Source of the DNA: Pseudomonadota bacterium
GTDB taxonomy: Bacteria; Pseudomonadota; Alphaproteobacteria; UBA2136; JAPKEQ01
Direction of reading: 5' to 3'
Assembly: GCA_036141575.1 (NCBI GenBank)
Contig: JAYZXF010000011.1
Location: forward strand, 62,001-126,000
DNA: 64,000 nt
Made by a program: the position numbers and the translations under genes. Of the stretch, positions 1-64,000 are shown piece by piece. Within the stretch, counting starts at the first letter, position 1. Every line of letters starts with the position of its first letter. The notes beneath the pieces are model-generated. The model saw nothing but the letters and a program-made list of their open reading frames with translations, was not told the DNA's origin and made no database searches.

Positions 1-1137
1 ATCATCAGCAAGGTGTAGAAGGTCATTTTTATGACCCTGTACAAGAAGGGTATCACCCTCTTTAAAGGTGATGTCACGGATACGCGTTTTAATTACAGCA
101 CCACGACGGCGAACACCAAGTACGGCTGCGTGGTAGCGCCAGTAAAAGTCAAGCTGTGTGAGGGTGCGACCTACAATTGGAGAGCCTGTTGGAACAATCA
201 CTTCAAGAAGGCTGATGTCATCTGATTCAAGGTGAGAGGCATTTAGGTGCCCTTTGGCCCAGTCTTCAAGTTTAAGGCGACTTTCAGACTCAATAATGCG
301 GTCTACATCACCACGGATAACCAGTAGGTCACCTTCGTGAATCGTGCTGTTATGCGCAGCCCAAACCACTTTGCCTTCACGTACCATTTCAATAATGCGT
401 CCACCAATTTCAGTAAGGGCATTATCTTGACCGCGCTGTCCAATGAGGGGAGACCCTTTAAGGACACGCATTTCTGTCATGTAATCTTGCAGGCGGTAAT
501 CCTCAGATAGGCTTTCTGTTTGTTCGCGATCCTTCAGCATAAATTTAGAGGCAAAGATCATGTAAATAATACCAACCACAAAGCAAATAACACCAAATTT
601 CGCAAACTCAAACATACCAAAAGGTTCAAGGCCTGCCCCAATAAGGAAGAGGTTCATAAGAAGGTTTGTTGTGGTACCAATTAGGGTACATACGCCACCA
701 AATTGTGCGGCGAAAGAAAGGGGCATTAGGATACGGCTTGGGCTGATGTTACGCTCTGATGAAAAGCGAAGAGCCAGAGGTAAAAGAACCGCAACAGTCG
801 CTGTATTGTTAATAAAGGCACTGAGTGTACCGCATGTTGTCATAAGCACAATGTTGAGGCGCATTTTGCTCTTACCTGCAAGGATGTAGAGCTTGTTCGC
901 CAGAAAACGCACCACACCTGTTCGCTGCAGTGCTGCTGACAGAATAAACATTGCGGCAACAGTAATAGTTGCTGGGTTAGAAAACCCTTGAAGAATATTA
1001 TCTTCATCCACAAGACCTGTCAGGAGTAGGGCAACAAGAACAATCATTGCCACCATATCTACAGGGAGTTTTTCGCTTACAAAAAGTATAATTGATCCGA
1101 AAACGATCAATAGGACGGTGAGGATTTCATAATCCAT
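1..1137 (-). CDS. SLC13/DASS-type anion permease with RCK_C domains (C-terminus cut by window edge)
   Basis: The gene reads leftward from ATG at 1137 and is still open at base 1, giving 379 codons without a stop. The first 200 residues are a run of hydrophobic helices that include the INNTATVAVLLPLAL stretch typical of the Na+/dicarboxylate-sulfate (SLC13/DASS) superfamily. After these come two soluble TrkA-C/RCK_C-like segments (roughly residues 220-300 and 305-379, each with a GSPL(I/V)G-type start). Family members normally carry a second membrane half after the RCK_C pair, which must lie outside the window. The likely role is uptake of an inorganic or organic anion such as sulfate across the inner membrane; the substrate cannot be read from the sequence. 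No strong ribosome-binding site precedes the ATG. Confidence 0.85.
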   Translation of the reverse strand, partial: MDYEILTVLLIVFGSIILFVSEKLPVDMVAMIVLVALLLTGLVDEDNILQGFSNPATITVAAMFILSAALQRTGVVRFLANKLYILAGKSKMRLNIVLMTTCGTLSAFINNTATVAVLLPLALRFSSERNISPSRILMPLSFAAQFGGVCTLIGTTTNLLMNLFLIGAGLEPFGMFEFAKFGVICFVVGIIYMIFASKFMLKDREQTESLSEDYRLQDYMTEMRVLKGSPLIGQRGQDNALTEIGGRIIEMVREGKVVWAAHNSTIHEGDLLVIRGDVDRIIESESRLKLEDWAKGHLNASHLESDDISLLEVIVPTGSPIVGRTLTQLDFYWRYHAAVLGVRRRGAVIKTRIRDITFKEGDTLLVQGHKNDLLHLADD

Positions 1138-1164
1138 TTTTTTGCGTGATCCTTTTTTGTGGTC

Positions 1165-1192
1165 TTGCAACTCAGTAAAATACACGTATTCT
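1165..1192 (+). promoter_or_regulatory. putative sigma-70-type promoter giving a leaderless start
   Basis: TTGCAA (1165-1170), a 16-bp spacer and TATTCT (1187-1192). A start 7 bp downstream coincides with the A of the ATG at 1199. Confidence 0.4.
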
Positions 1193-1198
1193 ATGGGC

Positions 1199-1726
1199 AT
1201 GACAAATAAAGCTTCTCGAACACAAAACCATGTCCGTTTTAATAAGCAGGTGCCACCTGCTCCTAAAACACGTAAGAAAACAGCCAAAAGGCAACCAGAA
1301 GAACTTTCTCCTTATGTATCTGATTTGAGCAAAACGCCAAGTCTTAAGCGTGCGGACAAAGTTAAATTTAGAAAGAAGATGTGGATCTTTTTTGCCATCT
1401 TTATTGTGGCTGCAGCTGATCAGGCTCTGCCAGAGATTCGAGAGACACTTGGGTTGGTCGCATCTAAAGCGCCTGAAATGGTGCCTGAGCTTTCTGGCGT
1501 GGTTGAAAAAGCAGAAGGCTTCTTTAATAGTACGCAAGCTGCTGTTCTGATTTTAGATACTGTTGGTTATAGCGAACCAAGCCACTTTAATGATCCTGTT
1601 GTACAACTCACATCAGGTACTGACCTTGAGGTACATGAGCTTAATGAGGCTTGGGCGCATGTGTCTTCTGAAGGTATGGAAGAACCGTTCTGGGTTGATA
1701 GGGGCACACTCCTACTCAGTAATTAG
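1199..1726 (+). CDS. hypothetical single-pass membrane protein
   Basis: This 175-residue protein is not recognised. Its first 55 residues are strongly basic and Ser/Pro/Lys-rich. One hydrophobic segment (IFFAIFIVAAADQAL) follows, then an acidic region, predicting a cytoplasmic basic tail, one membrane span and a periplasmic domain. ATG at 1199 was chosen over upstream in-frame codons because a TTGCAA/TATTCT pair at 1165-1192 (16-bp spacer) would place the transcription start exactly on this ATG. There is no Shine-Dalgarno, so the message may be leaderless. The neighbour to the left is divergent. Confidence 0.6.
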   Translation: MTNKASRTQNHVRFNKQVPPAPKTRKKTAKRQPEELSPYVSDLSKTPSLKRADKVKFRKKMWIFFAIFIVAAADQALPEIRETLGLVASKAPEMVPELSGVVEKAEGFFNSTQAAVLILDTVGYSEPSHFNDPVVQLTSGTDLEVHELNEAWAHVSSEGMEEPFWVDRGTLLLSN

Positions 1727-1794
1727 AGTGCTGTAGGGGCGAGAATAAAAAATGTTTATTTGCAGAAACGAAAAGCTTTGATAGAGTAGGCCTT

Positions 1795-2094
1795 ATGGAA
1801 ATTAAAACTAACATGGCACCAGATACTCCAATCCCGTTCAAATTTCAGATTGATGCGGCTCAAAAAGTGGTGCGTCTTTTCATTCCGCCAATGCCTGGCA
1901 GACCTTCACCATTCCTAAGAATTGGCCGCGACTTTGTGCGCATTTCAACAGGTGGTGAGCACGGTTTCTTGCAACTTTCTCCAGTTGAAGATGATGTGAT
2001 TTCAACACTCGTAAGCTACGGGACTGTTGATGTGCATGAGACAACGACTGAAGGTCAAATTACGCGCTCTTACCGGGCTGAAGTTGTACGGTAA
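1795..2094 (+). CDS. small hypothetical protein
   Basis: A 99-residue soluble protein with no signal peptide or membrane span that I do not recognise. It is rich in beta-strand-like hydrophobic alternation (PFKFQIDAAQKVVRLFIPPM), with an acidic C-terminal half. It lies 68 bp after the preceding membrane-protein gene and 7 bp before the next, so the three rightward genes may be co-transcribed. No clear Shine-Dalgarno precedes the ATG. Confidence 0.6.
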   Translation: MEIKTNMAPDTPIPFKFQIDAAQKVVRLFIPPMPGRPSPFLRIGRDFVRISTGGEHGFLQLSPVEDDVISTLVSYGTVDVHETTTEGQITRSYRAEVVR

Positions 2095-2101
2095 TTAGGC
2101 G

Positions 2102-2905
2102 ATGGTACGCCTCTTTTACACATTTGTATTTCTACTTATTTCTGCGCAAAGCTTTGCTTGGGCGCCCAGCGTAAACGTTAAAGAAGCAGATGCTGCTTTC
2201 CCATTTTCTTGTCTTGGTCGCACATTTGAAAGTGATGTGCCTATCAGCAATGTGCATGGTTGCGATAAAACATTTGTAAGCTACAGCACTGTTGGTAAGG
2301 CCATGTTCCTGACTGTTCATCATGGCTGGATGGATACAGGAAAAAGTAAAACACCTTATGTAAGCCACTTCCTAGAATTACCAGATGGTCGTTTTTTCCG
2401 CCTTGTAGATGTTGGGTTCCTTTTTAACCCTCGCCTGAATAAATACTTTGATGATGTTGTTGGTCGTGTTGGTGGCTATAAAACAAACATCACGCTCGAG
2501 AAATTTGCAGAGCCTCACCTTGACGCTTATGCAGATACATTCTGCTTAACGTATCACCTAAAACATCCGTTTGGTGGTCGCTTTGGTTGGTGTCAAAAAG
2601 ATACCATTATGAGTGGGCAGGCCTTTTATCTGGAAGGTGCACTTGAGTTTACACGTGCAGCCCTTATGGCTTATAACGCAACGATTGATCATAACATTGC
2701 TCTCTCTAAGGGTGCTTTTCTCACCAATGTAGACCTAAGTGCGCTGAATATGGATGTGAACGGTTGGTGGTACTACGCCTTTGCATTCTCTGGTATGGCA
2801 AGCCCATATGAGCCAGAGCAATACTTTGTGGTGCGTGTGTACTTTGATGGTCGTACAGAGATTCGTACACTTAAAGAGCGACCAAACAATCCAGATAGTT
2901 TGTAA
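2102..2905 (+). CDS. hypothetical secreted protein
   Basis: A 267-residue protein starting with a clear Sec signal peptide (hydrophobic core LFYTFVFLLISAQSFA, probable cleavage after Ala-Trp-Ala near residue 21). The mature part has four cysteines spread along the chain (SCLG, GCDK, FCLT, WCQK), which could form two disulfides in the periplasm. No known domain is recognised. It starts 7 bp after the preceding stop and ends at a strong terminator, making it the last gene of the small rightward group. Confidence 0.6.
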   Translation: MVRLFYTFVFLLISAQSFAWAPSVNVKEADAAFPFSCLGRTFESDVPISNVHGCDKTFVSYSTVGKAMFLTVHHGWMDTGKSKTPYVSHFLELPDGRFFRLVDVGFLFNPRLNKYFDDVVGRVGGYKTNITLEKFAEPHLDAYADTFCLTYHLKHPFGGRFGWCQKDTIMSGQAFYLEGALEFTRAALMAYNATIDHNIALSKGAFLTNVDLSALNMDVNGWWYYAFAFSGMASPYEPEQYFVVRVYFDGRTEIRTLKERPNNPDSL

Positions 2906-2916
2906 TGTTTAAAAAT

Positions 2917-2945
2917 TAAAAGAGCGCCACAGGCGCTCTTTTTTA
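2917..2945 (+). terminator. bidirectional Rho-independent terminator
   Basis: AGAGCGCC (2921-2928), loop ACA, GGCGCTCT (2932-2939), then a T-run to 2943. An A-rich left flank lets it also serve the leftward gene that ends at 2943. Confidence 0.85.
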
Positions 2946-3953
2946 TTCTCCTGGTACACCACTGCTTGTGGTGTAAATCAGTTTGAAGCGTTTGTCTGGT
3001 TCAATAATACCTTGCGCTGTTTTGGCAGCAATGGCGCTTTCCGCAAATCCTGTGAGGATTAGGTCTAGTTTACCTGGGTACTCTGTAATATCACCTGAGC
3101 CTAAGATACCAGGGACTGTTGTTTGCATTGTTGCAGGTTCAACGACAATTTTCTTCTTCGCAATACCAAGGCCCCACTTAGCAAGTGGACCAAGTGACGG
3201 AACAAGGCCAAAGAAGCAAAGCAGGTTATCGGCATCAATGACTTTGTCCTCATCGCCGCGCTTGGCTAGCGTCACTTGAGTCAAGTTTCCGTCTTTACCT
3301 GTTAGCTCTTTAAGCTGGTAAGGGGTATGAAGTGTAAGTTTACCTTCAGCTTCAAGTTCGCGCATTTTTTGTACAGTGGCTTCTGCGGCTCTAAAGTCGT
3401 CACGACGGTGTACTACATGAATGTGTGTGCAGATATCACCAAGTGCAACAGCCCAGTCCACAGCACTGTCACCACCACCGGCAATCACAACCGTCTTGTC
3501 TTTAAATTGGTCTTTTTTCTTCACAGCGTAAAAGACAGATTTCTTTTCAAAGTCTGCAAGGTTCGCAATTGGAGGTTTACGCGGTGTAAATACGCCAGCA
3601 CCCGCTGCAACAACAATGACTTTTGCTTTAATGGTTGTTTCGCCAGCTGTAAGGGTGAAGTTACCGGCTTCTCCTTCAAGAGTTGTCACTTCATCACCAA
3701 GAACGTACTCAGGGTTAAACGGCTTAATTTGTTCGTCCAACTTATCTGCCAGTTCACCAGCCAGAATCATTGGGTAAGCAGGGATGTCATAAATTGGCTT
3801 TTCAGGGTAAAGCTCGCTGCACTGTCCACCAATTTGTGGAAGAGAGTCAATGACGACGCAGTTATACCCAAGAAGACCCATCTCAAAGACTGTAAACAGT
3901 CCGACAGGGCCAGCGCCAACAATGGCAACATCTTTTTGAATCACTTTACTCAT
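2943..3953 (-). CDS. ferredoxin/flavodoxin--NADP+ reductase, thioredoxin-reductase-like type
   Basis: This 336-residue FAD/NAD(P) enzyme belongs to the TrxR-like ferredoxin-NADP reductase family (Bacillus YumC type). An FAD-binding GAGPVG sits at residues 13-18, with the family signature IGGQCSELYPEKPIYDIPAYP around 41-61. A second nucleotide motif, GGGDSA, is at 159-164. The CxxC redox pair of true thioredoxin reductases is absent, which separates the two families. It should transfer electrons between NADPH and ferredoxin or flavodoxin in the cytoplasm. The length is normal for the family. It stands alone, with a terminator behind it and about 145 bp of its own upstream region. Confidence 0.9.
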   Translation of the reverse strand: MSKVIQKDVAIVGAGPVGLFTVFEMGLLGYNCVVIDSLPQIGGQCSELYPEKPIYDIPAYPMILAGELADKLDEQIKPFNPEYVLGDEVTTLEGEAGNFTLTAGETTIKAKVIVVAAGAGVFTPRKPPIANLADFEKKSVFYAVKKKDQFKDKTVVIAGGGDSAVDWAVALGDICTHIHVVHRRDDFRAAEATVQKMRELEAEGKLTLHTPYQLKELTGKDGNLTQVTLAKRGDEDKVIDADNLLCFFGLVPSLGPLAKWGLGIAKKKIVVEPATMQTTVPGILGSGDITEYPGKLDLILTGFAESAIAAKTAQGIIEPDKRFKLIYTTSSGVPGE

Positions 3954-4097
3954 AAAACCTATCCATAAATTATTTATTTGCGCGAAAAACGCTATTTTTT
4001 ATTCCTCATGTACAGTTTGCACATATCGTCTTGCAAAATACCTTTTTTCATCTCAAACCGTGTCCTTAAATGTATTTATGAACAGGTTTAGATGGTT

Positions 4098-5339
4098 TTA
4101 TGTACGTGAATTTTCTTCTGTTGGCAAGGCGAGCAAACCTAATTTTTTATGTAGGTTCATGCGCGCATTTAAAATGTGGCTTTCACGAATCATACCTGGA
4201 ACATGAGGATGAGAGATATCTCCTTCAGGTTTGGCACCACAAATAAAGTCAGCGCCAGCATTTAGGCTATCTTCTGCGATGCTTGGGATGAGGGCACGTA
4301 AGAATGCTTTAAGGACAGGAGCAAAGTTCCCTTCAATAAATTTAAGAAGAAGGAGCTCGGTGAGCCTTTCATTTTCTTGTAATCGAAGGGCTTTACGAAG
4401 TTCTGCTTGGCGCGCCTTAAGAAGCTCGATTTTATCTTTTTGCATGTCTTGAGGTAGATCGTGGAAACGAGGTTGATCAAGCAAGTTTTGTGTCAGGGCA
4501 AAGTTGATCACATTACACAGATTATTGAGGGCTTGAGGGTTGTCATTTGCGGCATCCAAAATCCAGTGTGCAAGCATTTCAGCTTGTTTGGCTTGGCCTG
4601 ATGTAATGGGCGTATCTAGATCTTTTTGATAGCACTTTTTAATCGCTTCTGTTGTTTTGCGCTCAATAAGGGCGCGCTGCTCTAAAAGCATGCCTGTTGG
4701 TTCTGCTTTTTCAATAAACTTTCTAAGGTGTGTTTCAATCGCTGGCGCATCATCCATTTGGCCAAAGGCAAGTTTGATTGGCGAAAAGTCTGGTTTGATG
4801 TGCTGAATGCTCTTCCAGTGATTCTCAAGGACCTTAATGCAGTTTCCAAGAACCTTTTTATCATTCTCAGTGATAGGCTCTTGAGTTTTGCCCATAATAA
4901 AATCAGGCTCTTTAAAGAAGATGTTGATGAGGGCTTCAGGCTCATGAATGTGCTCAAGCTTTTGCACCATGAACGGAATGAAGGCTTCGTTTTGCTCTTG
5001 TGGGCGAGAAAGGTTGAGGCCGCGGTTTACAAACAGGGCGGTAATGCCATCAAGAGATGCTTTATTATTTTTATCGGCGTTTAAGCTTTGTAGAACAAAG
5101 AGCAAAATGCCATTCGTGAGCGGCTTAGAAATATACTTCTCTAGTGTTGTTTGCATCGTGAAAACAGCAGACTTAAACCCATACAGTTTATAGTCAAATT
5201 TGAGGCCACCTAGAGCTTTATCAATTTCTTCTCTCGGGATGCCAGTACTTTCTTCAGAAGTGTCTTCTTCTTCGTAACCTAAAATCCATGCAACTTGTTC
5301 GTCGCTACTTGGTGTCAAAATGCTGTTCTCTTCAGCCAT
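4098..5339 (-). CDS. hypothetical cytoplasmic protein
   Basis: A 413-residue protein, mostly helical and charged, with no signal peptide, membrane span or familiar catalytic motif. I chose ATG 5339 (MAEENSILTPSSDEQ) because the 32 codons upstream are Lys/Arg-rich, lack an initiation context and run into the promoter side of the divergent tsaE gene. The product is acidic at its N-terminus (GYEEEDTSEE) and has a long helical middle. It is unrelated to its neighbours and its function is unknown. Confidence 0.65.
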   Translation of the reverse strand: MAEENSILTPSSDEQVAWILGYEEEDTSEESTGIPREEIDKALGGLKFDYKLYGFKSAVFTMQTTLEKYISKPLTNGILLFVLQSLNADKNNKASLDGITALFVNRGLNLSRPQEQNEAFIPFMVQKLEHIHEPEALINIFFKEPDFIMGKTQEPITENDKKVLGNCIKVLENHWKSIQHIKPDFSPIKLAFGQMDDAPAIETHLRKFIEKAEPTGMLLEQRALIERKTTEAIKKCYQKDLDTPITSGQAKQAEMLAHWILDAANDNPQALNNLCNVINFALTQNLLDQPRFHDLPQDMQKDKIELLKARQAELRKALRLQENERLTELLLLKFIEGNFAPVLKAFLRALIPSIAEDSLNAGADFICGAKPEGDISHPHVPGMIRESHILNARMNLHKKLGLLALPTEENSRT

Positions 5340-5425
5340 GTTTTCCGCTCTATTCTTGATGTTTGTTCTTTTCACTTTAGCATAGATTTTTTCAATGTTC
5401 CTTGATTCTTTTGAGAAGCTATATG

Positions 5426-6940
5426 ATGATAGCACCCATGAAGATTTTTAGGACACACCTGACGAATGAGCAGGATACTGAAAAACTTGCAGAAGCACTT
5501 GCTAAGTTTACAGTTGCGGGGGATCGTTTCTATTTAAATGGTACGCTCGGTACGGGGAAAACGACATTTAGTCGTGCCTTTGTGCATGCTCTCGGCAGTA
5601 AAGATGCTCATGTCCCAAGCCCAACGTTTACCTTGGTGCAAACCTATGATGACGCGCGCCTCCCTGTTGCGCACGTGGATTGTTACCGTATTGAGAACCC
5701 AGATGTTGAACTTGAAGCGTTAAGCTTGTCTCCATTCTTTAGAGACGGTGTGACCCTTCTTGAGTGGGCCGATAAAGTACAAACAAGTTTGCCACCTGTT
5801 GCTGGAACAGATGTCGCAATCGCTGAACTTGATATTCCAGATGCCCTTACAATCAATATTAGCCACGGGTCAGATGACTCTCGTGATGTGGAAATGTTTG
5901 CTTCAGGTAGCTGGGCATTTCGCCTTGAGCGCATTGGTACATTCAGTGAGAAAGAAGATAAACAAGAACACCGTTACTCTGAACATGAGTATATGAGTAA
6001 AAATGGCCTGCGTGGCCATGTGCTAACACCGCTATTTCAAGATTGCTCTTTGAGAAGTTACTCTCGTTTTAAAACAGGTGAAGGTTCACGTGTTCTTATG
6101 AACGCGCCTCCAGGGCTAGAAGATTTGGCAACGTTTGTTCGTCATGCAAAATCTCTTAAGATGCAGGGCGTGAATGTGCCTGCGATTTACGAATATAGCC
6201 TTGAACATGGGTATGCCATGCTTGAAGATTTTGGTGATACGATTCTTCATAAGGCATTGATTCGTGCCCCTAAAGATGAGCTGCTATTAAGTAAAGCCTT
6301 TGAAATGCTCAAAGCTTTCCAAAGCACAAACCTTACAGATATTCCAAAGTACACAGAAGATACGACATTTGCAGAAGCAAGCCGTTTTACAGACTGGTAT
6401 TTACCATATGCAAAAGGCCATGCGACACCAACAGGGGCCCGCCGTGAGTGGAGAAACCTGTGGTTTGATCTTTACCCACAAATTGCGGCCATGCCTCAAG
6501 TGCCTGTGCATTGGGATTTCCATGTTGGTAACATGATGGTGCTTGAAAGTGGTGAGCTTGGGCTGATTGATTTTCAAGATGTAAAGCTTGGTTCTTGTGC
6601 CTTTGATCTCGCATGCCTACTAGAAGATCGCTACCCTGTTTCAGAGCATGTGAAACAAGCTCTTATTACAAACCTTGCAGAGCATCACGGTGTAGACAAA
6701 GATGCCTTTGAGGCTGCTTATGTACTTGGTGCCCTCCATCGTATGTTTAAAGTAACAGGGCTTCTGGTTCGTTTGAAAGAGCGTGACGGTAAAGAGGATG
6801 CGCTTTCACGTATGGGTGAAGTGTGGCAGACCATTGCGCGTTTGTGTGAACATCCTGTGGCAGCGCCAATTAAAGAGTACTTGAACCGCGTGTACCCAGT
6901 GTACGAAGAAAAATACCTTAAAGCACAGAAGGCATCGTAA
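5426..6940 (+). CDS. TsaE - AmgK-type sugar kinase fusion
   Basis: A two-domain protein of about 504 residues. The N-terminal 150 residues are TsaE, the ATPase of the tRNA t6A37 threonylcarbamoyl complex: the P-loop GTLGTGKTT is at about 39-47, followed by PSPTFTLVQTY and the DCYRI and LLEWADK blocks. The remaining ~320 residues are an aminoglycoside-phosphotransferase-fold kinase with the catalytic loop HWDFHVGN (about 362-369) and the metal-binding LIDFQD (about 380-385). This matches AmgK, the anomeric MurNAc/GlcNAc kinase. MurU follows 6 bp later, which supports that assignment. ATG 5426 has GAGAAG 7 bp upstream; ATG 5438 is an alternative start. Confidence 0.88.
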   Translation: MIAPMKIFRTHLTNEQDTEKLAEALAKFTVAGDRFYLNGTLGTGKTTFSRAFVHALGSKDAHVPSPTFTLVQTYDDARLPVAHVDCYRIENPDVELEALSLSPFFRDGVTLLEWADKVQTSLPPVAGTDVAIAELDIPDALTINISHGSDDSRDVEMFASGSWAFRLERIGTFSEKEDKQEHRYSEHEYMSKNGLRGHVLTPLFQDCSLRSYSRFKTGEGSRVLMNAPPGLEDLATFVRHAKSLKMQGVNVPAIYEYSLEHGYAMLEDFGDTILHKALIRAPKDELLLSKAFEMLKAFQSTNLTDIPKYTEDTTFAEASRFTDWYLPYAKGHATPTGARREWRNLWFDLYPQIAAMPQVPVHWDFHVGNMMVLESGELGLIDFQDVKLGSCAFDLACLLEDRYPVSEHVKQALITNLAEHHGVDKDAFEAAYVLGALHRMFKVTGLLVRLKERDGKEDALSRMGEVWQTIARLCEHPVAAPIKEYLNRVYPVYEEKYLKAQKAS

Positions 6941-6946
6941 GAACAT

Positions 6947-7681
6947 ATGGCACGTATTAAACAGGCAATGATTTTGGCAGCAGGTAAAGGTACACGCCTT
7001 GGCCATTTGACACAAAAGACTCCAAAGCCTCTTATTGAGGTGTGCGGTAAGCCTGTTCTTTTATATGTACTTGACCACTTGAAGGCACATGGTGTTGAGA
7101 AAATTGCCATCAATACACATTACCTTGCAGAACATGTAGAGTTCGCGGTTGAAGCGTGGAGCCAGACATCAGGTGTGCAGGTGAAGGTTTTCCGTGAAGC
7201 ACAACTTCTTAATACTGGTGGTGGCATTTGCCAAACCGTTCCATTTTTTGAAAACAAACCATTCTTCCTTGTCAATGGAGATGCGATTTGGACAGGTGGC
7301 CCTGCACTGTTTGAGGCACTTGAAAACACATTCCATAGAGAGCATATGCAAGCCCTCCTTAGCCTGATTGAACTGGATAAAACATCTGCCTTCCGTGCGC
7401 CAAAAGCAGATTATGAAATGGATGCTGCGGGCCAAATTTTGAGTCGTAGCTCTGAAACCTCTTCTTGGGTTTATATGTGCACAGCAGTTTTGACACCTGA
7501 TCTTTTTGCAGGCCGAGAGATTGAGCCGTTTTCTCTCATTGAGCAGTACGATGCTGCAATGCACAGTGGAGCCTTATACGGATTACCATTTGATGGGCTG
7601 TGGGCTGATATGGGGACACCTGAAGGTCTCGCTTTTGCAGAACAGTTGATGAGTGATCATCCGCAAAAACAAACGGCGTAA
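6947..7681 (+). CDS. murU: N-acetylmuramate alpha-1-phosphate uridylyltransferase
   Basis: A 244-residue nucleotidyltransferase with the signature LAAGKGTRL-x6-TPKPL at residues 10-28 and a short C-terminus without a left-handed helix domain. The family makes UDP-MurNAc from MurNAc-1-P and UTP. With the upstream AmgK domain it gives the anabolic recycling route that bypasses MurA/MurB and so bypasses fosfomycin. The VNGDAIW strand carries the metal-binding aspartate. It starts 6 bp after the fusion gene and sits 5 bp before addB, so these genes are probably one transcript. Confidence 0.87.
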   Translation: MARIKQAMILAAGKGTRLGHLTQKTPKPLIEVCGKPVLLYVLDHLKAHGVEKIAINTHYLAEHVEFAVEAWSQTSGVQVKVFREAQLLNTGGGICQTVPFFENKPFFLVNGDAIWTGGPALFEALENTFHREHMQALLSLIELDKTSAFRAPKADYEMDAAGQILSRSSETSSWVYMCTAVLTPDLFAGREIEPFSLIEQYDAAMHSGALYGLPFDGLWADMGTPEGLAFAEQLMSDHPQKQTA

Positions 7682-7686
7682 GCGCC

Positions 7687-10548
7687 ATGGCAAAGTTTTT
7701 CCATACTTCACTTTCTAGAGATTTCTTTGGTGTGTGCGCAGAAATGCTTCTGGAAAAATATAACCCTTCACAGAACCCTCTTGCGCTCACACACATTACG
7801 GTTTGGGTGCCGTCGTCACGTATGGCAGATAGTCTGGCTGAAAGTCTTCTTGAAAAAGCTGGCGGTGGTGTCCTTCTTCCTGATATTCGTCCAATGGGAG
7901 CTGAAACAGATGATGTTCTTTTGTTTGATGAACCTGAAGGCGGTAAAGTTGTTTCTGGTTTTGAACGTCTTATGTTTCTCACTGAGTTTTGTATGAAAAA
8001 CATGCCACATGCCCAGTGGTCTAAGGCTCTTAACCTTGCTAAACATCTCGACACACTCTGGAAAAAGATGTTGCTGAGTGGTGTAGAAATGGAAGCACTG
8101 GAAAGCGCAATTCCAGAAGAGTGGCAAGCCCGCTGGGAAGATGTGACCCTTTATTTAAAAGGCCTCACAAAGGTGTATCCGCGCTACTTGCAACAAGGCC
8201 ATATGAAGGATGAAACACTCCATAAAATTGATGTTCTTAAAACATATACCGCGCAGTATGAAAAGAATGACCTTACAAATGATGTTTGGGTGATTGGCTT
8301 TAGTGATACGATTGATCCTGCACAGGCAATGCTGAAAGCTCTTTCAAATTGTGATAAAGCGTCCTTTATTATGCCCATGGATAAAGAAGCGTTTCCGCAT
8401 GTCTTTGCAGAAGATTTTTTAGAGCCTACCCATCCTTTATATGGTTTACAGCGTTTCATGAAAAGTTGGCAGCTTTCAGTTTCGCAGCTAGAGCCTCTCA
8501 AAGCAGATACTCAAACAAGCTATGTCAGCTTGTTTGATGCTGTACCTTCTCTCGGCCATGATATTTCAACTTTCACACTTTGCGAAACAGCTCACCTAGA
8601 GAGCGAAGCTGAAACAGTTGCTTGGACCATGGCTGAAAAAGCAATGGAGAAAGAAGGCACCTGTGCCCTTGTAACCTCTGATCTGGCACTTGCTTTCCGT
8701 GTGCAAGAGCTTTTAACCCACTACGGCCTCTTTGTAGATAGAACCAATAGTTCCCCATTTGTAAGCACCCCTCTAGGTACACTATCTTTGCAAGTTTTAG
8801 AGTGTATGATGTCTGGTTATAAGGCTGATATGCTCGCCGGATTGGTTTTAAGTCCTGTAACCAATAGAGGTATGAAAACTTATGCAGCAGGCACACTAGA
8901 TGCCTCACTTCTTCGAGGGATGATTCGTGGTGCAAGCTCTCTAGGTGCATGGCAAACAAAAGCTGAAATGGCGTCTGATATTTCGGATGAAATTAAACAG
9001 CAGTTTATGCATATGTTGGACGCCTTCAAAGCATTTGATGCGCAGGCTTCTCGTTCTTTAAGTGATTGGCTGAAGGCGCATTTAGAGCTTCTATTAAGCC
9101 TTGCAGATTCACCGTACGGTCGCAGTTTCCTAATGCGAGAGGAAGAGGGGTTGAAGGCGTGGCAGCTTATGATCCAACAAACAGAACATATGGCGGCCCA
9201 GCTTTCCTTTAAAGATTATGCGGAACGTTTTGATGTCCTATTTGAAACCGTCTCTATTCCAAACCGCACAGAAGGTGCGCATCCAAGACTTAAAATTCTT
9301 GGTCCTTTAGAGAGCCGTTTGCAACGTTACGATACCGTGATCCTTGGTGGTTTAAATGAGGGTACAACACCGGGACGCATTTCACCTGATGTGTGGCTGT
9401 CTTATGAACAGCGTCGTGATTTGGGTCTTCCACCTGTAGAGAGTTCAATTGGCCTGAGTGCTCATGACTTTTTAAGCCAACTTTATACGAAAGATGTGAT
9501 TTTGACACGTCGCACACAGAGTGATGATGGTGCAACTTTACCATCTCGTTTCTTAATGCGTTTAAAGAGTGCCATGGGCACAAAGTCGTATGAAAAACTC
9601 ATTCAAAGAGGCCGTGTTATTGTAGATGCCGCAGAAGGTCGTCGCCTTGCAGGTGAAAGTACGCCTTTAACGGAACATGCTGCCGTTCATGCGAGTACAG
9701 ATGCTTCTCCGAAAGCTTGGTCACCAAGTTATGTGAAAGACATGATGGGCTGCCCTTACAAAGCGTATATGCGCAAAGGGGCGGGGGTTAATGCATTAGA
9801 ACCTTATAATAAATCTCCAGACGCGGCATTACGTGGGAATTTAATTCATGATGTTTTAGCGATGTTTTGTATGAAACATACGCATTTGGATACGTCTTAT
9901 AAAGAGAGTGACACACAAGAGCTTATTGAGTGTGCACGCAGTCTCATGGAGAAAGAACTTCCTGCAGCTGTGCAAGCGGTATGGATGACACGTTTTGAAA
10001 AGCTTGCCCCAGACATTATTACCTTCTGGCATGAGCGCTTGTCTTCAGGCTGGTATCAGCAGGCCATAGAAGAAGATGCAACATCACAGAAAACACCTGT
10101 ACCTCTCTTCTCTCGCCTTGATCGTGTAGACGGAGATAACGCAGGTAAGCTCAGTATCCTTGATTATAAAACGGGAACGCTCCCAACCAAGAAAGATGTG
10201 CTCACAGGTGCTCAGCCTCAACTTATTTTAGAAGCCATGGCGTGGCTAGAAGCCCAACATCACAGTACAGTGAAAGAGCTTCTATACCTCCGTTTGCCAG
10301 CAGGTAGCCGCGATGGTGCAAAAGCTATGTATGTGGCAAATGATGAAGGCCAAGTGGAAACACTCATGGAACAAGCGACAGAAGGCCTTAGCAGCTTGAA
10401 AGCGCTTTATTATGGTGAAGATAAAACATGGCCTGCAGTGGCGGGTGGTGTGTCTGCTGTAAAGTTAGAAGGCGCTTGTGAAATGTGTGACTACAGTGGT
10501 ATCTGCCGTGTTCGTGAATGGGTGAGCAAAGAAGGAGGCGCCGCATGA
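7687..10548 (+). CDS. addB: double-strand break repair protein AddB
   Basis: A 953-residue protein of the alphaproteobacterial AddB type. The helicase-like core is inactive in this subunit family. The C-terminus holds a RecB-type PD-(D/E)XK nuclease: GNLIHDVLAMF supplies the His, and LSILDYKTGTL around residue 824 supplies the Asp/Lys. Four cysteines, one in GCPYKAYM near 688 and three in CEMCDYSGIC near 931-940, form the expected 4Fe-4S clamp around the nuclease. It resects double-strand ends with AddA for RecA loading. Its stop overlaps the addA start (ATGA), implying translational coupling. Confidence 0.93.
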   Translation: MAKFFHTSLSRDFFGVCAEMLLEKYNPSQNPLALTHITVWVPSSRMADSLAESLLEKAGGGVLLPDIRPMGAETDDVLLFDEPEGGKVVSGFERLMFLTEFCMKNMPHAQWSKALNLAKHLDTLWKKMLLSGVEMEALESAIPEEWQARWEDVTLYLKGLTKVYPRYLQQGHMKDETLHKIDVLKTYTAQYEKNDLTNDVWVIGFSDTIDPAQAMLKALSNCDKASFIMPMDKEAFPHVFAEDFLEPTHPLYGLQRFMKSWQLSVSQLEPLKADTQTSYVSLFDAVPSLGHDISTFTLCETAHLESEAETVAWTMAEKAMEKEGTCALVTSDLALAFRVQELLTHYGLFVDRTNSSPFVSTPLGTLSLQVLECMMSGYKADMLAGLVLSPVTNRGMKTYAAGTLDASLLRGMIRGASSLGAWQTKAEMASDISDEIKQQFMHMLDAFKAFDAQASRSLSDWLKAHLELLLSLADSPYGRSFLMREEEGLKAWQLMIQQTEHMAAQLSFKDYAERFDVLFETVSIPNRTEGAHPRLKILGPLESRLQRYDTVILGGLNEGTTPGRISPDVWLSYEQRRDLGLPPVESSIGLSAHDFLSQLYTKDVILTRRTQSDDGATLPSRFLMRLKSAMGTKSYEKLIQRGRVIVDAAEGRRLAGESTPLTEHAAVHASTDASPKAWSPSYVKDMMGCPYKAYMRKGAGVNALEPYNKSPDAALRGNLIHDVLAMFCMKHTHLDTSYKESDTQELIECARSLMEKELPAAVQAVWMTRFEKLAPDIITFWHERLSSGWYQQAIEEDATSQKTPVPLFSRLDRVDGDNAGKLSILDYKTGTLPTKKDVLTGAQPQLILEAMAWLEAQHHSTVKELLYLRLPAGSRDGAKAMYVANDEGQVETLMEQATEGLSSLKALYYGEDKTWPAVAGGVSAVKLEGACEMCDYSGICRVREWVSKEGGAA

Positions 10549-13500
10549 GTACTGTAAAAATGCGTCGTGACGCTGTCACGCTTGAAGCGACAAAAGCCCA
10601 GCGCCTTGCGTATGATCCGTCTCGTAGTGTGTGGCTGAGTGCTTCTGCCGGAACAGGTAAAACTTATGTTTTAATTCGCCGTTTGTTGCGCTTATTTTTA
10701 CATGACCTCACCTTGAAACCGTCTGATATTTTGGCACTTACCTTTACCAAGGCAGCGGCGAGAGAAATGGAAGAGCGTTTTGTAAAAGCGCTAGTAGAGT
10801 GGAGTGAATGTTCTGATGAAGAGCTACGCCATAACTTAGATATTCTTTTAGAACGTGCGCCAACGCAAGATGAAATGCAACGTGCGAAAACGCTCCTTAC
10901 TGCTGTGTTAGATAGTGAACCACCTATGACCATTACCACGCTTCACGCCTTTGCGGGTCAGGTGATTTCTCGTTTTCCGCTTGAGAGTGGCATTTACCCA
11001 GGCAGTCAAATTCTTGATGATGAAGAGCAACGTGCTCTCCTAGAACAAGCTCTACAAAGTACTTTTGAACTTCTTGGTACACGTACAGAAACAGAAGAAC
11101 CTCATTGGGCGTTTGTATGTCTTGCAGAGCGTATGGCGGAGTCAACACTCAGAGATGTGTTTACAGACTTTATCCATAATGCCCGCCGTTATAAAAATAT
11201 GTTTGCAGAAGCGGGTGGTCTTGCAGGTGTACTGGCAGCCCTTAAAGATGACTTAGACCCTCGCCTCGAAAATGCTGAGCATTGGCGCACACAAAAACAG
11301 CAGGCGATGGGCGAAGCTACACCTTATAAGGATGCTCTTCTTTTGGTGCAAGACGCCTTTTCAAAAAGTGCCTCAAGCACAGATAAAAAGCAGGCAGCCA
11401 AGCTCCAAAACTTCCTTGAGGCCAGCTCATCAGAAAACAGATCTTTCTACTTTGAGAGCTACGCACGTGCCTTTTTAACGGCTGCAAAAGAGCCTGTAAA
11501 ACGCTTTGCCACAAAGAAGGTTTATGAAGGTTTTACACCAGAAATGCTTGAGGCTGTTGAGCTAGAAACAGAGCGTGTTCTTGCGGTGTATCAGTTCCTT
11601 GCTGCGGGGGACACTTTTGCCGAAACGCAAGCCTATCTCATGATGGCGTCTATGGTGCTTTCACATTATGAAAACTTGAAAAAGACTCATGCACAGATTG
11701 ACCATGATGATTTGATTGATGCGCTTGTGACACTCCTGAATGATGAAGAAAATCGTGATTGGGTGCTGTATCGACTAGATCAACGCTACAAGCATATCAT
11801 GGTGGACGAGGCGCAGGATACCGATGGTCGTCAGTGGCATATTGTACGTGCGCTGTTGAGTGAATTCTTTATTGGTGAAGGAGTACATGAAGCGGAAGAA
11901 GCGCCTCGCACCTTCTTTACCGTTGGAGATATGAAGCAGAGTATTTATCGCTTCCGTGGCGCAGAGCCAGAAGTCTTCCTTGCAATGCGTGATTACTTAA
12001 AACAGGCCCAACCAGAGCGTGACCCTGTGGTGAATATGAAAACTTCTTTCCGTTCAGGTGCTGCGGTGCTTGGTAGTGTGGATATGCTGCTCTCTAATCA
12101 ACGTCTAGGGACGTATGCTTCAAGTGCTGGTGAAACGCACGGTGTCCAGCGTATCGGTGCGCCAGGTGTTGTTGAGATTCATCCGCTCTTAGAAGAAGAG
12201 AAGAAATCAGCGCCGGAAATGAACGGCTGGATTATGCCGTCTGATCGTCCAAAACCTGTGAGTAAATATACGCCGCTTGCTGCTCAGGTGGCAGGGTGGA
12301 TTCAAGGCCTGTTAAAAGGTGGTGCTGTACTTCCATCCACAGGTAAAGCTGTTACAGCCAGTGATGTGATGATTCTCCTTAAAAACCGTACCATGATGCC
12401 AGAGCTCATTGCTGCACTTGATGCAGCTGGTATTCCGCATGGTGGTGCTGATGTGATGACGCTGAAAGATATTCAGTTTGTACAAGATATCTTAGCTGTG
12501 ATGCGTGTGGTGCTGAACCCGCTAGACCAGCTCGCGCATTTGCAAGTTTTGAAAAGTCCGCTTTGGGGCGTAAGTGATCAGGTGATTGAATCTCTCAGAG
12601 GGAATTTGAAAGATGGTGCACTTTGGGCCTCTTTTGCAGAAGATGACCGCTTTGTAGATTATGTAGAATGGGTGCAGGAATTAAGCCGTAAAGCATCAGA
12701 AGGGTGTGAAGCCCTTCTTCATCTTGCTGTACAAAGTAGAGGCGCGCTGGGAGCATATGCCATGCGCCAAGGTGTAAAGCCAGAAGTGATTGATACTTAC
12801 TGGGGCGAACTTCTCAAACTTGCCAAAACAGCAGATAAAAAATCCCAACCTCTTACAAGTTTTGTGCATGAAACCATGAACCGTAGCACCAATGTGAAGC
12901 GCTCAGAAAGTGGCGCGGAAGGTGTACGTTTAATGACGGTTCACGGTTCTAAAGGTCTGGAAGCTCCTGTGGTGATTCTACCTGATACAACAAGCGCAAT
13001 CACGGTGAGTAAGGAGAAAGTCTTTTGGGAAAAGGACAGCAAATACGTCCTTCTTCGCCAAAGTACAGAAAGTAAAAGTGAGCTTCAAAAATCACTTGAG
13101 GCTGAAGAGCTTGAGCGCATGTACGGCGATGATATGAAGCTTCTGTATGTGGCAATGACAAGAGCAGAAGATCACTTGATGGTGTGTGGGGTACCCGCAA
13201 AAGAGAAAAGTGCTGAGAGCTGGTACGTCTGGATTGAAAGTATGCTGGAAGAGCAAGGTGCTGAGTGGCGAGAACGCTCGGATGGTGCAAAGGTTTATTA
13301 CACGCCAGCAGAGGAACAGTTGCCTCTTGCTGAAGAAGAGAAGGTTGCCGTACTTAAAGAAGTGCGCCCAGTACCAACGCCAAAGCATGAGCGTATGCAG
13401 CCTCGTTTAAAACCATCTTCTGGTAAAGGGTTTGATGTAGATACGCTTTTGACAGAAGCGCCAAACCCAGCAGATTTTGCGCGTGGTGCGTTCATTCATA

Positions 13501-13958
13501 AATGTCTTGAACACCTACCTGCTATGCAAAGCGGTTGCACCCCTTGCGAGCTTGAGTACTTTCTTGAACGCCTCAAAAAACAATATACACACCTGATTTC
13601 AGATAAGGTGATGGAGGAAAGTTTTAAGCTTTCTCAGAAAGTCATTCAAGATTATCCACAATTCTTTGGTGAAAACTCAAAGGCAGAGGTGCCATTTCGA
13701 GTGAGCTTGAAAGAGGGGCTTGTTAGTGGTGTGATGGACCGTGTGGTGATGGGTGAAGATTATGTTCATATTATTGATTACAAAACAGCATCATACCTTC
13801 CAGAAGAAGGTGAAACTATGGAGCGTTATCAAGCACAGGTGAGCCTATATGAAAAAGCGATGTCTTCTTTGTATAGCAGTAAGAGTATAAGTTCATATCT
13901 TCTTTGGATTACGCCAAACGGAATTCGTCTCGATAGAGTTGACAGTTCGAAAAAATAG
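10545..13958 (+). CDS. addA: double-strand break repair helicase AddA
   Basis: A UvrD/RecB-family helicase-nuclease of 1137 residues. Walker A SASAGTGKT is at about 29-37, motif II VDEAQDTD near 420, motif III GDMKQSIYRFRGA, motif V LMTVHGSKGLE and motif VI LLYVAMTRAEDHL. A C-terminal PD-(D/E)XK nuclease has HIIDYKTA near 1077. ATG 10545 was chosen because GAAGGAGG lies 6-7 bp upstream and the codon overlaps the addB stop. This is the motor subunit of AddAB and the final gene of the murU-addBA run. A 115-bp gap separates it from trxA. Confidence 0.94.
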   Translation: MSTVKMRRDAVTLEATKAQRLAYDPSRSVWLSASAGTGKTYVLIRRLLRLFLHDLTLKPSDILALTFTKAAAREMEERFVKALVEWSECSDEELRHNLDILLERAPTQDEMQRAKTLLTAVLDSEPPMTITTLHAFAGQVISRFPLESGIYPGSQILDDEEQRALLEQALQSTFELLGTRTETEEPHWAFVCLAERMAESTLRDVFTDFIHNARRYKNMFAEAGGLAGVLAALKDDLDPRLENAEHWRTQKQQAMGEATPYKDALLLVQDAFSKSASSTDKKQAAKLQNFLEASSSENRSFYFESYARAFLTAAKEPVKRFATKKVYEGFTPEMLEAVELETERVLAVYQFLAAGDTFAETQAYLMMASMVLSHYENLKKTHAQIDHDDLIDALVTLLNDEENRDWVLYRLDQRYKHIMVDEAQDTDGRQWHIVRALLSEFFIGEGVHEAEEAPRTFFTVGDMKQSIYRFRGAEPEVFLAMRDYLKQAQPERDPVVNMKTSFRSGAAVLGSVDMLLSNQRLGTYASSAGETHGVQRIGAPGVVEIHPLLEEEKKSAPEMNGWIMPSDRPKPVSKYTPLAAQVAGWIQGLLKGGAVLPSTGKAVTASDVMILLKNRTMMPELIAALDAAGIPHGGADVMTLKDIQFVQDILAVMRVVLNPLDQLAHLQVLKSPLWGVSDQVIESLRGNLKDGALWASFAEDDRFVDYVEWVQELSRKASEGCEALLHLAVQSRGALGAYAMRQGVKPEVIDTYWGELLKLAKTADKKSQPLTSFVHETMNRSTNVKRSESGAEGVRLMTVHGSKGLEAPVVILPDTTSAITVSKEKVFWEKDSKYVLLRQSTESKSELQKSLEAEELERMYGDDMKLLYVAMTRAEDHLMVCGVPAKEKSAESWYVWIESMLEEQGAEWRERSDGAKVYYTPAEEQLPLAEEEKVAVLKEVRPVPTPKHERMQPRLKPSSGKGFDVDTLLTEAPNPADFARGAFIHKCLEHLPAMQSGCTPCELEYFLERLKKQYTHLISDKVMEESFKLSQKVIQDYPQFFGENSKAEVPFRVSLKEGLVSGVMDRVVMGEDYVHIIDYKTASYLPEEGETMERYQAQVSLYEKAMSSLYSSKSISSYLLWITPNGIRLDRVDSSKK

Positions 13959-14073
13959 AACTACAGTAGTGCTATATTTGTTTTATAGCGTTTTTCACTG
14001 GTCTTAATATCCTTGGGGCTGTTATAAAATAAATAAGAAATTTGACTCGTAAAAGACCAGAGAGGGAAGACAC

Positions 14074-14397
14074 ATGAGCACAGTGGTAAATGCAACAGAT
14101 GCAAGCTTTGACGCAGACGTAATTAACTCAGAAACACCAGTTCTTATCGACTTTTGGGCACAGTGGTGTGGGCCTTGTAAGCAACTTGCGCCAATTCTAG
14201 ATGAAGTGGCAACTGAACTAGACGGTAAAGTTAAAGTTGTGAAAATGGACATTGATGAAAACCCAGAAACACCATCTAAGCTTGGTGTGCGTGGTATCCC
14301 AACAATGATGCTTTACAAAGGCGGTGAAATGGTTGATGCCAAAGTTGGCGCAATGCCAAAGGGTGACATCGTTTCTTGGATCGAATCACACGCTTAA
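14074..14397 (+). CDS. trxA: thioredoxin
   Basis: A 107-residue thioredoxin with the active site WCGPCK (Cys32, Cys35), the preceding VLIDFWAQ strand and the cis-proline loop GIPTMMLY. It is a cytoplasmic protein-disulfide reductant. AGAGGGA lies upstream of the ATG. Its position behind addAB is common in alphaproteobacteria, but the 115-bp gap suggests its own promoter. Element copy (a) and a strong terminator follow it. Confidence 0.95.
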   Translation: MSTVVNATDASFDADVINSETPVLIDFWAQWCGPCKQLAPILDEVATELDGKVKVVKMDIDENPETPSKLGVRGIPTMMLYKGGEMVDAKVGAMPKGDIVSWIESHA

Positions 14398-14433
14398 GCA
14401 AACCTTTTTGAACAGCCTTTGCGCTTTTTGCCT

Positions 14434-14520
14434 GCTCAAGTACCTCTTGTACTCGGCGCATTCAAAAACCACAAAATTTGATTCAAAAATGAATTGCTTT
14501 CATTCAGCTGATTGATAGCG
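14434..14520 (+). repeat. 3'-UTR element, copy a
   Basis: GCTCA at 14434-14438, then AGTAC (14439-14443), loop CTCTT, GTACT (14449-14453) and CGGCGC. An AT-rich tail ends in ATAGCG. It shares this plan with copies at 55951, 58198 and 60596. It lies 36 bp after the trxA stop and before the terminator. Confidence 0.5.
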
Positions 14521-14531
14521 AAAAAACTTGA

Positions 14532-14560
14532 AATGCCCGCTTTTAGCGGGCATTCTTTTT
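14532..14560 (+). terminator. Rho-independent terminator after trxA
   Basis: AATGCCCGC (14532-14540), loop TTTTA, GCGGGCATT (14546-14554), then C and five T. Confidence 0.9.
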
Positions 14561-14597
14561 GAGCAAAATAAATTCACAAAAAAATAGGGGACGTTAT

Positions 14598-15536
14598 ATG
14601 ACGCATGCATCATCACAAGAAATTGCACTTATTGGTTACGCTTCAGGTTGGGGCGCAGGAGATAGTGGCTGTGGTGAGGCTCCCCTCTTTCTTAAAAAAC
14701 ACGCCTTTGAAGAAACGCTTAATCGCCATGGTATGAAGGCTGGCTGGCACAGCATTATTGAGCCTAAAATTCCATTTTCAGAAGAACTCGCAAAAAACTA
14801 TAAAACATCTGATAGCCGTCGTGAGCTGGTTATGGATGTTCTTGAGCGTCTGACATCTGATGTGTCTTCTGCTCTTTCAGAAAGCAAACTTCCTGTTGTT
14901 ATTGGTGGTGATCATTCTAGTGCTGCAGCAACATGGAGCGCGCTGACAGCAGAATTGAGTGCACAAGAAAAATTTGGCCTCATCTGGCTGGATGCACATA
15001 TGGATGCACATACACCAGAAACCCGCCATCAAGGGAAATGGGGTGGCCATTATCACGGCCAACCTTTAGCAGCCCTTCTCGGGGAAGGGGAAGAGCCTCT
15101 TCCTTCTCTTGGTACAGCAGGGACTAAGCTCGCGCCTGAACATGTGACGCTGATTGGTATTCGCTCATTTGAACCGGGTGAAGAAGCTTTTCTTAAGCGT
15201 AAAGGCGTTAAGGTTTACACAATGGATGACGTGCGTGCCCTTGGGTTTGAAACCTGCTTTAAGCATGCACTTAAGCGTGCAACCAATGGGACAGCTGGAT
15301 ACGGTATTTCCATTGATATGGACGGCTTTGATCCAGAATTTGCACCTGCTGTGGGGACACCTGAAAAAGGCGGCCTTATGGCGGATGACGTTTTAAATGC
15401 TCTAAAAGGGCTAAGGGGAGACAATTCCTTAAAAGGGCTTGAGCTTGTAGAGTTTAACCCGTATAAGGATGAGGATTCTAAAACATATGATCTTATGTTC
15501 CGTTTACTGAAAACCTTGTATGGAGAGGAGTTCTAA
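14598..15536 (+). CDS. rocF: arginase
   Basis: A 312-residue ureohydrolase. The manganese ligands are in GGDHSS (102-107), DAHMDAH (132-138) and SIDMDGFDP (Asp240, Asp242). The EPGEEAFL and VGTPEKGG regions fit arginase or a formiminoglutamase-like relative. The next gene is ornithine aminotransferase, so arginine to ornithine plus urea is the most economical reading. ATG 14598 has AGGGGA 8 bp upstream; upstream in-frame codons lie in the preceding terminator. It starts 2 bp before rocD ends the gap, so the two are one operon for arginine catabolism. Confidence 0.82.
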   Translation: MTHASSQEIALIGYASGWGAGDSGCGEAPLFLKKHAFEETLNRHGMKAGWHSIIEPKIPFSEELAKNYKTSDSRRELVMDVLERLTSDVSSALSESKLPVVIGGDHSSAAATWSALTAELSAQEKFGLIWLDAHMDAHTPETRHQGKWGGHYHGQPLAALLGEGEEPLPSLGTAGTKLAPEHVTLIGIRSFEPGEEAFLKRKGVKVYTMDDVRALGFETCFKHALKRATNGTAGYGISIDMDGFDPEFAPAVGTPEKGGLMADDVLNALKGLRGDNSLKGLELVEFNPYKDEDSKTYDLMFRLLKTLYGEEF

Positions 15537-15538
15537 GC

Positions 15539-16768
15539 ATGTCTGATACTCAGAAGAGCTGGATTGAACACGAAGAGCAGGTTGTTGCTCATAACTATGC
15601 ACCGCTTGGTGTGGTGCTGAGCCGCGGTAAAGGTTCCAAAGTTTGGGACATGGACGGTAAAGAGTACCTTGATTTCATGAGCGCTTATAGCGCTGTGAAT
15701 GCTGGCCATGGTAATCGCCGTTTGCTGAGTGTGCTTATGGAACAAGCATCTCAACTGGCCATTACGTCTCGTGCGTTTTATAACGACCAGCTTGAGCCAT
15801 TTGCGCGTGCATTGTGTGATGTGACAGGCCTGGACATGGTTCTGCCAATGAACACGGGCGCAGAGGCTGTGGAAACAGCCATTAAAGCTGCGCGTAAGTG
15901 GGGCTACCAGAAAAAAGGTGTGGAAGCGAACAAGGCTGAAATTATCGTCAGTGGCGGTAACTTCCATGGTCGTACCACAACGATTGTATCTTTCTCTGAT
16001 GATGAAGAGGCAAAGGCAGATTATGGTCCTTACACACCGGGCTTTAAAACTGTACCGTTTGGTGACGCGGAAGCTTTGCGTAACGCCATTACCCCAAACA
16101 CAGTTGCCTTTCTGACTGAGCCAATGCAGGGTGAGGGCGGTATTATTCTGCCACCTGAAGGCTGGTTGAAAGAAGTGCGCAAAATTTGTACGGAAAATGA
16201 TGTGCTGTTGATTGTGGATGAAATCCAAACAGGCATGGGTCGTACAGGTAAAAACTTTGCTTTTGAACATGAAATTGCCGAAGAGAAGCCAGATATGCTC
16301 TTGCTTGCTAAAGCAATTGGTGGAGGTCTTTTCCCGCTGAGTGTTTGTGTTGGTAAAAGGCATGTGATGGAAGTATTCACACCAGGTACGCATGGTTCTA
16401 CTTGGGGCGGTAATCCGCTTGCTTGTGCTGTTGGTAAAGAAGCTGTGGCCATTTTGGTGGAAGAAAAGCTTGCAGAGCGCAGTGCAACACTGGGTGCATA
16501 TCTGAAAAACAAGCTTGAAGCTCTGAACACATCTCTGATTACAGAGATCCGTGGTGCAGGCCTTTGGGTTGGTGTCGATATTGATACGACAAAGGTGGAA
16601 GCAAAAGCTGTGGCGAAGGCTCTCTTGAAGAAGGGCGTCCTCTGCAAAGAAACTCATGCAAAAACATTGCGTTTGGCGCCGCCACTCGTGATCACTGAAG
16701 CCGAGATTGACTGGGCTGTTCAGCAGATTCAGGACGTCCTTGCGTCTTTTGATGCACAGGCCGCATAA
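15539..16768 (+). CDS. rocD: ornithine aminotransferase
   Basis: A 409-residue class-III PLP aminotransferase. NTGAEAVETAIKAARKWGY near residue 102 is the ornithine aminotransferase signature, and DEIQTGMGRTG holds the ring-contacting Asp. Lys258 in LLAKAIGGG is the Schiff-base lysine. The HGSTWGGNPLACAVG phosphate loop follows. It converts ornithine and 2-oxoglutarate to glutamate semialdehyde and glutamate, feeding proline or glutamate. GAGGAG precedes the start, and the ATG lies 2 bp after the arginase stop, so the genes are tightly coupled. Confidence 0.92.
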   Translation: MSDTQKSWIEHEEQVVAHNYAPLGVVLSRGKGSKVWDMDGKEYLDFMSAYSAVNAGHGNRRLLSVLMEQASQLAITSRAFYNDQLEPFARALCDVTGLDMVLPMNTGAEAVETAIKAARKWGYQKKGVEANKAEIIVSGGNFHGRTTTIVSFSDDEEAKADYGPYTPGFKTVPFGDAEALRNAITPNTVAFLTEPMQGEGGIILPPEGWLKEVRKICTENDVLLIVDEIQTGMGRTGKNFAFEHEIAEEKPDMLLLAKAIGGGLFPLSVCVGKRHVMEVFTPGTHGSTWGGNPLACAVGKEAVAILVEEKLAERSATLGAYLKNKLEALNTSLITEIRGAGLWVGVDIDTTKVEAKAVAKALLKKGVLCKETHAKTLRLAPPLVITEAEIDWAVQQIQDVLASFDAQAA

Positions 16769-16787
16769 AAAATCGATAAAAAATAAA

Positions 16788-16815
16788 AGGGCCCCTATTG
16801 CGGGGCTCTTTTTTT
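16788..16815 (+). terminator. Rho-independent terminator after rocFD
   Basis: AGGGCCCC (16788-16795), 6-nt loop, GGGGCTCT (16802-16809), one G-T wobble, then seven T. Confidence 0.85.
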
Positions 16816-16858
16816 GTGTTTAGACTGCTTGGGTATAACGCATAGAAGGAGTCCGCCT

Positions 16859-18352
16859 GTGCATACCCAAAACGATGTAGATAAGAATATTAACCTGACC
16901 CTTATTGAGGCAGGTTTTTCAGGGATTATGGCCAACCTGATTACAGGTGTCCTACTCATTAAACTTGCCCTAGAGCTTGGCGCGACAGGTGTAGAAATTG
17001 GTTTACTTGGCGCTTTCCCATTTCTTTGTCAATTTGCGCAAATTCCAGCGGTTATGCTGATTGCCCATTTTGGGCGTCGTCGTGTTTTTGGCCTTCTGGG
17101 TTCAATGGGCTACCGCCTTGCTGCACTTGGTATTATTGCGTCTCCATTTATGTTTGAGGCTGAGGTGGCTTTAAAACTGATTGTTCTTCTTTCCTTTATG
17201 CAGCATTTTTCTGGTGGGTTTTCAACGGGGGCGTGGAATGGTTGGATTCGTGCACTGATCCCAGAAAAGAAACTTGGTTCTGTTTTTGGAAACCGCATGT
17301 TTTACTTTACCCTTACAGGGACTATTGCCGCAGTTGTTGCGGCTATCGGGGTTGACTTAGGGACCGCCTATAATGAGGAATGGACCATTCCTATTATTCA
17401 AATTTGTTTTGGTCTTGGTCTTGTTGCCGGGATGTTCTCGTTTTATTACTACGCGCGTTGGCCTGACGTGCCTGCAGAAACAGCGCCGCCAATGGCCATG
17501 ATTCGAGAGTTTATTTTGCCGCTTAAAGATGCCAGCTTTAGAAAACTGATCTTCTTCCTGTTGTGCTTACTTTTTGCTTTTAACCTCGCGGTGCCATTCT
17601 TTACGGTGTACATGCTACAAGTGATCTCTCTACCTGTGACTTACGTTATGGGCTTTTGGGCTCTTGGGCAGTTTATGCAGGTACCATTCTTTAGGTGGTG
17701 GGGCATGATTGCAGACCGTTTTTCACATACGGCTGCGCTTGGTGCGTGTTTGCCTTTCTTTGTGATTTCACTATTGTTGTGGCCTCTGACAACTTTGCCA
17801 GAGCCGCACCCTTATACAATTCCAGTCTTGATTTTGATTCACCTGCTTATTGGTGTAGGGCTTTCGGGAGTCATTCTTTCTACACAGGTGATTGCGCTTA
17901 AAATTGCACCGCGTGAAAAAGCATCAAGTTACATGGCAACATCAACAATGCTATCATCGCTCTCTGCTGGTATTGCCTCTATTGCTGGTGGTTACTTTGT
18001 AGAAAAGTTAGATGGTTATAGCCTTGGACTTAAATTCCTTTGGACAACACCAGCTGATGCCACTGCTGTTGTAGCTTACGATATGCGTAACTACGATTTC
18101 CTATTTGTTGGTGCAGCAATTTTGATTCTGCTTATTATTCCTCTTCTTGCGACAATCAAAGAAGAGGGTAAGGTTCGCCCAGAAGAGATTCGCAAACTGA
18201 TGCGCTCACGTGCAATGGGTATGTTTAGATCGTTTACAACGGTCGCAGGCCTACGCCAGCTCACAACTTATCCGATGTCACGTGTTGTGGAGCGTCGTAA
18301 AAACCATAAGCTTCGTGCTCTGATTAATGGAGACGATAAAAAAGACCTGTAA
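16859..18352 (+). CDS. MFS transporter
   Basis: A 497-residue polytopic membrane protein with about 12 predicted spans. The loop between spans 2 and 3 carries the MFS-like basic patch HFGRRRVFG. I chose GTG 16859 because AAGGAG lies 7 bp before it (16846-16851); upstream codons read through the terminator of the previous operon. The C-terminal 40 residues are very basic and cytoplasmic. The substrate cannot be told. Placement behind arginine-catabolism genes could mean an amino-acid role, but the intervening terminator weakens that link. Confidence 0.8.
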   Translation: MHTQNDVDKNINLTLIEAGFSGIMANLITGVLLIKLALELGATGVEIGLLGAFPFLCQFAQIPAVMLIAHFGRRRVFGLLGSMGYRLAALGIIASPFMFEAEVALKLIVLLSFMQHFSGGFSTGAWNGWIRALIPEKKLGSVFGNRMFYFTLTGTIAAVVAAIGVDLGTAYNEEWTIPIIQICFGLGLVAGMFSFYYYARWPDVPAETAPPMAMIREFILPLKDASFRKLIFFLLCLLFAFNLAVPFFTVYMLQVISLPVTYVMGFWALGQFMQVPFFRWWGMIADRFSHTAALGACLPFFVISLLLWPLTTLPEPHPYTIPVLILIHLLIGVGLSGVILSTQVIALKIAPREKASSYMATSTMLSSLSAGIASIAGGYFVEKLDGYSLGLKFLWTTPADATAVVAYDMRNYDFLFVGAAILILLIIPLLATIKEEGKVRPEEIRKLMRSRAMGMFRSFTTVAGLRQLTTYPMSRVVERRKNHKLRALINGDDKKDL

Positions 18353-18366
18353 ATCAGGTCTTTTTT
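18338..18366 (+). terminator. bidirectional terminator overlapping the MFS stop codon
   Basis: AAAAAAGACCTG (18338-18349), loop TAAAT, CAGGTCTTTTTT (18355-18366). The TAA stop is in the loop. The symmetrical A/T flanks suit the leftward gene as well. Confidence 0.85.
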
Positions 18367-18385
18367 ATTTCTGAAGTTAAACGTA

Positions 18386-19450
18386 TTAGTTGCCACCAAC
18401 CCCGAGAATTGTGCCGCGCTTACCACCATGGGCAAGAAGTAGGTTCGCAATATCAAGGTGACCATAGTCCAGTGCAAGATCAATCGCTGTACGGCTGTTT
18501 CTGTTGGTTGTATTGGCATCTGCACCACGCTCTAGCAGGTATTTGGCTACATTAAAGTGTCCATAGATCACTGAGATCAACAGTGCGTTATTACTGTTAA
18601 TATCGCGCGGCCTTAGGTTTGCACCAAGATCCAAAAGTTTTTTAGTGAACTTAATTGACCCTTTGTAAGATGCCAACATAAGTGGTGTAATACCAAAGCG
18701 GTTTTGGTGGTTATAGTTGGCACCAGCTTTAATAAGTGTATCAAATAGCTCAGCATTATTGTTTTCAATGGCGTAGTAGAGCGGAGTCCATTCTTCCGCA
18801 TTGGTTGCATTGACTTGCGCTTTTTTAGCAATGAGGCGCTCTACAATATTTAGGTTGTTGTTTTTAGCGGCAACAATAAGCGGCGTTTCTTCAATAGAGT
18901 TGGCGATGTTTACATTTGCGCCAGCCTCCAGGAGAATTTCAATAATCTGAGTCTGGTCAGCACGCACAGCTGTGAGAAGTGGGTATGTTCCAAATGAATT
19001 TTGTTTATTCAGGTCATGGCCAATTTGTAAAAACAGGTAAACCGCATCAGTATTACCTGTGCGGGCAGCGTTAATGAACCCTTCTACAGTGTTGGCAAAG
19101 CCCATATCTTGGAGCTTTTCAATCATAATAATGCGTTTTGAAATTTCTGTATCAGATAGGCCCATTTCACGGAACTCAAGAAGTTGCTTGATGTAAGCCT
19201 CATCACGTCTAATGTTGCTTTCGTCTTCCGCCACTACATCGGTTTCTACCATTTTACCATCTTTAATGCGTGATCTTTTTTGAAGCTCTGTTGATTCATT
19301 AAACTCATTGAGTTCATCTAAAGTTTTCTGGTTCTCAAATGCTTCAGGTTCTTCTTGCAGAAGGGCACGCTCAAAAATATTTTGAGCATAGAGATTGGGA
19401 GCTACACAGAGCCCTAGCGCAACAATAAGTGTTTTATTCATTTTTTTCAT
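18386..19450 (-). CDS. secreted ankyrin-repeat protein
   Basis: A 354-residue protein with a Sec signal peptide (MNKTLIVALGLCVAPNLYAQ after the first three codons). A charged linker rich in Glu/Arg (about 25-105) follows. From about residue 120 there are six or more ankyrin repeats, recognisable by TPLxxAxxxxxxxIVxxLLxxGANxN-type spacing, for example near NSIEETPLIVAAKNNNLNIV. Ankyrin arrays bind proteins, and the signal peptide places this one in the periplasm or outside. ATG 19450 and ATG 19441 are both possible. It is divergent from aspS. Confidence 0.82.
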   Translation of the reverse strand: MKKMNKTLIVALGLCVAPNLYAQNIFERALLQEEPEAFENQKTLDELNEFNESTELQKRSRIKDGKMVETDVVAEDESNIRRDEAYIKQLLEFREMGLSDTEISKRIIMIEKLQDMGFANTVEGFINAARTGNTDAVYLFLQIGHDLNKQNSFGTYPLLTAVRADQTQIIEILLEAGANVNIANSIEETPLIVAAKNNNLNIVERLIAKKAQVNATNAEEWTPLYYAIENNNAELFDTLIKAGANYNHQNRFGITPLMLASYKGSIKFTKKLLDLGANLRPRDINSNNALLISVIYGHFNVAKYLLERGADANTTNRNSRTAIDLALDYGHLDIANLLLAHGGKRGTILGVGGN

Positions 19451-19461
19451 ACGTATCTTAT

Positions 19462-19467
19462 ATTATA
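19462..19467 (-). promoter_or_regulatory. -10 element of the ankyrin gene
   Basis: A perfect TATAAT on the minus strand. A start 7 bp downstream leaves a leader of only about 5 nt before ATG 19450. No good -35 is visible. Confidence 0.4.
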
Positions 19468-19548
19468 GTGTTAAAACGGTTGACATTACAGCCCTAATGC
19501 GTAAAAAATCCGCATATTAAACATCACATAATTAAGTAAGCACAGAAT

Positions 19549-21375
19549 ATGCCAAACGAATACAGAACACACACGTGTGGAGAACTTAACAAAACTCAGG
19601 TTGGTGAGACAGTCACTCTCTCTGGATGGATTTACCGTCGCCGTGACCACGGTGGGGTTGCTTTTATTGACTTGCGTGATGCGTTTGGTATTACTCAAAT
19701 TGTATTTGATCCACAAAGTGCAGGGACTGACCTGATTGATAAAGTGACGCATACATCACTTGAAACAGTGATCCGTGTTGAAGGTAAAGTTGTTGCGCGT
19801 GATGATGCGCAAGTGAACCCGAAAATGTCGACAGGTGAAATTGAAGTTGATGTGGCATCTATGGATGTTCTAAGCGCTGAAATTGAGCAAATTCCTTACA
19901 ACATTAGTGATGAATCAGTGCCAGAAGAAATGCGCCTGAAGTACCGCTTTATGGATCTTCGTACAGAGCGTATGGCTCGTAACATTGATCTACGTAGCGA
20001 TGTGATTGCTTCTATGCGTCGTCGTATGTGGGATCTTGGCTTTAAAGAGCACCAAACGCCACTGATTACAAGTAGTTCACCAGAAGGTGCGCGTGACTTC
20101 CTTGTCCCGTCTCGTGTACACCCAGGTAAGTTCTACGCTCTTCCACAAGCGCCACAGCAGTTTAAGCAACTTCTTATGGTGAGTGGTTTTGATAAGTACT
20201 TCCAAATTGCACCTTGCTTCCGTGATGAAGACGCCCGTGCTGACCGTTCACCAACTGAGTTTTACCAGCTGGATATGGAAATGAGCTTTGTGACGCAAGA
20301 AGACACATTTGCAGCATTTGAAGCGGTGTACCCGCCACTTCTTGAAGAATTTTCTGACTTTACAGGCGTGAAGTATGACGTTGACCAAGGTCCACTACGT
20401 CGTATTCCTTACGCTGAGTCTATGTTGAAATACGCATCAGATAAGCCAGACCTTCGTATCGCCATTGAAATTATGGATGTAAGCGAAGATTGGGCTGCTT
20501 CTGACTTTGGCGTATTCAAAGGCATCGTTGAAAAAGGCGGCCATGTTCGTGCAATCCCTGCACCAGGGGCTGCTGCACAACCTCGTAGCTGGTTTGAAAA
20601 GCTTGGCTCTTGGGCACAAAAGTCTCTTGGTATGCCAGCGGCTCCAGGTTACATCACTTGGGCTGAAGGCGGCTTTAAAGGCCCACTTCTTAAGTTCATC
20701 TCTGAAGATAGTGTAAAAGCTATGTTTGAGCGTGCTGGTCTTAAAGAAGGTGACAGCCTATTCTTCGTTGCTGGTAAAACACCAGACCTTTACAAGCAAC
20801 TTTCTCCACTGCGTGTACGTATTGGTGAAGACCTTGGCCTTAAGGAAGAAAACGCATTCCGCCTATGCTGGATTGTTGACTTCCCAATTTACGAGCGTGA
20901 TGAAGAAACAGGTAAGCTTGATTTCGAACACAACCCATTCTCTATGCCACAAGGTGGTATGGAAGCGCTGGAAACAAAAGATCCACTTGAGATTAAAGGT
21001 TACCAGTATGATGCGGTATGTAACGGTTTTGAAATCCTGTCAGGTGCGATTCGTAACCACCGCCCAGATATTATGTACAAAGCTTTTGAGCTTGCTGGCT
21101 ACGATAAGAGCACAGTAGATGACCAGTTTGGCGGTATGATTAACGCCTTTAAACTTGGCGCTCCTCCACATGGTGGTTGGGCAATCGGTGTTGAGCGTAC
21201 AATTATGCTCCTTGCTGATACAGCAAACATCCGTGAAATTACAGCCTTCCCGATGACACAGCGTGCGGAAGACCTTCTGACAGGTGCTCCAAACGAAGCG
21301 TCACCAGAGCAAATGATGGAACTTCACCTGAAGCATGTAAACCTGCCTCAACCTGAAGAAACAGCTGTTGCTTAA
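19549..21375 (+). CDS. aspS: aspartate--tRNA(Asp/Asn) ligase
   Basis: A 608-residue class-II synthetase with the bacterial layout: an N-terminal OB anticodon-binding domain (LSGWIYRRRDHGGVAFIDLRD, about 25-45), the catalytic core with motif 2 FRDEDARADR, a large GAD insertion (about 290-430) and motif 3 GWAIGVERTIMLL. It charges tRNA-Asp. Whether it also mischarges tRNA-Asn depends on GatCAB, which is not in the window. The length is normal for the family. It is a single-gene unit with its own terminator. Confidence 0.95.
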   Translation: MPNEYRTHTCGELNKTQVGETVTLSGWIYRRRDHGGVAFIDLRDAFGITQIVFDPQSAGTDLIDKVTHTSLETVIRVEGKVVARDDAQVNPKMSTGEIEVDVASMDVLSAEIEQIPYNISDESVPEEMRLKYRFMDLRTERMARNIDLRSDVIASMRRRMWDLGFKEHQTPLITSSSPEGARDFLVPSRVHPGKFYALPQAPQQFKQLLMVSGFDKYFQIAPCFRDEDARADRSPTEFYQLDMEMSFVTQEDTFAAFEAVYPPLLEEFSDFTGVKYDVDQGPLRRIPYAESMLKYASDKPDLRIAIEIMDVSEDWAASDFGVFKGIVEKGGHVRAIPAPGAAAQPRSWFEKLGSWAQKSLGMPAAPGYITWAEGGFKGPLLKFISEDSVKAMFERAGLKEGDSLFFVAGKTPDLYKQLSPLRVRIGEDLGLKEENAFRLCWIVDFPIYERDEETGKLDFEHNPFSMPQGGMEALETKDPLEIKGYQYDAVCNGFEILSGAIRNHRPDIMYKAFELAGYDKSTVDDQFGGMINAFKLGAPPHGGWAIGVERTIMLLADTANIREITAFPMTQRAEDLLTGAPNEASPEQMMELHLKHVNLPQPEETAVA

Positions 21376-21391
21376 GGCAAAACACTTTAAA

Positions 21392-21417
21392 AACCCTCTC
21401 AAGCGAGAGGGTTTTTT
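21392..21417 (+). terminator. Rho-independent terminator after aspS
   Basis: AACCCTCTC (21392-21400), loop AAGC, GAGAGGGTT (21405-21413), then T-run. Confidence 0.9.
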
Positions 21418-21461
21418 CTTGTGAAGCCCTAAAAAAAATCAAATATTTTACATATTGTTGT

Positions 21462-21489
21462 TTGTACTACTTATTTTGTGTTGTATACT
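21462..21489 (+). promoter_or_regulatory. putative promoter of the MotA/MotB-like module
   Basis: TTGTAC (21462-21467), 16-bp spacer, TATACT (21484-21489) preceded by TG (extended -10). The predicted leader is about 85 nt and ends in a pyrimidine tract (21555-21566) that could partly pair with the AAGGAGAG ribosome site across a GAAA loop. Confidence 0.4.
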
Positions 21490-21581
21490 AATTCAATCTA
21501 TCAATCTATATCGTAAATTTTGCTCCACTTATGGAGCCCCGCCTACAAAGGCGTTCTTCTCTTTTCCGAAAGGAGAGAATC

Positions 21582-22388
21582 ATGTTTAAAAACATGGTCT
21601 ACAAAAATACCATCAAGTTTATCTTTACCTTGGCTGTGCTCGCCACTGCTGGCTTGCTGGGCTATGGTAAAGGTGTTCTGGATCCTTTTATCCTTGAAGT
21701 CGGTACTGTGCCATTTTGGTGGTGTATCGGCATTTGTGTCGCTATCGCTTGGGTCTGGTTTAATCTGTTGCGCTCTGGTCTTGCACTCGACCGCGCCATG
21801 ATTGATGCCAAAAAGACAAAAGCTTATCTGGACGATGAGTCTGTTGATCCGACTGATCGTGTTTTGACAATGGTGACTGGTAACATCACTGGTGTGAGCC
21901 AAGATTCCATTGTTGCACGTCTGTATCTTCGGATTGGCAAGTCGCTCAAAACCAATGCCAAATACCAAATCAACATCAACAACTTTCAGGACCGCTTTAA
22001 CAGCGAGCTTGGTCGTCGGTTGATGTGGGTTCTAGGTGTGTCTGGTCTTTTGACCGTTCTTGGTCTGATCGGGACATTTGCCGGCTTTATGTTCGGTATT
22101 GAATCCCTTGGTTTGAGTGAATCCATCGTCTTTGAAGAAATTGTGGGCAAGATTGGTTCTGCTCTCGATGGCTTTAAGACAGCTTTTGCAACCACACTGT
22201 ATGGTGCTGTTGGTTTTGCGGTTGCCACCTATTTGGCAATCACCCAACGCATGAATGCAAGTGAAGTCAGCAATACGGTTATCACCATGACGGACACGCA
22301 AGTGTTGCCAGTTGTGAATGATCCTGAGCTGGTTGTTGGCTTGATGCAAAAATGGAATGAACTGAAAACTCAGCAGGAGGAATCGTAA
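21582..22388 (+). CDS. MotA/TolQ/ExbB-like proton-channel protein
   Basis: A 268-residue protein with four predicted membrane spans (about 12-30, 38-58, 150-170, 195-216) and a cytoplasmic loop between spans 2 and 3. This is the MotA/TolQ/ExbB topology. Span 3 carries LLTVLGLIGTFAGFMFGI and span 4 carries FATTLYGAVGFAVATYLAI, which match the conserved LGLLGTVxG and TTxxGLxxA blocks of that superfamily. AAGGAGAG precedes ATG 21582. It is the first gene of a three-gene unit whose base composition looks more GC-rich than its flanks. It is probably the ion-conducting subunit of a motor-like complex. Confidence 0.7.
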   Translation: MFKNMVYKNTIKFIFTLAVLATAGLLGYGKGVLDPFILEVGTVPFWWCIGICVAIAWVWFNLLRSGLALDRAMIDAKKTKAYLDDESVDPTDRVLTMVTGNITGVSQDSIVARLYLRIGKSLKTNAKYQININNFQDRFNSELGRRLMWVLGVSGLLTVLGLIGTFAGFMFGIESLGLSESIVFEEIVGKIGSALDGFKTAFATTLYGAVGFAVATYLAITQRMNASEVSNTVITMTDTQVLPVVNDPELVVGLMQKWNELKTQQEES

Positions 22389-22423
22389 GATCCCGCTGCG
22401 TAACATAGAAGGAGTGTCACATC

Positions 22424-23206
22424 ATGCGATTTGACAATTCTTTTGATGACTTCGGCGGAGATAATGCGGTTGCGAATTTGATCGCGGATGCGTGGGCCGG
22501 CTTTGCCGGCACACTGCTCATCCTTATTATCCTCTTGCTTCTGGTTATCAATCCAAAGGCCGACCCTGTCGAGCCAGAAGAATCCGCACTGTATATTACC
22601 TCTGTGTGGGACACGGGCCTTCCCTACCGGGATGATCCGAACAGTTCCCGCCGTGCTAAGCTTGAATCAGCTGGTGTTCCGATTCAGCCTGGTCACTCCA
22701 TGTCAGACTTTGACTTGTGGGTGGCTTATATTGCTGATGAAGGTGGCCGCTGTGAGCTTGTGGGTTATCCCAGCCAAATCCGTAAATCACCTCTCCTGAA
22801 ATTGGACGAGGATGATCGCGGCTGGTCGGGATCTGACCTGAAGGATGACATCAACCGTGAGGTTGTGGGCGCACGTAGCCTTCGTCTTCCTGCAGGACAG
22901 TACATTGTATCGGTACACTTGTTCTCTAGCCGTGACCCGGTGAGTGAAGAAGTACCGCTGCTTGTAGACTTGAAAATTGAGGTCAACAAAGATCAGCCTG
23001 ATCGTTACCTGATTGAACATCAAATTCCTTACACGCGTTCGCGTATGGAGTATGGTGTACAGTTTCGGGTGAATGAGGATGGTCAGGTCATTGAATCTTC
23101 AGTGCTTGCACCCTCAACTGAAATGCGTATTGCAACGGCGCCCGGTGGCCGGAACTCAATTTGTGGTTCCTCTTCGCCCCGTAGGCCTGGTCCGCACTCG
23201 CGTTAA
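22424..23206 (+). CDS. MotB/ExbD-like single-span partner protein
   Basis: A 260-residue protein with a short acidic N-terminus and one membrane span (about 20-42). The span starts NLIADAWAGFAGT and so carries a buried acidic residue (Asp22) in the position of the proton-binding Asp of MotB, ExbD and TolR. The ~215-residue periplasmic part looks beta-rich and is not an OmpA-type peptidoglycan-binding domain. AAGGAG lies before the ATG, and the gap from the channel gene is 35 bp. It likely forms the stator-like pair with that gene. The coupled load is unknown. Confidence 0.6.
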   Translation: MRFDNSFDDFGGDNAVANLIADAWAGFAGTLLILIILLLLVINPKADPVEPEESALYITSVWDTGLPYRDDPNSSRRAKLESAGVPIQPGHSMSDFDLWVAYIADEGGRCELVGYPSQIRKSPLLKLDEDDRGWSGSDLKDDINREVVGARSLRLPAGQYIVSVHLFSSRDPVSEEVPLLVDLKIEVNKDQPDRYLIEHQIPYTRSRMEYGVQFRVNEDGQVIESSVLAPSTEMRIATAPGGRNSICGSSSPRRPGPHSR

Positions 23207-23217
23207 AGGAGAAAGCT

Positions 23218-24135
23218 ATGTATGACTTTCTAATGGAATATGTCATGGATGGGCGTTCCTTGGCCGTGGTGTATGTGGTTTCCGCTGCACTTGGTGCTTT
23301 CCTTCTTATCTCCACCGCTGTGGGCGTTTCCGCAGCGTTGGGGGTGAAGGTTCGCCCTTGGGTCGCACTGTGTGTGGCCAGCTTGGGCGCAGTCCTGTTT
23401 GCTGTGAATACGCTCATTCAAGTCAATATGCCTAACGTCATTTATGATGGCGCTTATAGCCAAGGTAAAAATGACTACATCGGCATGCCGAACCCTGGTT
23501 GTTTTAGCGTTGTTTACGACGCTGAAGGACAGCCCCGAATGATGTTTGGGGCAGGGCAAACGGTCGACCGAGTGGTTGAACCTGTGCTGGACGCTGAAGG
23601 CAATCCTAAGATTGGTGAGAACGGGAAACCGCTTCTGAAGCTGATTGAAGGCGCTGACCTCGTCAAGTACACGCTGCGGGCACGTCCTGTCACTGAGCGT
23701 GGCTATGTTTACCTTTGGGTGAGCTCGCCGGTTTATCCGGAAGTTCATTCTTGTAAGCTTTATCAGGACCAAAAGAACAATGATCTCGCACAAGGCCTCC
23801 AAGAGGCTTGGGATCAGGTTCATGGCACTGAGCCGGAAGGCGAAGGCGAACAAGGTGAAGGTGAGCAGGGTGATGCCGAACAAGGGCAACAGCCTGGCCA
23901 GCAAGGCCAAGGACAAGCGCAAGGTCAAGGTGAACCTAAGCCTGATATCGAATTCACTATGCCTGTTGAAACAGAACAGGACGGTGAAGTTACGGAAGAG
24001 GCTCAAGGTGAAGAAGGTGCAGAAGGTGAAAAAGGTGAAGGTGCAAATGCCCAAAACCAAGATCCTGATGGGACGCCGTCTTCGGGAATGATTACCATCG
24101 TTCCTTATGATCCTGACTTGCCGCCTAAGCAGTAA
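23218..24135 (+). CDS. membrane protein with acidic Gly/Gln/Glu-rich tail
   Basis: A 305-residue protein with two membrane spans (about 14-36 and 45-65), then a soluble region to about residue 195 with GKNDYIGMPNPGCFSVVYD. The last ~110 residues are low-complexity, rich in Glu, Gly and Gln (runs such as EGEGEQGEGEQGDAEQGQQ), and the protein ends in a Pro-rich tip. GGAGAAAGCT precedes ATG 23218, 11 bp after the MotB-like gene. No known family is recognised. It probably belongs to the same complex, perhaps as a flexible periplasmic or surface element. Confidence 0.6.
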   Translation: MYDFLMEYVMDGRSLAVVYVVSAALGAFLLISTAVGVSAALGVKVRPWVALCVASLGAVLFAVNTLIQVNMPNVIYDGAYSQGKNDYIGMPNPGCFSVVYDAEGQPRMMFGAGQTVDRVVEPVLDAEGNPKIGENGKPLLKLIEGADLVKYTLRARPVTERGYVYLWVSSPVYPEVHSCKLYQDQKNNDLAQGLQEAWDQVHGTEPEGEGEQGEGEQGDAEQGQQPGQQGQGQAQGQGEPKPDIEFTMPVETEQDGEVTEEAQGEEGAEGEKGEGANAQNQDPDGTPSSGMITIVPYDPDLPPKQ

Positions 24136-24157
24136 GTCTCTGACAAATCGAACTCAG

Positions 24158-24184
24158 AAAAGGTGCCTACGGGCACCTTTTTTG
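24158..24184 (+). terminator. Rho-independent terminator closing the three-gene module
   Basis: AAAAGGTGCC (24158-24167), loop TACG, GGCACCTTTT (24172-24181), T-run. Confidence 0.9.
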
Positions 24185-24253
24185 TTGCCTGCTTGTAAAC
24201 ATATAAAAAGGAGTGCTATGATATGGCTCACAATTTAAAAGGAGAGGGGGATA

Positions 24254-25288
24254 ATGCCTATGTTTGCAATTGCCAAAACGGAAGCTGCTGTGGGGCTTTC
24301 TCCTATCCAAACATCTCACCCTGAAAAACCAACCGCTGGTGAAGTGCAAATTAAAGTGCACTACGCAGGCCTGTGCGGTACAGATATGCACATTTATAAC
24401 TGGGATGCATGGTCACAAGAGCATGTGAAGCCTCAGCGTATTCTTGGTCATGAATTTGTGGGTGAAGTGGTTGCTGTTGGTGACGGTGTTACACGTGTAG
24501 AAACAGGGCAAATGGTGAGTGGTGAATGTCATGTCGTATGTGGTGTCTGTTCACTCTGTAAAGCTGGCAAAGCACACCTGTGTGAACAAACAGAGATTAT
24601 TGGCGTGCACCGTGATGGTGCCTTTGCAGAAGTCTTTAATTTCCCTGAAAGCAATGTATGGCCTGTTCACTCTTCTATTCCAACAAAGCATGCGGCGATT
24701 TTTGATCCACTTGGTAATGCAATGCACACGGTAGACGCAGCTGATGTGGGTGGTAAAAATGCTTTAGTTGTTGGAGCGGGAACCATTGGTCTTGCTGCGG
24801 TTTCAATGGCGAAATCGCGTGGTGCAAAACGTGTGTTTGTCTTTGAGCCAAACCCTGAAAAACGTGCTCTTGCTCTTCAATTTGGTGCAGATGAAGCCGT
24901 AGATAGTGCGGATGCAAATAAGTGGAGTGTCCTTAAAGGCGTAGAGATTGGATCTGTTCTTGAAATGAGTGGTCATCCAGCAGGTATGAATGATGCTTTT
25001 GAAGCAGTTCAGGCTGGTGGTACAGTTGCGATGCTTGGTCTCCCAAGCAGTGAAATTTCCTTTGATTTTGCAAAACATATCATCATGAAGGGTGTTTCTG
25101 TACATGGTGTGATCGGCCGCAAGATGTATGAAACTTGGGAACAGGTCGATACATTCCAGCGCTCTCATGCAGATACAGTGGAAAAACTCATTACTCATAC
25201 GGTTAAAGCTGAAAACTTTGAAGATGCTTTTGCCCACATGAAAGCCGGAAAAAGCATTAAAACAGTCCTTGATTTTAGCCATTTTTAA
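24254..25288 (+). CDS. tdh: L-threonine 3-dehydrogenase
   Basis: A 344-residue zinc medium-chain dehydrogenase. The catalytic zinc site is formed by Cys41 (LCGTD) and His66-Glu67 (GHEF). The four-Cys structural zinc lobe spans about 93-113 (GECHVVCGVCSLCKAGKAHLC is its core), and a Rossmann VVGAGTIGLAA follows near 178. CGTDMHIYNWDAWSQ is the threonine-dehydrogenase signature. It oxidises threonine to 2-amino-3-ketobutyrate. A strong GGAG lies 9 bp before ATG 24254. The downstream kbl completes the pathway, so the assignment is firm. Confidence 0.93.
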   Translation: MPMFAIAKTEAAVGLSPIQTSHPEKPTAGEVQIKVHYAGLCGTDMHIYNWDAWSQEHVKPQRILGHEFVGEVVAVGDGVTRVETGQMVSGECHVVCGVCSLCKAGKAHLCEQTEIIGVHRDGAFAEVFNFPESNVWPVHSSIPTKHAAIFDPLGNAMHTVDAADVGGKNALVVGAGTIGLAAVSMAKSRGAKRVFVFEPNPEKRALALQFGADEAVDSADANKWSVLKGVEIGSVLEMSGHPAGMNDAFEAVQAGGTVAMLGLPSSEISFDFAKHIIMKGVSVHGVIGRKMYETWEQVDTFQRSHADTVEKLITHTVKAENFEDAFAHMKAGKSIKTVLDFSHF

Positions 25289-25318
25289 TCTTTTTTGACA
25301 TAAATCATGGGATAGTGC

Positions 25319-25346
25319 TTGAAACAGGCTTAAAAATCCATATATT
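25319..25346 (+). promoter_or_regulatory. putative sigma-70 promoter
   Basis: TTGAAA (25319-25324), 16-bp spacer, TATATT (25341-25346), in the gap between tdh and the 72-residue gene. Confidence 0.45.
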
Positions 25347-25461
25347 AGACAAGCTTTAAATATCTGAACTTACCTATTTGCTGGGTTTCCAGTAATTTCT
25401 CTGAGGCGTTGTGTTTGTGTAGCCTCTATACTTGCCACTCCCTGAAAAGGACTTCCAATAC

Positions 25462-25680
25462 ATGAGTAAGATTACTTTCATCGACCGTGCCACCCCAGAG
25501 CAATTGAATACTGTTAACCAAATGGTTGACCAAGGATTCAAGCTGATGGATACCAATGCACCGTTTAATGAAAAGCTTGGTGTGGTGCCAATGATGAAGC
25601 GAGAAGGTGAGCAAATCTATATTTTGGTTTGCGGTGATACCTGCTCGGAAGAGGAATGGCAGAAAGCTTGTGTGAGCTAG
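25462..25680 (+). CDS. small hypothetical protein between tdh and kbl
   Basis: A 72-residue soluble protein (MSKITFIDRATPEQLNTVNQ...), compact and mixed-charge, with two C-terminal cysteines (VCGDTC) and a third near the end. AAAAGGA lies about 9 bp before ATG 25462. It has its own upstream promoter candidate and is closed by a terminator at 25708, so it is a separate unit inside the threonine-catabolism pair. I do not recognise a family. Confidence 0.65.
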   Translation: MSKITFIDRATPEQLNTVNQMVDQGFKLMDTNAPFNEKLGVVPMMKREGEQIYILVCGDTCSEEEWQKACVS

Positions 25681-25707
25681 ACCATTCAGCGAAACGAATT
25701 AAACTTA

Positions 25708-25735
25708 AAGGGTGCCCACAGGGCGCCCTTTTTTC
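25708..25735 (+). terminator. Rho-independent terminator
   Basis: AAGGGTGCCC (25708-25717), loop ACA, GGGCGCCCTT (25721-25730) with one wobble, then T-run. Confidence 0.88.
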
Positions 25736-25794
25736 ATTTTTAAAATTCGTGGTATGCTTGTGCCACAAAAATTGAAGAAGAGGAGCACCTGCCC

Positions 25795-26991
25795 ATGAAC
25801 ACATCATTTCAGTCTCACCTAGAAACAGAGATTCAAGGCCATAAAGAAGCAGGGACTCTTAAAGAGCTTCGCCACCTGGATGCGCCGATGTCTGCTCATA
25901 CAAACATGCGTGAAGCGGGCGGTGAAGTGGTTGTGCTCTCTTCTAATAACTATCTTGGTCTGGCCAATCACCCTCATGTGGTTGCCTCAGCAAAAAATGC
26001 GCTTGAAAAATATGGTAATGGTACAGCGTCTGTACGCTTTATCTGCGGTACTATGACGATTCATGAAGAGCTTGAAGAGAAACTTGCGAAATTTCATGGC
26101 ACAGAGTCATGCATGACGTACCCATCTTGCTGGTCAGCCAATACAGGACTCTTTCCAACCATTTGTAAACCGGGTGATGTGCTTCTGAGTGATGAGCTGA
26201 ACCATGCCAGCATTATTGATGGTTGCCGTCTGGTTTCTAAGGCTGTGCAGAGAGATGTTTATAAGCATAGCGATATGGCTGACCTAGAAGCCAAGTTAAA
26301 AGCGTCTCAGGATGCGCCTAACCGTTTTGTGGTGACAGATGGTGTCTTCTCTATGGAAGGAGACATTGCAAAGCTTCCTGAGCTTGTAAAGCTGTGTAAG
26401 ACGTACAATGCGGTGCTTATTGTTGATGATTGTCACGGCGTGGGTGTACTTGGTGAAACAGGTAAAGGTATTACCCAACACTTCGGTCTTGAGGGGCAGG
26501 TTGATATTATTACAGGAACTGTTGGTAAGGCACTTGGTGGCGCCGCAGGTGGTTATATTTGTGGCTCTAAAGAGCTAACACAGCTTCTTGTACAAAACTC
26601 ACGTCCACACCTCTTTTCAAACGCCATTTCTCCTGCAACAGCTGGGGGCACAATTGGTGCGCTTGAAGCGCTTGAAAGAGAGCCTGAGCTCATGACAAAG
26701 CTACATGCGAACGTGAAGCAAATGCGTGATGGTTTGAAGGCTCTTGGCTTTAAACCTCTCGATGGGGAAAGTGCGATTATTCCAATTATTGTTGGCGATA
26801 CCGCCCTTGCCATTCAAATGGCGGATGAAATGTTAAAACAAGGTTTCTTTGTGACAGGGTTTGGGTTCCCTGTGGTGCCAGAAGGCGCTGCGAGACTGCG
26901 TATTCAGATGAGTGCTGCTCTAAGTGAATTGGATATCTCTAACGCATTGGATGCACTTGCAATTATCGGTAAAAAGCATGGTTTGATTTAA
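25795..26991 (+). CDS. kbl: glycine C-acetyltransferase (2-amino-3-ketobutyrate CoA ligase)
   Basis: A 398-residue alpha-oxoamine synthase of the PLP fold. SNNYLGLANHP near residue 45 is the family signature, DDCHGVGVLG near 215 contacts PLP, and TGTVGKALGG places the Schiff-base lysine at 245. It cleaves 2-amino-3-ketobutyrate with CoA to glycine and acetyl-CoA. GAGGAG precedes the ATG. Together with tdh this gives threonine to glycine plus acetyl-CoA. AONS or serine palmitoyltransferase relatives are less likely, given the tdh neighbour. Confidence 0.92.
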   Translation: MNTSFQSHLETEIQGHKEAGTLKELRHLDAPMSAHTNMREAGGEVVVLSSNNYLGLANHPHVVASAKNALEKYGNGTASVRFICGTMTIHEELEEKLAKFHGTESCMTYPSCWSANTGLFPTICKPGDVLLSDELNHASIIDGCRLVSKAVQRDVYKHSDMADLEAKLKASQDAPNRFVVTDGVFSMEGDIAKLPELVKLCKTYNAVLIVDDCHGVGVLGETGKGITQHFGLEGQVDIITGTVGKALGGAAGGYICGSKELTQLLVQNSRPHLFSNAISPATAGGTIGALEALEREPELMTKLHANVKQMRDGLKALGFKPLDGESAIIPIIVGDTALAIQMADEMLKQGFFVTGFGFPVVPEGAARLRIQMSAALSELDISNALDALAIIGKKHGLI

Positions 26992-27099
26992 GTTTGCAGC
27001 ATTTAAAAATAATGATTTAAGCTTGACGGAGAGAGGATATCCTTCCATAACAGTATGTAACAAGTGAATCTGTGGTCCTTTCTATCTGGAGGTTTCTCC

Positions 27100-27405
27100 A
27101 TGAAAAAGCTACTCCTTGTTGCATTTCTGTTCTTTACCCCTGCTTCTGTAATTGCTGGACCTGCTGATGTTGATTGGCAGCTATTTGAGCACCGTTATGG
27201 TTCAGATAAACCCACTTACAGAACGCACAGGCGTCAGTCTGGTAGTTCCAAAAATATTACAGGAACCCAGGCAGAGGAAAAAATTCGCCGCATGCGTCGC
27301 GGTATCAATTGCTCTTTTGGTGAATGGCAATGCAGAATCACCCCAAAAATGAAAGGCTTGTTTAAGCCTGACGGTATTAAGCTGAAAATGCGCCGCGAAT
27401 GGTAA
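27100..27405 (+). CDS. small secreted hypothetical protein
   Basis: A 101-residue protein with a clear signal peptide (MKKLLLVAFLFFTPASVIAG). The mature part is basic (Arg/Lys-rich) with two cysteines (NCSFGEWQC). GGAGG lies upstream of ATG 27100. A TTGACG/CATAAC pair around 27024-27052 could be its promoter. It is a single gene with its own terminator and an unknown role. Confidence 0.65.
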   Translation: MKKLLLVAFLFFTPASVIAGPADVDWQLFEHRYGSDKPTYRTHRRQSGSSKNITGTQAEEKIRRMRRGINCSFGEWQCRITPKMKGLFKPDGIKLKMRREW

Positions 27406-27415
27406 TCGACTTTAT

Positions 27416-27443
27416 GGTTCTCCTGTTTAGGAGAGCCTTTTTT
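27416..27443 (+). terminator. Rho-independent terminator
   Basis: GGTTCTCCT (27416-27424), loop GTTT, AGGAGAGCC (27429-27437), then six T. Confidence 0.88.
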
Positions 27444-27484
27444 CTTGCTTGATATTTATGCGCTTTCTGTGCACTCTTAGCCCC

Positions 27485-27967
27485 ATGAATAAAACACCAC
27501 TTAGCCTTATTTTGTACCAAACAGAGATTGCCCAAAACATGGGGGCAATGGCACGGACTTGTGCAGCGTTTGGGGTGTCTATGCATGTGGTTGAGCCCCT
27601 TGGTTTTATTTGGAATGAGCCGAAAATGCGTCGTGCCGGTATGGATTACTTAGATCAGGTTGATTTACACCGTCACTTAAGTTTTGATAAGTTTATACAG
27701 GCTAAACCTCAGGCCAGCCGTCTTGTGGTGATGACAAAGTTTGCAGAAACAGAACTGCAGGACTTTGCTTTTGAAGAAGGCGATATGCTATTGATGGGGC
27801 GTGAAAGCACTGGTGTAGATGAAGATGTTCTGGATGTAGCAGATGCGCTGGTTAAAATCCCGATGCTACCAGAAGCTAGATCCCTCAACGTGGCACAAAG
27901 TGCAGGTATGGCAACGTTTGAGGCCTTGAAACAAATGAATAAACTTCCATCAGGAGAAGACAAATGA
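27485..27967 (+). CDS. trmL: tRNA (cytidine(34)-2'-O)-methyltransferase
   Basis: A 160-residue SPOUT methyltransferase. Motif 1 is IAQNMGAMARTCAAFG (about 15-30), motif 2 LLMGRESTGV (about 101-110) and motif 3 IPMLPEARSLNVAQSAGM (about 124-141), forming the SAM-binding trefoil knot. TrmL methylates the wobble ribose of tRNA-Leu isoacceptors. ATG 27485 aligns with the family start but lacks a Shine-Dalgarno. The stop overlaps the hemF start (ATGA), so the two genes are coupled. Confidence 0.88.
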   Translation: MNKTPLSLILYQTEIAQNMGAMARTCAAFGVSMHVVEPLGFIWNEPKMRRAGMDYLDQVDLHRHLSFDKFIQAKPQASRLVVMTKFAETELQDFAFEEGDMLLMGRESTGVDEDVLDVADALVKIPMLPEARSLNVAQSAGMATFEALKQMNKLPSGEDK

Positions 27968-28785
27968 CATTTAGAGCTGACTTTGCCGCTTGGATTAAAC
28001 ATTACCAAGAGCGCGTGACAGAAACGTTTGAAGATTTAGATGGTAGTGGCAAGTTTGATGTTCAGCCGTGGGTGAAGCCTGAAGGTGAGATGCTTCAGGG
28101 CCATGGTGAAATGCGTGTGATGCGTGGTGAAGTTTTTGAGAAAGTGGGTGTGAATTTTTCACATGTACATGGCACGTTTAGCGATAAGTTTCGTGAACAA
28201 ATTCCGGGTGCAGCAGAGAGTGGTGGTGAGTTCTGGGCTTGTGGCGTCAGCCTTGTTGCCCATATGGCAAATCCAAAGGTGCCAGCAGTTCATATGAACC
28301 TTCGTCGTATTGAAACATCTATCGGCTGGTTTGGTGGCGGTGCTGATCTCACACCATACTTCCCATATGATGACGATACAAAACTCTTCCATGATGCACT
28401 GAGAGAACCTTGTGATACTTACGGTGCTGATACCTATGAAACATATAAAAAAGCCGCTGATGAGTACTTCTTTTTGCCGCATAGAAATGAGCCGCGTGGT
28501 GTTGGTGGCACCTTTATTGAAGGCTTAAACAGTGGTGATTTAGAGAAAGACTGGCAACTGATTCAAGGCACAGGTGAAGGGTTCTTAAAAGCTTATGCTG
28601 AAATTGTTGAGCGTCGCATGAATGAACCTTTTACAGAGGCAGACCGTGAACACCAACTTGTGCGTCGTGGCAGGTATGTTGAGTTTAATCTTCTGCATGA
28701 TCGTGGTACTAAGTTTGGCTTTGAAACAGGTGGAAATACAGAAGCGATTTTGATGAGTATGCCCCCTGTCGTTAAATGGCCCTAA
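27964..28785 (+). CDS. hemF: oxygen-dependent coproporphyrinogen III oxidase
   Basis: A 273-residue HemF. The family blocks are visible in order: GVNFSHVHG, ACGVSLVAHMANPKVPAVHMN, RRIETSIGWFGGGADLTPYFPY, HRNEPRGVGGTFIEGLN, and the C-terminal RRGRYVEFNLLHDRGTKFG. It makes protoporphyrinogen IX in haem synthesis and needs O2, so the organism respires aerobically. AGGAGAAGACAA precedes the ATG. The stop codon lies inside a 13-bp hairpin (28780-28815). Confidence 0.95.
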   Translation: MTFRADFAAWIKHYQERVTETFEDLDGSGKFDVQPWVKPEGEMLQGHGEMRVMRGEVFEKVGVNFSHVHGTFSDKFREQIPGAAESGGEFWACGVSLVAHMANPKVPAVHMNLRRIETSIGWFGGGADLTPYFPYDDDTKLFHDALREPCDTYGADTYETYKKAADEYFFLPHRNEPRGVGGTFIEGLNSGDLEKDWQLIQGTGEGFLKAYAEIVERRMNEPFTEADREHQLVRRGRYVEFNLLHDRGTKFGFETGGNTEAILMSMPPVVKWP

Positions 28786-28815
28786 AGAAATAATCCTACC
28801 CTTATTTCTTTAGGG
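28780..28815 (+). terminator. 13-bp perfect hairpin spanning the hemF stop codon
   Basis: CCCTAAAGAAATA (28780-28792), a 10-nt loop and TATTTCTTTAGGG (28803-28815). The stem includes the hemF TAA. No T-run follows, so it may be a processing or stability hairpin rather than a classic terminator. Confidence 0.55.
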
Positions 28816-28870
28816 AGGCTGTGCGTATCGTTTAAAAAATGTTTTCGCTTATGCTTAGAGAATTTATAAA
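28816..28870 (+). repeat. 3'-UTR element tail, copy e
   Basis: AAATGTTTTCGCT at 28837-28849 is identical to 60646-60658 in copy d, and the following bases (AGAGAATTTAT here, GAGCGAATTTTAT there) are also close. Here the GCTCA hairpin head is replaced by the hemF hairpin. Confidence 0.35.
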
Positions 28871-28956
28871 TATGCGTTTTATAAACCTGTAGCCTTTTGT
28901 TTCTTTTAATGTGGATTTCTTTTATACTGTCTCCACAATAAAATAAGGATTCAAAA

Positions 28957-30078
28957 ATGGCAGGCTCTCCTCTATACCCACCAGTTCGCCGTGGCGATGC
29001 AAGTAAACAGGCCCATGTGTCAGTGCCTAAAGATACATACGAGGAAGAGCTAGGCACGGAAGGGTTTGATGGCCCTGCAAGCCATATTTACCATAAAAAA
29101 CCACCAACAGGTTGGACGGGAATTAAAGGCCCTAAGCAGCCGCGTTGTCTCTATCTAGACACCTTTGTTGGTAGCGACTCTGATGTTGAAAAAACACTCA
29201 TGTACAATGATGAAGTGCTGCTGAGTGGTTGGCACCTTGGTGAAAGCATGACATACCTGCGCCGTAACGCGCTTGGTGACCGTTTAATGTTTGTGCACCG
29301 TGGTGAAGGGACGCTGATTAGTGAGTTTGGTGCCCTTAAGTTTGTGGAAGGGGATTACCTCTTTTTGCCACGCGGCGCTACATACCAATTGCAGCTCACT
29401 TCAGAAGATGCATTCCTTTACACGATTGATGGCATTGAAAGCCATATTGGCCTGCCAGAGCGTGGCCTGCTTGGTAAGCATGCCCATGCAGACCCAGGTG
29501 TTTATCGTTTGCCTGAAGAAAATACAGAAGGCAGCCACGGTAAAGGCAAAGAATGGGTTGTGCGTGTTGAAGACGCAGATGGTGTCACTGAACTCACTTA
29601 TGAATTTGACCCTGTTGATGTAACAGGCTGGAAAGGGGATCTCTTCCCTTACGCTCTAAACTGGCGTGATATTCGTCCTATTATTTCTCATAACTATCAC
29701 CTGCCACCCTCTGTGCATGCCACATTTGTTGGGGAAGGCTTTTATGTGATTTCATTTGTGCCACGTCCACATGAAAGCACTGAGGATGCGCAGAAGGTTC
29801 CGTTCTATCATCGTAATATTGATTATGATGAGACGATCTTCTACCACGCTGGAAACTTCTTCTCACGCTCTACAGTGCGTGAGGGCATGATTACGCTTCA
29901 TCCGCGTGGGCTTCATCATGGGCCACACCCGAAAAAATACCGTGAGCAAGATAAGCTTGCTGGTAAAATGGCACAAGAAGTAGCTGTGATGGTTGATACA
30001 AGACGCCCACTTAAAGTGGTTAGTGACCTGCCAGAGGGTGCAGAAGACACTGGTTATGCCATGAGTTGGAAAGAGTAA
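28957..30078 (+). CDS. hmgA: homogentisate 1,2-dioxygenase family protein
   Basis: A 373-residue cupin of the homogentisate dioxygenase family. A conserved cupin block, FVHRGEGTLISEFGALKFVEGDYLFLPRG, lies near residues 110-140. The iron ligands are expected in the C-terminal barrel, where PFYHRNIDYDE, HAGNFFSR and HPRGLHHGPHP sit (about 288-330). It would open the homogentisate ring in tyrosine/phenylalanine breakdown. AAGGA precedes the ATG. The partner enzymes (maleylacetoacetate isomerase, fumarylacetoacetase, Hpd) are not adjacent, so the pathway cannot be confirmed here. Confidence 0.85.
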   Translation: MAGSPLYPPVRRGDASKQAHVSVPKDTYEEELGTEGFDGPASHIYHKKPPTGWTGIKGPKQPRCLYLDTFVGSDSDVEKTLMYNDEVLLSGWHLGESMTYLRRNALGDRLMFVHRGEGTLISEFGALKFVEGDYLFLPRGATYQLQLTSEDAFLYTIDGIESHIGLPERGLLGKHAHADPGVYRLPEENTEGSHGKGKEWVVRVEDADGVTELTYEFDPVDVTGWKGDLFPYALNWRDIRPIISHNYHLPPSVHATFVGEGFYVISFVPRPHESTEDAQKVPFYHRNIDYDETIFYHAGNFFSRSTVREGMITLHPRGLHHGPHPKKYREQDKLAGKMAQEVAVMVDTRRPLKVVSDLPEGAEDTGYAMSWKE

Positions 30079-30107
30079 GTCTTGAAAGTTTAAGGCATTA
30101 CCCCTAT

Positions 30108-30139
30108 AAAAGAGAGGTCATGTAACCTCTCTTTTCTTT
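30108..30139 (+). terminator. Rho-independent terminator
   Basis: AAAAGAGAGGT (30108-30118), loop CATGTA, ACCTCTCTTTT (30125-30135), T-rich tail. Confidence 0.85.
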
Positions 30140-30158
30140 TGCAAAAAGGATAACTCCT

Positions 30159-30746
30159 ATGATCAAACGTGTTCTTGTATTTGGTGCTGCTCTGGCATCA
30201 ATGGTGATACTTTCGGCTTGTGGTTCTGACCCTGCACCCAAAGTAACCGTAACGAGCGGTGGTGCTGGTGAAGTGAATGCAACCCTCAGCGCAACGCCAG
30301 CTTTGGACTCTTCGGAAGAGTGGTTCCAGCTGGAGAACATCACATTTACTGATGACAGTGGCCGTGAAGTACTTGTGGTCTTTGACTACAACTCAGCACG
30401 CTACAACCAACTGAAGCGCCATAAAGGCAGTATTGCAGACGGCCTTGGCCGCGGCGCTGCTGAACAGCTCAAAGAGAATTTGCCAGGCCGTAACTTGCTT
30501 GGTAAAGGTACAGACTTGGTCCAGGGTGAAGACACCTGTAAGGTGATCAAAGCCACACTGGACTATGTTGTTGTTGAGCGCTGTGCCGGCGGGGATCGTT
30601 ATGTTCTGACGCTGACAGATGAGGCAAAAGTGAACTCTGTTCACTTTGTTGATAACTCTGGCAGTGAGTTCCCCAATACTGTGACGGTCTACCAAACCAA
30701 TTTCCGTGGAAAGACGGACCGCTTTGAATTCAATATGCTTCGTTGA
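30159..30746 (+). CDS. hypothetical lipoprotein
   Basis: A 195-residue protein with a lipoprotein signal peptide ending in the lipobox LSAC (Cys near residue 21), then a Gly/Ser linker. The soluble domain has two further cysteines (DTCKVI, ERCAGG) and beta-strand-rich sequence. It is exported and lipid-anchored. The gene is somewhat richer in G/C codons than its neighbours. AAGGA lies before the ATG, and a terminator closes it on each side, so it is monocistronic. Function unknown. Confidence 0.7.
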   Translation: MIKRVLVFGAALASMVILSACGSDPAPKVTVTSGGAGEVNATLSATPALDSSEEWFQLENITFTDDSGREVLVVFDYNSARYNQLKRHKGSIADGLGRGAAEQLKENLPGRNLLGKGTDLVQGEDTCKVIKATLDYVVVERCAGGDRYVLTLTDEAKVNSVHFVDNSGSEFPNTVTVYQTNFRGKTDRFEFNMLR

Positions 30747-30763
30747 AGCTTTTTCGAAAAATC

Positions 30764-30792
30764 AAAAGCCCCCTTTGCGGGGGCTTTTGTTG
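30764..30792 (+). terminator. Rho-independent terminator
   Basis: AAAAGCCCCC (30764-30773), loop TTTGC, GGGGGCTTTT (30779-30788). Confidence 0.9.
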
Positions 30793-30805
30793 TGTTAGAG
30801 ACTTG

Positions 30806-31525
30806 TTAGTCCATGAGAACAGCTGTTGCATTAACTGTCACGCGTACAGTGTCATCACCACCTTCGGCAACGGGTGCGGCCATGTCGGCAGCCATTTCCA
30901 TCATTGCCATTGCACGGCCTTTATACATTGGCTGTGGGCGAGGCGGCATGTAGCCAGATGTGTTGACGTTTGCAAGGTGTACATCATCTTTACCAAGTGT
31001 TGCACCAATCGCTTTGGCTTTAGATTGTAGACGTTTTAGGGCCTCTAGCAGAAGCTCTTCACTAATTTTGGCGCTTTTTTCTTCACTGAGGTAGAAGTTC
31101 AGGCCGTTCATGACAAAACCAAGCTCTTGAATATCACCTGCTAGCTCAAGCAGTGTTGTGTTGTCTTCGCTATCTAGCACAATGCTGTGGCTAGCATACC
31201 AGCGTGTTTTAATGAGTTTGCCGTCTTTATTGCGCTCTTCACGTGAGTAAACGTTGTAATTTCCTGTTGTCACATCGATGGTTTTTTTCATCTTTGCAAG
31301 GGCGAGGGCTTTTTTCATTTTTGTGTTTACATCATCTTGTACACTGCGTGGGCTTACGCCTTTTGCTTCAACGCGTAGTGTCGCATTTAGACGGTCTTGT
31401 GCCACCTTACGTGTTGCCTGTTCGCTCAGTGTTACAAGTGTTGCATCGTTCGGCCATGTGCGCTCTTCTGCTTGTGCAGAAAAAGCAACTGTTAGGCTCA
31501 TAAGAGAAAGAATTAGATATTTCAT
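30806..31525 (-). CDS. SIMPL (DUF541) domain periplasmic protein
   Basis: A 239-residue protein with a Sec signal peptide (MKYLILSLMSLTVAFSAQAE). The SIMPL/DUF541 domain follows: VTLSEQATRKVAQDRLNATL at the start of the mature part, then TKMKKALALAKM, a NYNVYSREERNKDGK strand and a C-terminal Met/Ala-rich stretch before VTVNATAVL. Members are periplasmic or outer-membrane proteins of poorly defined function, sometimes stress-linked. It is divergent from the DUF3179 gene and shares a terminator region with the lipoprotein. Confidence 0.82.
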   Translation of the reverse strand: MKYLILSLMSLTVAFSAQAEERTWPNDATLVTLSEQATRKVAQDRLNATLRVEAKGVSPRSVQDDVNTKMKKALALAKMKKTIDVTTGNYNVYSREERNKDGKLIKTRWYASHSIVLDSEDNTTLLELAGDIQELGFVMNGLNFYLSEEKSAKISEELLLEALKRLQSKAKAIGATLGKDDVHLANVNTSGYMPPRPQPMYKGRAMAMMEMAADMAAPVAEGGDDTVRVTVNATAVLMD

Positions 31526-31631
31526 GGGGTTAGTTTGTCCTTGTTATTTGCATAAAAGTGTAAAGGACAAGAGCAAATGAAGCAAGGAGGGTTTGCTTTT
31601 AGATTGAGAGAAAATGGTTTATGATGCTCTC

Positions 31632-32672
31632 ATGCTAAAACGAATTTTAATGCTCATTCTTGGTTTCAGTGCTCTTACAGGGCATGCCGAAAGTGAGCGC
31701 CCTACAGCCCGTATTTTTGATAAAACACAACTGATCTCTTTTGATTTTACACGCCTTCGTGTGCAAAAAGAGCGCCTTCTTGATGGCGGTACTTTGCCTG
31801 ACTCTATTATGACCCTTGTGTTTCCTGAGGTGCTTCCTGTTGCTGCTGAACGAACTCTACAAGATGACGACTTTGTGGTTGGCGTTTCTATTAATGGAGA
31901 TACACGTGCATACCCAGTTAAAATTCTTAACTGGCACCATGGGGTTAATGATCTTTTAGGCTCTGTACCTGTGTACGTAAGTTGGGACGCTCTTGCTGGA
32001 GCGGGCCTGGCGTTTAACCGCCTTGTAGAAGGGCAGGAGCTTATTTTTGGTCATACAGGTCTTGTGTATCAAGGGGCTGGTATTTTGTATGACCGTACAC
32101 ACCACTCGCTGTGGTCACCACTTGTTGGTGAGGCGATTTCAGGTGATTTCTCTGGAGGTAAACTCTCTTACCTTCCTGTGTTCATGACACGCTGGAAGAT
32201 GTTTAAACAATCTTTCCCAGATGGAACAGTTTTGAACACGCAAACAGGCTATAGCCGCCCATACGATGTACACCCAATTAGTCCGACATTTGCGCGCGAT
32301 ACAAAGCTGGTATTCCCGACAAAATACTACGGTGATGAGCTACCACGTAAAGAGCTTGTTTACGGTGTAGAGCTCACACGCGGTAAGGATAAAGTTGCTG
32401 TGGCATTCAAGCTTTCGGAGCTTGTGAATTATGGCTCTGGTCGTTATGAGTTTAGGTTTGGTAAGGAGCGTATCCCGCTTGCTATTGAACCGATGAAGCC
32501 TTCAGGGCGTATTAAACTCCTCGCACCGCCTGAAGTGGATATTAAGGCGCATTATGCTTACTGGTATGCGTGGTCAGCGCACCACCCTCATGGGTTAGTG
32601 ATTAAGAATTTCTCTCATGCAAAGCATGCAGGGGAAGAGATTGTGAACACGAAGCAGCTGGTACAGTTCTAG
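31632..32672 (+). CDS. DUF3179 domain exported protein
   Basis: A 346-residue protein with signal peptide MLKRILMLILGFSALTGHA and the DUF3179 domain. DDFVVGVSINGDTRAYPVKILNWHHGVND (about residue 73 onward, of which GDTRAYP is the hallmark) is its best-conserved block, followed by LVYQGAGILYDRTHHSLWS. Its role is unknown. ATG 31632 was chosen because TATGAT at 31620-31625 would start transcription exactly on it, and a signal peptide begins there. A GGAGG at 31586-31590 is too distant to serve it. Its stop overlaps the stop of the opposing gene (CTAG, 32669-32672). Confidence 0.8.
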   Translation: MLKRILMLILGFSALTGHAESERPTARIFDKTQLISFDFTRLRVQKERLLDGGTLPDSIMTLVFPEVLPVAAERTLQDDDFVVGVSINGDTRAYPVKILNWHHGVNDLLGSVPVYVSWDALAGAGLAFNRLVEGQELIFGHTGLVYQGAGILYDRTHHSLWSPLVGEAISGDFSGGKLSYLPVFMTRWKMFKQSFPDGTVLNTQTGYSRPYDVHPISPTFARDTKLVFPTKYYGDELPRKELVYGVELTRGKDKVAVAFKLSELVNYGSGRYEFRFGKERIPLAIEPMKPSGRIKLLAPPEVDIKAHYAYWYAWSAHHPHGLVIKNFSHAKHAGEEIVNTKQLVQF

Positions 32673-32938
32673 CGTTCTAAGTCAGGCTCGAGATCGTTTC
32701 TTGCCATTTCAAATGCATCATCAAGCTCAAGTGAGCCTTCAAGTTCTTGGTGCTTTTCTTCAAGCAGTTCCATGAGTTCTTGGTACATAGGATGGTTGAG
32801 ATAGTTACGCTTAAGTAGGCGATAAATCTGACGAAGGTCAGACGCTGTGAGCGTGCCTTTTTTGAGTTTTATGGTCCACTCTTCTGGAAGCTGGAACGCC
32901 AGCAGAAGTTCTTCAAGTGTTGCCTTTGGTGTGCTCAT
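32669..32938 (-). CDS. small hypothetical protein
   Basis: An 89-residue highly charged, all-helical protein (LKKGTLTASDLRQIYRLLKR, then a Glu-rich second helix). No signal peptide or span. The leftward stop shares the palindrome CTAG with the opposing DUF3179 stop. Family not recognised. Confidence 0.55.
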   Translation of the reverse strand: MSTPKATLEELLLAFQLPEEWTIKLKKGTLTASDLRQIYRLLKRNYLNHPMYQELMELLEEKHQELEGSLELDDAFEMARNDLEPDLER

Positions 32939-32974
32939 ATATAATAGATAAGCATTTTTAGAAGAGATTGCAAT

Positions 32975-33005
32975 AAAAAGAGGAGCCTTTTGGCTCCTCT
33001 TTTTT
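32975..33005 (-). terminator. terminator after the nicotianamine-synthase-like gene
   Basis: AAAAAGAGGAGCC (32975-32987), loop TTTT, GGCTCCTCTTTTT (32992-33004), with T-runs in both directions. Confidence 0.9.
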
Positions 33006-33012
33006 ATAAGTG

Positions 33013-33846
33013 CTACTTGCTAAAATTTGATCGTTCAAACAAGCGAAGCGTGTTAATGCACTGTTCATTTGGTGTTGTGTAAGCAACTTCAGTATATGTA
33101 TCCAGCGTTGGACGTGGTGATGGTGTGTACAGGAACTTGTACGCGCCTTCAGCATCTCTTACGGCAAAACTTTGAGCACCGCGCTCAAATAGGGCGCTGT
33201 ATAGGTTTTCTTTCCCTTCAATGAGGCTTGCACAAATAACAAAGTGTTCTGCCGTGTAGGGGTACGATGTTGCGTCGTGCTGTACCACTTGTACTTTACC
33301 TGTAAGGCCAAGTTTTTGAATAAGCTCTTGAGATAGAGTACATGCTTCATCATCGTAATCAATGCAAATTACATCGTAACCGTCCCACGCTGCAAAGAAG
33401 GCTGTAAATGGCATGGCACCAGACCCAAGGAAAACAAGTGTTTTGCCTTGTGCAGCTTCAGCAATAAGATCTTTTTCAAGGTCCCATAGAGCTTTGTAGT
33501 TATTGTAATACCAAAACTCTTTTAGGGTTTCTTGTGTTACGACGTCTTTTTCAATAAAGTGCGTTGCCCAGAATTTTTCCATCATGCACTCCGCTTCACC
33601 ACAAAGCTTAGGAAGCTTTTGTGCTTCTTGCGTTAGGGCCTCTAGAGGCATGTATGAGCATTCACCACAGTTCTCAATGTGTGAAAGGTAAGATACCAGA
33701 GAAGAGAGAATGCGGTTTACATTTGGGTTGTGTGGAGAAAGATCTGTCTCTTTTTCAATTTCACCGCATAGCGTACGGATTTTTTCCGCGTGAGCTAAAC
33801 CTTGTGAGTGAGTTGTTTGAGCGTCTTGCGCTTGAACTTGTGACAT
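33013..33846 (-). CDS. nicotianamine synthase-like protein
   Basis: A 277-residue protein that resembles nicotianamine synthase. The helical N-terminus has the NAS-like LSPHNPNVNRILSSLVSYL block (about 37-55), and the Rossmann SAM-binding part carries VFLGSGAMPFTAFF (about 138-151) and an ICIDYDDEA acidic strand. The family condenses aminobutyryl groups from SAM. In bacteria, homologues (CntL) make the intermediate of staphylopine-type metallophores. No opine dehydrogenase (CntM) or transporter is adjacent. ATG 33846 has AAGGGA 7-8 bp upstream. The enzyme may instead be another class-I-like SAM-dependent transferase. Confidence 0.65.
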   Translation of the reverse strand: MSQVQAQDAQTTHSQGLAHAEKIRTLCGEIEKETDLSPHNPNVNRILSSLVSYLSHIENCGECSYMPLEALTQEAQKLPKLCGEAECMMEKFWATHFIEKDVVTQETLKEFWYYNNYKALWDLEKDLIAEAAQGKTLVFLGSGAMPFTAFFAAWDGYDVICIDYDDEACTLSQELIQKLGLTGKVQVVQHDATSYPYTAEHFVICASLIEGKENLYSALFERGAQSFAVRDAEGAYKFLYTPSPRPTLDTYTEVAYTTPNEQCINTLRLFERSNFSK

Positions 33847-33898
33847 AACCAATCCCTTTATTGTATGCAGGTACTTTTAGAAGGGTTTTGCTATTCTG

Positions 33899-34852
33899 TC
33901 AAAAGTTAATTCTCTCGTAGCTGTAGTTTTTACCTTGCAGGTATTTTTTGCTGTTTGGTGAGACTTGACCCACAGGAACAAGGGCTGGCCCTGCGGGCTC
34001 GGTGAGAACATAGGTTTGACCATCAAGTCTTAGGGCCCAGTCATTATTTCCTTGAGGTACTCGGATTGCTAAAAAGGCATGCTCTGGTACATAGATCATC
34101 GCAACGCTTATAGACGGGTATAGGTTTTTAACAATGGCAGCGTACATGACACTTTTGCTGTCACAGTCTCCTTGGTTGTTCATAAGGATACCATATGGTG
34201 TCGCAAAACCTTGTCCGTTACTGGTCACGCGACTCACCAGAGTGTTATAAGGAATTGCTTGTACAAAATTAAGGGCATAGTCCAAAGTTTCACGCATGCT
34301 TTTGCCTTGGTTGGCTTGTTTGATCGCGGTTGCAACAGGGCGCATTTTAGCGACATATTCTTTAGCAATGCTGCCGTGGTCTGGCATCACATACTCGGTA
34401 CCATTTTCAGTATAAGTTTTAAGGCCACGCTCCTTAAAATACTGGTCCTGAATTTTATCGAGCCTGTAATCCATCTGGCGTTGTACTTGGCTAAGTCTGT
34501 GCTGTGAACGTGCTTGGACGCTGTACATAACGCCTTTGTGTTTGAGTTTAACGTCAACCTTAGTTCCGCCCCCCTCAAGGGTGCGTGCGTACTTTTTAAG
34601 TTCTGAATATGTATGACGCTTTACATCTGTGGGGCTATAGGCTTTGAACCCTCGTGCACCCTCTCTAAAGTCATATGTTGGGACTGTAAAAGCAGTGCTA
34701 CGCTTTTTGCCGTACATATCACGCCAAAGCATATGAATGTTGGTGCCGGAACTGAGTGAACGGGTATTGTAACTCAGTTGCCTTGCATACGCAGACGAGG
34801 CCCATGTAAAGGTTAGGGCGGAAATCACGAAAATGGTGATAAGGCTTCTCAT
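33899..34852 (-). CDS. exported transglutaminase-like cysteine protein
   Basis: A 317-residue protein with a Sec signal peptide (SLITIFVISALTFTWASSAYA). The C-terminal half is a transglutaminase-like/BTLCP fold: NNQGDCDSKSVMYAA (active-site Cys near residue 229), VPEHAFLAI (His near 258) and LRLDGQTYVLTEP (Asp near 276) give a plausible Cys-His-Asp triad. Such proteins act in the periplasm as proteases or amidases. The N-terminal half is helical and unassigned. It lies 52 bp upstream of the NAS-like gene and may share a transcript with it. Confidence 0.72.
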   Translation of the reverse strand: MRSLITIFVISALTFTWASSAYARQLSYNTRSLSSGTNIHMLWRDMYGKKRSTAFTVPTYDFREGARGFKAYSPTDVKRHTYSELKKYARTLEGGGTKVDVKLKHKGVMYSVQARSQHRLSQVQRQMDYRLDKIQDQYFKERGLKTYTENGTEYVMPDHGSIAKEYVAKMRPVATAIKQANQGKSMRETLDYALNFVQAIPYNTLVSRVTSNGQGFATPYGILMNNQGDCDSKSVMYAAIVKNLYPSISVAMIYVPEHAFLAIRVPQGNNDWALRLDGQTYVLTEPAGPALVPVGQVSPNSKKYLQGKNYSYERINF

Positions 34853-34903
34853 TATTTACTTATGATAGGCCAAGCAAGAAAGGGTGCCTATAAATACCCC
34901 TGC

Positions 34904-34933
34904 AAAAAGCCCTCTCAAGTATGAGAGGGCTTT
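34904..34933 (-). terminator. terminator for the leftward DUF3307 gene
   Basis: AAAGCCCTCTCA (34906-34917), loop AGTA, TGAGAGGGCTTT (34922-34933). The five-T run is on the minus strand side. Confidence 0.8.
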
Positions 34934-34954
34934 AAGGTGTGTGTCGATTCAGGC

Positions 34955-35389
34955 TTATAGCGTGCCGGCGGCAATCGCTATCATAATGCCGTAGATTGTA
35001 AAGTGCGCACATTGATCTGCAACGAGCCAAACGTAGAATTTATTGTCATAGATCATTTGGCAAGGCTTACCATCTTTGTCTTCGCCCATTGCGCTGTAAC
35101 CTTTGCCTTTGGTGAGGTTCATTTTGCAATAGTCGATGATGTAGTGCGTCAGGAAGTCAAATACGAACAGCGCTCCAATCAGGCTTAGAGAAAGCTCAGG
35201 ATGCACAGCGTACTTCCATACCAAAAGCGCTGCAAGTGCACCAAGGCCGTGGTTAAAGCTGTGTGCAATACCACCAGGGTGCAAGAATGTTCCCTTGTTT
35301 TTATAGTGCCATTCTGTCTGCCAAAGGCCATCTGCAAAGAAGTGCTTCAGCGCAAGAAGGAACCCGAGTACTGCGATTGCTATCGTCAT
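34955..35389 (-). CDS. DUF3307 family membrane protein
   Basis: A 144-residue membrane protein with four hydrophobic segments. The His-rich family blocks are ALKHFFADGLWQTEWHYKNKG, HPGGIAHSFNHGLGAL and FDFLTHYIIDYCKM. DUF3307 proteins have no settled function. I chose ATG 35389 because GGAG lies 6 bp upstream; the ATG four codons earlier would overlap that site. It is monocistronic. Confidence 0.78.
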   Translation of the reverse strand: MTIAIAVLGFLLALKHFFADGLWQTEWHYKNKGTFLHPGGIAHSFNHGLGALAALLVWKYAVHPELSLSLIGALFVFDFLTHYIIDYCKMNLTKGKGYSAMGEDKDGKPCQMIYDNKFYVWLVADQCAHFTIYGIMIAIAAGTL

Positions 35390-35476
35390 GTATATCTCCA
35401 TAAATAAACGGAAAAGTTAAATTTCCTCTTTATTCTATATTCTGGGGAAACTGTAAAGAAGTTTTCTTCTTAAAGT

Positions 35477-36361
35477 TTAGTACCCCAATTTCATTTCTAC
35501 CATTGCGGCGATTTCTCTAAATGTTGTAATCCAACCTTTCTCGAGAGCTTCAGCAATTTCAAGGTGAAAACCTTTAATGTCTTCGTTTCTAATTTCAGAG
35601 AGCCAATCTTTAATGTCTCTGGCAATTTCTTCTCTAAGTATTTCTGTCAGGATGCCGTCATCATTGTCTTCATGCAATTTCACTTGGCGAATCACTTTGG
35701 GAATAAACTTAAATGCTTTGCCGCTTTCTGTAAGCCTAAGGCAAAACACTGAGGCGCCTGTGCAAAAAGAGGGGTCGCCTTCTTTGTAAATAGGTATGTC
35801 CTCAACCATGTCTCGCTTAAAGAGGGCTGCAATCGGGTGAGCGTAGGTTGGGAACCATCTTGAGGCTTCTTCAGCATCAACTTCAAACATGTTGTTATGG
35901 AGGGTTGGGAACTGCTCAATAAGGTGATGTTTACTGTTTACAGTTTCTGTGACGCCATAAACTGCAGCAAGCTCTTGCTCTTCTTCTGCTGCTTGTAAAA
36001 AGTGATCGAGATTGAGAGGGAGGAAGTCATCATCATCTTGGAAGTAAACATACGGGTTACTGCCTTGCTCAAGTGCTTTTTGGCGCAAAGCGTTTTGATT
36101 GCGGCGCTCTGTTTCTGTGGCTGTAAGAACTGTGACGCGAGGGAGGGGCAATACTTCGCGTGTATGGGCAAGCCAGTGCTCTAGCTTGAGCCTTTCATGG
36201 TCGGTGTCTGTATCAAACACAACAATAAAGTGGTGCCTAATCCACTTTTCTGGAGATTGGGCCGCCTCAACAAGAATATCTTTATAGACAGCTGCGCCAC
36301 GCCGGGAGGGCGTTACGATATCTACAAGATCTGTACGTGTTAAGGGTGACTGATCCGTCAT
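35477..36361 (-). CDS. GT-A fold (family 2-like) glycosyltransferase
   Basis: A 294-residue soluble protein starting LVDIVTPSRRG, the first strand of a GT-A domain. A DXD-type metal/nucleotide-sugar motif, YFQDDDDFLPL, is at about 107-116, followed by acceptor-side TYAHPIAALFKRD. No membrane span is present. The donor and acceptor cannot be told. The nearest neighbours give no polysaccharide context. The C-terminal 60 residues are helical and charged. Confidence 0.7.
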   Translation of the reverse strand: MTDQSPLTRTDLVDIVTPSRRGAAVYKDILVEAAQSPEKWIRHHFIVVFDTDTDHERLKLEHWLAHTREVLPLPRVTVLTATETERRNQNALRQKALEQGSNPYVYFQDDDDFLPLNLDHFLQAAEEEQELAAVYGVTETVNSKHHLIEQFPTLHNNMFEVDAEEASRWFPTYAHPIAALFKRDMVEDIPIYKEGDPSFCTGASVFCLRLTESGKAFKFIPKVIRQVKLHEDNDDGILTEILREEIARDIKDWLSEIRNEDIKGFHLEIAEALEKGWITTFREIAAMVEMKLGY

Positions 36362-36409
36362 GTTTTATTGTAGGCTTTTTATTGGTTTATTATTTTTTAC
36401 ACTGCCCTT

Positions 36410-36503
36410 ATGCCAGCACAAAAGCGTGGTTTTGTTTGGCATTCGTGCGTGGCAGGGGCAGCAACGCCCCCGCACCGTTATTTTGATTATGTTCCAAATA
36501 ACG
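36410..36503 (+). ncRNA. three consecutive hairpins; candidate structured RNA or 37-residue leaderless gene
   Basis: Hairpin 1 pairs ATGCCA/TGGCAT (36410-36415/36437-36442) and ACAAAA/TTTTGT (36418-36423/36430-36435). Hairpin 2 pairs GTGCG/CGCAC (36445-36449/36471-36475) and GGGGC/GCCCC (36455-36459/36466-36470). Hairpin 3 pairs CGTTATTT/AAATAACG (36476-36483/36496-36503). The same strand is open from ATG 36410 to TGA 36523 (37 residues, starting MPAQKRGFVWHSCVAG). TACACT at 36398-36403 would start transcription on that ATG. I cannot say which reading, RNA or peptide, is right. Confidence 0.35.
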
Positions 36504-36551
36504 ATAACCTACAGATTTTATGAGGATATTTGAACTCTAGCAAGCTCTGCT

Positions 36552-36821
36552 TTAGTAGTCAGCGCTCAATGTTTTGCTTCTTGTGTAAGATTCTGATGGG
36601 GAATCAGGAGAAGAAAACCTTAGCACAACCAAAGAGATCGCAAGGAGAATAAGCCCAATGATAACAAGCTTCACTGTTGGTGTGATGTGTTCTTCTGGTG
36701 TAACATCAATAATATGAGGTTCGTTGCGTCTCTGCCACATTCTGGTGATTCGGCGTTTCAAGTAATACACAAGAAACGGCAAGCTTAAGTTTAGAATGGT
36801 GAGTATGATTAGGCGTGTCAT
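36552..36821 (-). CDS. small two-span membrane protein (DUF6111-like)
   Basis: An 89-residue protein with two membrane spans (about 4-20 and 51-68), separated by a basic loop (LKRRITRMWQRR), and a polar C-terminal tail. The topology and the LVVLRFSSPDSPSESY ending recall the DUF6111 family of alphaproteobacteria, but that is a tentative match. It lies 4 bp behind the A24 peptidase gene, so the two are probably co-transcribed. Confidence 0.6.
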   Translation of the reverse strand: MTRLIILTILNLSLPFLVYYLKRRITRMWQRRNEPHIIDVTPEEHITPTVKLVIIGLILLAISLVVLRFSSPDSPSESYTRSKTLSADY

Positions 36822-36825
36822 TTTA

Positions 36826-37461
36826 CTATCCTCCTACAACAACTTGTGTCATTTGCCAGTAAATATCTTTAAATAAAATTGCCAGAACTGCGCCTGTGCA
36901 TAGAAATGGTCCAAACGGAAGAGGGTCTTTCAGTTCTCCTTTTGAGAGTCCTTTACGAATAAAGATTGTAATAAGGCTAGAAAGAGAAGCGAAAAGCATC
37001 AAAATTGGAATGCCTGCAACACCCACCCAAGCACCAAGTGCAGCCATCAGTTTAATGTCGCCGCCACCCATGCCGTGTTTTCCAGTCACTTTAAAGAAAG
37101 TAAAAGCGAGAAGGGCAAACGCACCACCACCAATGGCGAGCCCCCACAGGCTTTCAGAGGAGCTGAGGCCACTTGTGAGAGGGCTTACGAGATAAAGTAC
37201 TAGAATCATCGGTACAGTAATGTGATCTGGCAGAATAAAGTGTTTTACGTCAACTTCTGTAAGAAGGCTTAGGAGTAGGAATGCGCCGCCCCATGCAGCA
37301 AGTTGTTCTGTAGAAAGGTTTAAGCCCGTACTAAAAGTGTAAAGGGCAAATAGGGCGATATAGCCTGCAAAAATACAGTAAGTTCTTCCCGTGAAAAGCG
37401 CCGATTTTATAAGCGGGCGCTCATCTTTATCAAACGCGAAAAAGTCTTTTAAAAATTCCAT
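36826..37461 (-). CDS. A24-type prepilin peptidase lacking the methylase domain
   Basis: A 211-residue polytopic membrane protein corresponding to the aspartic-peptidase part of PilD/CpaA. The two catalytic aspartates are in TEVDVKHFILPDHITVP and GMGGGDIKLMAALGAW, followed by PFGPFLCTGA. The N-terminal methyltransferase segment with its CxxC pairs is missing, as in TadV/CpaA peptidases. It would cleave type IV pilin or pseudopilin leaders at the membrane. ATG 37461 avoids an upstream Lys-rich AT-run that is probably untranslated. No pilin genes lie in the window. Confidence 0.75.
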   Translation of the reverse strand: MEFLKDFFAFDKDERPLIKSALFTGRTYCIFAGYIALFALYTFSTGLNLSTEQLAAWGGAFLLLSLLTEVDVKHFILPDHITVPMILVLYLVSPLTSGLSSSESLWGLAIGGGAFALLAFTFFKVTGKHGMGGGDIKLMAALGAWVGVAGIPILMLFASLSSLITIFIRKGLSKGELKDPLPFGPFLCTGAVLAILFKDIYWQMTQVVVGG

Positions 37462-37528
37462 AAACAGCAGTGTAGGCAAAAAAAGAAAGCCTTGGCATAA
37501 AAAAAACAAAAAAAGTGATATTTTCCCT

Positions 37529-37557
37529 TTGCAATTTTCTGCATACATTGTTATATA
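37529..37557 (+). promoter_or_regulatory. promoter of tRNA-Arg
   Basis: TTGCAA (37529-37534), 17-bp spacer, TATATA (37552-37557), placing the start a few bases before the tRNA at 37568. Confidence 0.6.
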
Positions 37558-37567
37558 CACTCTCAGT

Positions 37568-37644
37568 GCGCCCGTAGCTCAGCTGGATAGAGCGCGACAC
37601 TACGGATGTCGAGGTCATGGGTTCGAATCCTTTCGGGCGCGCCA
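37568..37644 (+). tRNA. tRNA-Arg (anticodon ACG)
   Basis: The acceptor stem GCGCCCG pairs with CGGGCGC, followed by G and an encoded CCA. The D arm is AGCTCAGCTGGATAGAGC. The anticodon stem CGACA/TGTCG holds the loop CTACGGA with anticodon ACG, read as ICG after deamination. The T loop TTCGAAT is normal, but the T stem ATGGG/CCTTT has a U-U mismatch and a G-U pair, which is weaker than usual. The 3' half is a typical integrase target, and an integrase fragment follows. Confidence 0.95.
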
Positions 37645-37720
37645 TTTTCTTAGAAAACCATGACTTTCAATCAGTTTTTCCATGTAAAAAGCAACCCGTA
37701 CAAGCAGGTGGTACAATCGC

Positions 37721-38104
37721 ATGGCTAAGGTTTCGTATATTCAAAGACGAGGTGGAATCTATTATTTCCGCCATCCAGTCCCAAAATATTTAAAGAGTCT
37801 TCTCGGTCAAGGTGAGTTGATGTACTCGTTCAAGACCTACTGTTATGATGATGCCAAGGTAAAAGGGCTGTTTTTAGCTCAAATGGCAAAGAGGATGTTT
37901 CAGGTTATGTCTCAATCAAAAATGACAATTAGTGAAAGTGATGCAAAGCAAATCGTAAGAGAGTATTTCCATCACGGGCTTGTTAGGGTTAATGATGTGA
38001 TTGAGTACGAGAGAAACTTACGTGATGTTGAGATACATGAGTTTGACGAACTTAGTAGGCCAACTACAATGAATAAAGACCAACTTACTACTACATATAA
38101 ATAA
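37721..38104 (+). pseudogene. truncated tyrosine-type integrase (N-terminal domain only)
   Basis: A 127-residue fragment starting MAKVSYIQRRGGIYYFRHPVP, the N-terminal domain (DUF6538-like) of phage-type integrases. It continues into the start of the SAM-like core-binding region and then stops after TTMNKDQLTTTYK. The whole catalytic domain (Arg...His-x-x-Arg...Tyr) is absent. It begins 77 bp after the CCA end of tRNA-Arg. This is the expected position for an integrated element, so it is most likely a relic left by an excised or decayed island. Confidence 0.8.
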
Positions 38105-38125
38105 AAAATACCCTAAAATCGGTAT
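38096..38125 (-). terminator. weak terminator at the end of the LpxR-like gene
   Basis: On the minus strand ATACC (38121-38125), an 8-nt loop containing the stop, GGTAT (38108-38112), then a T-rich run. Confidence 0.4.
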
Positions 38126-39171
38126 CCCACTGAAACGGCGCCGAACATGGCATTGCTGCTTTGGTTATCAAACTCTTTTGTACGCCAGTTGATGGTATAG
38201 GAAATACGAGCACGGCCTTTTGTGAGACTTACGCCGGTATTAAAATCAGCAACAAAAGGTTTTTTATCAACAGAGTGGCTATCTTTAAAAGTATTTCCAT
38301 CTAAAAAGATGTTACGGGCAATGGCTCTACCTTCAATTCCTGCAAACAATGACCAAGCAAAAGCGCCTTCAGGGACTGCAAAATAACCTGACCCTGGTAT
38401 TGCTGGTCTTACGCGAATAGGCGGAGTTTGCCACTGGTATTTCTTAGGGGTTAGCTGAAATGTTGCGCCTGCTGCGCCATAAGTATAAACATTACCAAGT
38501 GTTGCCCCGACGTGAGGAGATACTCTGAGAAGCAAACCCTTAAACTCTTCTGTATGAGCCTCAGGCCAAACCCTTTCTGCACTCAGCATTATAGCAGGTT
38601 CATCTTTTAGCTGATTATCCCATCCCTTAGGGTCTTGCGCGCCCGACCACCTGTGCACTGTTTTTTGCGTTTCTTTACCAAGCGCTGATGGGCCTACAAC
38701 ACCTAAGGCAAGTTCTACGTTATCAACATGGTTATCTTCTAGAGTGGAAGCGCCTATTGCCCCGTAAAGAAAGCCTGCATAGGGTCTATCGTTTGGCTGA
38801 GCAGCACTTACGGTTAGGTCTTGTGGTGTATAAAGGTTTTGCCCGATACTGTAGTAAACAGAGCTGGTTTCTGTAATATCAATGCCCGGAACTTTATTGA
38901 GGGTATTTTTGATTTTGTTAGGCATTCTGGCGCCAGTATCATAGTGGGATAGTCGGGCCCCATTGGTGTAATACTTGTCTGATCCTGTGAAAAGGTCATT
39001 CTCAAAGGTGAATGTAAAAAATTGGTCGTCTCTTTCAATAAGAGTATCAGGGATACGCTCTTCAAAGGTTTCTTCGGCTTTATTCTCAGTATATGCCACC
39101 CCATGAAAAACCATGAAGAGTGAATATGCAGAGGCAAAAACTAAGCACTGTTTTATTCTGGTAGGGTTCAA
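38113..39171 (-). CDS. LpxR-like outer-membrane lipid A deacylase family (DUF2219)
   Basis: A 352-residue exported beta-barrel protein. The signal peptide is CLVFASAYSLFMVFHGVAY, and the C-terminus ends in Phe as outer-membrane proteins do. FENDLFTGSDKYYTNGARLSHYD (about 54-76) and NDRPYAGFLYG (about 127-137) are the LpxR/DUF2219 signatures and contain the family's Asn/Asp and catalytic-region residues. LpxR removes the 3'-acyloxyacyl chain of lipid A, but many DUF2219 proteins are untested. TTG 39171 gives a full signal peptide. No Shine-Dalgarno is visible. Confidence 0.75.
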   Translation of the reverse strand: MNPTRIKQCLVFASAYSLFMVFHGVAYTENKAEETFEERIPDTLIERDDQFFTFTFENDLFTGSDKYYTNGARLSHYDTGARMPNKIKNTLNKVPGIDITETSSVYYSIGQNLYTPQDLTVSAAQPNDRPYAGFLYGAIGASTLEDNHVDNVELALGVVGPSALGKETQKTVHRWSGAQDPKGWDNQLKDEPAIMLSAERVWPEAHTEEFKGLLLRVSPHVGATLGNVYTYGAAGATFQLTPKKYQWQTPPIRVRPAIPGSGYFAVPEGAFAWSLFAGIEGRAIARNIFLDGNTFKDSHSVDKKPFVADFNTGVSLTKGRARISYTINWRTKEFDNQSSNAMFGAVSVGYRF

Positions 39172-39272
39172 TTTTTTGAGTAACCTTTCTTGTCATATTT
39201 TAGGCTGTGAACATGTTTAAAAGTAACAGCCGAGTATCGGGGTATCCTAAAATATTATGTTTTAATCATAAG

Positions 39273-39301
39273 AGAAAGGTGCTTCGAAAGCACCTTTCTT
39301 G
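39273..39301 (-). terminator. terminator after the DUF1328 gene
   Basis: AGAAAGGTGCTT (39273-39284), loop CGA, AAGCACCTTTCT (39288-39299), lying just beyond the stop at 39310. Confidence 0.75.
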
Positions 39302-39309
39302 GATTTTAT

Positions 39310-39489
39310 TTATGCGGTTGGCGGTCTACGACCATCAATCAAAGCAAAAATAAGGCTGATGACGAAGAGGACTACAAAGATGTAGAACACAAACATCGCA
39401 ATATCAGTTGCTGCAGCCGCAATACCACCAAAACCAAAGAGGGCTGCGATAAGGGCAACTACAAAAAAGATAAGTGCTAATCTTAACAT
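39310..39489 (-). CDS. DUF1328 small membrane protein
   Basis: A 59-residue protein, MLRLALIFFVVALIAALFGFGG followed by a second span and ending IDGRRPPTA, which is a good match to the DUF1328 (YtjA-type) family. AAGGAATGTAAC precedes the ATG. It is divergent from the DUF883 gene across 242 bp. Upstream on its strand are a KdpE-box-like site (39584-39600) and CATAAT (39535-39540), 43 bp apart. Members are typically stress- or stationary-phase-induced. Its biochemical role is unknown. Confidence 0.82.
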   Translation of the reverse strand: MLRLALIFFVVALIAALFGFGGIAAAATDIAMFVFYIFVVLFVISLIFALIDGRRPPTA

Positions 39490-39534
39490 TGTTACATTCC
39501 TTCATTTGTTAATATGTTTTTCAAACGTAAACTT

Positions 39535-39600
39535 ATTATGCTTACCTTTACGTAAAGGTTCTAAGGGGAATCATCTTTGTATGTATAAAAAAACTATAAA
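39535..39600 (-). promoter_or_regulatory. KdpE-box-like promoter of the DUF1328 gene
   Basis: On the minus strand TTTATA-GTTTT-TTTATA (39600-39584), a 43-bp gap, then the -10-like CATAAT (39540-39535). This is the same arrangement as at 39628, 42570 and 46829. Confidence 0.6.
39544..39559. promoter_or_regulatory. 16-bp perfect palindrome, possible operator
   Basis: ACCTTTACGTAAAGGT is its own reverse complement. It lies just upstream of the CATAAT -10 of the DUF1328 gene, where it could be a dimeric regulator site. Confidence 0.4.
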
Positions 39601-39627
39601 GATTTAAATTTATACAATTTATTGATT

Positions 39628-39693
39628 TTTATATTTTTTTTACTTTTTTTATATCACTTATCCGCAGAAATTTTATACAGGCCTCGCCATACT
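39628..39693 (+). promoter_or_regulatory. KdpE-box-like promoter of the DUF883 operon
   Basis: TTTATA-TTTTT-TTTACT (39628-39644), a 43-bp gap, then CATACT (39688-39693). The stretch around CATACT (39672-39702) matches 42612-42642 at 22 of 31 bases. Confidence 0.6.
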
Positions 39694-39731
39694 TTGATCA
39701 TGTTCAAACACATAAAAAGGAGGAACATAAA

Positions 39732-40022
39732 ATGCCAAAACCAGTAACAAATGGTGCTGACACAAGTAAAGAGTGGAAAGCTGTCCAGTCTGACTTGAAC
39801 GCCCTTAAAACAGATGTGACGAAGCTGACACAAAAGTTTCAAAATGACATCACAGAAACAGCAAAAACAAAAACTGCTGAAGCAAAAGCTTACGGAAAAG
39901 AAAAAATTGAAAATGTAGAATCACGTGTGCAAGCGCGCCCTCTTGCCAGCATGGCAATCGCTTTTGGTGCGGGTCTTGTACTGAGCTCAGTTCTACTAAA
40001 AGGTAAGCGTAACAATGGCTAA
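39732..40022 (+). CDS. DUF883 (ElaB/YqjD-type) membrane-anchored protein
   Basis: A 96-residue protein with a long amphipathic helix (about 12-65, heptad-like Lys/Glu pattern), then a C-terminal hydrophobic anchor LASMAIAFGAGLVLSSVLL and a basic end. This is the ElaB/YqjD arrangement, in which C-tail-anchored inner-membrane proteins bind ribosomes in stationary phase. AAAGGAGGAAC precedes the ATG. Its last 8 bp overlap the next gene. It is the first gene of the run up to the OmpA gene. Confidence 0.78.
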   Translation: MPKPVTNGADTSKEWKAVQSDLNALKTDVTKLTQKFQNDITETAKTKTAEAKAYGKEKIENVESRVQARPLASMAIAFGAGLVLSSVLLKGKRNNG

Positions 40023-40458
40023 TATTGAACACCTCAGTTTGATTGCGTCTGATTACATTGCCGCAAGGTTTGCCAAACCAAAAGCGTATGCAAGTAAAAA
40101 ATTTATAGCACTCATGCTTTTAGCTGGGGCAAGTCTTGTGGCGACAACAATTACCGCAATCATTGCATGCTACACACTGATGGTAAACGCGACAGCACTT
40201 TCTGAAACGTCAGCCATTCTCATAGTGTGCGGAGTGTCAGCAACAGTTGCTGCTCTCTCAGGCTGGGGTGCATACCTTGCTTTTAAAAGCGAAGAGCGTA
40301 AAGCATACATGCAAACACGTGCATTGTGCGACGGCGCTGCCAAGGAACTTCTGCATTTGTTTGATAGTGATGTAACCAAACCAGTGCAAGACAACCCTTT
40401 TGTCAGTGTTGCGGTTGCTGCCATTGCAGGTGCATTTATCGGGCAGAAATTACACTAA
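40015..40458 (+). CDS. YqjE/phage-holin-like membrane protein
   Basis: A 147-residue protein with two central membrane spans (about 34-58 and 66-85), a charged loop and a third hydrophobic C-terminus (VSVAVAAIAGAFIG). The DUF883 gene overlapping this kind of two-span protein repeats the yqjD-yqjE pairing of enterobacteria, but the sequence match is weak. ATG 40015 lies in the last codons of the DUF883 gene, so translation is coupled. Confidence 0.62.
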   Translation: MANIEHLSLIASDYIAARFAKPKAYASKKFIALMLLAGASLVATTITAIIACYTLMVNATALSETSAILIVCGVSATVAALSGWGAYLAFKSEERKAYMQTRALCDGAAKELLHLFDSDVTKPVQDNPFVSVAVAAIAGAFIGQKLH

Positions 40459-40497
40459 CGCCCAGCTACAAACAAAACAATGAAAGGAAAACATACA

Positions 40498-41379
40498 ATG
40501 AAAACTTATACAAAAACCCTAACAGCTGCTGCATTGCTTACGACAACAGCACTTACTATGACGGCATATGCTATGGACAATGCTGAAAAAAGTGCTAAGC
40601 AAAACGTAACACATTACAGTGCTGAAGACATGAATCAAGCTTGGGACAACACCAAGGATGCCGCTGCTGAGACGTGGAAAGATACTAAAGAAGTGACTGC
40701 TGATGCTTGGGACGCCACAAAAGAGGGTGCCAATGACATCTACTCGGAAGTGAAACACTTTGTAACCAGTGAAGAGCAAATTGTTCCTAATGTACCCCAT
40801 GCGATGGTGAGTGAGAACAGTACAACAAGCTATATCCTAGGAAATGCTGTACGTGACATGAGCGGTAATGAAATTGCCACAATTCAAGATATCATCATAA
40901 ATGAAGAGGGATCTATCGAAGGATTTATTCTTTCAAGTGGTGGTGTGTTTGGCCTAGGTAGCCGTCTTGTGATGGTTCAGCCAAACAGCCTAAGTTTTAA
41001 CAGCAATGGTGAAGCTGCAATTATGGTTTCTAAAGATGCTTATGAAAGTATGGCAGAGTTTAGTTACGACACAGACAGTCGTAACACTGTGACTCTTTCA
41101 GACAATCAACTTTCAATTAGAAACTTGAAAGATGGTGTTTTGAAGACAAAAGGTGGCGAGTCAGTTGCTGATATTGATGACCTTGTCATTGAACGTGGTG
41201 AAGTGAAACACGTCATTGCAACTTTCGGCGGAACATTTGGTATGAACGAAACCAGTGCTGCAGTTCCTTTTGAAAACACGACTGTTGAAAGTGTTGAAGG
41301 TGGAAAAATGTCTCATATCGTTATGAGCCCTAACCAGACTCGCGCTTTCTACACGCTACAGACCCGTCTAGAAAGTTAA
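40498..41379 (+). CDS. exported protein with two PRC-barrel domains
   Basis: A 293-residue protein with a Sec signal peptide (AAALLTTTALTMTAYA). A Trp/Lys/Asp helical repeat follows (NQAWDNTKDAAAETWKDTKE, about 42-80). Two PRC-barrel domains come next, at about 113-165 (NAVRDMSGNEIATIQDIIIN) and about 205-265 (LKTKGGESVADIDDLVIERG). PRC barrels bind other proteins. AAGGA is 9-10 bp before the ATG. The gene is the third in the DUF883 run, so it probably answers to the same promoter. Confidence 0.78.
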   Translation: MKTYTKTLTAAALLTTTALTMTAYAMDNAEKSAKQNVTHYSAEDMNQAWDNTKDAAAETWKDTKEVTADAWDATKEGANDIYSEVKHFVTSEEQIVPNVPHAMVSENSTTSYILGNAVRDMSGNEIATIQDIIINEEGSIEGFILSSGGVFGLGSRLVMVQPNSLSFNSNGEAAIMVSKDAYESMAEFSYDTDSRNTVTLSDNQLSIRNLKDGVLKTKGGESVADIDDLVIERGEVKHVIATFGGTFGMNETSAAVPFENTTVESVEGGKMSHIVMSPNQTRAFYTLQTRLES

Positions 41380-41399
41380 AGTAAAGATAGACGTTAGCC

Positions 41400-41434
41400 C
41401 ACCCCTAAGTCTCTACAGAGTGTATTTAGGGGTG
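41400..41434 (+). other. 9-bp hairpin between PRC-barrel gene and 54-residue gene
   Basis: CACCCCTAA (41400-41408) pairs with TTAGGGGTG (41426-41434), with a smaller CTCT/AGAG stem in the loop. There is no T-run, so it is probably an RNA-processing or partial attenuation site. Confidence 0.5.
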
Positions 41435-41471
41435 AGGCATCGTCTTAATCATAGAATAGAAAGGATTTATT

Positions 41472-41636
41472 ATGAGTAAAAATGCAATCATTCTTGGTCT
41501 TGTCATTATTGTGGCCGTAGGAGCACTGATTTTGATAGAGGAAAGAAACGATGGACCTCTAGAAAATGCTGCCGAGTCATTCAGTGAAAGCGCTGAATCA
41601 TTTGGTGAGTCGGTTGAAAACGCCGCAGGCTCTTAA
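41472..41636 (+). CDS. 54-residue single-span membrane peptide
   Basis: MSKNAIILGLVIIVAVGALI forms one membrane span. It is followed by an acidic, Ser/Glu-rich repeat (AAESFSESAESFGESVENAA) resembling the tail of entericidin-type proteins, but without a lipobox cysteine. AAAGGATTTAT lies before the ATG. It sits between the PRC-barrel and OmpA genes and is probably in the same transcript. A second, unrelated but similar-looking peptide is encoded at 46666-46791. Confidence 0.65.
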   Translation: MSKNAIILGLVIIVAVGALILIEERNDGPLENAAESFSESAESFGESVENAAGS

Positions 41637-41671
41637 AAAATTACTACAAATTAAAAATAAGGAAATTTAAA

Positions 41672-42511
41672 ATGAAATATATGAAAACACTGATAACAAC
41701 TGGTTTTGTAAGTGCTTCTGTTATGGGTGCAGCTTTTGCTGAATCAAAATTTAACGAGTACCTTACAGAAGACTATAATAGCCTGTCGGCTCTAGAAATG
41801 CATACTACTGATCTGGACGATACACGCCATTTAAAAAACCGTGCTGTGAAAGTTGCATCTGGTCAAACAGTAGTGCCTATGGAGCTGAATCGTACTACGC
41901 TTTCAAATAGCGATTATGATGCTTTGACTGAAGCTCGTAACGATTTAAATCGTGTGCTAGATGCTGGTGCTAGAAACGAAATTCCACGCCTAGCTGCACG
42001 AGCGCAATCTAGTTTTGATTGCATGGTTATTCACTCTGAAGAACAAATGCGTAATCACAACCTTGCAAATTGCACGGAAGAATTTGTGAGCGCAATGAAA
42101 GAGTTGAATGCCATATACCCAGATCGTATTGTTAAAATGCAGTATGTTGCGACGCTGCCAACCCAAAAGAGGCCTGTTGTAAAGCCTACAACAGAACGCG
42201 TATCATTTGCTCTTGATAGCTATACGTTGGATGCCGCTGATAAGCGTGTGCTGAGTAGCATCGCAAATGATGTGAAAAACTCAAATGAACGCCATATTAA
42301 AGTGTTAGGTTTTGCCGATACCACAGGAACAGAAGCCTATAACAAATGGATTTCTGAGAAGCGTGCAGACAGTGTAGTCTCATACTTGAGTGGTCAGTTA
42401 GACGGTGAAGTTACGTTCGATACAACAGCTTTTGGTGAGAATAACCTGCCTGTTGAAACACGTGATGGTGTCGCGAACTCTAAAAACCGTATTGTAAAAA
42501 TAACGTATTAA
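41672..42511 (+). CDS. OmpA-family outer-membrane/peptidoglycan-binding protein
   Basis: A 279-residue protein. The signal peptide MKTLITTGFVSASVMGAAFA is followed by a helical middle with two cysteines (FDCMV, NCTEE). A C-terminal OmpA-like domain (about 170-279) contains FALDSYTLD, VLGFADTTGTEAYNKWISEKRA and SKNRIVKI; the Asp and Arg there correspond to the diaminopimelate-binding residues. It should link the envelope to peptidoglycan. It is the last gene before a terminator in the DUF883-to-OmpA run. Confidence 0.85.
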   Translation: MKYMKTLITTGFVSASVMGAAFAESKFNEYLTEDYNSLSALEMHTTDLDDTRHLKNRAVKVASGQTVVPMELNRTTLSNSDYDALTEARNDLNRVLDAGARNEIPRLAARAQSSFDCMVIHSEEQMRNHNLANCTEEFVSAMKELNAIYPDRIVKMQYVATLPTQKRPVVKPTTERVSFALDSYTLDAADKRVLSSIANDVKNSNERHIKVLGFADTTGTEAYNKWISEKRADSVVSYLSGQLDGEVTFDTTAFGENNLPVETRDGVANSKNRIVKITY

Positions 42512-42525
42512 TCGGTTTTTAATTT

Positions 42526-42553
42526 AAAAAGAGGGCTCCGGCCCTCTTTTTTT
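42526..42553 (+). terminator. terminator after the OmpA gene
   Basis: AAAAAGAGGGC (42526-42536), loop TCCG, GCCCTCTTTTT (42541-42551), T-run. Confidence 0.9.
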
Positions 42554-42569
42554 ACGCGTATTAAATCCA

Positions 42570-42634
42570 CTTATATTTTTTTTATAAACTATGAAATCTC
42601 TTCAACAGCATCTTTATAAGTGCCCCCTTATACT
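42570..42634 (+). promoter_or_regulatory. KdpE-box-like promoter of the DUF2383 gene
   Basis: CTTATA-TTTTT-TTTATA (42570-42586), a 42-bp gap, then TATACT (42629-42634). It aligns with the DUF883 promoter over 31 bp. Confidence 0.55.
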
Positions 42635-42667
42635 ATGAACATGGTTAACAAAAAAGGAGAACCAATA

Positions 42668-43099
42668 ATGAAAAATACAGCTAAAAAATTAAACGAATTG
42701 GTTAAGATTTGTAATGATGGTAAAGACTTTTACCGCAAAGGTGCTGAGGATGTAAATAATCCTGAGCTTAAAAATCTGTTTACGATTATGGCGAATGCTC
42801 GTGAAAAAGCTATTGACGATATGGAACCCTTCATTGACGGCCGTGGTTATGAAGTAGAAGAAAACGGAACCGTTTCAGGGACACTGCGCCAAGGGTATGC
42901 ATCTATGCAGAAGCTTTTCCGTGATGATGAAAAAGTACTGATTGAGCAGCTTGAAGAAGTAGAAGATAAAACACTTGAAGCTTTTGAAGATGCTATGCAT
43001 GACGATGTGCCACCAAACATTAATGCTGTGATTGCAAGCAACTTTACAACGTTTAAAGAGACGCACCAAACCATGCGCAACCTTAAGCAAAGTCTGTAG
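42668..43099 (+). CDS. DUF2383 four-helix-bundle protein (PA2169 family)
   Basis: A 143-residue, mostly helical protein. It starts NTAKKLNELVKICNDGKDFYRKGAEDV and has the ferritin-like bundle arrangement seen in DUF2383/PA2169-family proteins, with several Glu/His residues (DDMEPF, ALDDM-like, HDDVPP, KETHQ). Members are stress- or stationary-phase-associated, and metal binding is unproven. AAGGAGAACC precedes ATG 42668. It is a single gene with its own KdpE-box-like promoter and a terminator. Confidence 0.78.
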   Translation: MKNTAKKLNELVKICNDGKDFYRKGAEDVNNPELKNLFTIMANAREKAIDDMEPFIDGRGYEVEENGTVSGTLRQGYASMQKLFRDDEKVLIEQLEEVEDKTLEAFEDAMHDDVPPNINAVIASNFTTFKETHQTMRNLKQSL

Positions 43100-43112
43100 T
43101 GTTTGCCACCCC

Positions 43113-43141
43113 AAAAAACGCGCCGAAAGGCGCGTTTTTTT
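43113..43141 (+). terminator. bidirectional terminator with GAAA loop
   Basis: AAAAAACGCGCC (43113-43124), GAAA, GGCGCGTTTTTT (43129-43140). It serves the DUF2383 gene and the leftward mgtC-like gene. Confidence 0.92.
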
Positions 43142-43147
43142 TATGGT

Positions 43148-43639
43148 TTAATCGCTTGGTTCTTTATCGCTTTCACCCGTAATTTTTTTGCGGATAACTC
43201 CAAAACCGATAAGCGTGAACAAAACAATTATTGTTATCATTATAGCCGGTAAAAAAAGCCCAAACCCGCAAAACAATCCAATACAACCTGAGACCCAAAT
43301 ACTTGTACCCGTGGCTGTACCAGTTACATCAGCACTACCCTGTTTAATAATCGCACCAGCTGCGACAAAACCAATGCCTGTAAGCACACCTGCAACGACT
43401 TTAGCAACATCAAATTTAAGCGTATCAGCGTAAAACTGCATCATATAACCAACTTCAAGTGTTAGAATGCCAAGACCTGAAGCCCCTAAGCAAATAAACA
43501 TGTAAGCTCTAAAATCAATCGGTTTATTTTTATAATCACGATCTAACCCAAGGAGTAATCCTAAAAAGGCGGCTAAAACAAGCCTTATCGCCATATCGCT
43601 TGCACTGAGGCTATAAGTTTCAAAAAGTGTTTCAATCAT
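43148..43639 (-). CDS. MgtC/SapB family membrane protein
   Basis: A 163-residue protein with four to five membrane spans. Family blocks are RLVLAAFLGLLLGLDRDYKNKPIDFRAYMFICLG (N-terminal) and GVLTGIGFVAAGAIIKQG (about 85-103). The C-terminal ACT-like domain found in virulence MgtC is lacking. MgtC proteins are linked to Mg2+ limitation, acid and membrane-potential stress. The gene lies 3 bp downstream of the KdpE-like gene, so it is transcribed with the two-component system, unlike the usual kdp order. Confidence 0.85.
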   Translation of the reverse strand: MIETLFETYSLSASDMAIRLVLAAFLGLLLGLDRDYKNKPIDFRAYMFICLGASGLGILTLEVGYMMQFYADTLKFDVAKVVAGVLTGIGFVAAGAIIKQGSADVTGTATGTSIWVSGCIGLFCGFGLFLPAIMITIIVLFTLIGFGVIRKKITGESDKEPSD

Positions 43640-43642
43640 AAT

Positions 43643-44353
43643 TTAGTCCTTTTTTACAATCGCAAATTTATAGCCTATACCCTGTTCGGTTAATAAATAA
43701 GCAGGGGTGTTGGGGTCTTGCTCAATTTTTTTACGAAGCTGGCCCATATAAACCCGTAAATACTGGCTGTCGTCAGCGTAACCTGCACCCCAAACTTCTT
43801 TAAGAAGTTGGCGGTGGGTAATCACTTTTCCAGCATTAATCGCAAGGTATTTTAAAAGATTAAATTCTTTAGGAGAAAGTTTAATTTTTTCACCATCAAT
43901 CGTCACTGTGCGTGAAGGAAGGTCAATATGCAGTGGGCCACTTTCAATGGTTGTGTCGCCAGCATTTTCTTCCTGAGCAACGCGGCGCAAAATACTGCCT
44001 ACACGGGCAATCAGCTCATCCACGCCAAAAGGTTTCACCATATAATCATCTGCGCCACGGTCCAAAGCTTTTACTTTTTCGTCTTCACCGTCACGGACTG
44101 AAAGCACTAAAATGGGGACCGATGTCCACTCTCGGACCTTCACAATTACATCTTGACCATCAAGTTTTGGAAGACCTAAATCCAGAATCACCATGTCGGG
44201 TTTAATCGCTGCTACGAGCCGTACAGCTTCAGCACCATCTTCGGCTTCTTCTACGGCAAAGCCATTGGCTTTGAGGCTTACGCGTAAGAATTTACGAATT
44301 TGCGCTTCGTCGTCTACAATCAGTATTTTGGGTTTTATGATGCTGTCATTCAT
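43643..44353 (-). CDS. KdpE-like OmpR/PhoB-family response regulator
   Basis: A 236-residue regulator. The receiver domain has DDEAQIRKFLR at the N-terminus and phospho-acceptor Asp58 in MVILDLGLPKLDG; switch Lys is in DDYMVKPFG. The winged helix (about 138-232) includes LSPKEFNLLKYLAINAGKVITHRQLLKEVWG and ends in the HLRVYMGQLRKKIE-type KdpE helix (here YLRVYMGQLRKKIE). Both halves look intact, so it should bind DNA. Its start overlaps the kinase stop by 8 bp. TTTATA-N5-TTTACA sites in the region are its likely targets. Confidence 0.87.
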   Translation of the reverse strand: MNDSIIKPKILIVDDEAQIRKFLRVSLKANGFAVEEAEDGAEAVRLVAAIKPDMVILDLGLPKLDGQDVIVKVREWTSVPILVLSVRDGEDEKVKALDRGADDYMVKPFGVDELIARVGSILRRVAQEENAGDTTIESGPLHIDLPSRTVTIDGEKIKLSPKEFNLLKYLAINAGKVITHRQLLKEVWGAGYADDSQYLRVYMGQLRKKIEQDPNTPAYLLTEQGIGYKFAIVKKD

Positions 44354-46577
44354 ACTCTACATGCTCCTTTGGTAAAAACAATTGGAAAACGGCGCCTAAT
44401 GTTCCGTCTTTACGGTTAAAGGCTTTTATACTGCCACTATGGGCTTCCATAATACCGTGCGCAATAGCAAGGCCAAGGCCTGTGCCTGTTTGGCTGTCCT
44501 GCTTTTCTGCGCGGTAGAATTTGTCAAATAAATGGCTAATGGCGTTTTCATCTAGGCCCTTACCATTATCAATCACGCTGATAAAAACACCACCTGATTT
44601 TTCTGGCTCAATTTGAAGGGTAATTTCAGCAGATTTGCCAGCATACTTAAGGGCATTATCAACAAGGTTAAACAGAACTTGACCCAATAAAACGGGATCA
44701 ACATATACTGTAACATCGTCGCCGAGCATAGTGCTAACCTGCATATTATGTGTCGATGCAATCCCCTTAAAGCGTCCCAGAGTGTTATGTGCCATTTCTA
44801 GCAAGGGATGCCACCCTTGTTTGAGAGACAAAGCTCCTGCTTCAATTTTTGAAATATCCAATATATTGCTAATAAATTGGTTAAGGCGATTTGCTTCGTT
44901 GATTGCGCTATCAATGAGATCATCTCGATCCTCCTTATCGATGGAATCACCGTAAGATTTTACCGTTGATAAAGACCCTACAATGCCCACAAGTGGTGTT
45001 TTAAGGTCATGAGAAATAGAGGAGAGTAGAGCACTACGCAATTTTTCGCGCTCATTTGCAATAAGCGTTTCTTGTATAGTTTTTTCAAGCGTATAACGCT
45101 CTGCTAAAGAAATGGTAATTTTTGTCAGCTTATCAATAAGCGCTTTTTGCTTGAACGCTTCGTTTTTATCTTTTTCATCAAATATAACAATTCCTAAAGG
45201 CTGCTTCTCCGTTTCAAATATCCAAGTCACTGCGTTTTGTATCGACTTTTGATTTTGCTTGAGAAGCGCATTCTCAATTTCATGTCTGCGTTCTTCGGTT
45301 AAAATTTCTTCATAAGGGCCGTAGTACTCAAATTGCTGCTCAGGCGTTAATACACAGACCGTATTTTTAAGGCTAAGGTCGTTTTTAAGAGTTTTATGAA
45401 AAATGTCTAAGACAGCAGAGCTGGTTTGAGTGTTTACAAGTTTATTGAGGTAATCAGATAAAATAGTATGTTCACGTGTTTGTGTGATTTGAAAGTGCGT
45501 TGTTTTACGGAGCGCCGCGTGGGTCAATACATTGACAAGAATTGAGCAAAAGACGAAGACAATGGCAATGGCAATGTCACTGAACTCATTAATTAAAAAT
45601 GTATGGAGTGGCTTCATAAAAAAGAAGTTATAGGCAAGGTAAGCCATAAAGCCACTCATAAGGCCTGCATATAAACCTGTAAAAAGCGCAACAGAAACCA
45701 TGCCCGTCATGTAAACAAGAGCATTGAGTGCAGGAATTGTTTGGAAGTTTTTCTCCAGGATGTGAAGCACAAAAGTACAAATAAATACTGTTAAAATTGA
45801 TATACAAGTGTCAAAAAAAATGGTTTTTAATTTGGCTGATTTAAACCTTTCTGTAAGCTCAGAAAAGTAACTTTTGGCATTAGGGTTTGATACAGTTGCA
45901 TGTTGCACTGCATGCTCTAAAGCAAATGATAGAGCAATTTGCCGATTATGCTCGGTCCATTCAGGTTGAACAAATGTTTTAATGTGTTCTTGAATGATGG
46001 GGTATCTTTTTAAAGGGAGCCTTTTAAAAGTTTTTGTTGCTGTTAAAACGGATGTATCTACTATCTCAATTTTATCCGCGGATAGCACAGTACTCCGAAA
46101 CAAAAGCTGTGATGTACTCAGAGTGAAAGGTTTAGAATAGCTTGTTGCTACACCCTCAATTTGAAACGTATCTAAGCAGGCATATACGTCAATACCAGCC
46201 TCTAAAAGAGAATCTATGACCGTTATGCGCTCTTTTACGGTGTCGCAACCTTGAGGGATAAGTGTGCCAATAGCAACAATATTGGGCTTTGCTTCTATTA
46301 ACCCGTCTAAAGCCTCTGGATTGGATAAAACATCTTCATGAGCCAGCCTTTCGAGGGACTGATTCATGTTTTTGAGCATGCGGTTTACTGTTGTTTTGTG
46401 CGCGTGATAATTTGGATTTAGTGAGGAAACATAGACTGTTTCTCCAGACTCATAGCGTTCAGTCACTTCATTCAGCATCTGCAGAACTTTACCAGAGTGC
46501 GGCATAACACCAATGAAAAGCTTGAAAAGCCCTTTTGGGCTGTGCTCAATGTCGGTGTTTTTAGAAAACTCTGCCAT
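44346..46577 (-). CDS. KdpD-like sensor histidine kinase with degenerate N-terminal domain
   Basis: A 743-residue kinase. The first ~210 residues follow the KdpD N-terminal domain (GLFKLFIGVMPHSGKVLQML) but have lost the Walker A GxxxxGKT and the Walker B DELAHTNAPG. Four close-packed membrane spans (about 250-345) follow, then a GAF-like segment. The kinase core has SSISHDLKTPLVG with phospho-acceptor His523, NLVDNALKYAG, DNGKGLD and TGTGLGLAIAHG. It should phosphorylate the KdpE-like partner. CATATT at 46584-46589 would begin transcription on ATG 46577, a leaderless start. Confidence 0.85.
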   Translation of the reverse strand: MAEFSKNTDIEHSPKGLFKLFIGVMPHSGKVLQMLNEVTERYESGETVYVSSLNPNYHAHKTTVNRMLKNMNQSLERLAHEDVLSNPEALDGLIEAKPNIVAIGTLIPQGCDTVKERITVIDSLLEAGIDVYACLDTFQIEGVATSYSKPFTLSTSQLLFRSTVLSADKIEIVDTSVLTATKTFKRLPLKRYPIIQEHIKTFVQPEWTEHNRQIALSFALEHAVQHATVSNPNAKSYFSELTERFKSAKLKTIFFDTCISILTVFICTFVLHILEKNFQTIPALNALVYMTGMVSVALFTGLYAGLMSGFMAYLAYNFFFMKPLHTFLINEFSDIAIAIVFVFCSILVNVLTHAALRKTTHFQITQTREHTILSDYLNKLVNTQTSSAVLDIFHKTLKNDLSLKNTVCVLTPEQQFEYYGPYEEILTEERRHEIENALLKQNQKSIQNAVTWIFETEKQPLGIVIFDEKDKNEAFKQKALIDKLTKITISLAERYTLEKTIQETLIANEREKLRSALLSSISHDLKTPLVGIVGSLSTVKSYGDSIDKEDRDDLIDSAINEANRLNQFISNILDISKIEAGALSLKQGWHPLLEMAHNTLGRFKGIASTHNMQVSTMLGDDVTVYVDPVLLGQVLFNLVDNALKYAGKSAEITLQIEPEKSGGVFISVIDNGKGLDENAISHLFDKFYRAEKQDSQTGTGLGLAIAHGIMEAHSGSIKAFNRKDGTLGAVFQLFLPKEHVEYE

Positions 46578-46583
46578 ACATGT

Positions 46584-46616
46584 AATATGGCAATAAAAGT
46601 GTAAAAAAACTATAAA
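46584..46616 (-). promoter_or_regulatory. KdpE-box-like site overlapping the kdpDE-like promoter
   Basis: On the minus strand TTTATA-GTTTT-TTTACA (46616-46600), then 10 bp, then -10-like CATATT (46589-46584). This is the best match to the operator pattern, but its position over the -35 differs from the four distal sites. Autoregulation is likely. Confidence 0.6.
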
Positions 46617-46652
46617 GATTTTAACATACCTCTAAAAAGAGGCATGTTAAAA
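46617..46652 (-). terminator. long hairpin between the 41-residue gene and kdpD-like gene
   Basis: TTTTAACAT and CCTC (46619-46632) pair with GAGG and ATGTTAAAA (46639-46652) around an A-rich loop, with one mismatched base. It ends the leftward 41-residue gene and shields the kdpD-like promoter. Confidence 0.55.
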
Positions 46653-46665
46653 CCGTTAATACTGT

Positions 46666-46791
46666 TTAGTAACGCTCCCCCTGAATGCGCTCACCAGTGC
46701 GTTCAAGGTCTTCACCAAAGCCATCACCCGTATTATTTCCACCGAAATAAATCACACCTGCAACAGCTGCAACTCCAATTACAAACCACAT
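46666..46791 (-). CDS. 41-residue single-span membrane peptide
   Basis: MWFVIGVAAVAGVIYFGG is a membrane span. It is followed by NNTGDGFGEDLERTGERIQGE, a pattern like the mature part of entericidin but without a lipobox Cys. AAGGAGAAAG precedes the ATG. Its promoter has the KdpE-box-like arrangement (46829-46894), which ties it to the same regulon as the DUF883, DUF1328 and DUF2383 genes. Confidence 0.68.
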   Translation of the reverse strand: MWFVIGVAAVAGVIYFGGNNTGDGFGEDLERTGERIQGERY

Positions 46792-46828
46792 ATTCTTTCT
46801 CCTTGTTTGTTAATCTATATTGATATTC

Positions 46829-46894
46829 AGTATGGTTAAAGCCTTGTTAAAAAACGATACGGTTCTAAAAAGTGTTTTGTAAATTTTTTATAAA
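46829..46894 (-). promoter_or_regulatory. KdpE-box-like promoter of the 41-residue gene
   Basis: On the minus strand TTTATA-AAAAA-TTTACA (46894-46878), a perfect fit, then a 43-bp gap to CATACT (46834-46829). Confidence 0.62.
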
Positions 46895-46974
46895 GATATG
46901 CAAAAGGCCTGTGGTCTGATCCAAGGTGAGGGCTAATAAAAGCTGCACTGACCTCTATATGCTGGCTGACTAAA

Positions 46975-47307
46975 ATGTTTCTGAAACTGGTTGAACGTGC
47001 TGTTTGTGAGTTGAGTCGTATTTTTACAGCTAAGTTTAACGGAGAAGTTGACGTTGAAATTGAAGATAGTTTGTTTAATGGCTTACAAAAGCCTGTCGCT
47101 ATCTCAGCTGTACAGGATTTTAAGTTTAGCGAGGTGTATCCTAAGTGGTTAAACGAGGATAAATCGCAAAAGAAACGTACTGTGGAGTCTAAGAATCAGG
47201 CGAAAAACCTCTTTATCTTGCTTGAGGCCTCTTTTTTGTTTTTCTATTGTTATAACCTGTTTGTTTCCTTACCGTATTTATATGACAAAAGTTTCACTTA
47301 TTCATGA
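46975..47307 (+). CDS. doubtful hypothetical ORF
   Basis: A 110-residue frame with a Lys/Glu-rich middle and a hydrophobic C-terminus (LFILLEASFLFFYCYNLFV). It overlaps the next gene by 26 bp and has no Shine-Dalgarno. Its end covers a GAGGCCTC-T6 stretch that looks like a terminator. It may be real, but 46895-47281 could equally be non-coding; nothing else is visible there. Confidence 0.3.
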   Translation: MFLKLVERAVCELSRIFTAKFNGEVDVEIEDSLFNGLQKPVAISAVQDFKFSEVYPKWLNEDKSQKKRTVESKNQAKNLFILLEASFLFFYCYNLFVSLPYLYDKSFTYS

Positions 47308-47860
47308 TGTACAAAGCTGTACAATTTGCGAGATTGATTTGCCGTATGGCGCACGGCCAGTATTTCAGGTTCATCCTAAAGCCAAGATTTTAATTGCAGG
47401 ACAAGCGCCTGGGCGTCGTGTGCATGAAACAGGTATTCCATTTCATGATCCTAGCGGGGACCGTTTACGTGAGTGGATGGGGATAGACAAAGAAACCTTT
47501 TATAACGCAGAGAAGGTGGCAATTCTTCCTATGGGATTTTGTTATCCTGGTACGGGCAAGTCGGGAGATCTCCCACCAAGAAAAGAATGTGCAGCAGCAT
47601 GGAGGGAGAGGCTCCTTGCGTATATACCAGATATTCAGCTGACGCTCCTTATTGGTGAGTATGCACAAAAGTGGCACTTAGGTGAGGCTTATAAAGGTCA
47701 AGTGACGGCAACTGTTCAGGCTTGTCAGGAATATGCTCCGCAGTATATTCCTCTTCCACACCCTTCACCACGCAACAATATATGGCTCAAAAAGAATCTT
47801 TGGTTTGAGCGGGAAACCCTACCTGTTTTGAAAAAACGGGTACATCAGTCACTTGTTTAA
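47282..47860 (+). CDS. uracil-DNA glycosylase superfamily protein
   Basis: A 192-residue protein of the UDG fold. Motif 1 is LIAGQAPGRRVHETGIPFHDPSGDRLREW (first acid-amide region about 37-60), and the C-terminal motif 2 LPHPSPRNN (about 160-168) is the HPSP-type loop of the superfamily. The Cys-x2-Cys near the N-terminus (SCTICEI) suggests a metal or Fe-S contact, as in family 4/5 enzymes. It may excise uracil or a related base; specificity is untested. ATG 47282 (MTKVSLIHD) is preferred to the upstream hydrophobic extension. Confidence 0.8.
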   Translation: MTKVSLIHDVQSCTICEIDLPYGARPVFQVHPKAKILIAGQAPGRRVHETGIPFHDPSGDRLREWMGIDKETFYNAEKVAILPMGFCYPGTGKSGDLPPRKECAAAWRERLLAYIPDIQLTLLIGEYAQKWHLGEAYKGQVTATVQACQEYAPQYIPLPHPSPRNNIWLKKNLWFERETLPVLKKRVHQSLV

Positions 47861-47951
47861 GTGAACAAATAAAGGTCGCACACTGTCAGAAGTTGTGTTT
47901 ATATGTTCTAATGTGGGACGCTATAATAAATGTGTAGCAAGGAGAAATACA

Positions 47952-48830
47952 ATGATTGTGAATTCGTCAGCAGCAGCAAAATCATTATTAGAAGCCCTAG
48001 AAATGGTGAAATCAAATGCAGCCGTTTGGCGTGCTGTACATGTTTATATTCCTTCTATGAAAAACTCATGGGATATGATGAACCTTCAAACAGCAATTCA
48101 AAATATAAGGAAGTGCATCCCTGATCATTATATGGCTCAGGCATTCTTTTGTGAAACAGGCGATGTTTTTGTTCTGCTACGTGGCGCAAGCGCTGAGCTT
48201 ATGGCTAAGGTTCAAGAGATTACAGTTTTATCTTTGAGTAAAGGACAAGAAAGCCGTGAGGTCACGAAGACACTTTACGAGCTTGGCACTCAGTGGAGCC
48301 AGCTAAAAGAAATGGCTGCAAAAATTTCAATAGAGTCTCAAAAGTATCTTGTGGTTAAAGAAATGCCAGTAGATGAGCGCGTGAATCATGTTTTAAGCCG
48401 CACTAATATGAACTTTGTACAATCTCTTATTAAACTGAGGGAGAAGAGAAAGCATCTCCATATTTTGATTGCAGAGGATGATGATCTTTTGCAGCAATAT
48501 GTGTCTAGCATGCTGACAGATTATACACTCATTAAAGCCAGAAAAGGTGAAGACGTACTTGTAAGCTACCTGTTGAATGCTCCGGATATGGTTTTCCTTG
48601 ATATTGAACTTCCAGAAATTAATGGTCACCGCCTTCTTGAAGAAATGAAAAAAGTAGATCGTGATGTTTTTGCTGTGATGATGAGTGGCCATACGCAAAT
48701 GAAGCATGTAAAGAGAAGTATTCAATCAGGTGCCAAGGGTTTTGTTGCAAAGCCTTTCCAAAAAGAAAAGATTAAAAGTTGTGTAGAAGCTTGTGCAAAC
48801 CTAAAGGGTTTATATGCTATGTCTGGTTAA
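47952..48830 (+). CDS. receiver-domain protein with novel N-terminal domain, paralogue 1
   Basis: A 292-residue protein. Residues 1-170 form a mixed alpha/beta domain I cannot place (opens MIVNSSAAAKSLLEALEMVK, contains AQAFFCETGDVFVLLRGA). Residues 173-285 are a REC domain with IAEDDDLLQQYV, phospho-acceptor in MVFLDIELPEING, MSGH and KPFQ. No DNA-binding or enzymatic output is present. AAGGAGAA precedes ATG 47952. The closest relative in the window is the gene at 49042, which is exactly the same length. It likely acts in phosphorelay with the kinase at 49927. Confidence 0.75.
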   Translation: MIVNSSAAAKSLLEALEMVKSNAAVWRAVHVYIPSMKNSWDMMNLQTAIQNIRKCIPDHYMAQAFFCETGDVFVLLRGASAELMAKVQEITVLSLSKGQESREVTKTLYELGTQWSQLKEMAAKISIESQKYLVVKEMPVDERVNHVLSRTNMNFVQSLIKLREKRKHLHILIAEDDDLLQQYVSSMLTDYTLIKARKGEDVLVSYLLNAPDMVFLDIELPEINGHRLLEEMKKVDRDVFAVMMSGHTQMKHVKRSIQSGAKGFVAKPFQKEKIKSCVEACANLKGLYAMSG

Positions 48831-48847
48831 AACGACTTCATGAGGAC

Positions 48848-48877
48848 AGAACCGCAGCAGCGCTGCGGTTCTTTTTT
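48848..48877 (+). terminator. Rho-independent terminator
   Basis: AGAACCGCAGC (48848-48858), loop AGC, GCTGCGGTTCT (48862-48872), then T-run. Confidence 0.92.
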
Positions 48878-49041
48878 ATACAGACTTTCTAAAGGTGTGT
48901 TGGTTATGTGTCATGCTGTGATAACATGTTGAAAACTTTGTCTGTTTAAGGGCTGTTTGGAGACTGTCAGGTTTTTAGTTTTTAGTGTAAATGGATTACA
49001 ATAGGACACCATAAGGTGGTACCGAGTAAGGAGAATACGTG

Positions 49042-49920
49042 ATGATTATTAACTCTTTTAGAGCTGCGGATATGCTGCTCCAAACCCTAGATAATATTAA
49101 GCCACGCGCAACAGCGTGGCGCGCCTTACATGTGCACGTTCCATCCGCAGGTGGAAACATGATTGGTTTACAAGAACCTCTTTACCAGATTCAAGAAAAC
49201 ATTTCTCAAAACCGAAAAGCTCAAGCCTTTTTCTGTGATACAGGAGATATCTTTATTCTTCTAAGAGGAGCCCGTATGGATGAGCTTGAAGATTTGAAAG
49301 ACGTTATCCTTGATGCCTTTGCTGGTGAGATTGAAGCCAGAGATGCTTATGTGCATATTCTTGATTTGAGTGTGAAGTGGTCTTTCCTAAAAGGTCTTGC
49401 TGAGAAAGTTTCAGAAGAAGAGCGTAAAGCTTTCGAAAAAGAAAACATGACAGCAGAAAAATGCATTGCGCGTGTGATTGACCAAGTCGATATGGATTAT
49501 GCAAAAGGCCTTCTGGCGCAAAGGGAACACCGTAAAGGCGTGCATATTCTTGTCGCTGAAGATGATGAGTTTACACAGCAAATTGTTGGTAATATTTTAC
49601 GAGATTTTACCGTCATTAAGGCAACTAATGGGCCAGAGGTACTTTCAAGCTATCTGCTAAATGCACCAGATATGGTTTTCTTAGATATTAATTTGCCAAT
49701 GATTGATGGCCATAAACTTCTTGATGAGATTATGACATTTGACCCAGAAGCCTTTGTTGTAATGCTCAGCGGGAATAGCCAGATTAAAAATGTGATGAAA
49801 AGCATGGACGCTGGTGCCAAAGGTTTTGTCACAAAACCTTTCCCAAGAGAGAAGCTCGAAAATTACGCCAAAATGTGTGCCACATTTAAAGAGTCACACA
49901 TGCGCGTCGTCGGTGGATGA
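49042..49920 (+). CDS. receiver-domain protein with novel N-terminal domain, paralogue 2
   Basis: A 292-residue paralogue of the 47952 gene. The N-terminal domain starts MIINSFRAADMLLQTLDNIK and shares KAQAFFCDTGDIFILLRGA. The REC domain has VAEDDEFTQQI, phospho-acceptor in MVFLDINLPMIDG, MLSGN and KPFP. AAGGAG lies 8 bp before ATG 49042; the GTG one codon earlier is possible. It is followed 6 bp later by the hybrid kinase, so the two are one operon, while paralogue 1 has its own terminator. The duplication was probably followed by divergence. Confidence 0.75.
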   Translation: MIINSFRAADMLLQTLDNIKPRATAWRALHVHVPSAGGNMIGLQEPLYQIQENISQNRKAQAFFCDTGDIFILLRGARMDELEDLKDVILDAFAGEIEARDAYVHILDLSVKWSFLKGLAEKVSEEERKAFEKENMTAEKCIARVIDQVDMDYAKGLLAQREHRKGVHILVAEDDEFTQQIVGNILRDFTVIKATNGPEVLSSYLLNAPDMVFLDINLPMIDGHKLLDEIMTFDPEAFVVMLSGNSQIKNVMKSMDAGAKGFVTKPFPREKLENYAKMCATFKESHMRVVGG

Positions 49921-49926
49921 TGTATT

Positions 49927-52152
49927 GTGGCGGGCAATAAAGCCGCAATAAACCAAGCAGAAATGCTTCGGTTTATGAGCCACATGGCTCTGGTTACCAA
50001 CAAAGCGCAAAGTTTTGAGAGTGCGGTTGAAAAAGTCCTAGAACTAACCTGTTCTTTGCCTTACTGGGATATAGGTCATGTCTATAAGCGCCATACCGTG
50101 AATGAATCTATGACCTGTATGGGTATTTGGTATGGTGCTGATGAGGATCTTTATGCATCTTTTAAAGATGCGACAAGGCATTTTGATACACCTGTAACGC
50201 AGGGGTGGATTGGTGTAATTGCACAAGCCAAGATTCCGCTTTGGATTGAAAATATTCGTAAAGAGTCCACTTATATGAGAGCCGAGGCCGCTGCGAGCGC
50301 ACAGCTTATGAGTGCTATGGCCTGTCCTGTTGTTGTAGCAGATAAAACAGTAGCCATTCTTGAATTTTATAGCAAAAAACGTCATGCACCTGATGATGAG
50401 CTTCTAGAAGTTTTTGCCAATATTGGAACCCAGCTTGCTTACGCCTATGAGCGTCAACAGCATGGTTTGCATATGAAACATGTGCAGGAAAAGCAAGAGG
50501 ATATGCTAAAGAAATTGAAGCTTGCGCACTTGCGTGCTGAATCTGTGACAAGAGAGCTTGAAATTAATTTAGCAGAATCGAATCGCTTAAGGGAAGTTGC
50601 TGAACAAGCCAATCTTTCAAAGAGCGAATTTCTCGCAAACATGAGCCATGAACTCCGTACACCTATGAACGGGGTACTTGGTATGGCCGAGCTTTTAAGT
50701 GGGACAGATTTATCCCCTGAACAGCAATCTTATGCGACAAAAATTGTTTCATCAGGGTCTGCATTTCTCAATATTTTGAATGATATTTTAGATTTTTCTA
50801 AAATTGAAGCTGGTGCACTGGAGCTTGAGTTTGCGCCGTTTGAAATTCATAGCATTTGTGATCAGGCGATGGGTTTTATCAAAATGGCTGCTGAACAAAA
50901 AGGTTTAGACGTTTCACTTCAGGTTGATGAAATGGTTCCAGCATATGTCATGGGAGATTCTGGCAGATTGCGTCAAGTGTTGACAAACCTACTTGGGAAC
51001 TCCGTTAAGTTTACAGAGGAGGGGCATATCTCTGTACGTGTTTCTGCATTGCAAGCTAAAGGGCCTATCTGTTTTGTTGTCTTTGATGTGATTGATACAG
51101 GAGTTGGGATTGAGCAGGATAAGCTCTCAACAATTTTTGATAAATTTACGCAGGTGGATAACTCTAATACGCGTAAATTTGGTGGGGCGGGCCTTGGTCT
51201 TGCTATTACAAAAGAGCTGGTTGCCATGATGGGTGGTGAGATCAAAGTAGATAGCTCTATTGGTTTTGGGTCTACGTTCTCAGTCCGTATTCCATTTACA
51301 GAAGCCTCTGCTGAAGACTTACAGTTAAGCACAGAAGTTGAAGAACACTTCTCTAAAGGTAAATCAAATTTGCCATGTGAAGATGCGCGTATCCTTCTTG
51401 CTGAAGATGATGAAGTAAATAGAGAGGTTGCGATTAAGTTTTTAAAGAAACTTGGTATCCACCGTATTACCTGTGCTGAAAACGGTAAAGTTGCGTTAGA
51501 AATGTTTGAAAATGACCGTTTTGATCTTATTTTAATGGATTGTCAAATGCCTGAAATGGACGGTTTTGATGTCACGAAAATTATCCGTAACGTGGAAGAG
51601 GCTACGCTGGAACATATTCCCATTATAGCTATTACAGCCAATGCCATGGTTGGCGATAAAGAGAAATGTTTGCAAGCAGGAATGGATAGCTATCTGTCAA
51701 AGCCTTTACAGGTGTGTGAGCTAAAAGAAGAGCTTTCTCCTTACATTGTATTTGATGGAGATCAGCAAGAGCTAAACGGTAGCGGTGTATTTGATAATCA
51801 ACTTCCTGTGAATATGGGACATTTGGATGTGGTTTGTAGCGGGCATTGGTCTGCGAAGAGAGAGCTTTTTAACCTGTTTATTGAAAATGGCAAAAAGGAT
51901 ATTGAGTCTTTAAAAGAGTCTGCATCCTGCGGAGATCTGAAATCTTGGATGAAATGTACCCATCGCCTGAAAGGCGCATCTGGCAACTTAGGTGCTGAAA
52001 CATTTAGTAAAATCTGTGAGGTGTCAGAAAAAAACGCAAATGAAACCTCTAGAGAAGAGAAAGAGAAGCAAATTGAATCGATTCAAGAGGCTATGACAAC
52101 AATTGAGGAATTTTACGCAAAAATAAGCGAAGAAGCCACACTACATCCCTAA
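49927..52152 (+). CDS. hybrid sensor histidine kinase (GAF-HisKA-HATPase-REC-HPt)
   Basis: A 741-residue cytoplasmic kinase with no membrane span. A GAF domain (about 30-175) precedes a coiled coil. HisKA has [11 protein letters not shown] with phospho-acceptor His241, and HATPase_c has [19 protein letters not shown] and [19 protein letters not shown] domain holds phospho-acceptor Asp538 in [12 protein letters not shown], and a C-terminal HPt has [13 protein letters not shown] with His679. It carries a full internal phosphorelay. The GTG start has GGTGGA upstream; ATG 49963 is an alternative. The receiver proteins next door are its likely partners. Confidence 0.88.
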
Positions 52153-52206
52153 ATTTGTAATGTGAGCGGGCAAAATAACAAAGAATACTTTTAAAGGGGA
52201 TAAATT

Positions 52207-53628
52207 TTGGATCATGCTAGAGTAATGACTCAGACGATTGCTATTGTAAACCCGAGTGAAGCGGAAACCAAGTCTATTGGTGCGCTACTCAACCGTATAG
52301 GATACAGCTACCGTGCTTATGAAAGCGCGGAGCAGTTTATTAATGTCCTTGCCAATAAAAGCAAAGAAGCTCCAGGGATTCTTATGGTGGATGCCGAGTT
52401 GAGTGGTTTAAATGGTTTTGAGCTTCTACAGCTTATTCGTATGGGTGAACACAATATTTCTTCTATTGTTATGGCACCTGAAGGTGACATTGATGCAGCC
52501 ATGAAAGCCATCCAGGCTGGTGCAGATGACTATGTTGTTAAGCCTATTAACAACCAGCGTTTACGTGTTGCGCTCGATCATGTGTCTGAAAAACGTAGTA
52601 TGCGTGTAGAGCTTTCTGCGCTCCGCCAAAGTTTACAAAAGAAAATTAAATTTAGTGACATTGTAGGCGATAGTCCTGCGATGAAAACGCTGTACAGGCT
52701 TATGCATAAGGCTGCTGAGAGTGAAGTTTCTGTTCTTGTTCTTGGTGAATCAGGTGTAGGTAAAGAAATGGTGGCGCGTGCGATTCATTCTACAAGCCCA
52801 AGAAGCAAAAGCCCATTTGTTGCCGTAAACTGCGGAGCCATTCCAGAGCAGCTTGTTGAAAGTGTGCTTTTTGGTCATAAAAAAGGTGCTTTTACTGGCG
52901 CAGATAGTGATGCGATTGGTAAATTTGAAGCCGCAACGGGTGGTACGCTCTTCCTTGATGAAGTGGGAGAATTGTCTCTTAATATGCAAGTAAAGCTCCT
53001 TCGTGCTCTACAAGAACGTGAGGTTGATCCTGTAGGTTCAAGCATGCCTGTTCCGGTTAATGTACGTATTGTGGCTGCAACCAATCGTGACTTGAAAGAG
53101 ATGGTTCAGCAAGGTCGTTTTAGAGAAGACCTGTTTTACCGCCTAAACATTTTCCCAGTTCACATTCCTGCTCTGCGTGAGAGGGAAGGGGATGTGGTCT
53201 TGCTTGCTAAGCACTTTCTCGATGTTTACAACGCGACACATAACAAGAAGAAGTCACTCACCCCTCCTGCAGAGAAATTTATCTCAAGCCTGCCTTGGCC
53301 CGGTAATGTACGCCAGCTTGAAAACGCAATCACCAGAACAGCGCTTTTAACGGATGCAAACAAGCTAGAAAAGAACGATTTTTACTGGCTTAGTACAGAT
53401 ATGGAAAGCCTTACACCAGCTTCTCACGCTGACGCGTCTAGCTCAGACAGTGAGGGGATCGCACCGCTGAGTGAAGTGGAGCGTGCTCATATTCAGAAGG
53501 CTGTCTTTGCCCTACAAGGAAACTTGGCAGAAGTTGCGCGTCGTTTGGAAGTGTCTCGTTCAACACTTTACAGGAAGTTGGAACAATACGGTTTAGACCA
53601 TGTCTTCACGAGTAAGGACGCGTCTTAA
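52207..53628 (+). CDS. NtrC-family sigma-54-dependent response regulator
   Basis: A 473-residue regulator. The REC domain (about 10-125) has phospho-acceptor Asp62 and VVKPI. The AAA+ sigma-54 interaction domain (about 150-380) has Walker A GESGVGKE (180-187), the sigma-54 loop GAFTGA (227-232), Walker [13 protein letters not shown] and the [10 protein letters not shown] sensor region. A C-terminal Fis-type helix-turn-helix ([24 protein letters not shown]) follows. It activates sigma-54 promoters. TTG 52207 has AGGGG 7 bp upstream; ATG 52225 is an alternative. Its stop overlaps the opposing gene's stop (TTAA). Confidence 0.88.
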
Positions 53629-54416
53629 ACAGTCTTTAAAAAATCAGTAAAGCTTGGGTATTTCAGCTCAGTCTGAAGTGCCTCTTTGATTTTTTGGTTT
53701 TCTACCTTTCTAAAGCCTTCCCCACCAAACCCTTTGCTCATGTTATTGGACTGAGGAAGTGTCATTGGATCGATGTTGAGTTTTTTACAAGCCTCTAAAA
53801 CAGTACTCCTCGTGCTGGCAGGTGCGTCATCACTGATATTAAATATGCCTGTTAAGCGCTGCTCCATAAGCCCAAGCGTGAGCGTCACAATATCATCTAC
53901 ATGAATGCGACAGATCGGGCCAGCCTCTTCAGGGAGGTTTTGCTTACCGTCTTTAAGGCGTTGAAGCGTATTTTTATCATCCCCATAAATGCCACTCAGT
54001 CGCATGATGGCAAGGGGCGCGGTTGTGGTTTTATATTTAGTCTCGCAGGCGATGCGTGCCAAAGCGCGCTCATTTTGGGCGCCAAGAGAACTCTCTTCAT
54101 TGACCCAATTTCCTTGGGCGTTGCCATAAACACCTGTCGTAGAGTAATAGCCAAGCCATTCTAAAGTTTTGGGGAGTTTACCTGTATAAGATTTAAGGAA
54201 AGGATCTTTCCCGTCTTGTGGAGGTGTTGTGACCAGAATATGTGTCAGGTCTTCTGGTAGCGGATCTCCAAATAAGAGTGGTGTTGCACCAGCCTTTGTA
54301 ATTTCAAGGAAATTTTCTGTGTTACGGCTGGTTGCCCATACCTTATAACCACGCGAAACCGCCTCTTTTACAAGGTGTTTGCCGACATATCCAAAACCTA
54401 TGATCAAAACCTGCAT
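53625..54416 (-). CDS. NAD-dependent epimerase/SDR-like protein (YeeZ type)
   Basis: A 263-residue atypical extended SDR. The nucleotide-binding VLIIGFGYVGKHLV is at residues 3-16, and YYSTTGVYG (about 90-98) is the active-site region, where the catalytic Tyr is followed by GNAQG rather than a canonical YxxxK. IMRLSGIYG and RIHVDDIV complete the fold. The YeeZ/YbjT-like group has no assigned substrate. It is oriented against the sigma-54 regulator and shares a 4-bp stop overlap with it. Confidence 0.75.
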   Translation of the reverse strand: MQVLIIGFGYVGKHLVKEAVSRGYKVWATSRNTENFLEITKAGATPLLFGDPLPEDLTHILVTTPPQDGKDPFLKSYTGKLPKTLEWLGYYSTTGVYGNAQGNWVNEESSLGAQNERALARIACETKYKTTTAPLAIMRLSGIYGDDKNTLQRLKDGKQNLPEEAGPICRIHVDDIVTLTLGLMEQRLTGIFNISDDAPASTRSTVLEACKKLNIDPMTLPQSNNMSKGFGGEGFRKVENQKIKEALQTELKYPSFTDFLKTV

Positions 54417-54620
54417 AAAATTGCATCACTTTTTATAATGGGGTATACTTCGTATCTACCCCTTATCCTATAGATAAGAGCAGATGAATCAATGGGTGAA
54501 GATAAAATAATTCAGTTTGTTAAACTTTTTTCTGTATTTCCATGTCAGGGGGTTGACGTGTATCTATTTGCGCCCCATACCACAAAAACACTCGCGGTAA
54601 ATTGAGTTTAGGGTGAAGAT
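54417..54620. promoter_or_regulatory. 204-bp intergenic region with an inverted repeat
   Basis: GGGGTA and TACCCC (54443-54464) form a hairpin with an inner TAC/GTA pair, next to a TTATC/GATAA repeat. On the plus strand TTGACG with CATACC 17 bp further on (54553-54581) is a weak promoter for the diguanylate cyclase gene. Confidence 0.35.
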
Positions 54621-55904
54621 GTGAAACAGGCCTTTAACAATGTTAATATGATAGACCTCCTTAAGGGGGTTCTTGCCACTGTTCAAGATGGCATTTTCAT
54701 TGTTAAACCAATAGAAACAGGTGAGTTTCTTGTTACCGATGTGAACCGCGCGATGACCAAATTCCTTGGTCGTGATATGTCAGGTATGTTTGTAAGTGAC
54801 GCGCTAGAAGAGCGCAGTGCCCGCTGGTTCAAAAAACAGTTTCTACACGTTATTCGTACTGGTAACGATGTCATGCTGCGCACAGATGCAGGTGTGATGG
54901 GGAATGCCGGTCAATTTATTCAAGTTAAACTTATGCCAATTATGGGCGACGATCGGGTTCAACTGATTGTAGGGAGCGTTCATGTGATGACGGAAACAAA
55001 CCGTCTCAAAGATAACGCGCGCCGTCACCGCGATCGTTACGCGACGGCACTAGAGTACGCGCCATATGGTGTATGTTTTGTGACAGAAGATGGCTCACCA
55101 ACAATGGTAAACCGTGCACTTACACGCTGGCTTAACCAGCCAATGAATAGCTTGATGCGTTCTAAGGTGGCTGATTTTGTGCACCCAGATGAGCGTGAAG
55201 TCTTTAACCAAGCGCTTCGCCAAGTGTTTAAAACAGGCCGTGTGTATCGTGGTATGGACATTCGCTTAATGAATGATCAAGCCGATGATATCTGGACATC
55301 TCTGAATATCTCTCGCATGCAAGATGCAATGGGAGGGTCTGACAGTGTCATTCTTCAGTTTGTAGATATTACGCGTCGTAAAGAAAATGAAGAACGTCTT
55401 TCTCGTCTTGCGCGCCGTGACCACCTGACTGGCCTAGCCAACCGTATGGTGTTTGAAGAAGAGTTAGATATGACATTGAAGAACGCAAAGCGTTACAAGC
55501 GTAGCGGTGCGATTCTGTACATTGACCTTGATGACTTTAAGCAAATTAATGATGTGTTTGGTCACAATGCTGGTGATGCGGTTCTGAAAGAAGTTGCCAG
55601 AACACTTGGTGTTCAAACGCGTGAAACAGATATTATTGCGCGCCTTGGCGGCGATGAATTTGCTGTGATTCTACAAGAAGTCAGTGAAAGTGTTGCGCGC
55701 GACAAAGCAGATGCTGTGCGTAAAGCCATTAACAGTGCGTGTATTAGCCATGAAGGCAAACAAATTGCCATTCGTGGAAGTGTTGGTCTGCAAACATTTA
55801 GTGGTGTAGAAGACCTGAACCGCCAAAGTCTGCTTGATGCGGCTGACCGCCAAATGTACCGCGTGAAGAACGCATCCAAAGCTGACCTCCCAGTCAACCT
55901 TTAG
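54621..55904 (+). CDS. PAS-PAS-GGDEF diguanylate cyclase
   Basis: A 427-residue soluble protein. Two PAS-like domains span about 12-125 and 140-255. A GGDEF domain (about 265-420) has DHLTGLANR, the DLDDFKQIND metal/substrate strand and the active-site RLGGDEF (341-347), all canonical. It should make c-di-GMP in response to a PAS-sensed cue. No RxxD inhibitory site is visible before RLGGDEF. GTG 54621 has AGGGTG just upstream. It is probably monocistronic, and element copy b follows. Confidence 0.9.
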   Translation: MKQAFNNVNMIDLLKGVLATVQDGIFIVKPIETGEFLVTDVNRAMTKFLGRDMSGMFVSDALEERSARWFKKQFLHVIRTGNDVMLRTDAGVMGNAGQFIQVKLMPIMGDDRVQLIVGSVHVMTETNRLKDNARRHRDRYATALEYAPYGVCFVTEDGSPTMVNRALTRWLNQPMNSLMRSKVADFVHPDEREVFNQALRQVFKTGRVYRGMDIRLMNDQADDIWTSLNISRMQDAMGGSDSVILQFVDITRRKENEERLSRLARRDHLTGLANRMVFEEELDMTLKNAKRYKRSGAILYIDLDDFKQINDVFGHNAGDAVLKEVARTLGVQTRETDIIARLGGDEFAVILQEVSESVARDKADAVRKAINSACISHEGKQIAIRGSVGLQTFSGVEDLNRQSLLDAADRQMYRVKNASKADLPVNL

Positions 55905-55950
55905 ATTCTACTCTACAGTTCTGCAAATACGTTTTTAGTCCAGTACTCAG

Positions 55951-56025
55951 GCTCATGTATTGTTTATACATATCGCCTTTCATGCTTCCTAAAAACGCAT
56001 TTTCGATGGCTGTAGAGCGAGTCTC
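55951..56025 (+). repeat. 3'-UTR element, copy b
   Basis: GCTCA (55951-55955), ATGTAT/ATACAT arms (55955-55960/55966-55971), then TCGCC and a tail with CATTTTCGAT and GTAGAGCG. It lies 46 bp after the diguanylate cyclase stop. Confidence 0.5.
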
Positions 56026-56142
56026 TCATGTTCTGAATAAACCAACATAAATCCGTAAGATTTTTGCGGGAATATATAGCCTAAATGCTGAAATAGCGTT
56101 ACACTCCAGCTGTTAACACATTTCAAATAAAGAGTACAAAGC

Positions 56143-57144
56143 ATGGCAGATAAAAAGCGTGCCTTTAGTGGCATTCAGTCTACAGGTCGCCTCACACTTG
56201 GTAACTACCTTGGGGCCCTTAAACAACACGTCTCTTTTCAGGATGCTTATGATGCAATCTTTTGCGTGGTAAACCTTCACGCAATCACAGTGCGTCAAGA
56301 TCCGAAAGAGCTGATTGATAATACGTATGACTGTGTCGCTTGGTACCTTGCATGTGGCCTTGATCCTAAAAAGGCGATTCTATTTGCACAAAGCCATGTG
56401 AAAGCGCATGCAGAACTTAACTGGGTGCTAAGCACATTCACGCAAGTGGGTGAGCTTGAGCGTATGACGCAGTACAAAGATAAGTCTCAACAGCATAAAC
56501 AAAACGTCAATGCTGGGCTTCTCACGTACCCAACGCTTATGGCAGCAGATATTCTGCTGTACAACACAGATATCGTACCTGTGGGTGAAGATCAAAAGCA
56601 GCATATTGAGCTGGCGCGTAATATTGCTATTCGTTTTAACGGCATTTACGGTGAAGATAAGTTTGTGGTGCCAGAGCATTACCATCCACCAGTCGCAGCT
56701 CGCGTGAAAGATCTTTCTCAGCCTGAGCGTAAGATGAGTAAATCCCTACCGGGTAAAGGTTGTGTCCTGATTGAAGATGATCCTGCAACGATTCTTAAAA
56801 AATTCAAAAAAGCGACAACAGATAATGATGCTCAAGTGCGCCTAGACGCTGAAAATCAGCCAGGTATCACAAACCTTCTAGAAATTTACGCGGCAACAAA
56901 AGGCATTTCATCTGAAGATGCACTCAGCGAATTTAAAGACAGCCGTTACGGGGACTTTAAAGTGGCTGTGGGTGAAGCTGTTGCGGCTTCACTAGAGCCT
57001 GTGCAGCAGGAGTACAAACGTATTCTTGCAGATCGCGCCTTTATGGATAGTGTTCTCAAAGATGGTGCAGAGCGTGCAGCTGTGATTGCAGATGCTAAAG
57101 TTGCTGAAATTTATAAAGCTGTTGGCTTTATTCAGAAAGGTTAA
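56143..57144 (+). CDS. trpS: tryptophan--tRNA ligase
   Basis: A 333-residue class-I synthetase. The HIGH-like signature is in GRLTLGNYLGAL (about 16-27), VNLHAITV lies near 43, and the KMSKS loop is at 197-201. The length is normal. It charges tRNA-Trp. The start has AAGAG about 10 bp upstream. The following membrane gene lies 5 bp away, so they are co-transcribed. Confidence 0.95.
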   Translation: MADKKRAFSGIQSTGRLTLGNYLGALKQHVSFQDAYDAIFCVVNLHAITVRQDPKELIDNTYDCVAWYLACGLDPKKAILFAQSHVKAHAELNWVLSTFTQVGELERMTQYKDKSQQHKQNVNAGLLTYPTLMAADILLYNTDIVPVGEDQKQHIELARNIAIRFNGIYGEDKFVVPEHYHPPVAARVKDLSQPERKMSKSLPGKGCVLIEDDPATILKKFKKATTDNDAQVRLDAENQPGITNLLEIYAATKGISSEDALSEFKDSRYGDFKVAVGEAVAASLEPVQQEYKRILADRAFMDSVLKDGAERAAVIADAKVAEIYKAVGFIQKG

Positions 57145-57149
57145 TTTTC

Positions 57150-58124
57150 GTGGCGAGAGCAAAAAAACGTTTTTCTAAAAGCAAACTTGTAAAAGCTGAA
57201 AAGCTTGCGGTTTATTCTGCGATTCTGTTCGCAATTGGTGTTGCAATCTCTATGCTTTACGTAGGTGTTGGTGATGTGTGGGGCCATATTAAGGCACTTC
57301 CTGCATGGCTATGGGGCGCGCTTGTTTTAAGTTCTGCTGCAAACATGGGACTTCGTGGTTACCGCTGGCCGCTGTTTGTAAATAAGCTGGGGCTTAAAGT
57401 ACCTCTTAAACGTATTTGGCTCTACTACCTTTCAGGTAATGCGATGGTGGTAACACCGGGTAAATTTGGTGCGGTACTCCGCCTGTGGTTCTTGCAAAAA
57501 GGGCATGGTATTCCTTACCGTAAAACACTCCCACTGATGATGATGGACCCAATTACCGACCTTGCTGCACTGCTTTTGATTGTGCTGTTTGGTAAACTTG
57601 CTGTGCCGCATATGCAGGAAACAGCAATCTTCGTATTTGGGGCTGTCTTTATTGGTGCTGTCGCACTTATGGCGCAGCCAAAGCTTCTTTTGATGCAAAT
57701 TAAACTAATGTATCGCTTGTTTGGTAAGCGTGGTAAACGTTTCTTTGCCGTGCTTCAAAAGATTGCTCGTAACCTTACTCAACTGGTTTCACCAATTGTG
57801 TTCTTGCAGGCTGTGATCCTTTCCTTCCTTGGTTGGATGGCTGTTGTTTGGGCGTTCCAGCATGTGCTTATGGCGATGGGACATGACGTGAGTTTGTCTA
57901 TGGCAGCCTTTATTTATGCTCTACCAATTATCATTGGTGGTGCCTCAATGATGCCGGGCGGCCTTGGTGCTGCTGAGGCGTCTATGCTGGCGCTGCTGGC
58001 TCTTGCTGATGTACCGCTTGATGCTGCTGTTGCAGCTGTGGCTGTTATCCGCTTTATTACGCTGTGGGGTGGTGTTGGTGTTGGATTTTCTTTGCTTCCA
58101 CTGGCGGTGAAGAAGGTCAGTTGA
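57150..58124 (+). CDS. UPF0104/LPG-synthase-TM-domain membrane protein
   Basis: A 324-residue protein with about eight membrane spans. The family blocks (GNAMVVTPGKFGAVLRLWFLQK, residues about 95-116, and MMPGGLGAAEASMLALL near 270) match the UPF0104 family related to the flippase domain of lysylphosphatidylglycerol synthase (MprF). There is no catalytic GNAT-like domain, so it is probably a lipid transporter or flippase. GTG 57150 has AAAGG upstream. It is the second gene of the trpS operon. Confidence 0.78.
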   Translation: MARAKKRFSKSKLVKAEKLAVYSAILFAIGVAISMLYVGVGDVWGHIKALPAWLWGALVLSSAANMGLRGYRWPLFVNKLGLKVPLKRIWLYYLSGNAMVVTPGKFGAVLRLWFLQKGHGIPYRKTLPLMMMDPITDLAALLLIVLFGKLAVPHMQETAIFVFGAVFIGAVALMAQPKLLLMQIKLMYRLFGKRGKRFFAVLQKIARNLTQLVSPIVFLQAVILSFLGWMAVVWAFQHVLMAMGHDVSLSMAAFIYALPIIIGGASMMPGGLGAAEASMLALLALADVPLDAAVAAVAVIRFITLWGGVGVGFSLLPLAVKKVS

Positions 58125-58197
58125 TATACTCACATGTATAGTTATTTAAATCATTAAATAGCCACTGCTGCAAATGTTAGCTTATTGCGCTTCCAGT

Positions 58198-58262
58198 GCT
58201 CATGTACTTTAAGTACACTGCGCTCTGGTTCTCATAACCTATTCATTTTCGCTAGCGTCTAT
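58198..58262 (+). repeat. 3'-UTR element, copy c
   Basis: GCTCA (58198-58202), TGTACTT/AAGTACA arms (58203-58209/58211-58217), CTGCGC, then a tail with CATTTTCGCTAGCG. It lies 73 bp after the UPF0104 stop. Confidence 0.5.
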
Positions 58263-58301
58263 TGATGATTAAAAATACTATATAAGAAGAAAGCTTTATA
58301 A

Positions 58302-58805
58302 ATGAAAAAGTTACTGAACTATTTCTGGACAGAAGAACGCCTTTGGATGTTGTTTTTACTCGGGAGCCTTGGGCTTGTGATTGCAGCCTTTATTTTTGAA
58401 TATGGCTTTGATGCCAAGCCTTGCAAAATGTGCTGGGAACAACGTTATGGGCATTGGGGTATGGTAGTGGTCGGTCTTATTGGCCTTAAACTTCCTATCA
58501 GTTTTTTATGGAAGCGTCTCCTGCTTCTTGTACCTGTGCTTTATAGTGGTTATGTGGGGATGTATCAATCACTGGGGCAGCTTGGTCTGGTAGAACTTCC
58601 AGCTTCATGCCGTGGTAACGCAGGCGGCCTTGCAAGTGCAGATGATTTGCTGTCTAGCTTTGAAAACTTTAAAGCTGCGCCAGATTGTGCAGCGATTGAC
58701 TTTACAATTTTTGGGCTGTCATTTGCCCAGTGGAATGTTGCCATTATGCTTGGATTTGTTCTGGTCATTGCTGCAACATTTATCATTAAACCAAGAGCGA
58801 AATAG
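58302..58805 (+). CDS. dsbB: disulfide bond formation protein DsbB
   Basis: A 167-residue inner-membrane protein with four spans. The first periplasmic loop holds the redox pair PCKMC (Cys41, Cys44). The second loop holds Cys103 (ASCRG) and Cys129 (APDCA), followed by FTIFGLSFAQWNV, a DsbB hallmark. It reoxidises DsbA and passes electrons to quinone. DsbA is not in the window. The ATG has no strong Shine-Dalgarno. Confidence 0.9.
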   Translation: MKKLLNYFWTEERLWMLFLLGSLGLVIAAFIFEYGFDAKPCKMCWEQRYGHWGMVVVGLIGLKLPISFLWKRLLLLVPVLYSGYVGMYQSLGQLGLVELPASCRGNAGGLASADDLLSSFENFKAAPDCAAIDFTIFGLSFAQWNVAIMLGFVLVIAATFIIKPRAK

Positions 58806-58822
58806 AAAAGGGGAATAAGGGG

Positions 58823-59164
58823 ATGACTGTAATTACACTTAAAGATTACCAAAAATGGACAAATGAAACAGCAATCTACCCAGATGCTGGTACAGGTAAC
58901 ATTCATGAAATTATGTACTGTGCTCTTGGTCTATCAAGTGAAGCCGGTGAAATGGCAAACTACGTGAAGAAGCTGTACCGTGATGGCGACACTGCTGAAA
59001 TGCGCCAGAACGTAGCGGATGAACTTGGTGATGTGCTTTGGTACGCTGCGCGTACAGCAGAAAGCCTTGGTGTAGACCTGCAAGAGCTGATGGAAAAGAA
59101 CCAAGCAAAGCTAAAATCTCGTAAAACACGTGGTAAGCTTTCAGGATCAGGAGATCATAGATAA
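58823..59164 (+). CDS. MazG-like nucleotide pyrophosphohydrolase
   Basis: A 113-residue all-alpha NTP pyrophosphohydrolase. The metal-binding helices carry LGLSSEAGEMANYVKK (about 36-51) and ADELGDVLWYAA (about 69-80), giving the E-x-x-E...E-x-x-D pattern of the MazG/DUF84-like superfamily. It probably removes non-canonical dNTPs. AAAAGGGGAATAAGG precedes the ATG. Its stop overlaps the mpl start by one base (TAATG). Confidence 0.82.
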   Translation: MTVITLKDYQKWTNETAIYPDAGTGNIHEIMYCALGLSSEAGEMANYVKKLYRDGDTAEMRQNVADELGDVLWYAARTAESLGVDLQELMEKNQAKLKSRKTRGKLSGSGDHR

Positions 59165-60585
59165 TGCACATTCATGTTATCGGTCTTTGTGGTGTAGGGA
59201 TGAGTGCTGTGGCCATGCTACAGCGTGATGCTGGCCATACGATTTCTGGCAGTGATGAAGGGTTTTACCCGCCTGTGAGCGATTACCTTGCCCTTCATAA
59301 GTTTGACTTTAAGCAAGGCTATAAAGCAAGCAACATTCCTGCACAGACCGATGCATTTATGATTGGTAAAAATGCCAAGCTGACGCCTGAACAAAACGAA
59401 GAAGTAAAAGCAGCCGTTGAAAGCGGAAAGCCAATTTACTCTTACCCAGAGCTTCTCTCTCAAGTTTCGGCAGATAAAGAACGTATTTGCGTTGTTGGGA
59501 GCTACGGTAAATCAACCTGTACAGCGCTTCTTTCTTTCCTTCTAGAGCATGCAGGGCTGGAACCAAGCTACTTTATGGGTGCAATTGCCTCAGGTATGCC
59601 ACGCACATCTAAAAAAGCTTCTGGTGAGCTGTTTGTGATTGAGGGGGATGAGTACCCATCGGCCAATGATGATGACCGTTCTAAGTTTATGCATTACGCT
59701 CCGGGTCATGTACTGATGACAGCAGCAACGCATGATCATGTAAATGTGTTTCCAACTCCGGAAGATTATAAAGCTCCATTTATCGAGCTTGTAAAAGGTA
59801 TGCCAGAAGTAGGTACGCTTGTGGTGTGTGCAGATAATGAAGAAGCTCTTGAAGTGGTGAATCGTTCTGGTAAAACAGCTGTGACATATGGTTTCTCAAA
59901 GGATGCGGATTATCATGTTCAATCTGTTGATTACGGCACAGAAAGTTTCCTACATATTTTAATGCCTGAAGGTGCAACGCTCACCTTTAAAACATCTTTG
60001 CTTGGTGCGCATAACATGCAAAACATTTGTGGTGTAGTCGCCATGATTCTTGAGAATGAATGGCTTGATTACACAGCTATTGCAGCAGGCCTTAAGGATT
60101 TTCAAGGCATTCGTCGTCGTTTGGATCGTCTAACGCCTGAGGGATCTGTGCCTGTGCATGAAGGTTTTGGCTCTTCTTATGAAAAAGCCCGTGCAGCGAT
60201 TGAAGCAATGAAACTGCATTACGCTGATAAGAAACTGATTATTGTGTTTGAGCCGCACACCTTTAGCTGGCGTAACCGTGATGCCCTTCATTGGTATGAT
60301 GACGTATTTGAAGGTGCAGAGAACGTTCTAGTCTATGAACCAGCAACGCAAGGCTCAGGTAGCCATAAGCAGCTCACACAAGACGAAATTGTAGAGCGTG
60401 TAAAGGCTGCGGGCTATGAAACTGTAGCGATTCACAATGCAGAAGATGGTTTGGCAGCGCTTTCTCCACTTGTGACAGAGGAGACGGCTATTCTTCTTCT
60501 TACATCAGGTGACCTTGGTGGCTTGATCAAAAAAATCCCAGAATGGATTAAAAATTCTACTCAAACCTTGCTGCAAACAGCTTAA
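59164..60585 (+). CDS. mpl: UDP-N-acetylmuramate:L-alanyl-gamma-D-glutamyl-meso-DAP ligase
   Basis: A 473-residue Mur-ligase. HVIGLCGVGMSAVA is the nucleotide-sugar-binding N-terminus. The ATP-binding GSYGKST is at 112-118, and EGDEYPSANDDDRSKF (about 160-175) is the Mpl-type substrate motif that distinguishes it from MurC. It ligates recycled murein tripeptide to UDP-MurNAc in the cytoplasm. With AmgK and MurU at 5.4-7.7 kb it gives a complete recycling route. Length is normal. It is coupled to the MazG-like gene. Confidence 0.9.
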   Translation: MHIHVIGLCGVGMSAVAMLQRDAGHTISGSDEGFYPPVSDYLALHKFDFKQGYKASNIPAQTDAFMIGKNAKLTPEQNEEVKAAVESGKPIYSYPELLSQVSADKERICVVGSYGKSTCTALLSFLLEHAGLEPSYFMGAIASGMPRTSKKASGELFVIEGDEYPSANDDDRSKFMHYAPGHVLMTAATHDHVNVFPTPEDYKAPFIELVKGMPEVGTLVVCADNEEALEVVNRSGKTAVTYGFSKDADYHVQSVDYGTESFLHILMPEGATLTFKTSLLGAHNMQNICGVVAMILENEWLDYTAIAAGLKDFQGIRRRLDRLTPEGSVPVHEGFGSSYEKARAAIEAMKLHYADKKLIIVFEPHTFSWRNRDALHWYDDVFEGAENVLVYEPATQGSGSHKQLTQDEIVERVKAAGYETVAIHNAEDGLAALSPLVTEETAILLLTSGDLGGLIKKIPEWIKNSTQTLLQTA

Positions 60586-60595
60586 GCCATGCAGT

Positions 60596-60685
60596 GCTCA
60601 CCTCGTGTATAAAAAATACACGTCGGTTTGCGCGCTGAATCGCCTAAATGTTTTCGCTAAGGTTGAGCGAATTTTATAGAACTTT
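60596..60685 (+). repeat. 3'-UTR element, copy d
   Basis: GCTCA (60596-60600), CGTGTAT/ATACACG arms (60604-60610/60616-60622, loop AAAAA), TCGGTTTGCGC, tail AAATGTTTTCGCT (60646-60658) and GAGCGAATTT. It lies 10 bp after the mpl stop. Confidence 0.5.
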
Positions 60686-60711
60686 GCTTAGAATAAAGAA
60701 AGCTTAGCTTT

Positions 60712-61164
60712 TTACTCTGGGCCAACGTTGAGTGTTACGCGGCTACCAAGTTTCACATCAGCTTCGATAATGATTGCAACAAAGCGACCTGGCTTTGCAT
60801 AGTACATAGATGATGTTGCAGACTGGAAAGCGTTGACTTTGTTCCAGCCGTTATCAGCCATTTGGCGCTCAAAGAAGCGGTACAGGCTATCTACATCACC
60901 ACGGCCAACCATGCTGATTTTACCCACTGTTTGGCTTGGGCTTGTGAAGATAACACTGCGCTCAAGGTCAATTGTGTGGCTTGATGGAAGAGGAATATCA
61001 GGAAAAGCACTTACAATACCACGCTCAAATTCGCTGGTATCTGTCACAAGAACTGTTTCACCGTTTTCGTTAACAACTTCACGGTCAGGTCTCATTTTTG
61101 TCCCGCCAAGCATACATCCTGTTAGGATCACGCTCATTAGGGTGGCACCTAGAATTTGGTACAT
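60712..61164 (-). CDS. hypothetical lipoprotein
   Basis: A 150-residue lipoprotein. The signal peptide ILGATLMSVILTGC has lipobox LTGC, so ATG 61164 (MYQILGATLM) is the right start; 16 upstream codons would spoil the signal peptide. The mature domain carries IPLPSSHTIDLERSVIF and GRGDVDSLYRFFERQMADNGW, a pattern shared by alphaproteobacterial lipoproteins of unknown function. It is monocistronic. Confidence 0.68.
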   Translation of the reverse strand: MYQILGATLMSVILTGCMLGGTKMRPDREVVNENGETVLVTDTSEFERGIVSAFPDIPLPSSHTIDLERSVIFTSPSQTVGKISMVGRGDVDSLYRFFERQMADNGWNKVNAFQSATSSMYYAKPGRFVAIIIEADVKLGSRVTLNVGPE

Positions 61165-61313
61165 GGGCTTTTCTCTTTTTATGTTATTTGTGTGAGATGT
61201 AGCGTTGGGCACACGACACCTATACTGTTTATGCTGAAACAGTGAGAGCGTTCTGTCAACAGGAAGGATGTGTTCTATAAGCTAAAGCGTTGCGAAAAGT
61301 ACACGCTTTTGGA

Positions 61314-62216
61314 TTAGTTCCACTTATCGCCGAAAATCTTTTTCAGCTCAGCTTCACCAAATGATTTGGTAATGCCTGTAAACTCACATGTCATTTCAAT
61401 TGGACCTTCTTCAAGCAGTGTTTTGCACTGGTCTGGTCCAAGAGAAGAAAGTGCACGTTCCATGCGGCTTTGCATGTCTGCCACAACAAAGTTGAGTGGC
61501 TGCTCTGGGAAAATGCGCACTGTATCTTCTGCAAAGAGGCGACGGAGAAGTTCACGTTCGTGAATTTTGCCTGGAAGAGCTTCTTCAGGAGTCAATGTAT
61601 CTAGAATCATGGCCATGCGTGTCCAATCATCTTCGCTGGCTTCATCTTCTTGTGGTGTTGCTTGTAGGAAGACAGCACCCACTGGCATGCGCTCATCGTC
61701 GCGCTCTGTGACAACGCGAATGCATGTTTTCAGCTGAACAGATTCTTCAAAGTATTTCTCAAGTGAGCTACTTACGGATGTACTGTTGAGTTCAACCATG
61801 CTTTGGAAAACATCGTCTTTACCAGAAAATTTAACAGTTACCACCAGCATGCTCTTTTCTGTAGCGATATCTGCAAAGGTGAGAGGCTTATCTGTTTTCT
61901 CTTGGTTACAGTAAGCTTTCAGGCTGCCGTCATGGCTGCACTGCGCCACAAGGAGGCTCGCAGGGCCGTCGCTGTGAATTTGAATTGTGACATCTGCACC
62001 TTGCTTAAGGTCTGTCGCCATTACCGTTGCTGCTGCAAGGAGTTCTGCAAGGCATTGGCCAACAACAGCGTCACGTTTAGTGAGAGATGGGATCTGGCTT
62101 ACGATATCGTCAATACGAAGAACGCGTCCGCGGATTGGAACGTTATCAAGCATAAATGGGCATAGGCGTCCAATTGACGCATGGGCCGTGTTTCCTGGTG
62201 CAATAATATTTGTCAT
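61314..62216 (-). CDS. hslO: Hsp33 (HslO) family chaperone without the zinc-cysteine switch
   Basis: A 300-residue HslO homologue. The N-terminal chaperone fold is intact, with GRVLRIDDIVSQI, AVVGQCLAELLAAATVMA and SDGPASLLVAQCSHDGSLKAYCN. In the C-terminal zinc/redox domain the usual CxC is replaced by FVVADM (about 255-260), and the usual CxxC keeps only its first Cys in MTCEFTGI. Three of the four zinc ligands are lost, so the oxidation-triggered activation is unlikely. RIFPEQPLNF marks the domain boundary. Confidence 0.85.
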   Translation of the reverse strand: MTNIIAPGNTAHASIGRLCPFMLDNVPIRGRVLRIDDIVSQIPSLTKRDAVVGQCLAELLAAATVMATDLKQGADVTIQIHSDGPASLLVAQCSHDGSLKAYCNQEKTDKPLTFADIATEKSMLVVTVKFSGKDDVFQSMVELNSTSVSSSLEKYFEESVQLKTCIRVVTERDDERMPVGAVFLQATPQEDEASEDDWTRMAMILDTLTPEEALPGKIHERELLRRLFAEDTVRIFPEQPLNFVVADMQSRMERALSSLGPDQCKTLLEEGPIEMTCEFTGITKSFGEAELKKIFGDKWN

Positions 62217-62271
62217 AGCATCTACTTATAACCTTATGCGTATCAGGTCAAGGCCCTTGCGGCCAGAAGTG

Positions 62272-63438
62272 CTATTTTATGAGGTGCTTACCACTCTCAT
62301 CTCTGTGTTTTTTCAAGTACTTCATAAACGGTGTTCCGCCTGTTCCAATGTCAGTTGGGTTACCGTCAGCATCTCGGGCTTGTTTATGAATGTAGCTTGC
62401 AGCGTACTCAAGGTGACGTGTTCTGAAATCTTCAACAGCCGTAACAATGTCATTGTATAGGCCTGTGAGTTCAGCGTTACCAGCAGAGGTCACAAAATCA
62501 CGGAGTCTACTTTCAGAGCGTACGTCTTCAATAAAGGCACGGTGTGCAGGTGGGCGGTATTCATGAAGTTCATCAAGGTACTCTTTAAGAGGATCGTTCT
62601 CATGGGCAATACCGAGGAAGCCATCCATTGTCGGAACAATAGAGCTTTGTGAGCCTGTTTGACCTCTAAATGGTTGTGGTTCACCTTTGTATTTATCAAC
62701 GCCTTCATAGATCAGTCCATCTGGTAGGGCAGGGTTACCTTTCCAACCGTGAATGTATGGGCGAACGCGGTGGTAGTAAATGTACGGGTCGCACTGTTCA
62801 GGCATGCGGTCAAACACAGGGTTAATTTCGTTCCAAGCCTCTTTAATGGTTTTAAGGCCTTCGACGATGCGAGGCAGGTCTTTCTCTTCAACGGCTTTAA
62901 TGACCCATGGAATTTCTGCAAGGGCTTTGCCGGCTTTCGCTTCAATTTCAACATGCACAAGGATGAACCAGTTTTCATCAACGCCACCAAAGAAGTTTTG
63001 AATGGTTGCGATGTTATTTAGGTTCACGTCACCATCTGGGTCAATCTTAAACCAGTTGTCTAGCGTGTAAGATGTGTAAGGCAGAAGAGGGTATTGGCCA
63101 ATGCGTTCTGCAAGTTTGCAGAAGGGTACAGCAATGTTTCTTGGAAGGACTTGAGCGGCTTCTTTTTCACCCCATACGTACGCTTGCACAAGAAAAGAGT
63201 AACGCACCATCAGCATACGAAGCTGCGCATCGTCTAATTCTGGAAGCCATGCATCCATATCAATTTCAGGAAGGTGATTGAGGAATGTTCTGAGCCTGCC
63301 GCTTGTCATCAGGCCGCTGAGCATATCGCCAGCACCAGCAATGGCATCAAAAACTTCAGGAAGCTCTACTTCATCCATTGGATATGGGCTTAAAAAACCA
63401 AACTCTGGGGTTACGTCATAGGCCTTAAGAGGTTTCAT
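62272..63438 (-). CDS. indoleamine 2,3-dioxygenase-like haem protein
   Basis: A 388-residue protein of the IDO family. RGQTGSQSSIVPTMDGFLGI (about 254-273) is the substrate/haem-propionate region. The proximal haem ligand is His342 in FRTRHLEYAASYI, followed by GTGGTPFMKYLKKHRDE, which is the C-terminal hallmark. It would oxidise L-tryptophan to N-formylkynurenine. IDO-type enzymes are much rarer than Tdo in bacteria, and no kynureninase or kynurenine formamidase is adjacent. AAGGAG lies before ATG 63438. Confidence 0.87.
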   Translation of the reverse strand: MKPLKAYDVTPEFGFLSPYPMDEVELPEVFDAIAGAGDMLSGLMTSGRLRTFLNHLPEIDMDAWLPELDDAQLRMLMVRYSFLVQAYVWGEKEAAQVLPRNIAVPFCKLAERIGQYPLLPYTSYTLDNWFKIDPDGDVNLNNIATIQNFFGGVDENWFILVHVEIEAKAGKALAEIPWVIKAVEEKDLPRIVEGLKTIKEAWNEINPVFDRMPEQCDPYIYYHRVRPYIHGWKGNPALPDGLIYEGVDKYKGEPQPFRGQTGSQSSIVPTMDGFLGIAHENDPLKEYLDELHEYRPPAHRAFIEDVRSESRLRDFVTSAGNAELTGLYNDIVTAVEDFRTRHLEYAASYIHKQARDADGNPTDIGTGGTPFMKYLKKHRDESGKHLIK

Positions 63439-63484
63439 GTAGAGGTCTCCTTATTCAATTATTCAAGAGACCATGATACGGATT

Positions 63485-64000
63485 TTAGATGTCTCTGCAA
63501 ATTCTTTGAATAGAAGGGACACCATCTTTTTTAGTGAGTTTACGTACACAGCCAAAAACTTCTTTTGTGAGCGTGCATTTTCCGATGTCGTCGCCTGTTT
63601 CCCAAAACTCAACAAGTTCTTCTGTTGAAAGGTTTTCTTTAATTGTGCATAGGCCTTGGCATTTTTCAGATGAAGAACATTTTTGGCCGCCATCTGATGT
63701 GAGCTCGGCACATACATATCCTGTCTTAGAGAGCAGGACTGTTGTATTGCCTTTCATGAGGCAGTTCATGGCTTGTGTTCTTGTGCAGAGCAGGTGGGCG
63801 TTATCGCCTGTGCAACCAGTCAGGCCTGCTGTATTTTGAGCAAGTGTAAAGTAACCAGTGTCTAGATTGTTCAGGAAGCGTTCATACATAATTTTAAGCT
63901 GCATGTGCTTCGTTGTTTCAAGGAAATCGCCTTTTTTTCTGACCTCAGCGGCATCGTCTGTACTACACCATTTTTCACCTGTAAATAGTGTTGCACAACC
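63485..64000 (-). CDS. Cys-rich protein, N-terminus cut by window edge
   Basis: The frame enters at base 64000 and is open to the stop at 63485, giving 171 visible residues. An ATG at 63904 exists, but the upstream 32 codons are coding-like (CATLFTGEKWCSTDDAAEV). About a dozen cysteines are spread through it (GCTGD, LLCTR, NCLMK, VCAEL, KCSSSEKCQGLC, KCTL, GCVR, ICRDI), suggesting a disulfide-rich exported protein. No family is recognised. It lies 46 bp upstream of the IDO gene, so they may be co-transcribed. Confidence 0.55.
   Translation of the reverse strand, partial: GCATLFTGEKWCSTDDAAEVRKKGDFLETTKHMQLKIMYERFLNNLDTGYFTLAQNTAGLTGCTGDNAHLLCTRTQAMNCLMKGNTTVLLSKTGYVCAELTSDGGQKCSSSEKCQGLCTIKENLSTEELVEFWETGDDIGKCTLTKEVFGCVRKLTKKDGVPSIQRICRDI

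Follow-up and report, generated by a model that had tools for sequence, protein, structure and literature searches.

A candidate ion-driven envelope module, A-B-C, in Alphaproteobacteria and their phages

Introduction

To which family of membrane machines does the three-gene module described here (A-B-C) belong, and what may it do in the cell? The ion-driven motors treated in the literature consulted here are MotAB/PomAB, ExbBD-TonB, TolQRA, AglRS, GldLM and ZorAB (PMC9389320, PMC12505986), and term searches of the same two papers returned no phage-encoded ion-driven motor. Nor did we find a description of the module itself in the literature searched, which included PMC12505986, PMC9389320 and PMC11890865 and left most subscription papers outside its reach. 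The module lies in a stretch of 64,000 nucleotides (the window) that is part of contig C11 of an alphaproteobacterial genome assembly of 1.85 Mb. A first-pass annotation of the window had proposed a MotA/MotB-like unit running from promoter to terminator, possibly acquired by transfer, that could be a new envelope or defence machine. We have followed up these proposals with profile searches, structure prediction and a comparison of loci in bacteria and phages.

The operon and its surroundings

A, B and C are three co-directional open reading frames that form one operon, bounded upstream by the terminator of aspS and downstream by a strong stem-loop (Table 1). The proposed unit has its terminator, and no sigma-70 promoter stands out upstream of the three genes. 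A is read as a protein of 268 aa and not as the 285 aa of the longest open reading frame, because the inner ATG (21582) has its own Shine-Dalgarno sequence and the sister MAG ANT-120 (L005) uses the same start. Protein identity to this sister species is 84, 79 and 74% for A, B and C, and the third codon positions of all three genes change several times faster than the second, the first also being far slower than the third. These identities and the excess of third-position differences indicate that A, B and C are real genes under selection.

Table 1. Features of the A-B-C module and its neighbourhood; positions refer to the window unless a locus is named.
Feature	Position	Strand	Basis or remark
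aspS, conserved upstream neighbour	19549..21375	+	also neighbour in L005, G196, G290
Terminator separating aspS from the module	21389..21416	+	aspS terminator
Gene A, four-span MotA/TolQ/ExbB-like subunit, 268 aa	21582..22388	+	profile A11 matches; start from sister genome
Thr165 of A, TM3 GTF/GTV motif	22074..22076	+	aligned with conserved Thr of TolQ GLFGTVWG
Thr205 of A, TM4 A-x-x-TT-L-x-G	22194..22196	+	aligned with TM3 Thr of TolQ (ALIATAIGL)
Gene B, single-span MotB/TolR-like partner, periplasmic beta-sandwich domain, 260 aa	22424..23206	+	AlphaFold model, Foldseek
Asp22 of B, predicted ion-binding residue	22487..22489	+	conservation among B homologues
Gene C, two-span, small alpha/beta domain, Gly/Gln/Glu-rich tail, terminal LPPK, 305 aa	23218..24135	+	homologues, lysozyme fusions
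C tail, Gly/Gln/Glu-rich, ~100 residues	23830..24132	+	LPPK at 24118-24129
Intrinsic terminator of the operon	24155..24184	+	stem-loop -21 kcal/mol, z -4.73
tdh-like (threonine-dehydrogenase-like) gene, conserved downstream neighbour	24254..25288	+	synteny
kbl	25795-26991		after tdh-like gene
C-lysozyme fusions	L178:8670-9569, L179:6677-7537, L182:2645-3553		PF00959

The module is more GC-rich than its surroundings, as had been noticed at first pass: GC3 is raised in all three genes (z = 2.1-2.7 against 43 window open reading frames), and mildly so in L005 too. The recent horizontal transfer that this composition had suggested is not supported, and we reject it on synteny and codon-position divergence. 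The order aspS-A-B-C-tdh-kbl is common to distant families, third-position divergence between the window and L005 is the same in the module as in neighbouring genes, and the module is core elsewhere. Its neighbours in the window are aspS, tdh, kbl, and MFS and ankyrin genes; a secreted-looking ankyrin-repeat gene beside aspS (18386-19450, minus strand) has a counterpart in a distant family (G196; L035 14337-15365).

Subunit A

The window A protein alone does not reach PF01618 in a Pfam search and yields sub-threshold matches to ZorA (NCBIfam 2.9e-7, 29.9 bits against a cut-off of 100; PADLOC 1.5e-9). A profile (A11) that combines the A proteins of the window, its sister and phages matches MotA (8gqy, 1.5e-10), TolQ (9.5e-9), ZorA (1.2e-6) and ExbB (8.9e-5), reaching 18 PDB sequences at E<=0.001 over the TM3-TM4 core with the same best value of 1.5e-10. 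Two motifs are nearly invariant in A, GxxGTxxG in TM3 and A-x-x-x-T-x-x-G in TM4, and align with the TolQ motifs that bear the channel threonines. The threonines of these TolQ motifs line the TolQ channel, and their counterparts, Thr165 and Thr205, are nearly invariant among 59 homologues of A. By profile and motif, A is a true member of the MotA/TolQ/ExbB superfamily with both channel threonines conserved, in agreement with the class first proposed for the module. Only ~48 of the 268 residues lie beyond TM4, and phage A proteins consist of a minimal four-span core, mostly 130-200 aa long, without the torque interface.

Subunit B

B crosses the membrane once, near its N-terminus, and carries an Asp where this span begins on the cytoplasmic side, as expected of a MotB/TolR/ExbD-type partner. 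Eight B proteins, close or paralogous, all share this residue, Asp22 in the window. Of 89 alignment rows from bacteria and phages, nearly all have it where the span begins, the register being read ungapped since MAFFT misplaced the Asp column in alignments A4 and A10. In L102 it is shifted by one turn, and L140 has an extra acidic residue. The attention that the first-pass annotation had drawn to this buried acidic residue was well placed, and so was its remark that B lacks the OmpA domain: Pfam gives no match, and the AlphaFold model (pLDDT 78) consists of a transmembrane helix (residues 11-42) and an all-beta, nine-strand sandwich.

A Foldseek search with this model gave convincing PDB matches to just two proteins, both with the TerD fold (prob 1.0, TM-score about 0.5 by target). 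The likeness is confined to the predicted fold of the periplasmic domain, and we reject TerD homology as lacking profile support: B has no Pfam match to the TerD sequence family PF02342, hhalign against two TerD proteins gave a probability of 0.1%, and TerD proteins, unlike B, are not anchored in the membrane by such a helix. Broad B members show at most a weak echo of DUF2135 in Pfam, and neither B nor C falls within a Pfam, NCBIfam, PHROG or PADLOC family. Two tandem B-domain genes occur at L101 6018-7254 with neither A nor C adjoining. The second (6718-7254) begins with a sequence resembling a signal peptide and is otherwise free of membrane spans, which fits a periplasmic location of the B domain.

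Subunit C

Following its two spans, C carries a small domain with the signature YLW...EPRxYxLPY and, in the window and many phages, a Gly/Gln/Glu-rich tail that frequently ends in LPPK or LPEK; P[PEASD]K falls within the last 25 residues in 31 of 54 C proteins, compared with 11% in shuffled tails. The three-gene architecture first described, with four spans in A, one span with Asp22 in B, and two spans and a tail of ~100 residues in C, is thereby borne out. The C model is poor (pLDDT 58), too poor for a fold search, and the protein has no sequence similarity to TonB/TolA.

In three viral contigs, two of them close copies of each other, C is fused C-terminally to a phage lysozyme (PF00959, T4-type). 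Since the periplasm is where the fused lysozyme has to work, the tail of C should lie outside; the positive-charge bias favours a cytoplasmic TM1-TM2 loop (positive-inside). Fusion and charge bias together support a periplasmic C-terminus for C.

Distribution in bacteria

The B profile matches 54 of 385 alphaproteobacterial genomes. Sampling across the phylum gave matches in 18 of 398 genomes, 13 of which belong to the class. Among 20 bacterial loci inspected, 19 have A upstream, 19 have a C homologue, 19 hold the complete set of genes and 18 show the order A-B-C; L094 (7013-9041), with A-C-B, is the sole rearrangement. Relatives of the module are core both in a genus of mostly 5-10 Mb genomes (68 of 80 species) and in a family of mostly 0.9-1.4 Mb assemblies (29 of 32 species), all five of the more complete assemblies of the latter carrying it. 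The bacterial copies are single-copy and have ordinary chromosomal genes as neighbours. A class-wide scan added two distant relatives, G196 and G290, both with aspS-A-B-C followed by tdh and kbl; in G290 three tandem trypsin-like serine protease genes lie directly upstream of aspS-A-B-C (L036 3093-6315). Downstream of the module, several alphaproteobacteria encode a conserved lipoprotein with a YFPL...W.Y motif (L096 7084-7785, L098 10328-11116, L103 7162-7857).

The B profile also uncovers paralogues: a second three-gene type in G005 and G006, and a four-gene type, A'-B1-B2-C', in G196 and in the window's own genome (G000:C16), in which both B proteins keep the Asp. In the window genome this four-gene paralogue (L050, G000:C16:44000-63000; 7676-11420 and 11733-13813) is divergent from an adjoining terD-terB-terD cluster, with two terD genes and one terB. 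Having two different Asp-bearing B subunits, A'-B1-B2-C' may form a 5:1:1 motor. A linked tolQ-tolR-tolA-tolB-pal cluster is absent at the module; the genome has its own tolQ-tolR-tolA-tolB on contig C3 (L038) plus a flagellar motA, which makes A-B-C a third such system in it.

Distribution in phages

The window's own A, B and C proteins gave no match in a first viral scan and in phage tblastn, and the broad B alignment was needed, with which 295 IMG/VR contigs match; 80 of these were kept. With one bacterial B as query, tblastn returned 42 isolate phage records, those of Rhizobium and Sinorhizobium phages being near full-length relatives and those of enterobacterial phages weak, partial B matches. 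The latter, hypothetical proteins of ~150 kb phages such as Cronobacter phage CR3/CR8 and Enterobacter phage F4M1E (H67-H73; B-domain E about 1e-3 to 1e-4), are probably phrog_1735, of unknown function, to which B has a weak link that provides no PHROG function.

The operon is carried by tailed phages: of 84 phage loci, A is present in 78, C in 76 and A-B-C in order in 72, that of Rhizobium phage 16-3 among them. Several of the remaining loci are truncated at a contig end or have an A that is too divergent. The module corresponds to p038-p040-p042 in 16-3 and to three adjacent hypothetical genes in RHph_I1_9, RL2RES and RHph_N3_13. The gene-neighbourhood comparison called for at first pass finds the A-B-C order conserved in bacteria and phages alike. 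Beyond the first-pass description, the module proves to be a widespread family of phages and alphaproteobacteria, and the genome that holds the window has a four-gene paralogue as well. The B tree requires five changes between phage and bacterial labels, of which starred branches enforce three. The window lineage belongs to a separate, well-supported group that comprises eight bacterial sequences. Misassignment may explain some 'viral' contigs that fall within bacterial clades (L104-L106).

A trypsin-like protease gene, its product secreted or a lipoprotein, immediately precedes A in 14 of the 80 viral loci (about ten of them distinct) and close upstream in 16-3, with three matches elsewhere in the loci. 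Lysozyme genes are not clearly enriched near the module in phage loci, fusions apart.

Discussion

The closest parallels in organisation are TolQ-TolR-TolA and ExbB-ExbD-TonB, each with a multi-span protein bearing two channel threonines, a one-span partner with an Asp and a third protein that extends far into the periplasm, as C is predicted to do. Yet B and C have no sequence link to these systems, the domain of B is a beta-sandwich where theirs has the ExbD/TolR fold, the spans of C number two, and no TolB, Pal or receptor genes accompany the module. MotAB/PomAB share the superfamily of A and an Asp motif where the B span begins, whereas phage A proteins are without the torque interface, B is without the OmpA domain, and the module lies away from flagellar genes. 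ZorA is the best match of A among curated profiles, but an assignment to Zorya on this ground is rejected, as the NCBIfam score is far under its cut-off and B and C do not fit: A lacks the long cytoplasmic tail of ZorA, B lacks the OmpA-type peptidoglycan domain, and the distribution is core where that of Zorya is sporadic. The module thus stands outside the named Tol, Exb, Gld and Zorya systems, as first suspected, with profile searches matching no family for B or C.

On balance we consider it probable that A-B-C is a new family of ion-driven inner-membrane envelope machines in which C takes the part of TonB/TolA. The motor class is well supported by the sequence comparisons, and peptidoglycan or envelope work is the role we favour. 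A would be the channel or wheel (the role of TolQ/ExbB/MotA), and B the axle or gate (that of TolR/ExbD/MotB), with its ion-binding Asp and a TerD-fold-like beta-sandwich in the periplasm. C would be a two-span periplasmic arm beside A and B, whose small domain, flexible tail and LPPK end extend toward the peptidoglycan or outer membrane. Ions passing Asp22 of B and the two threonines of A would set B in motion, and B in turn would move C. By inference, A and B would form a pentamer:dimer, the ion would be the proton, and C would contact A/B. Our guess is that the work concerns the handling of peptidoglycan or outer membrane, with a housekeeping duty in bacteria, and that phages borrow the module to modify the host envelope during infection.

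The phage copies, the protease and the lysozyme fusion speak for such cell-wall or envelope work. Against it count the missing sequence similarity of C to TonB/TolA, the many phages in which the module stands outside a lysis cassette, and the scarcity of nearby lysozyme genes other than the fusions. Some of the same observations can be read otherwise. A superinfection-exclusion or anti-phage machine, sensing or blocking phage entry at the cell wall as Zorya does, would serve phages against competitors, with bacteria retaining a copy. The weak ZorA similarity of A would fit, as would carriage by phages, including temperate 16-3 with the module close to its attP/int end, a protease partner remotely similar to protease domains of defence proteins, and the terD/terB genes adjoining the four-gene paralogue. 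We nevertheless think this reading unlikely, as ZorC/ZorD or ZorE effector genes are not adjacent to the module, the ZorA tail and OmpA domain are missing, and the bacterial copies, core and single-copy among housekeeping genes, argue against a mobile or plain defence island. Of the earlier alternative of an envelope or defence machine, the envelope half is the one that we favour.

It is quite improbable, in our estimation, that the module is a phage lysis device, a motor that energises or times the endolysin or outer-membrane disruption and was later domesticated by bacteria. The C-lysozyme fusions point that way, as does L126, where A-B-C-x-lysozyme-amidase forms a lysis cassette directly after the tail genes, but these are the only cases that stand out, and we reject a lysis-cassette enrichment; most phage loci have no adjacent lysis gene, large Rhizobium myophages carry the module near gyrase and sigma-factor genes outside the lysis cassette, and the bacterial clades are deep and core. 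A passive ion channel or envelope-stress sensor with the MotA/TolQ fold, performing no mechanical work, would suit the minimal phage A, but we give it little credence, since the third subunit is conserved and has a long tail, placed in the periplasm, whose end is conserved too, and the superfamily members studied to date are motors (PMC9389320).

For the envelope machine, a more specific proposal, which we put forward tentatively, is that phages and alphaproteobacteria share a three-subunit motor driven by the ion gradient, whose arm C bears a lysozyme in some phages and whose four-gene variant is an asymmetric 5:1:1 assembly. A further motor family, core in some alphaproteobacteria (streamlined genomes of ~1.4 Mb included) and common in their phages, would widen the roles of such motors. 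If true, phages would act on the envelope by means of the host's ion gradient, and the phage module, with an A of about 140 aa, would offer a small system in which to study how these motors work.
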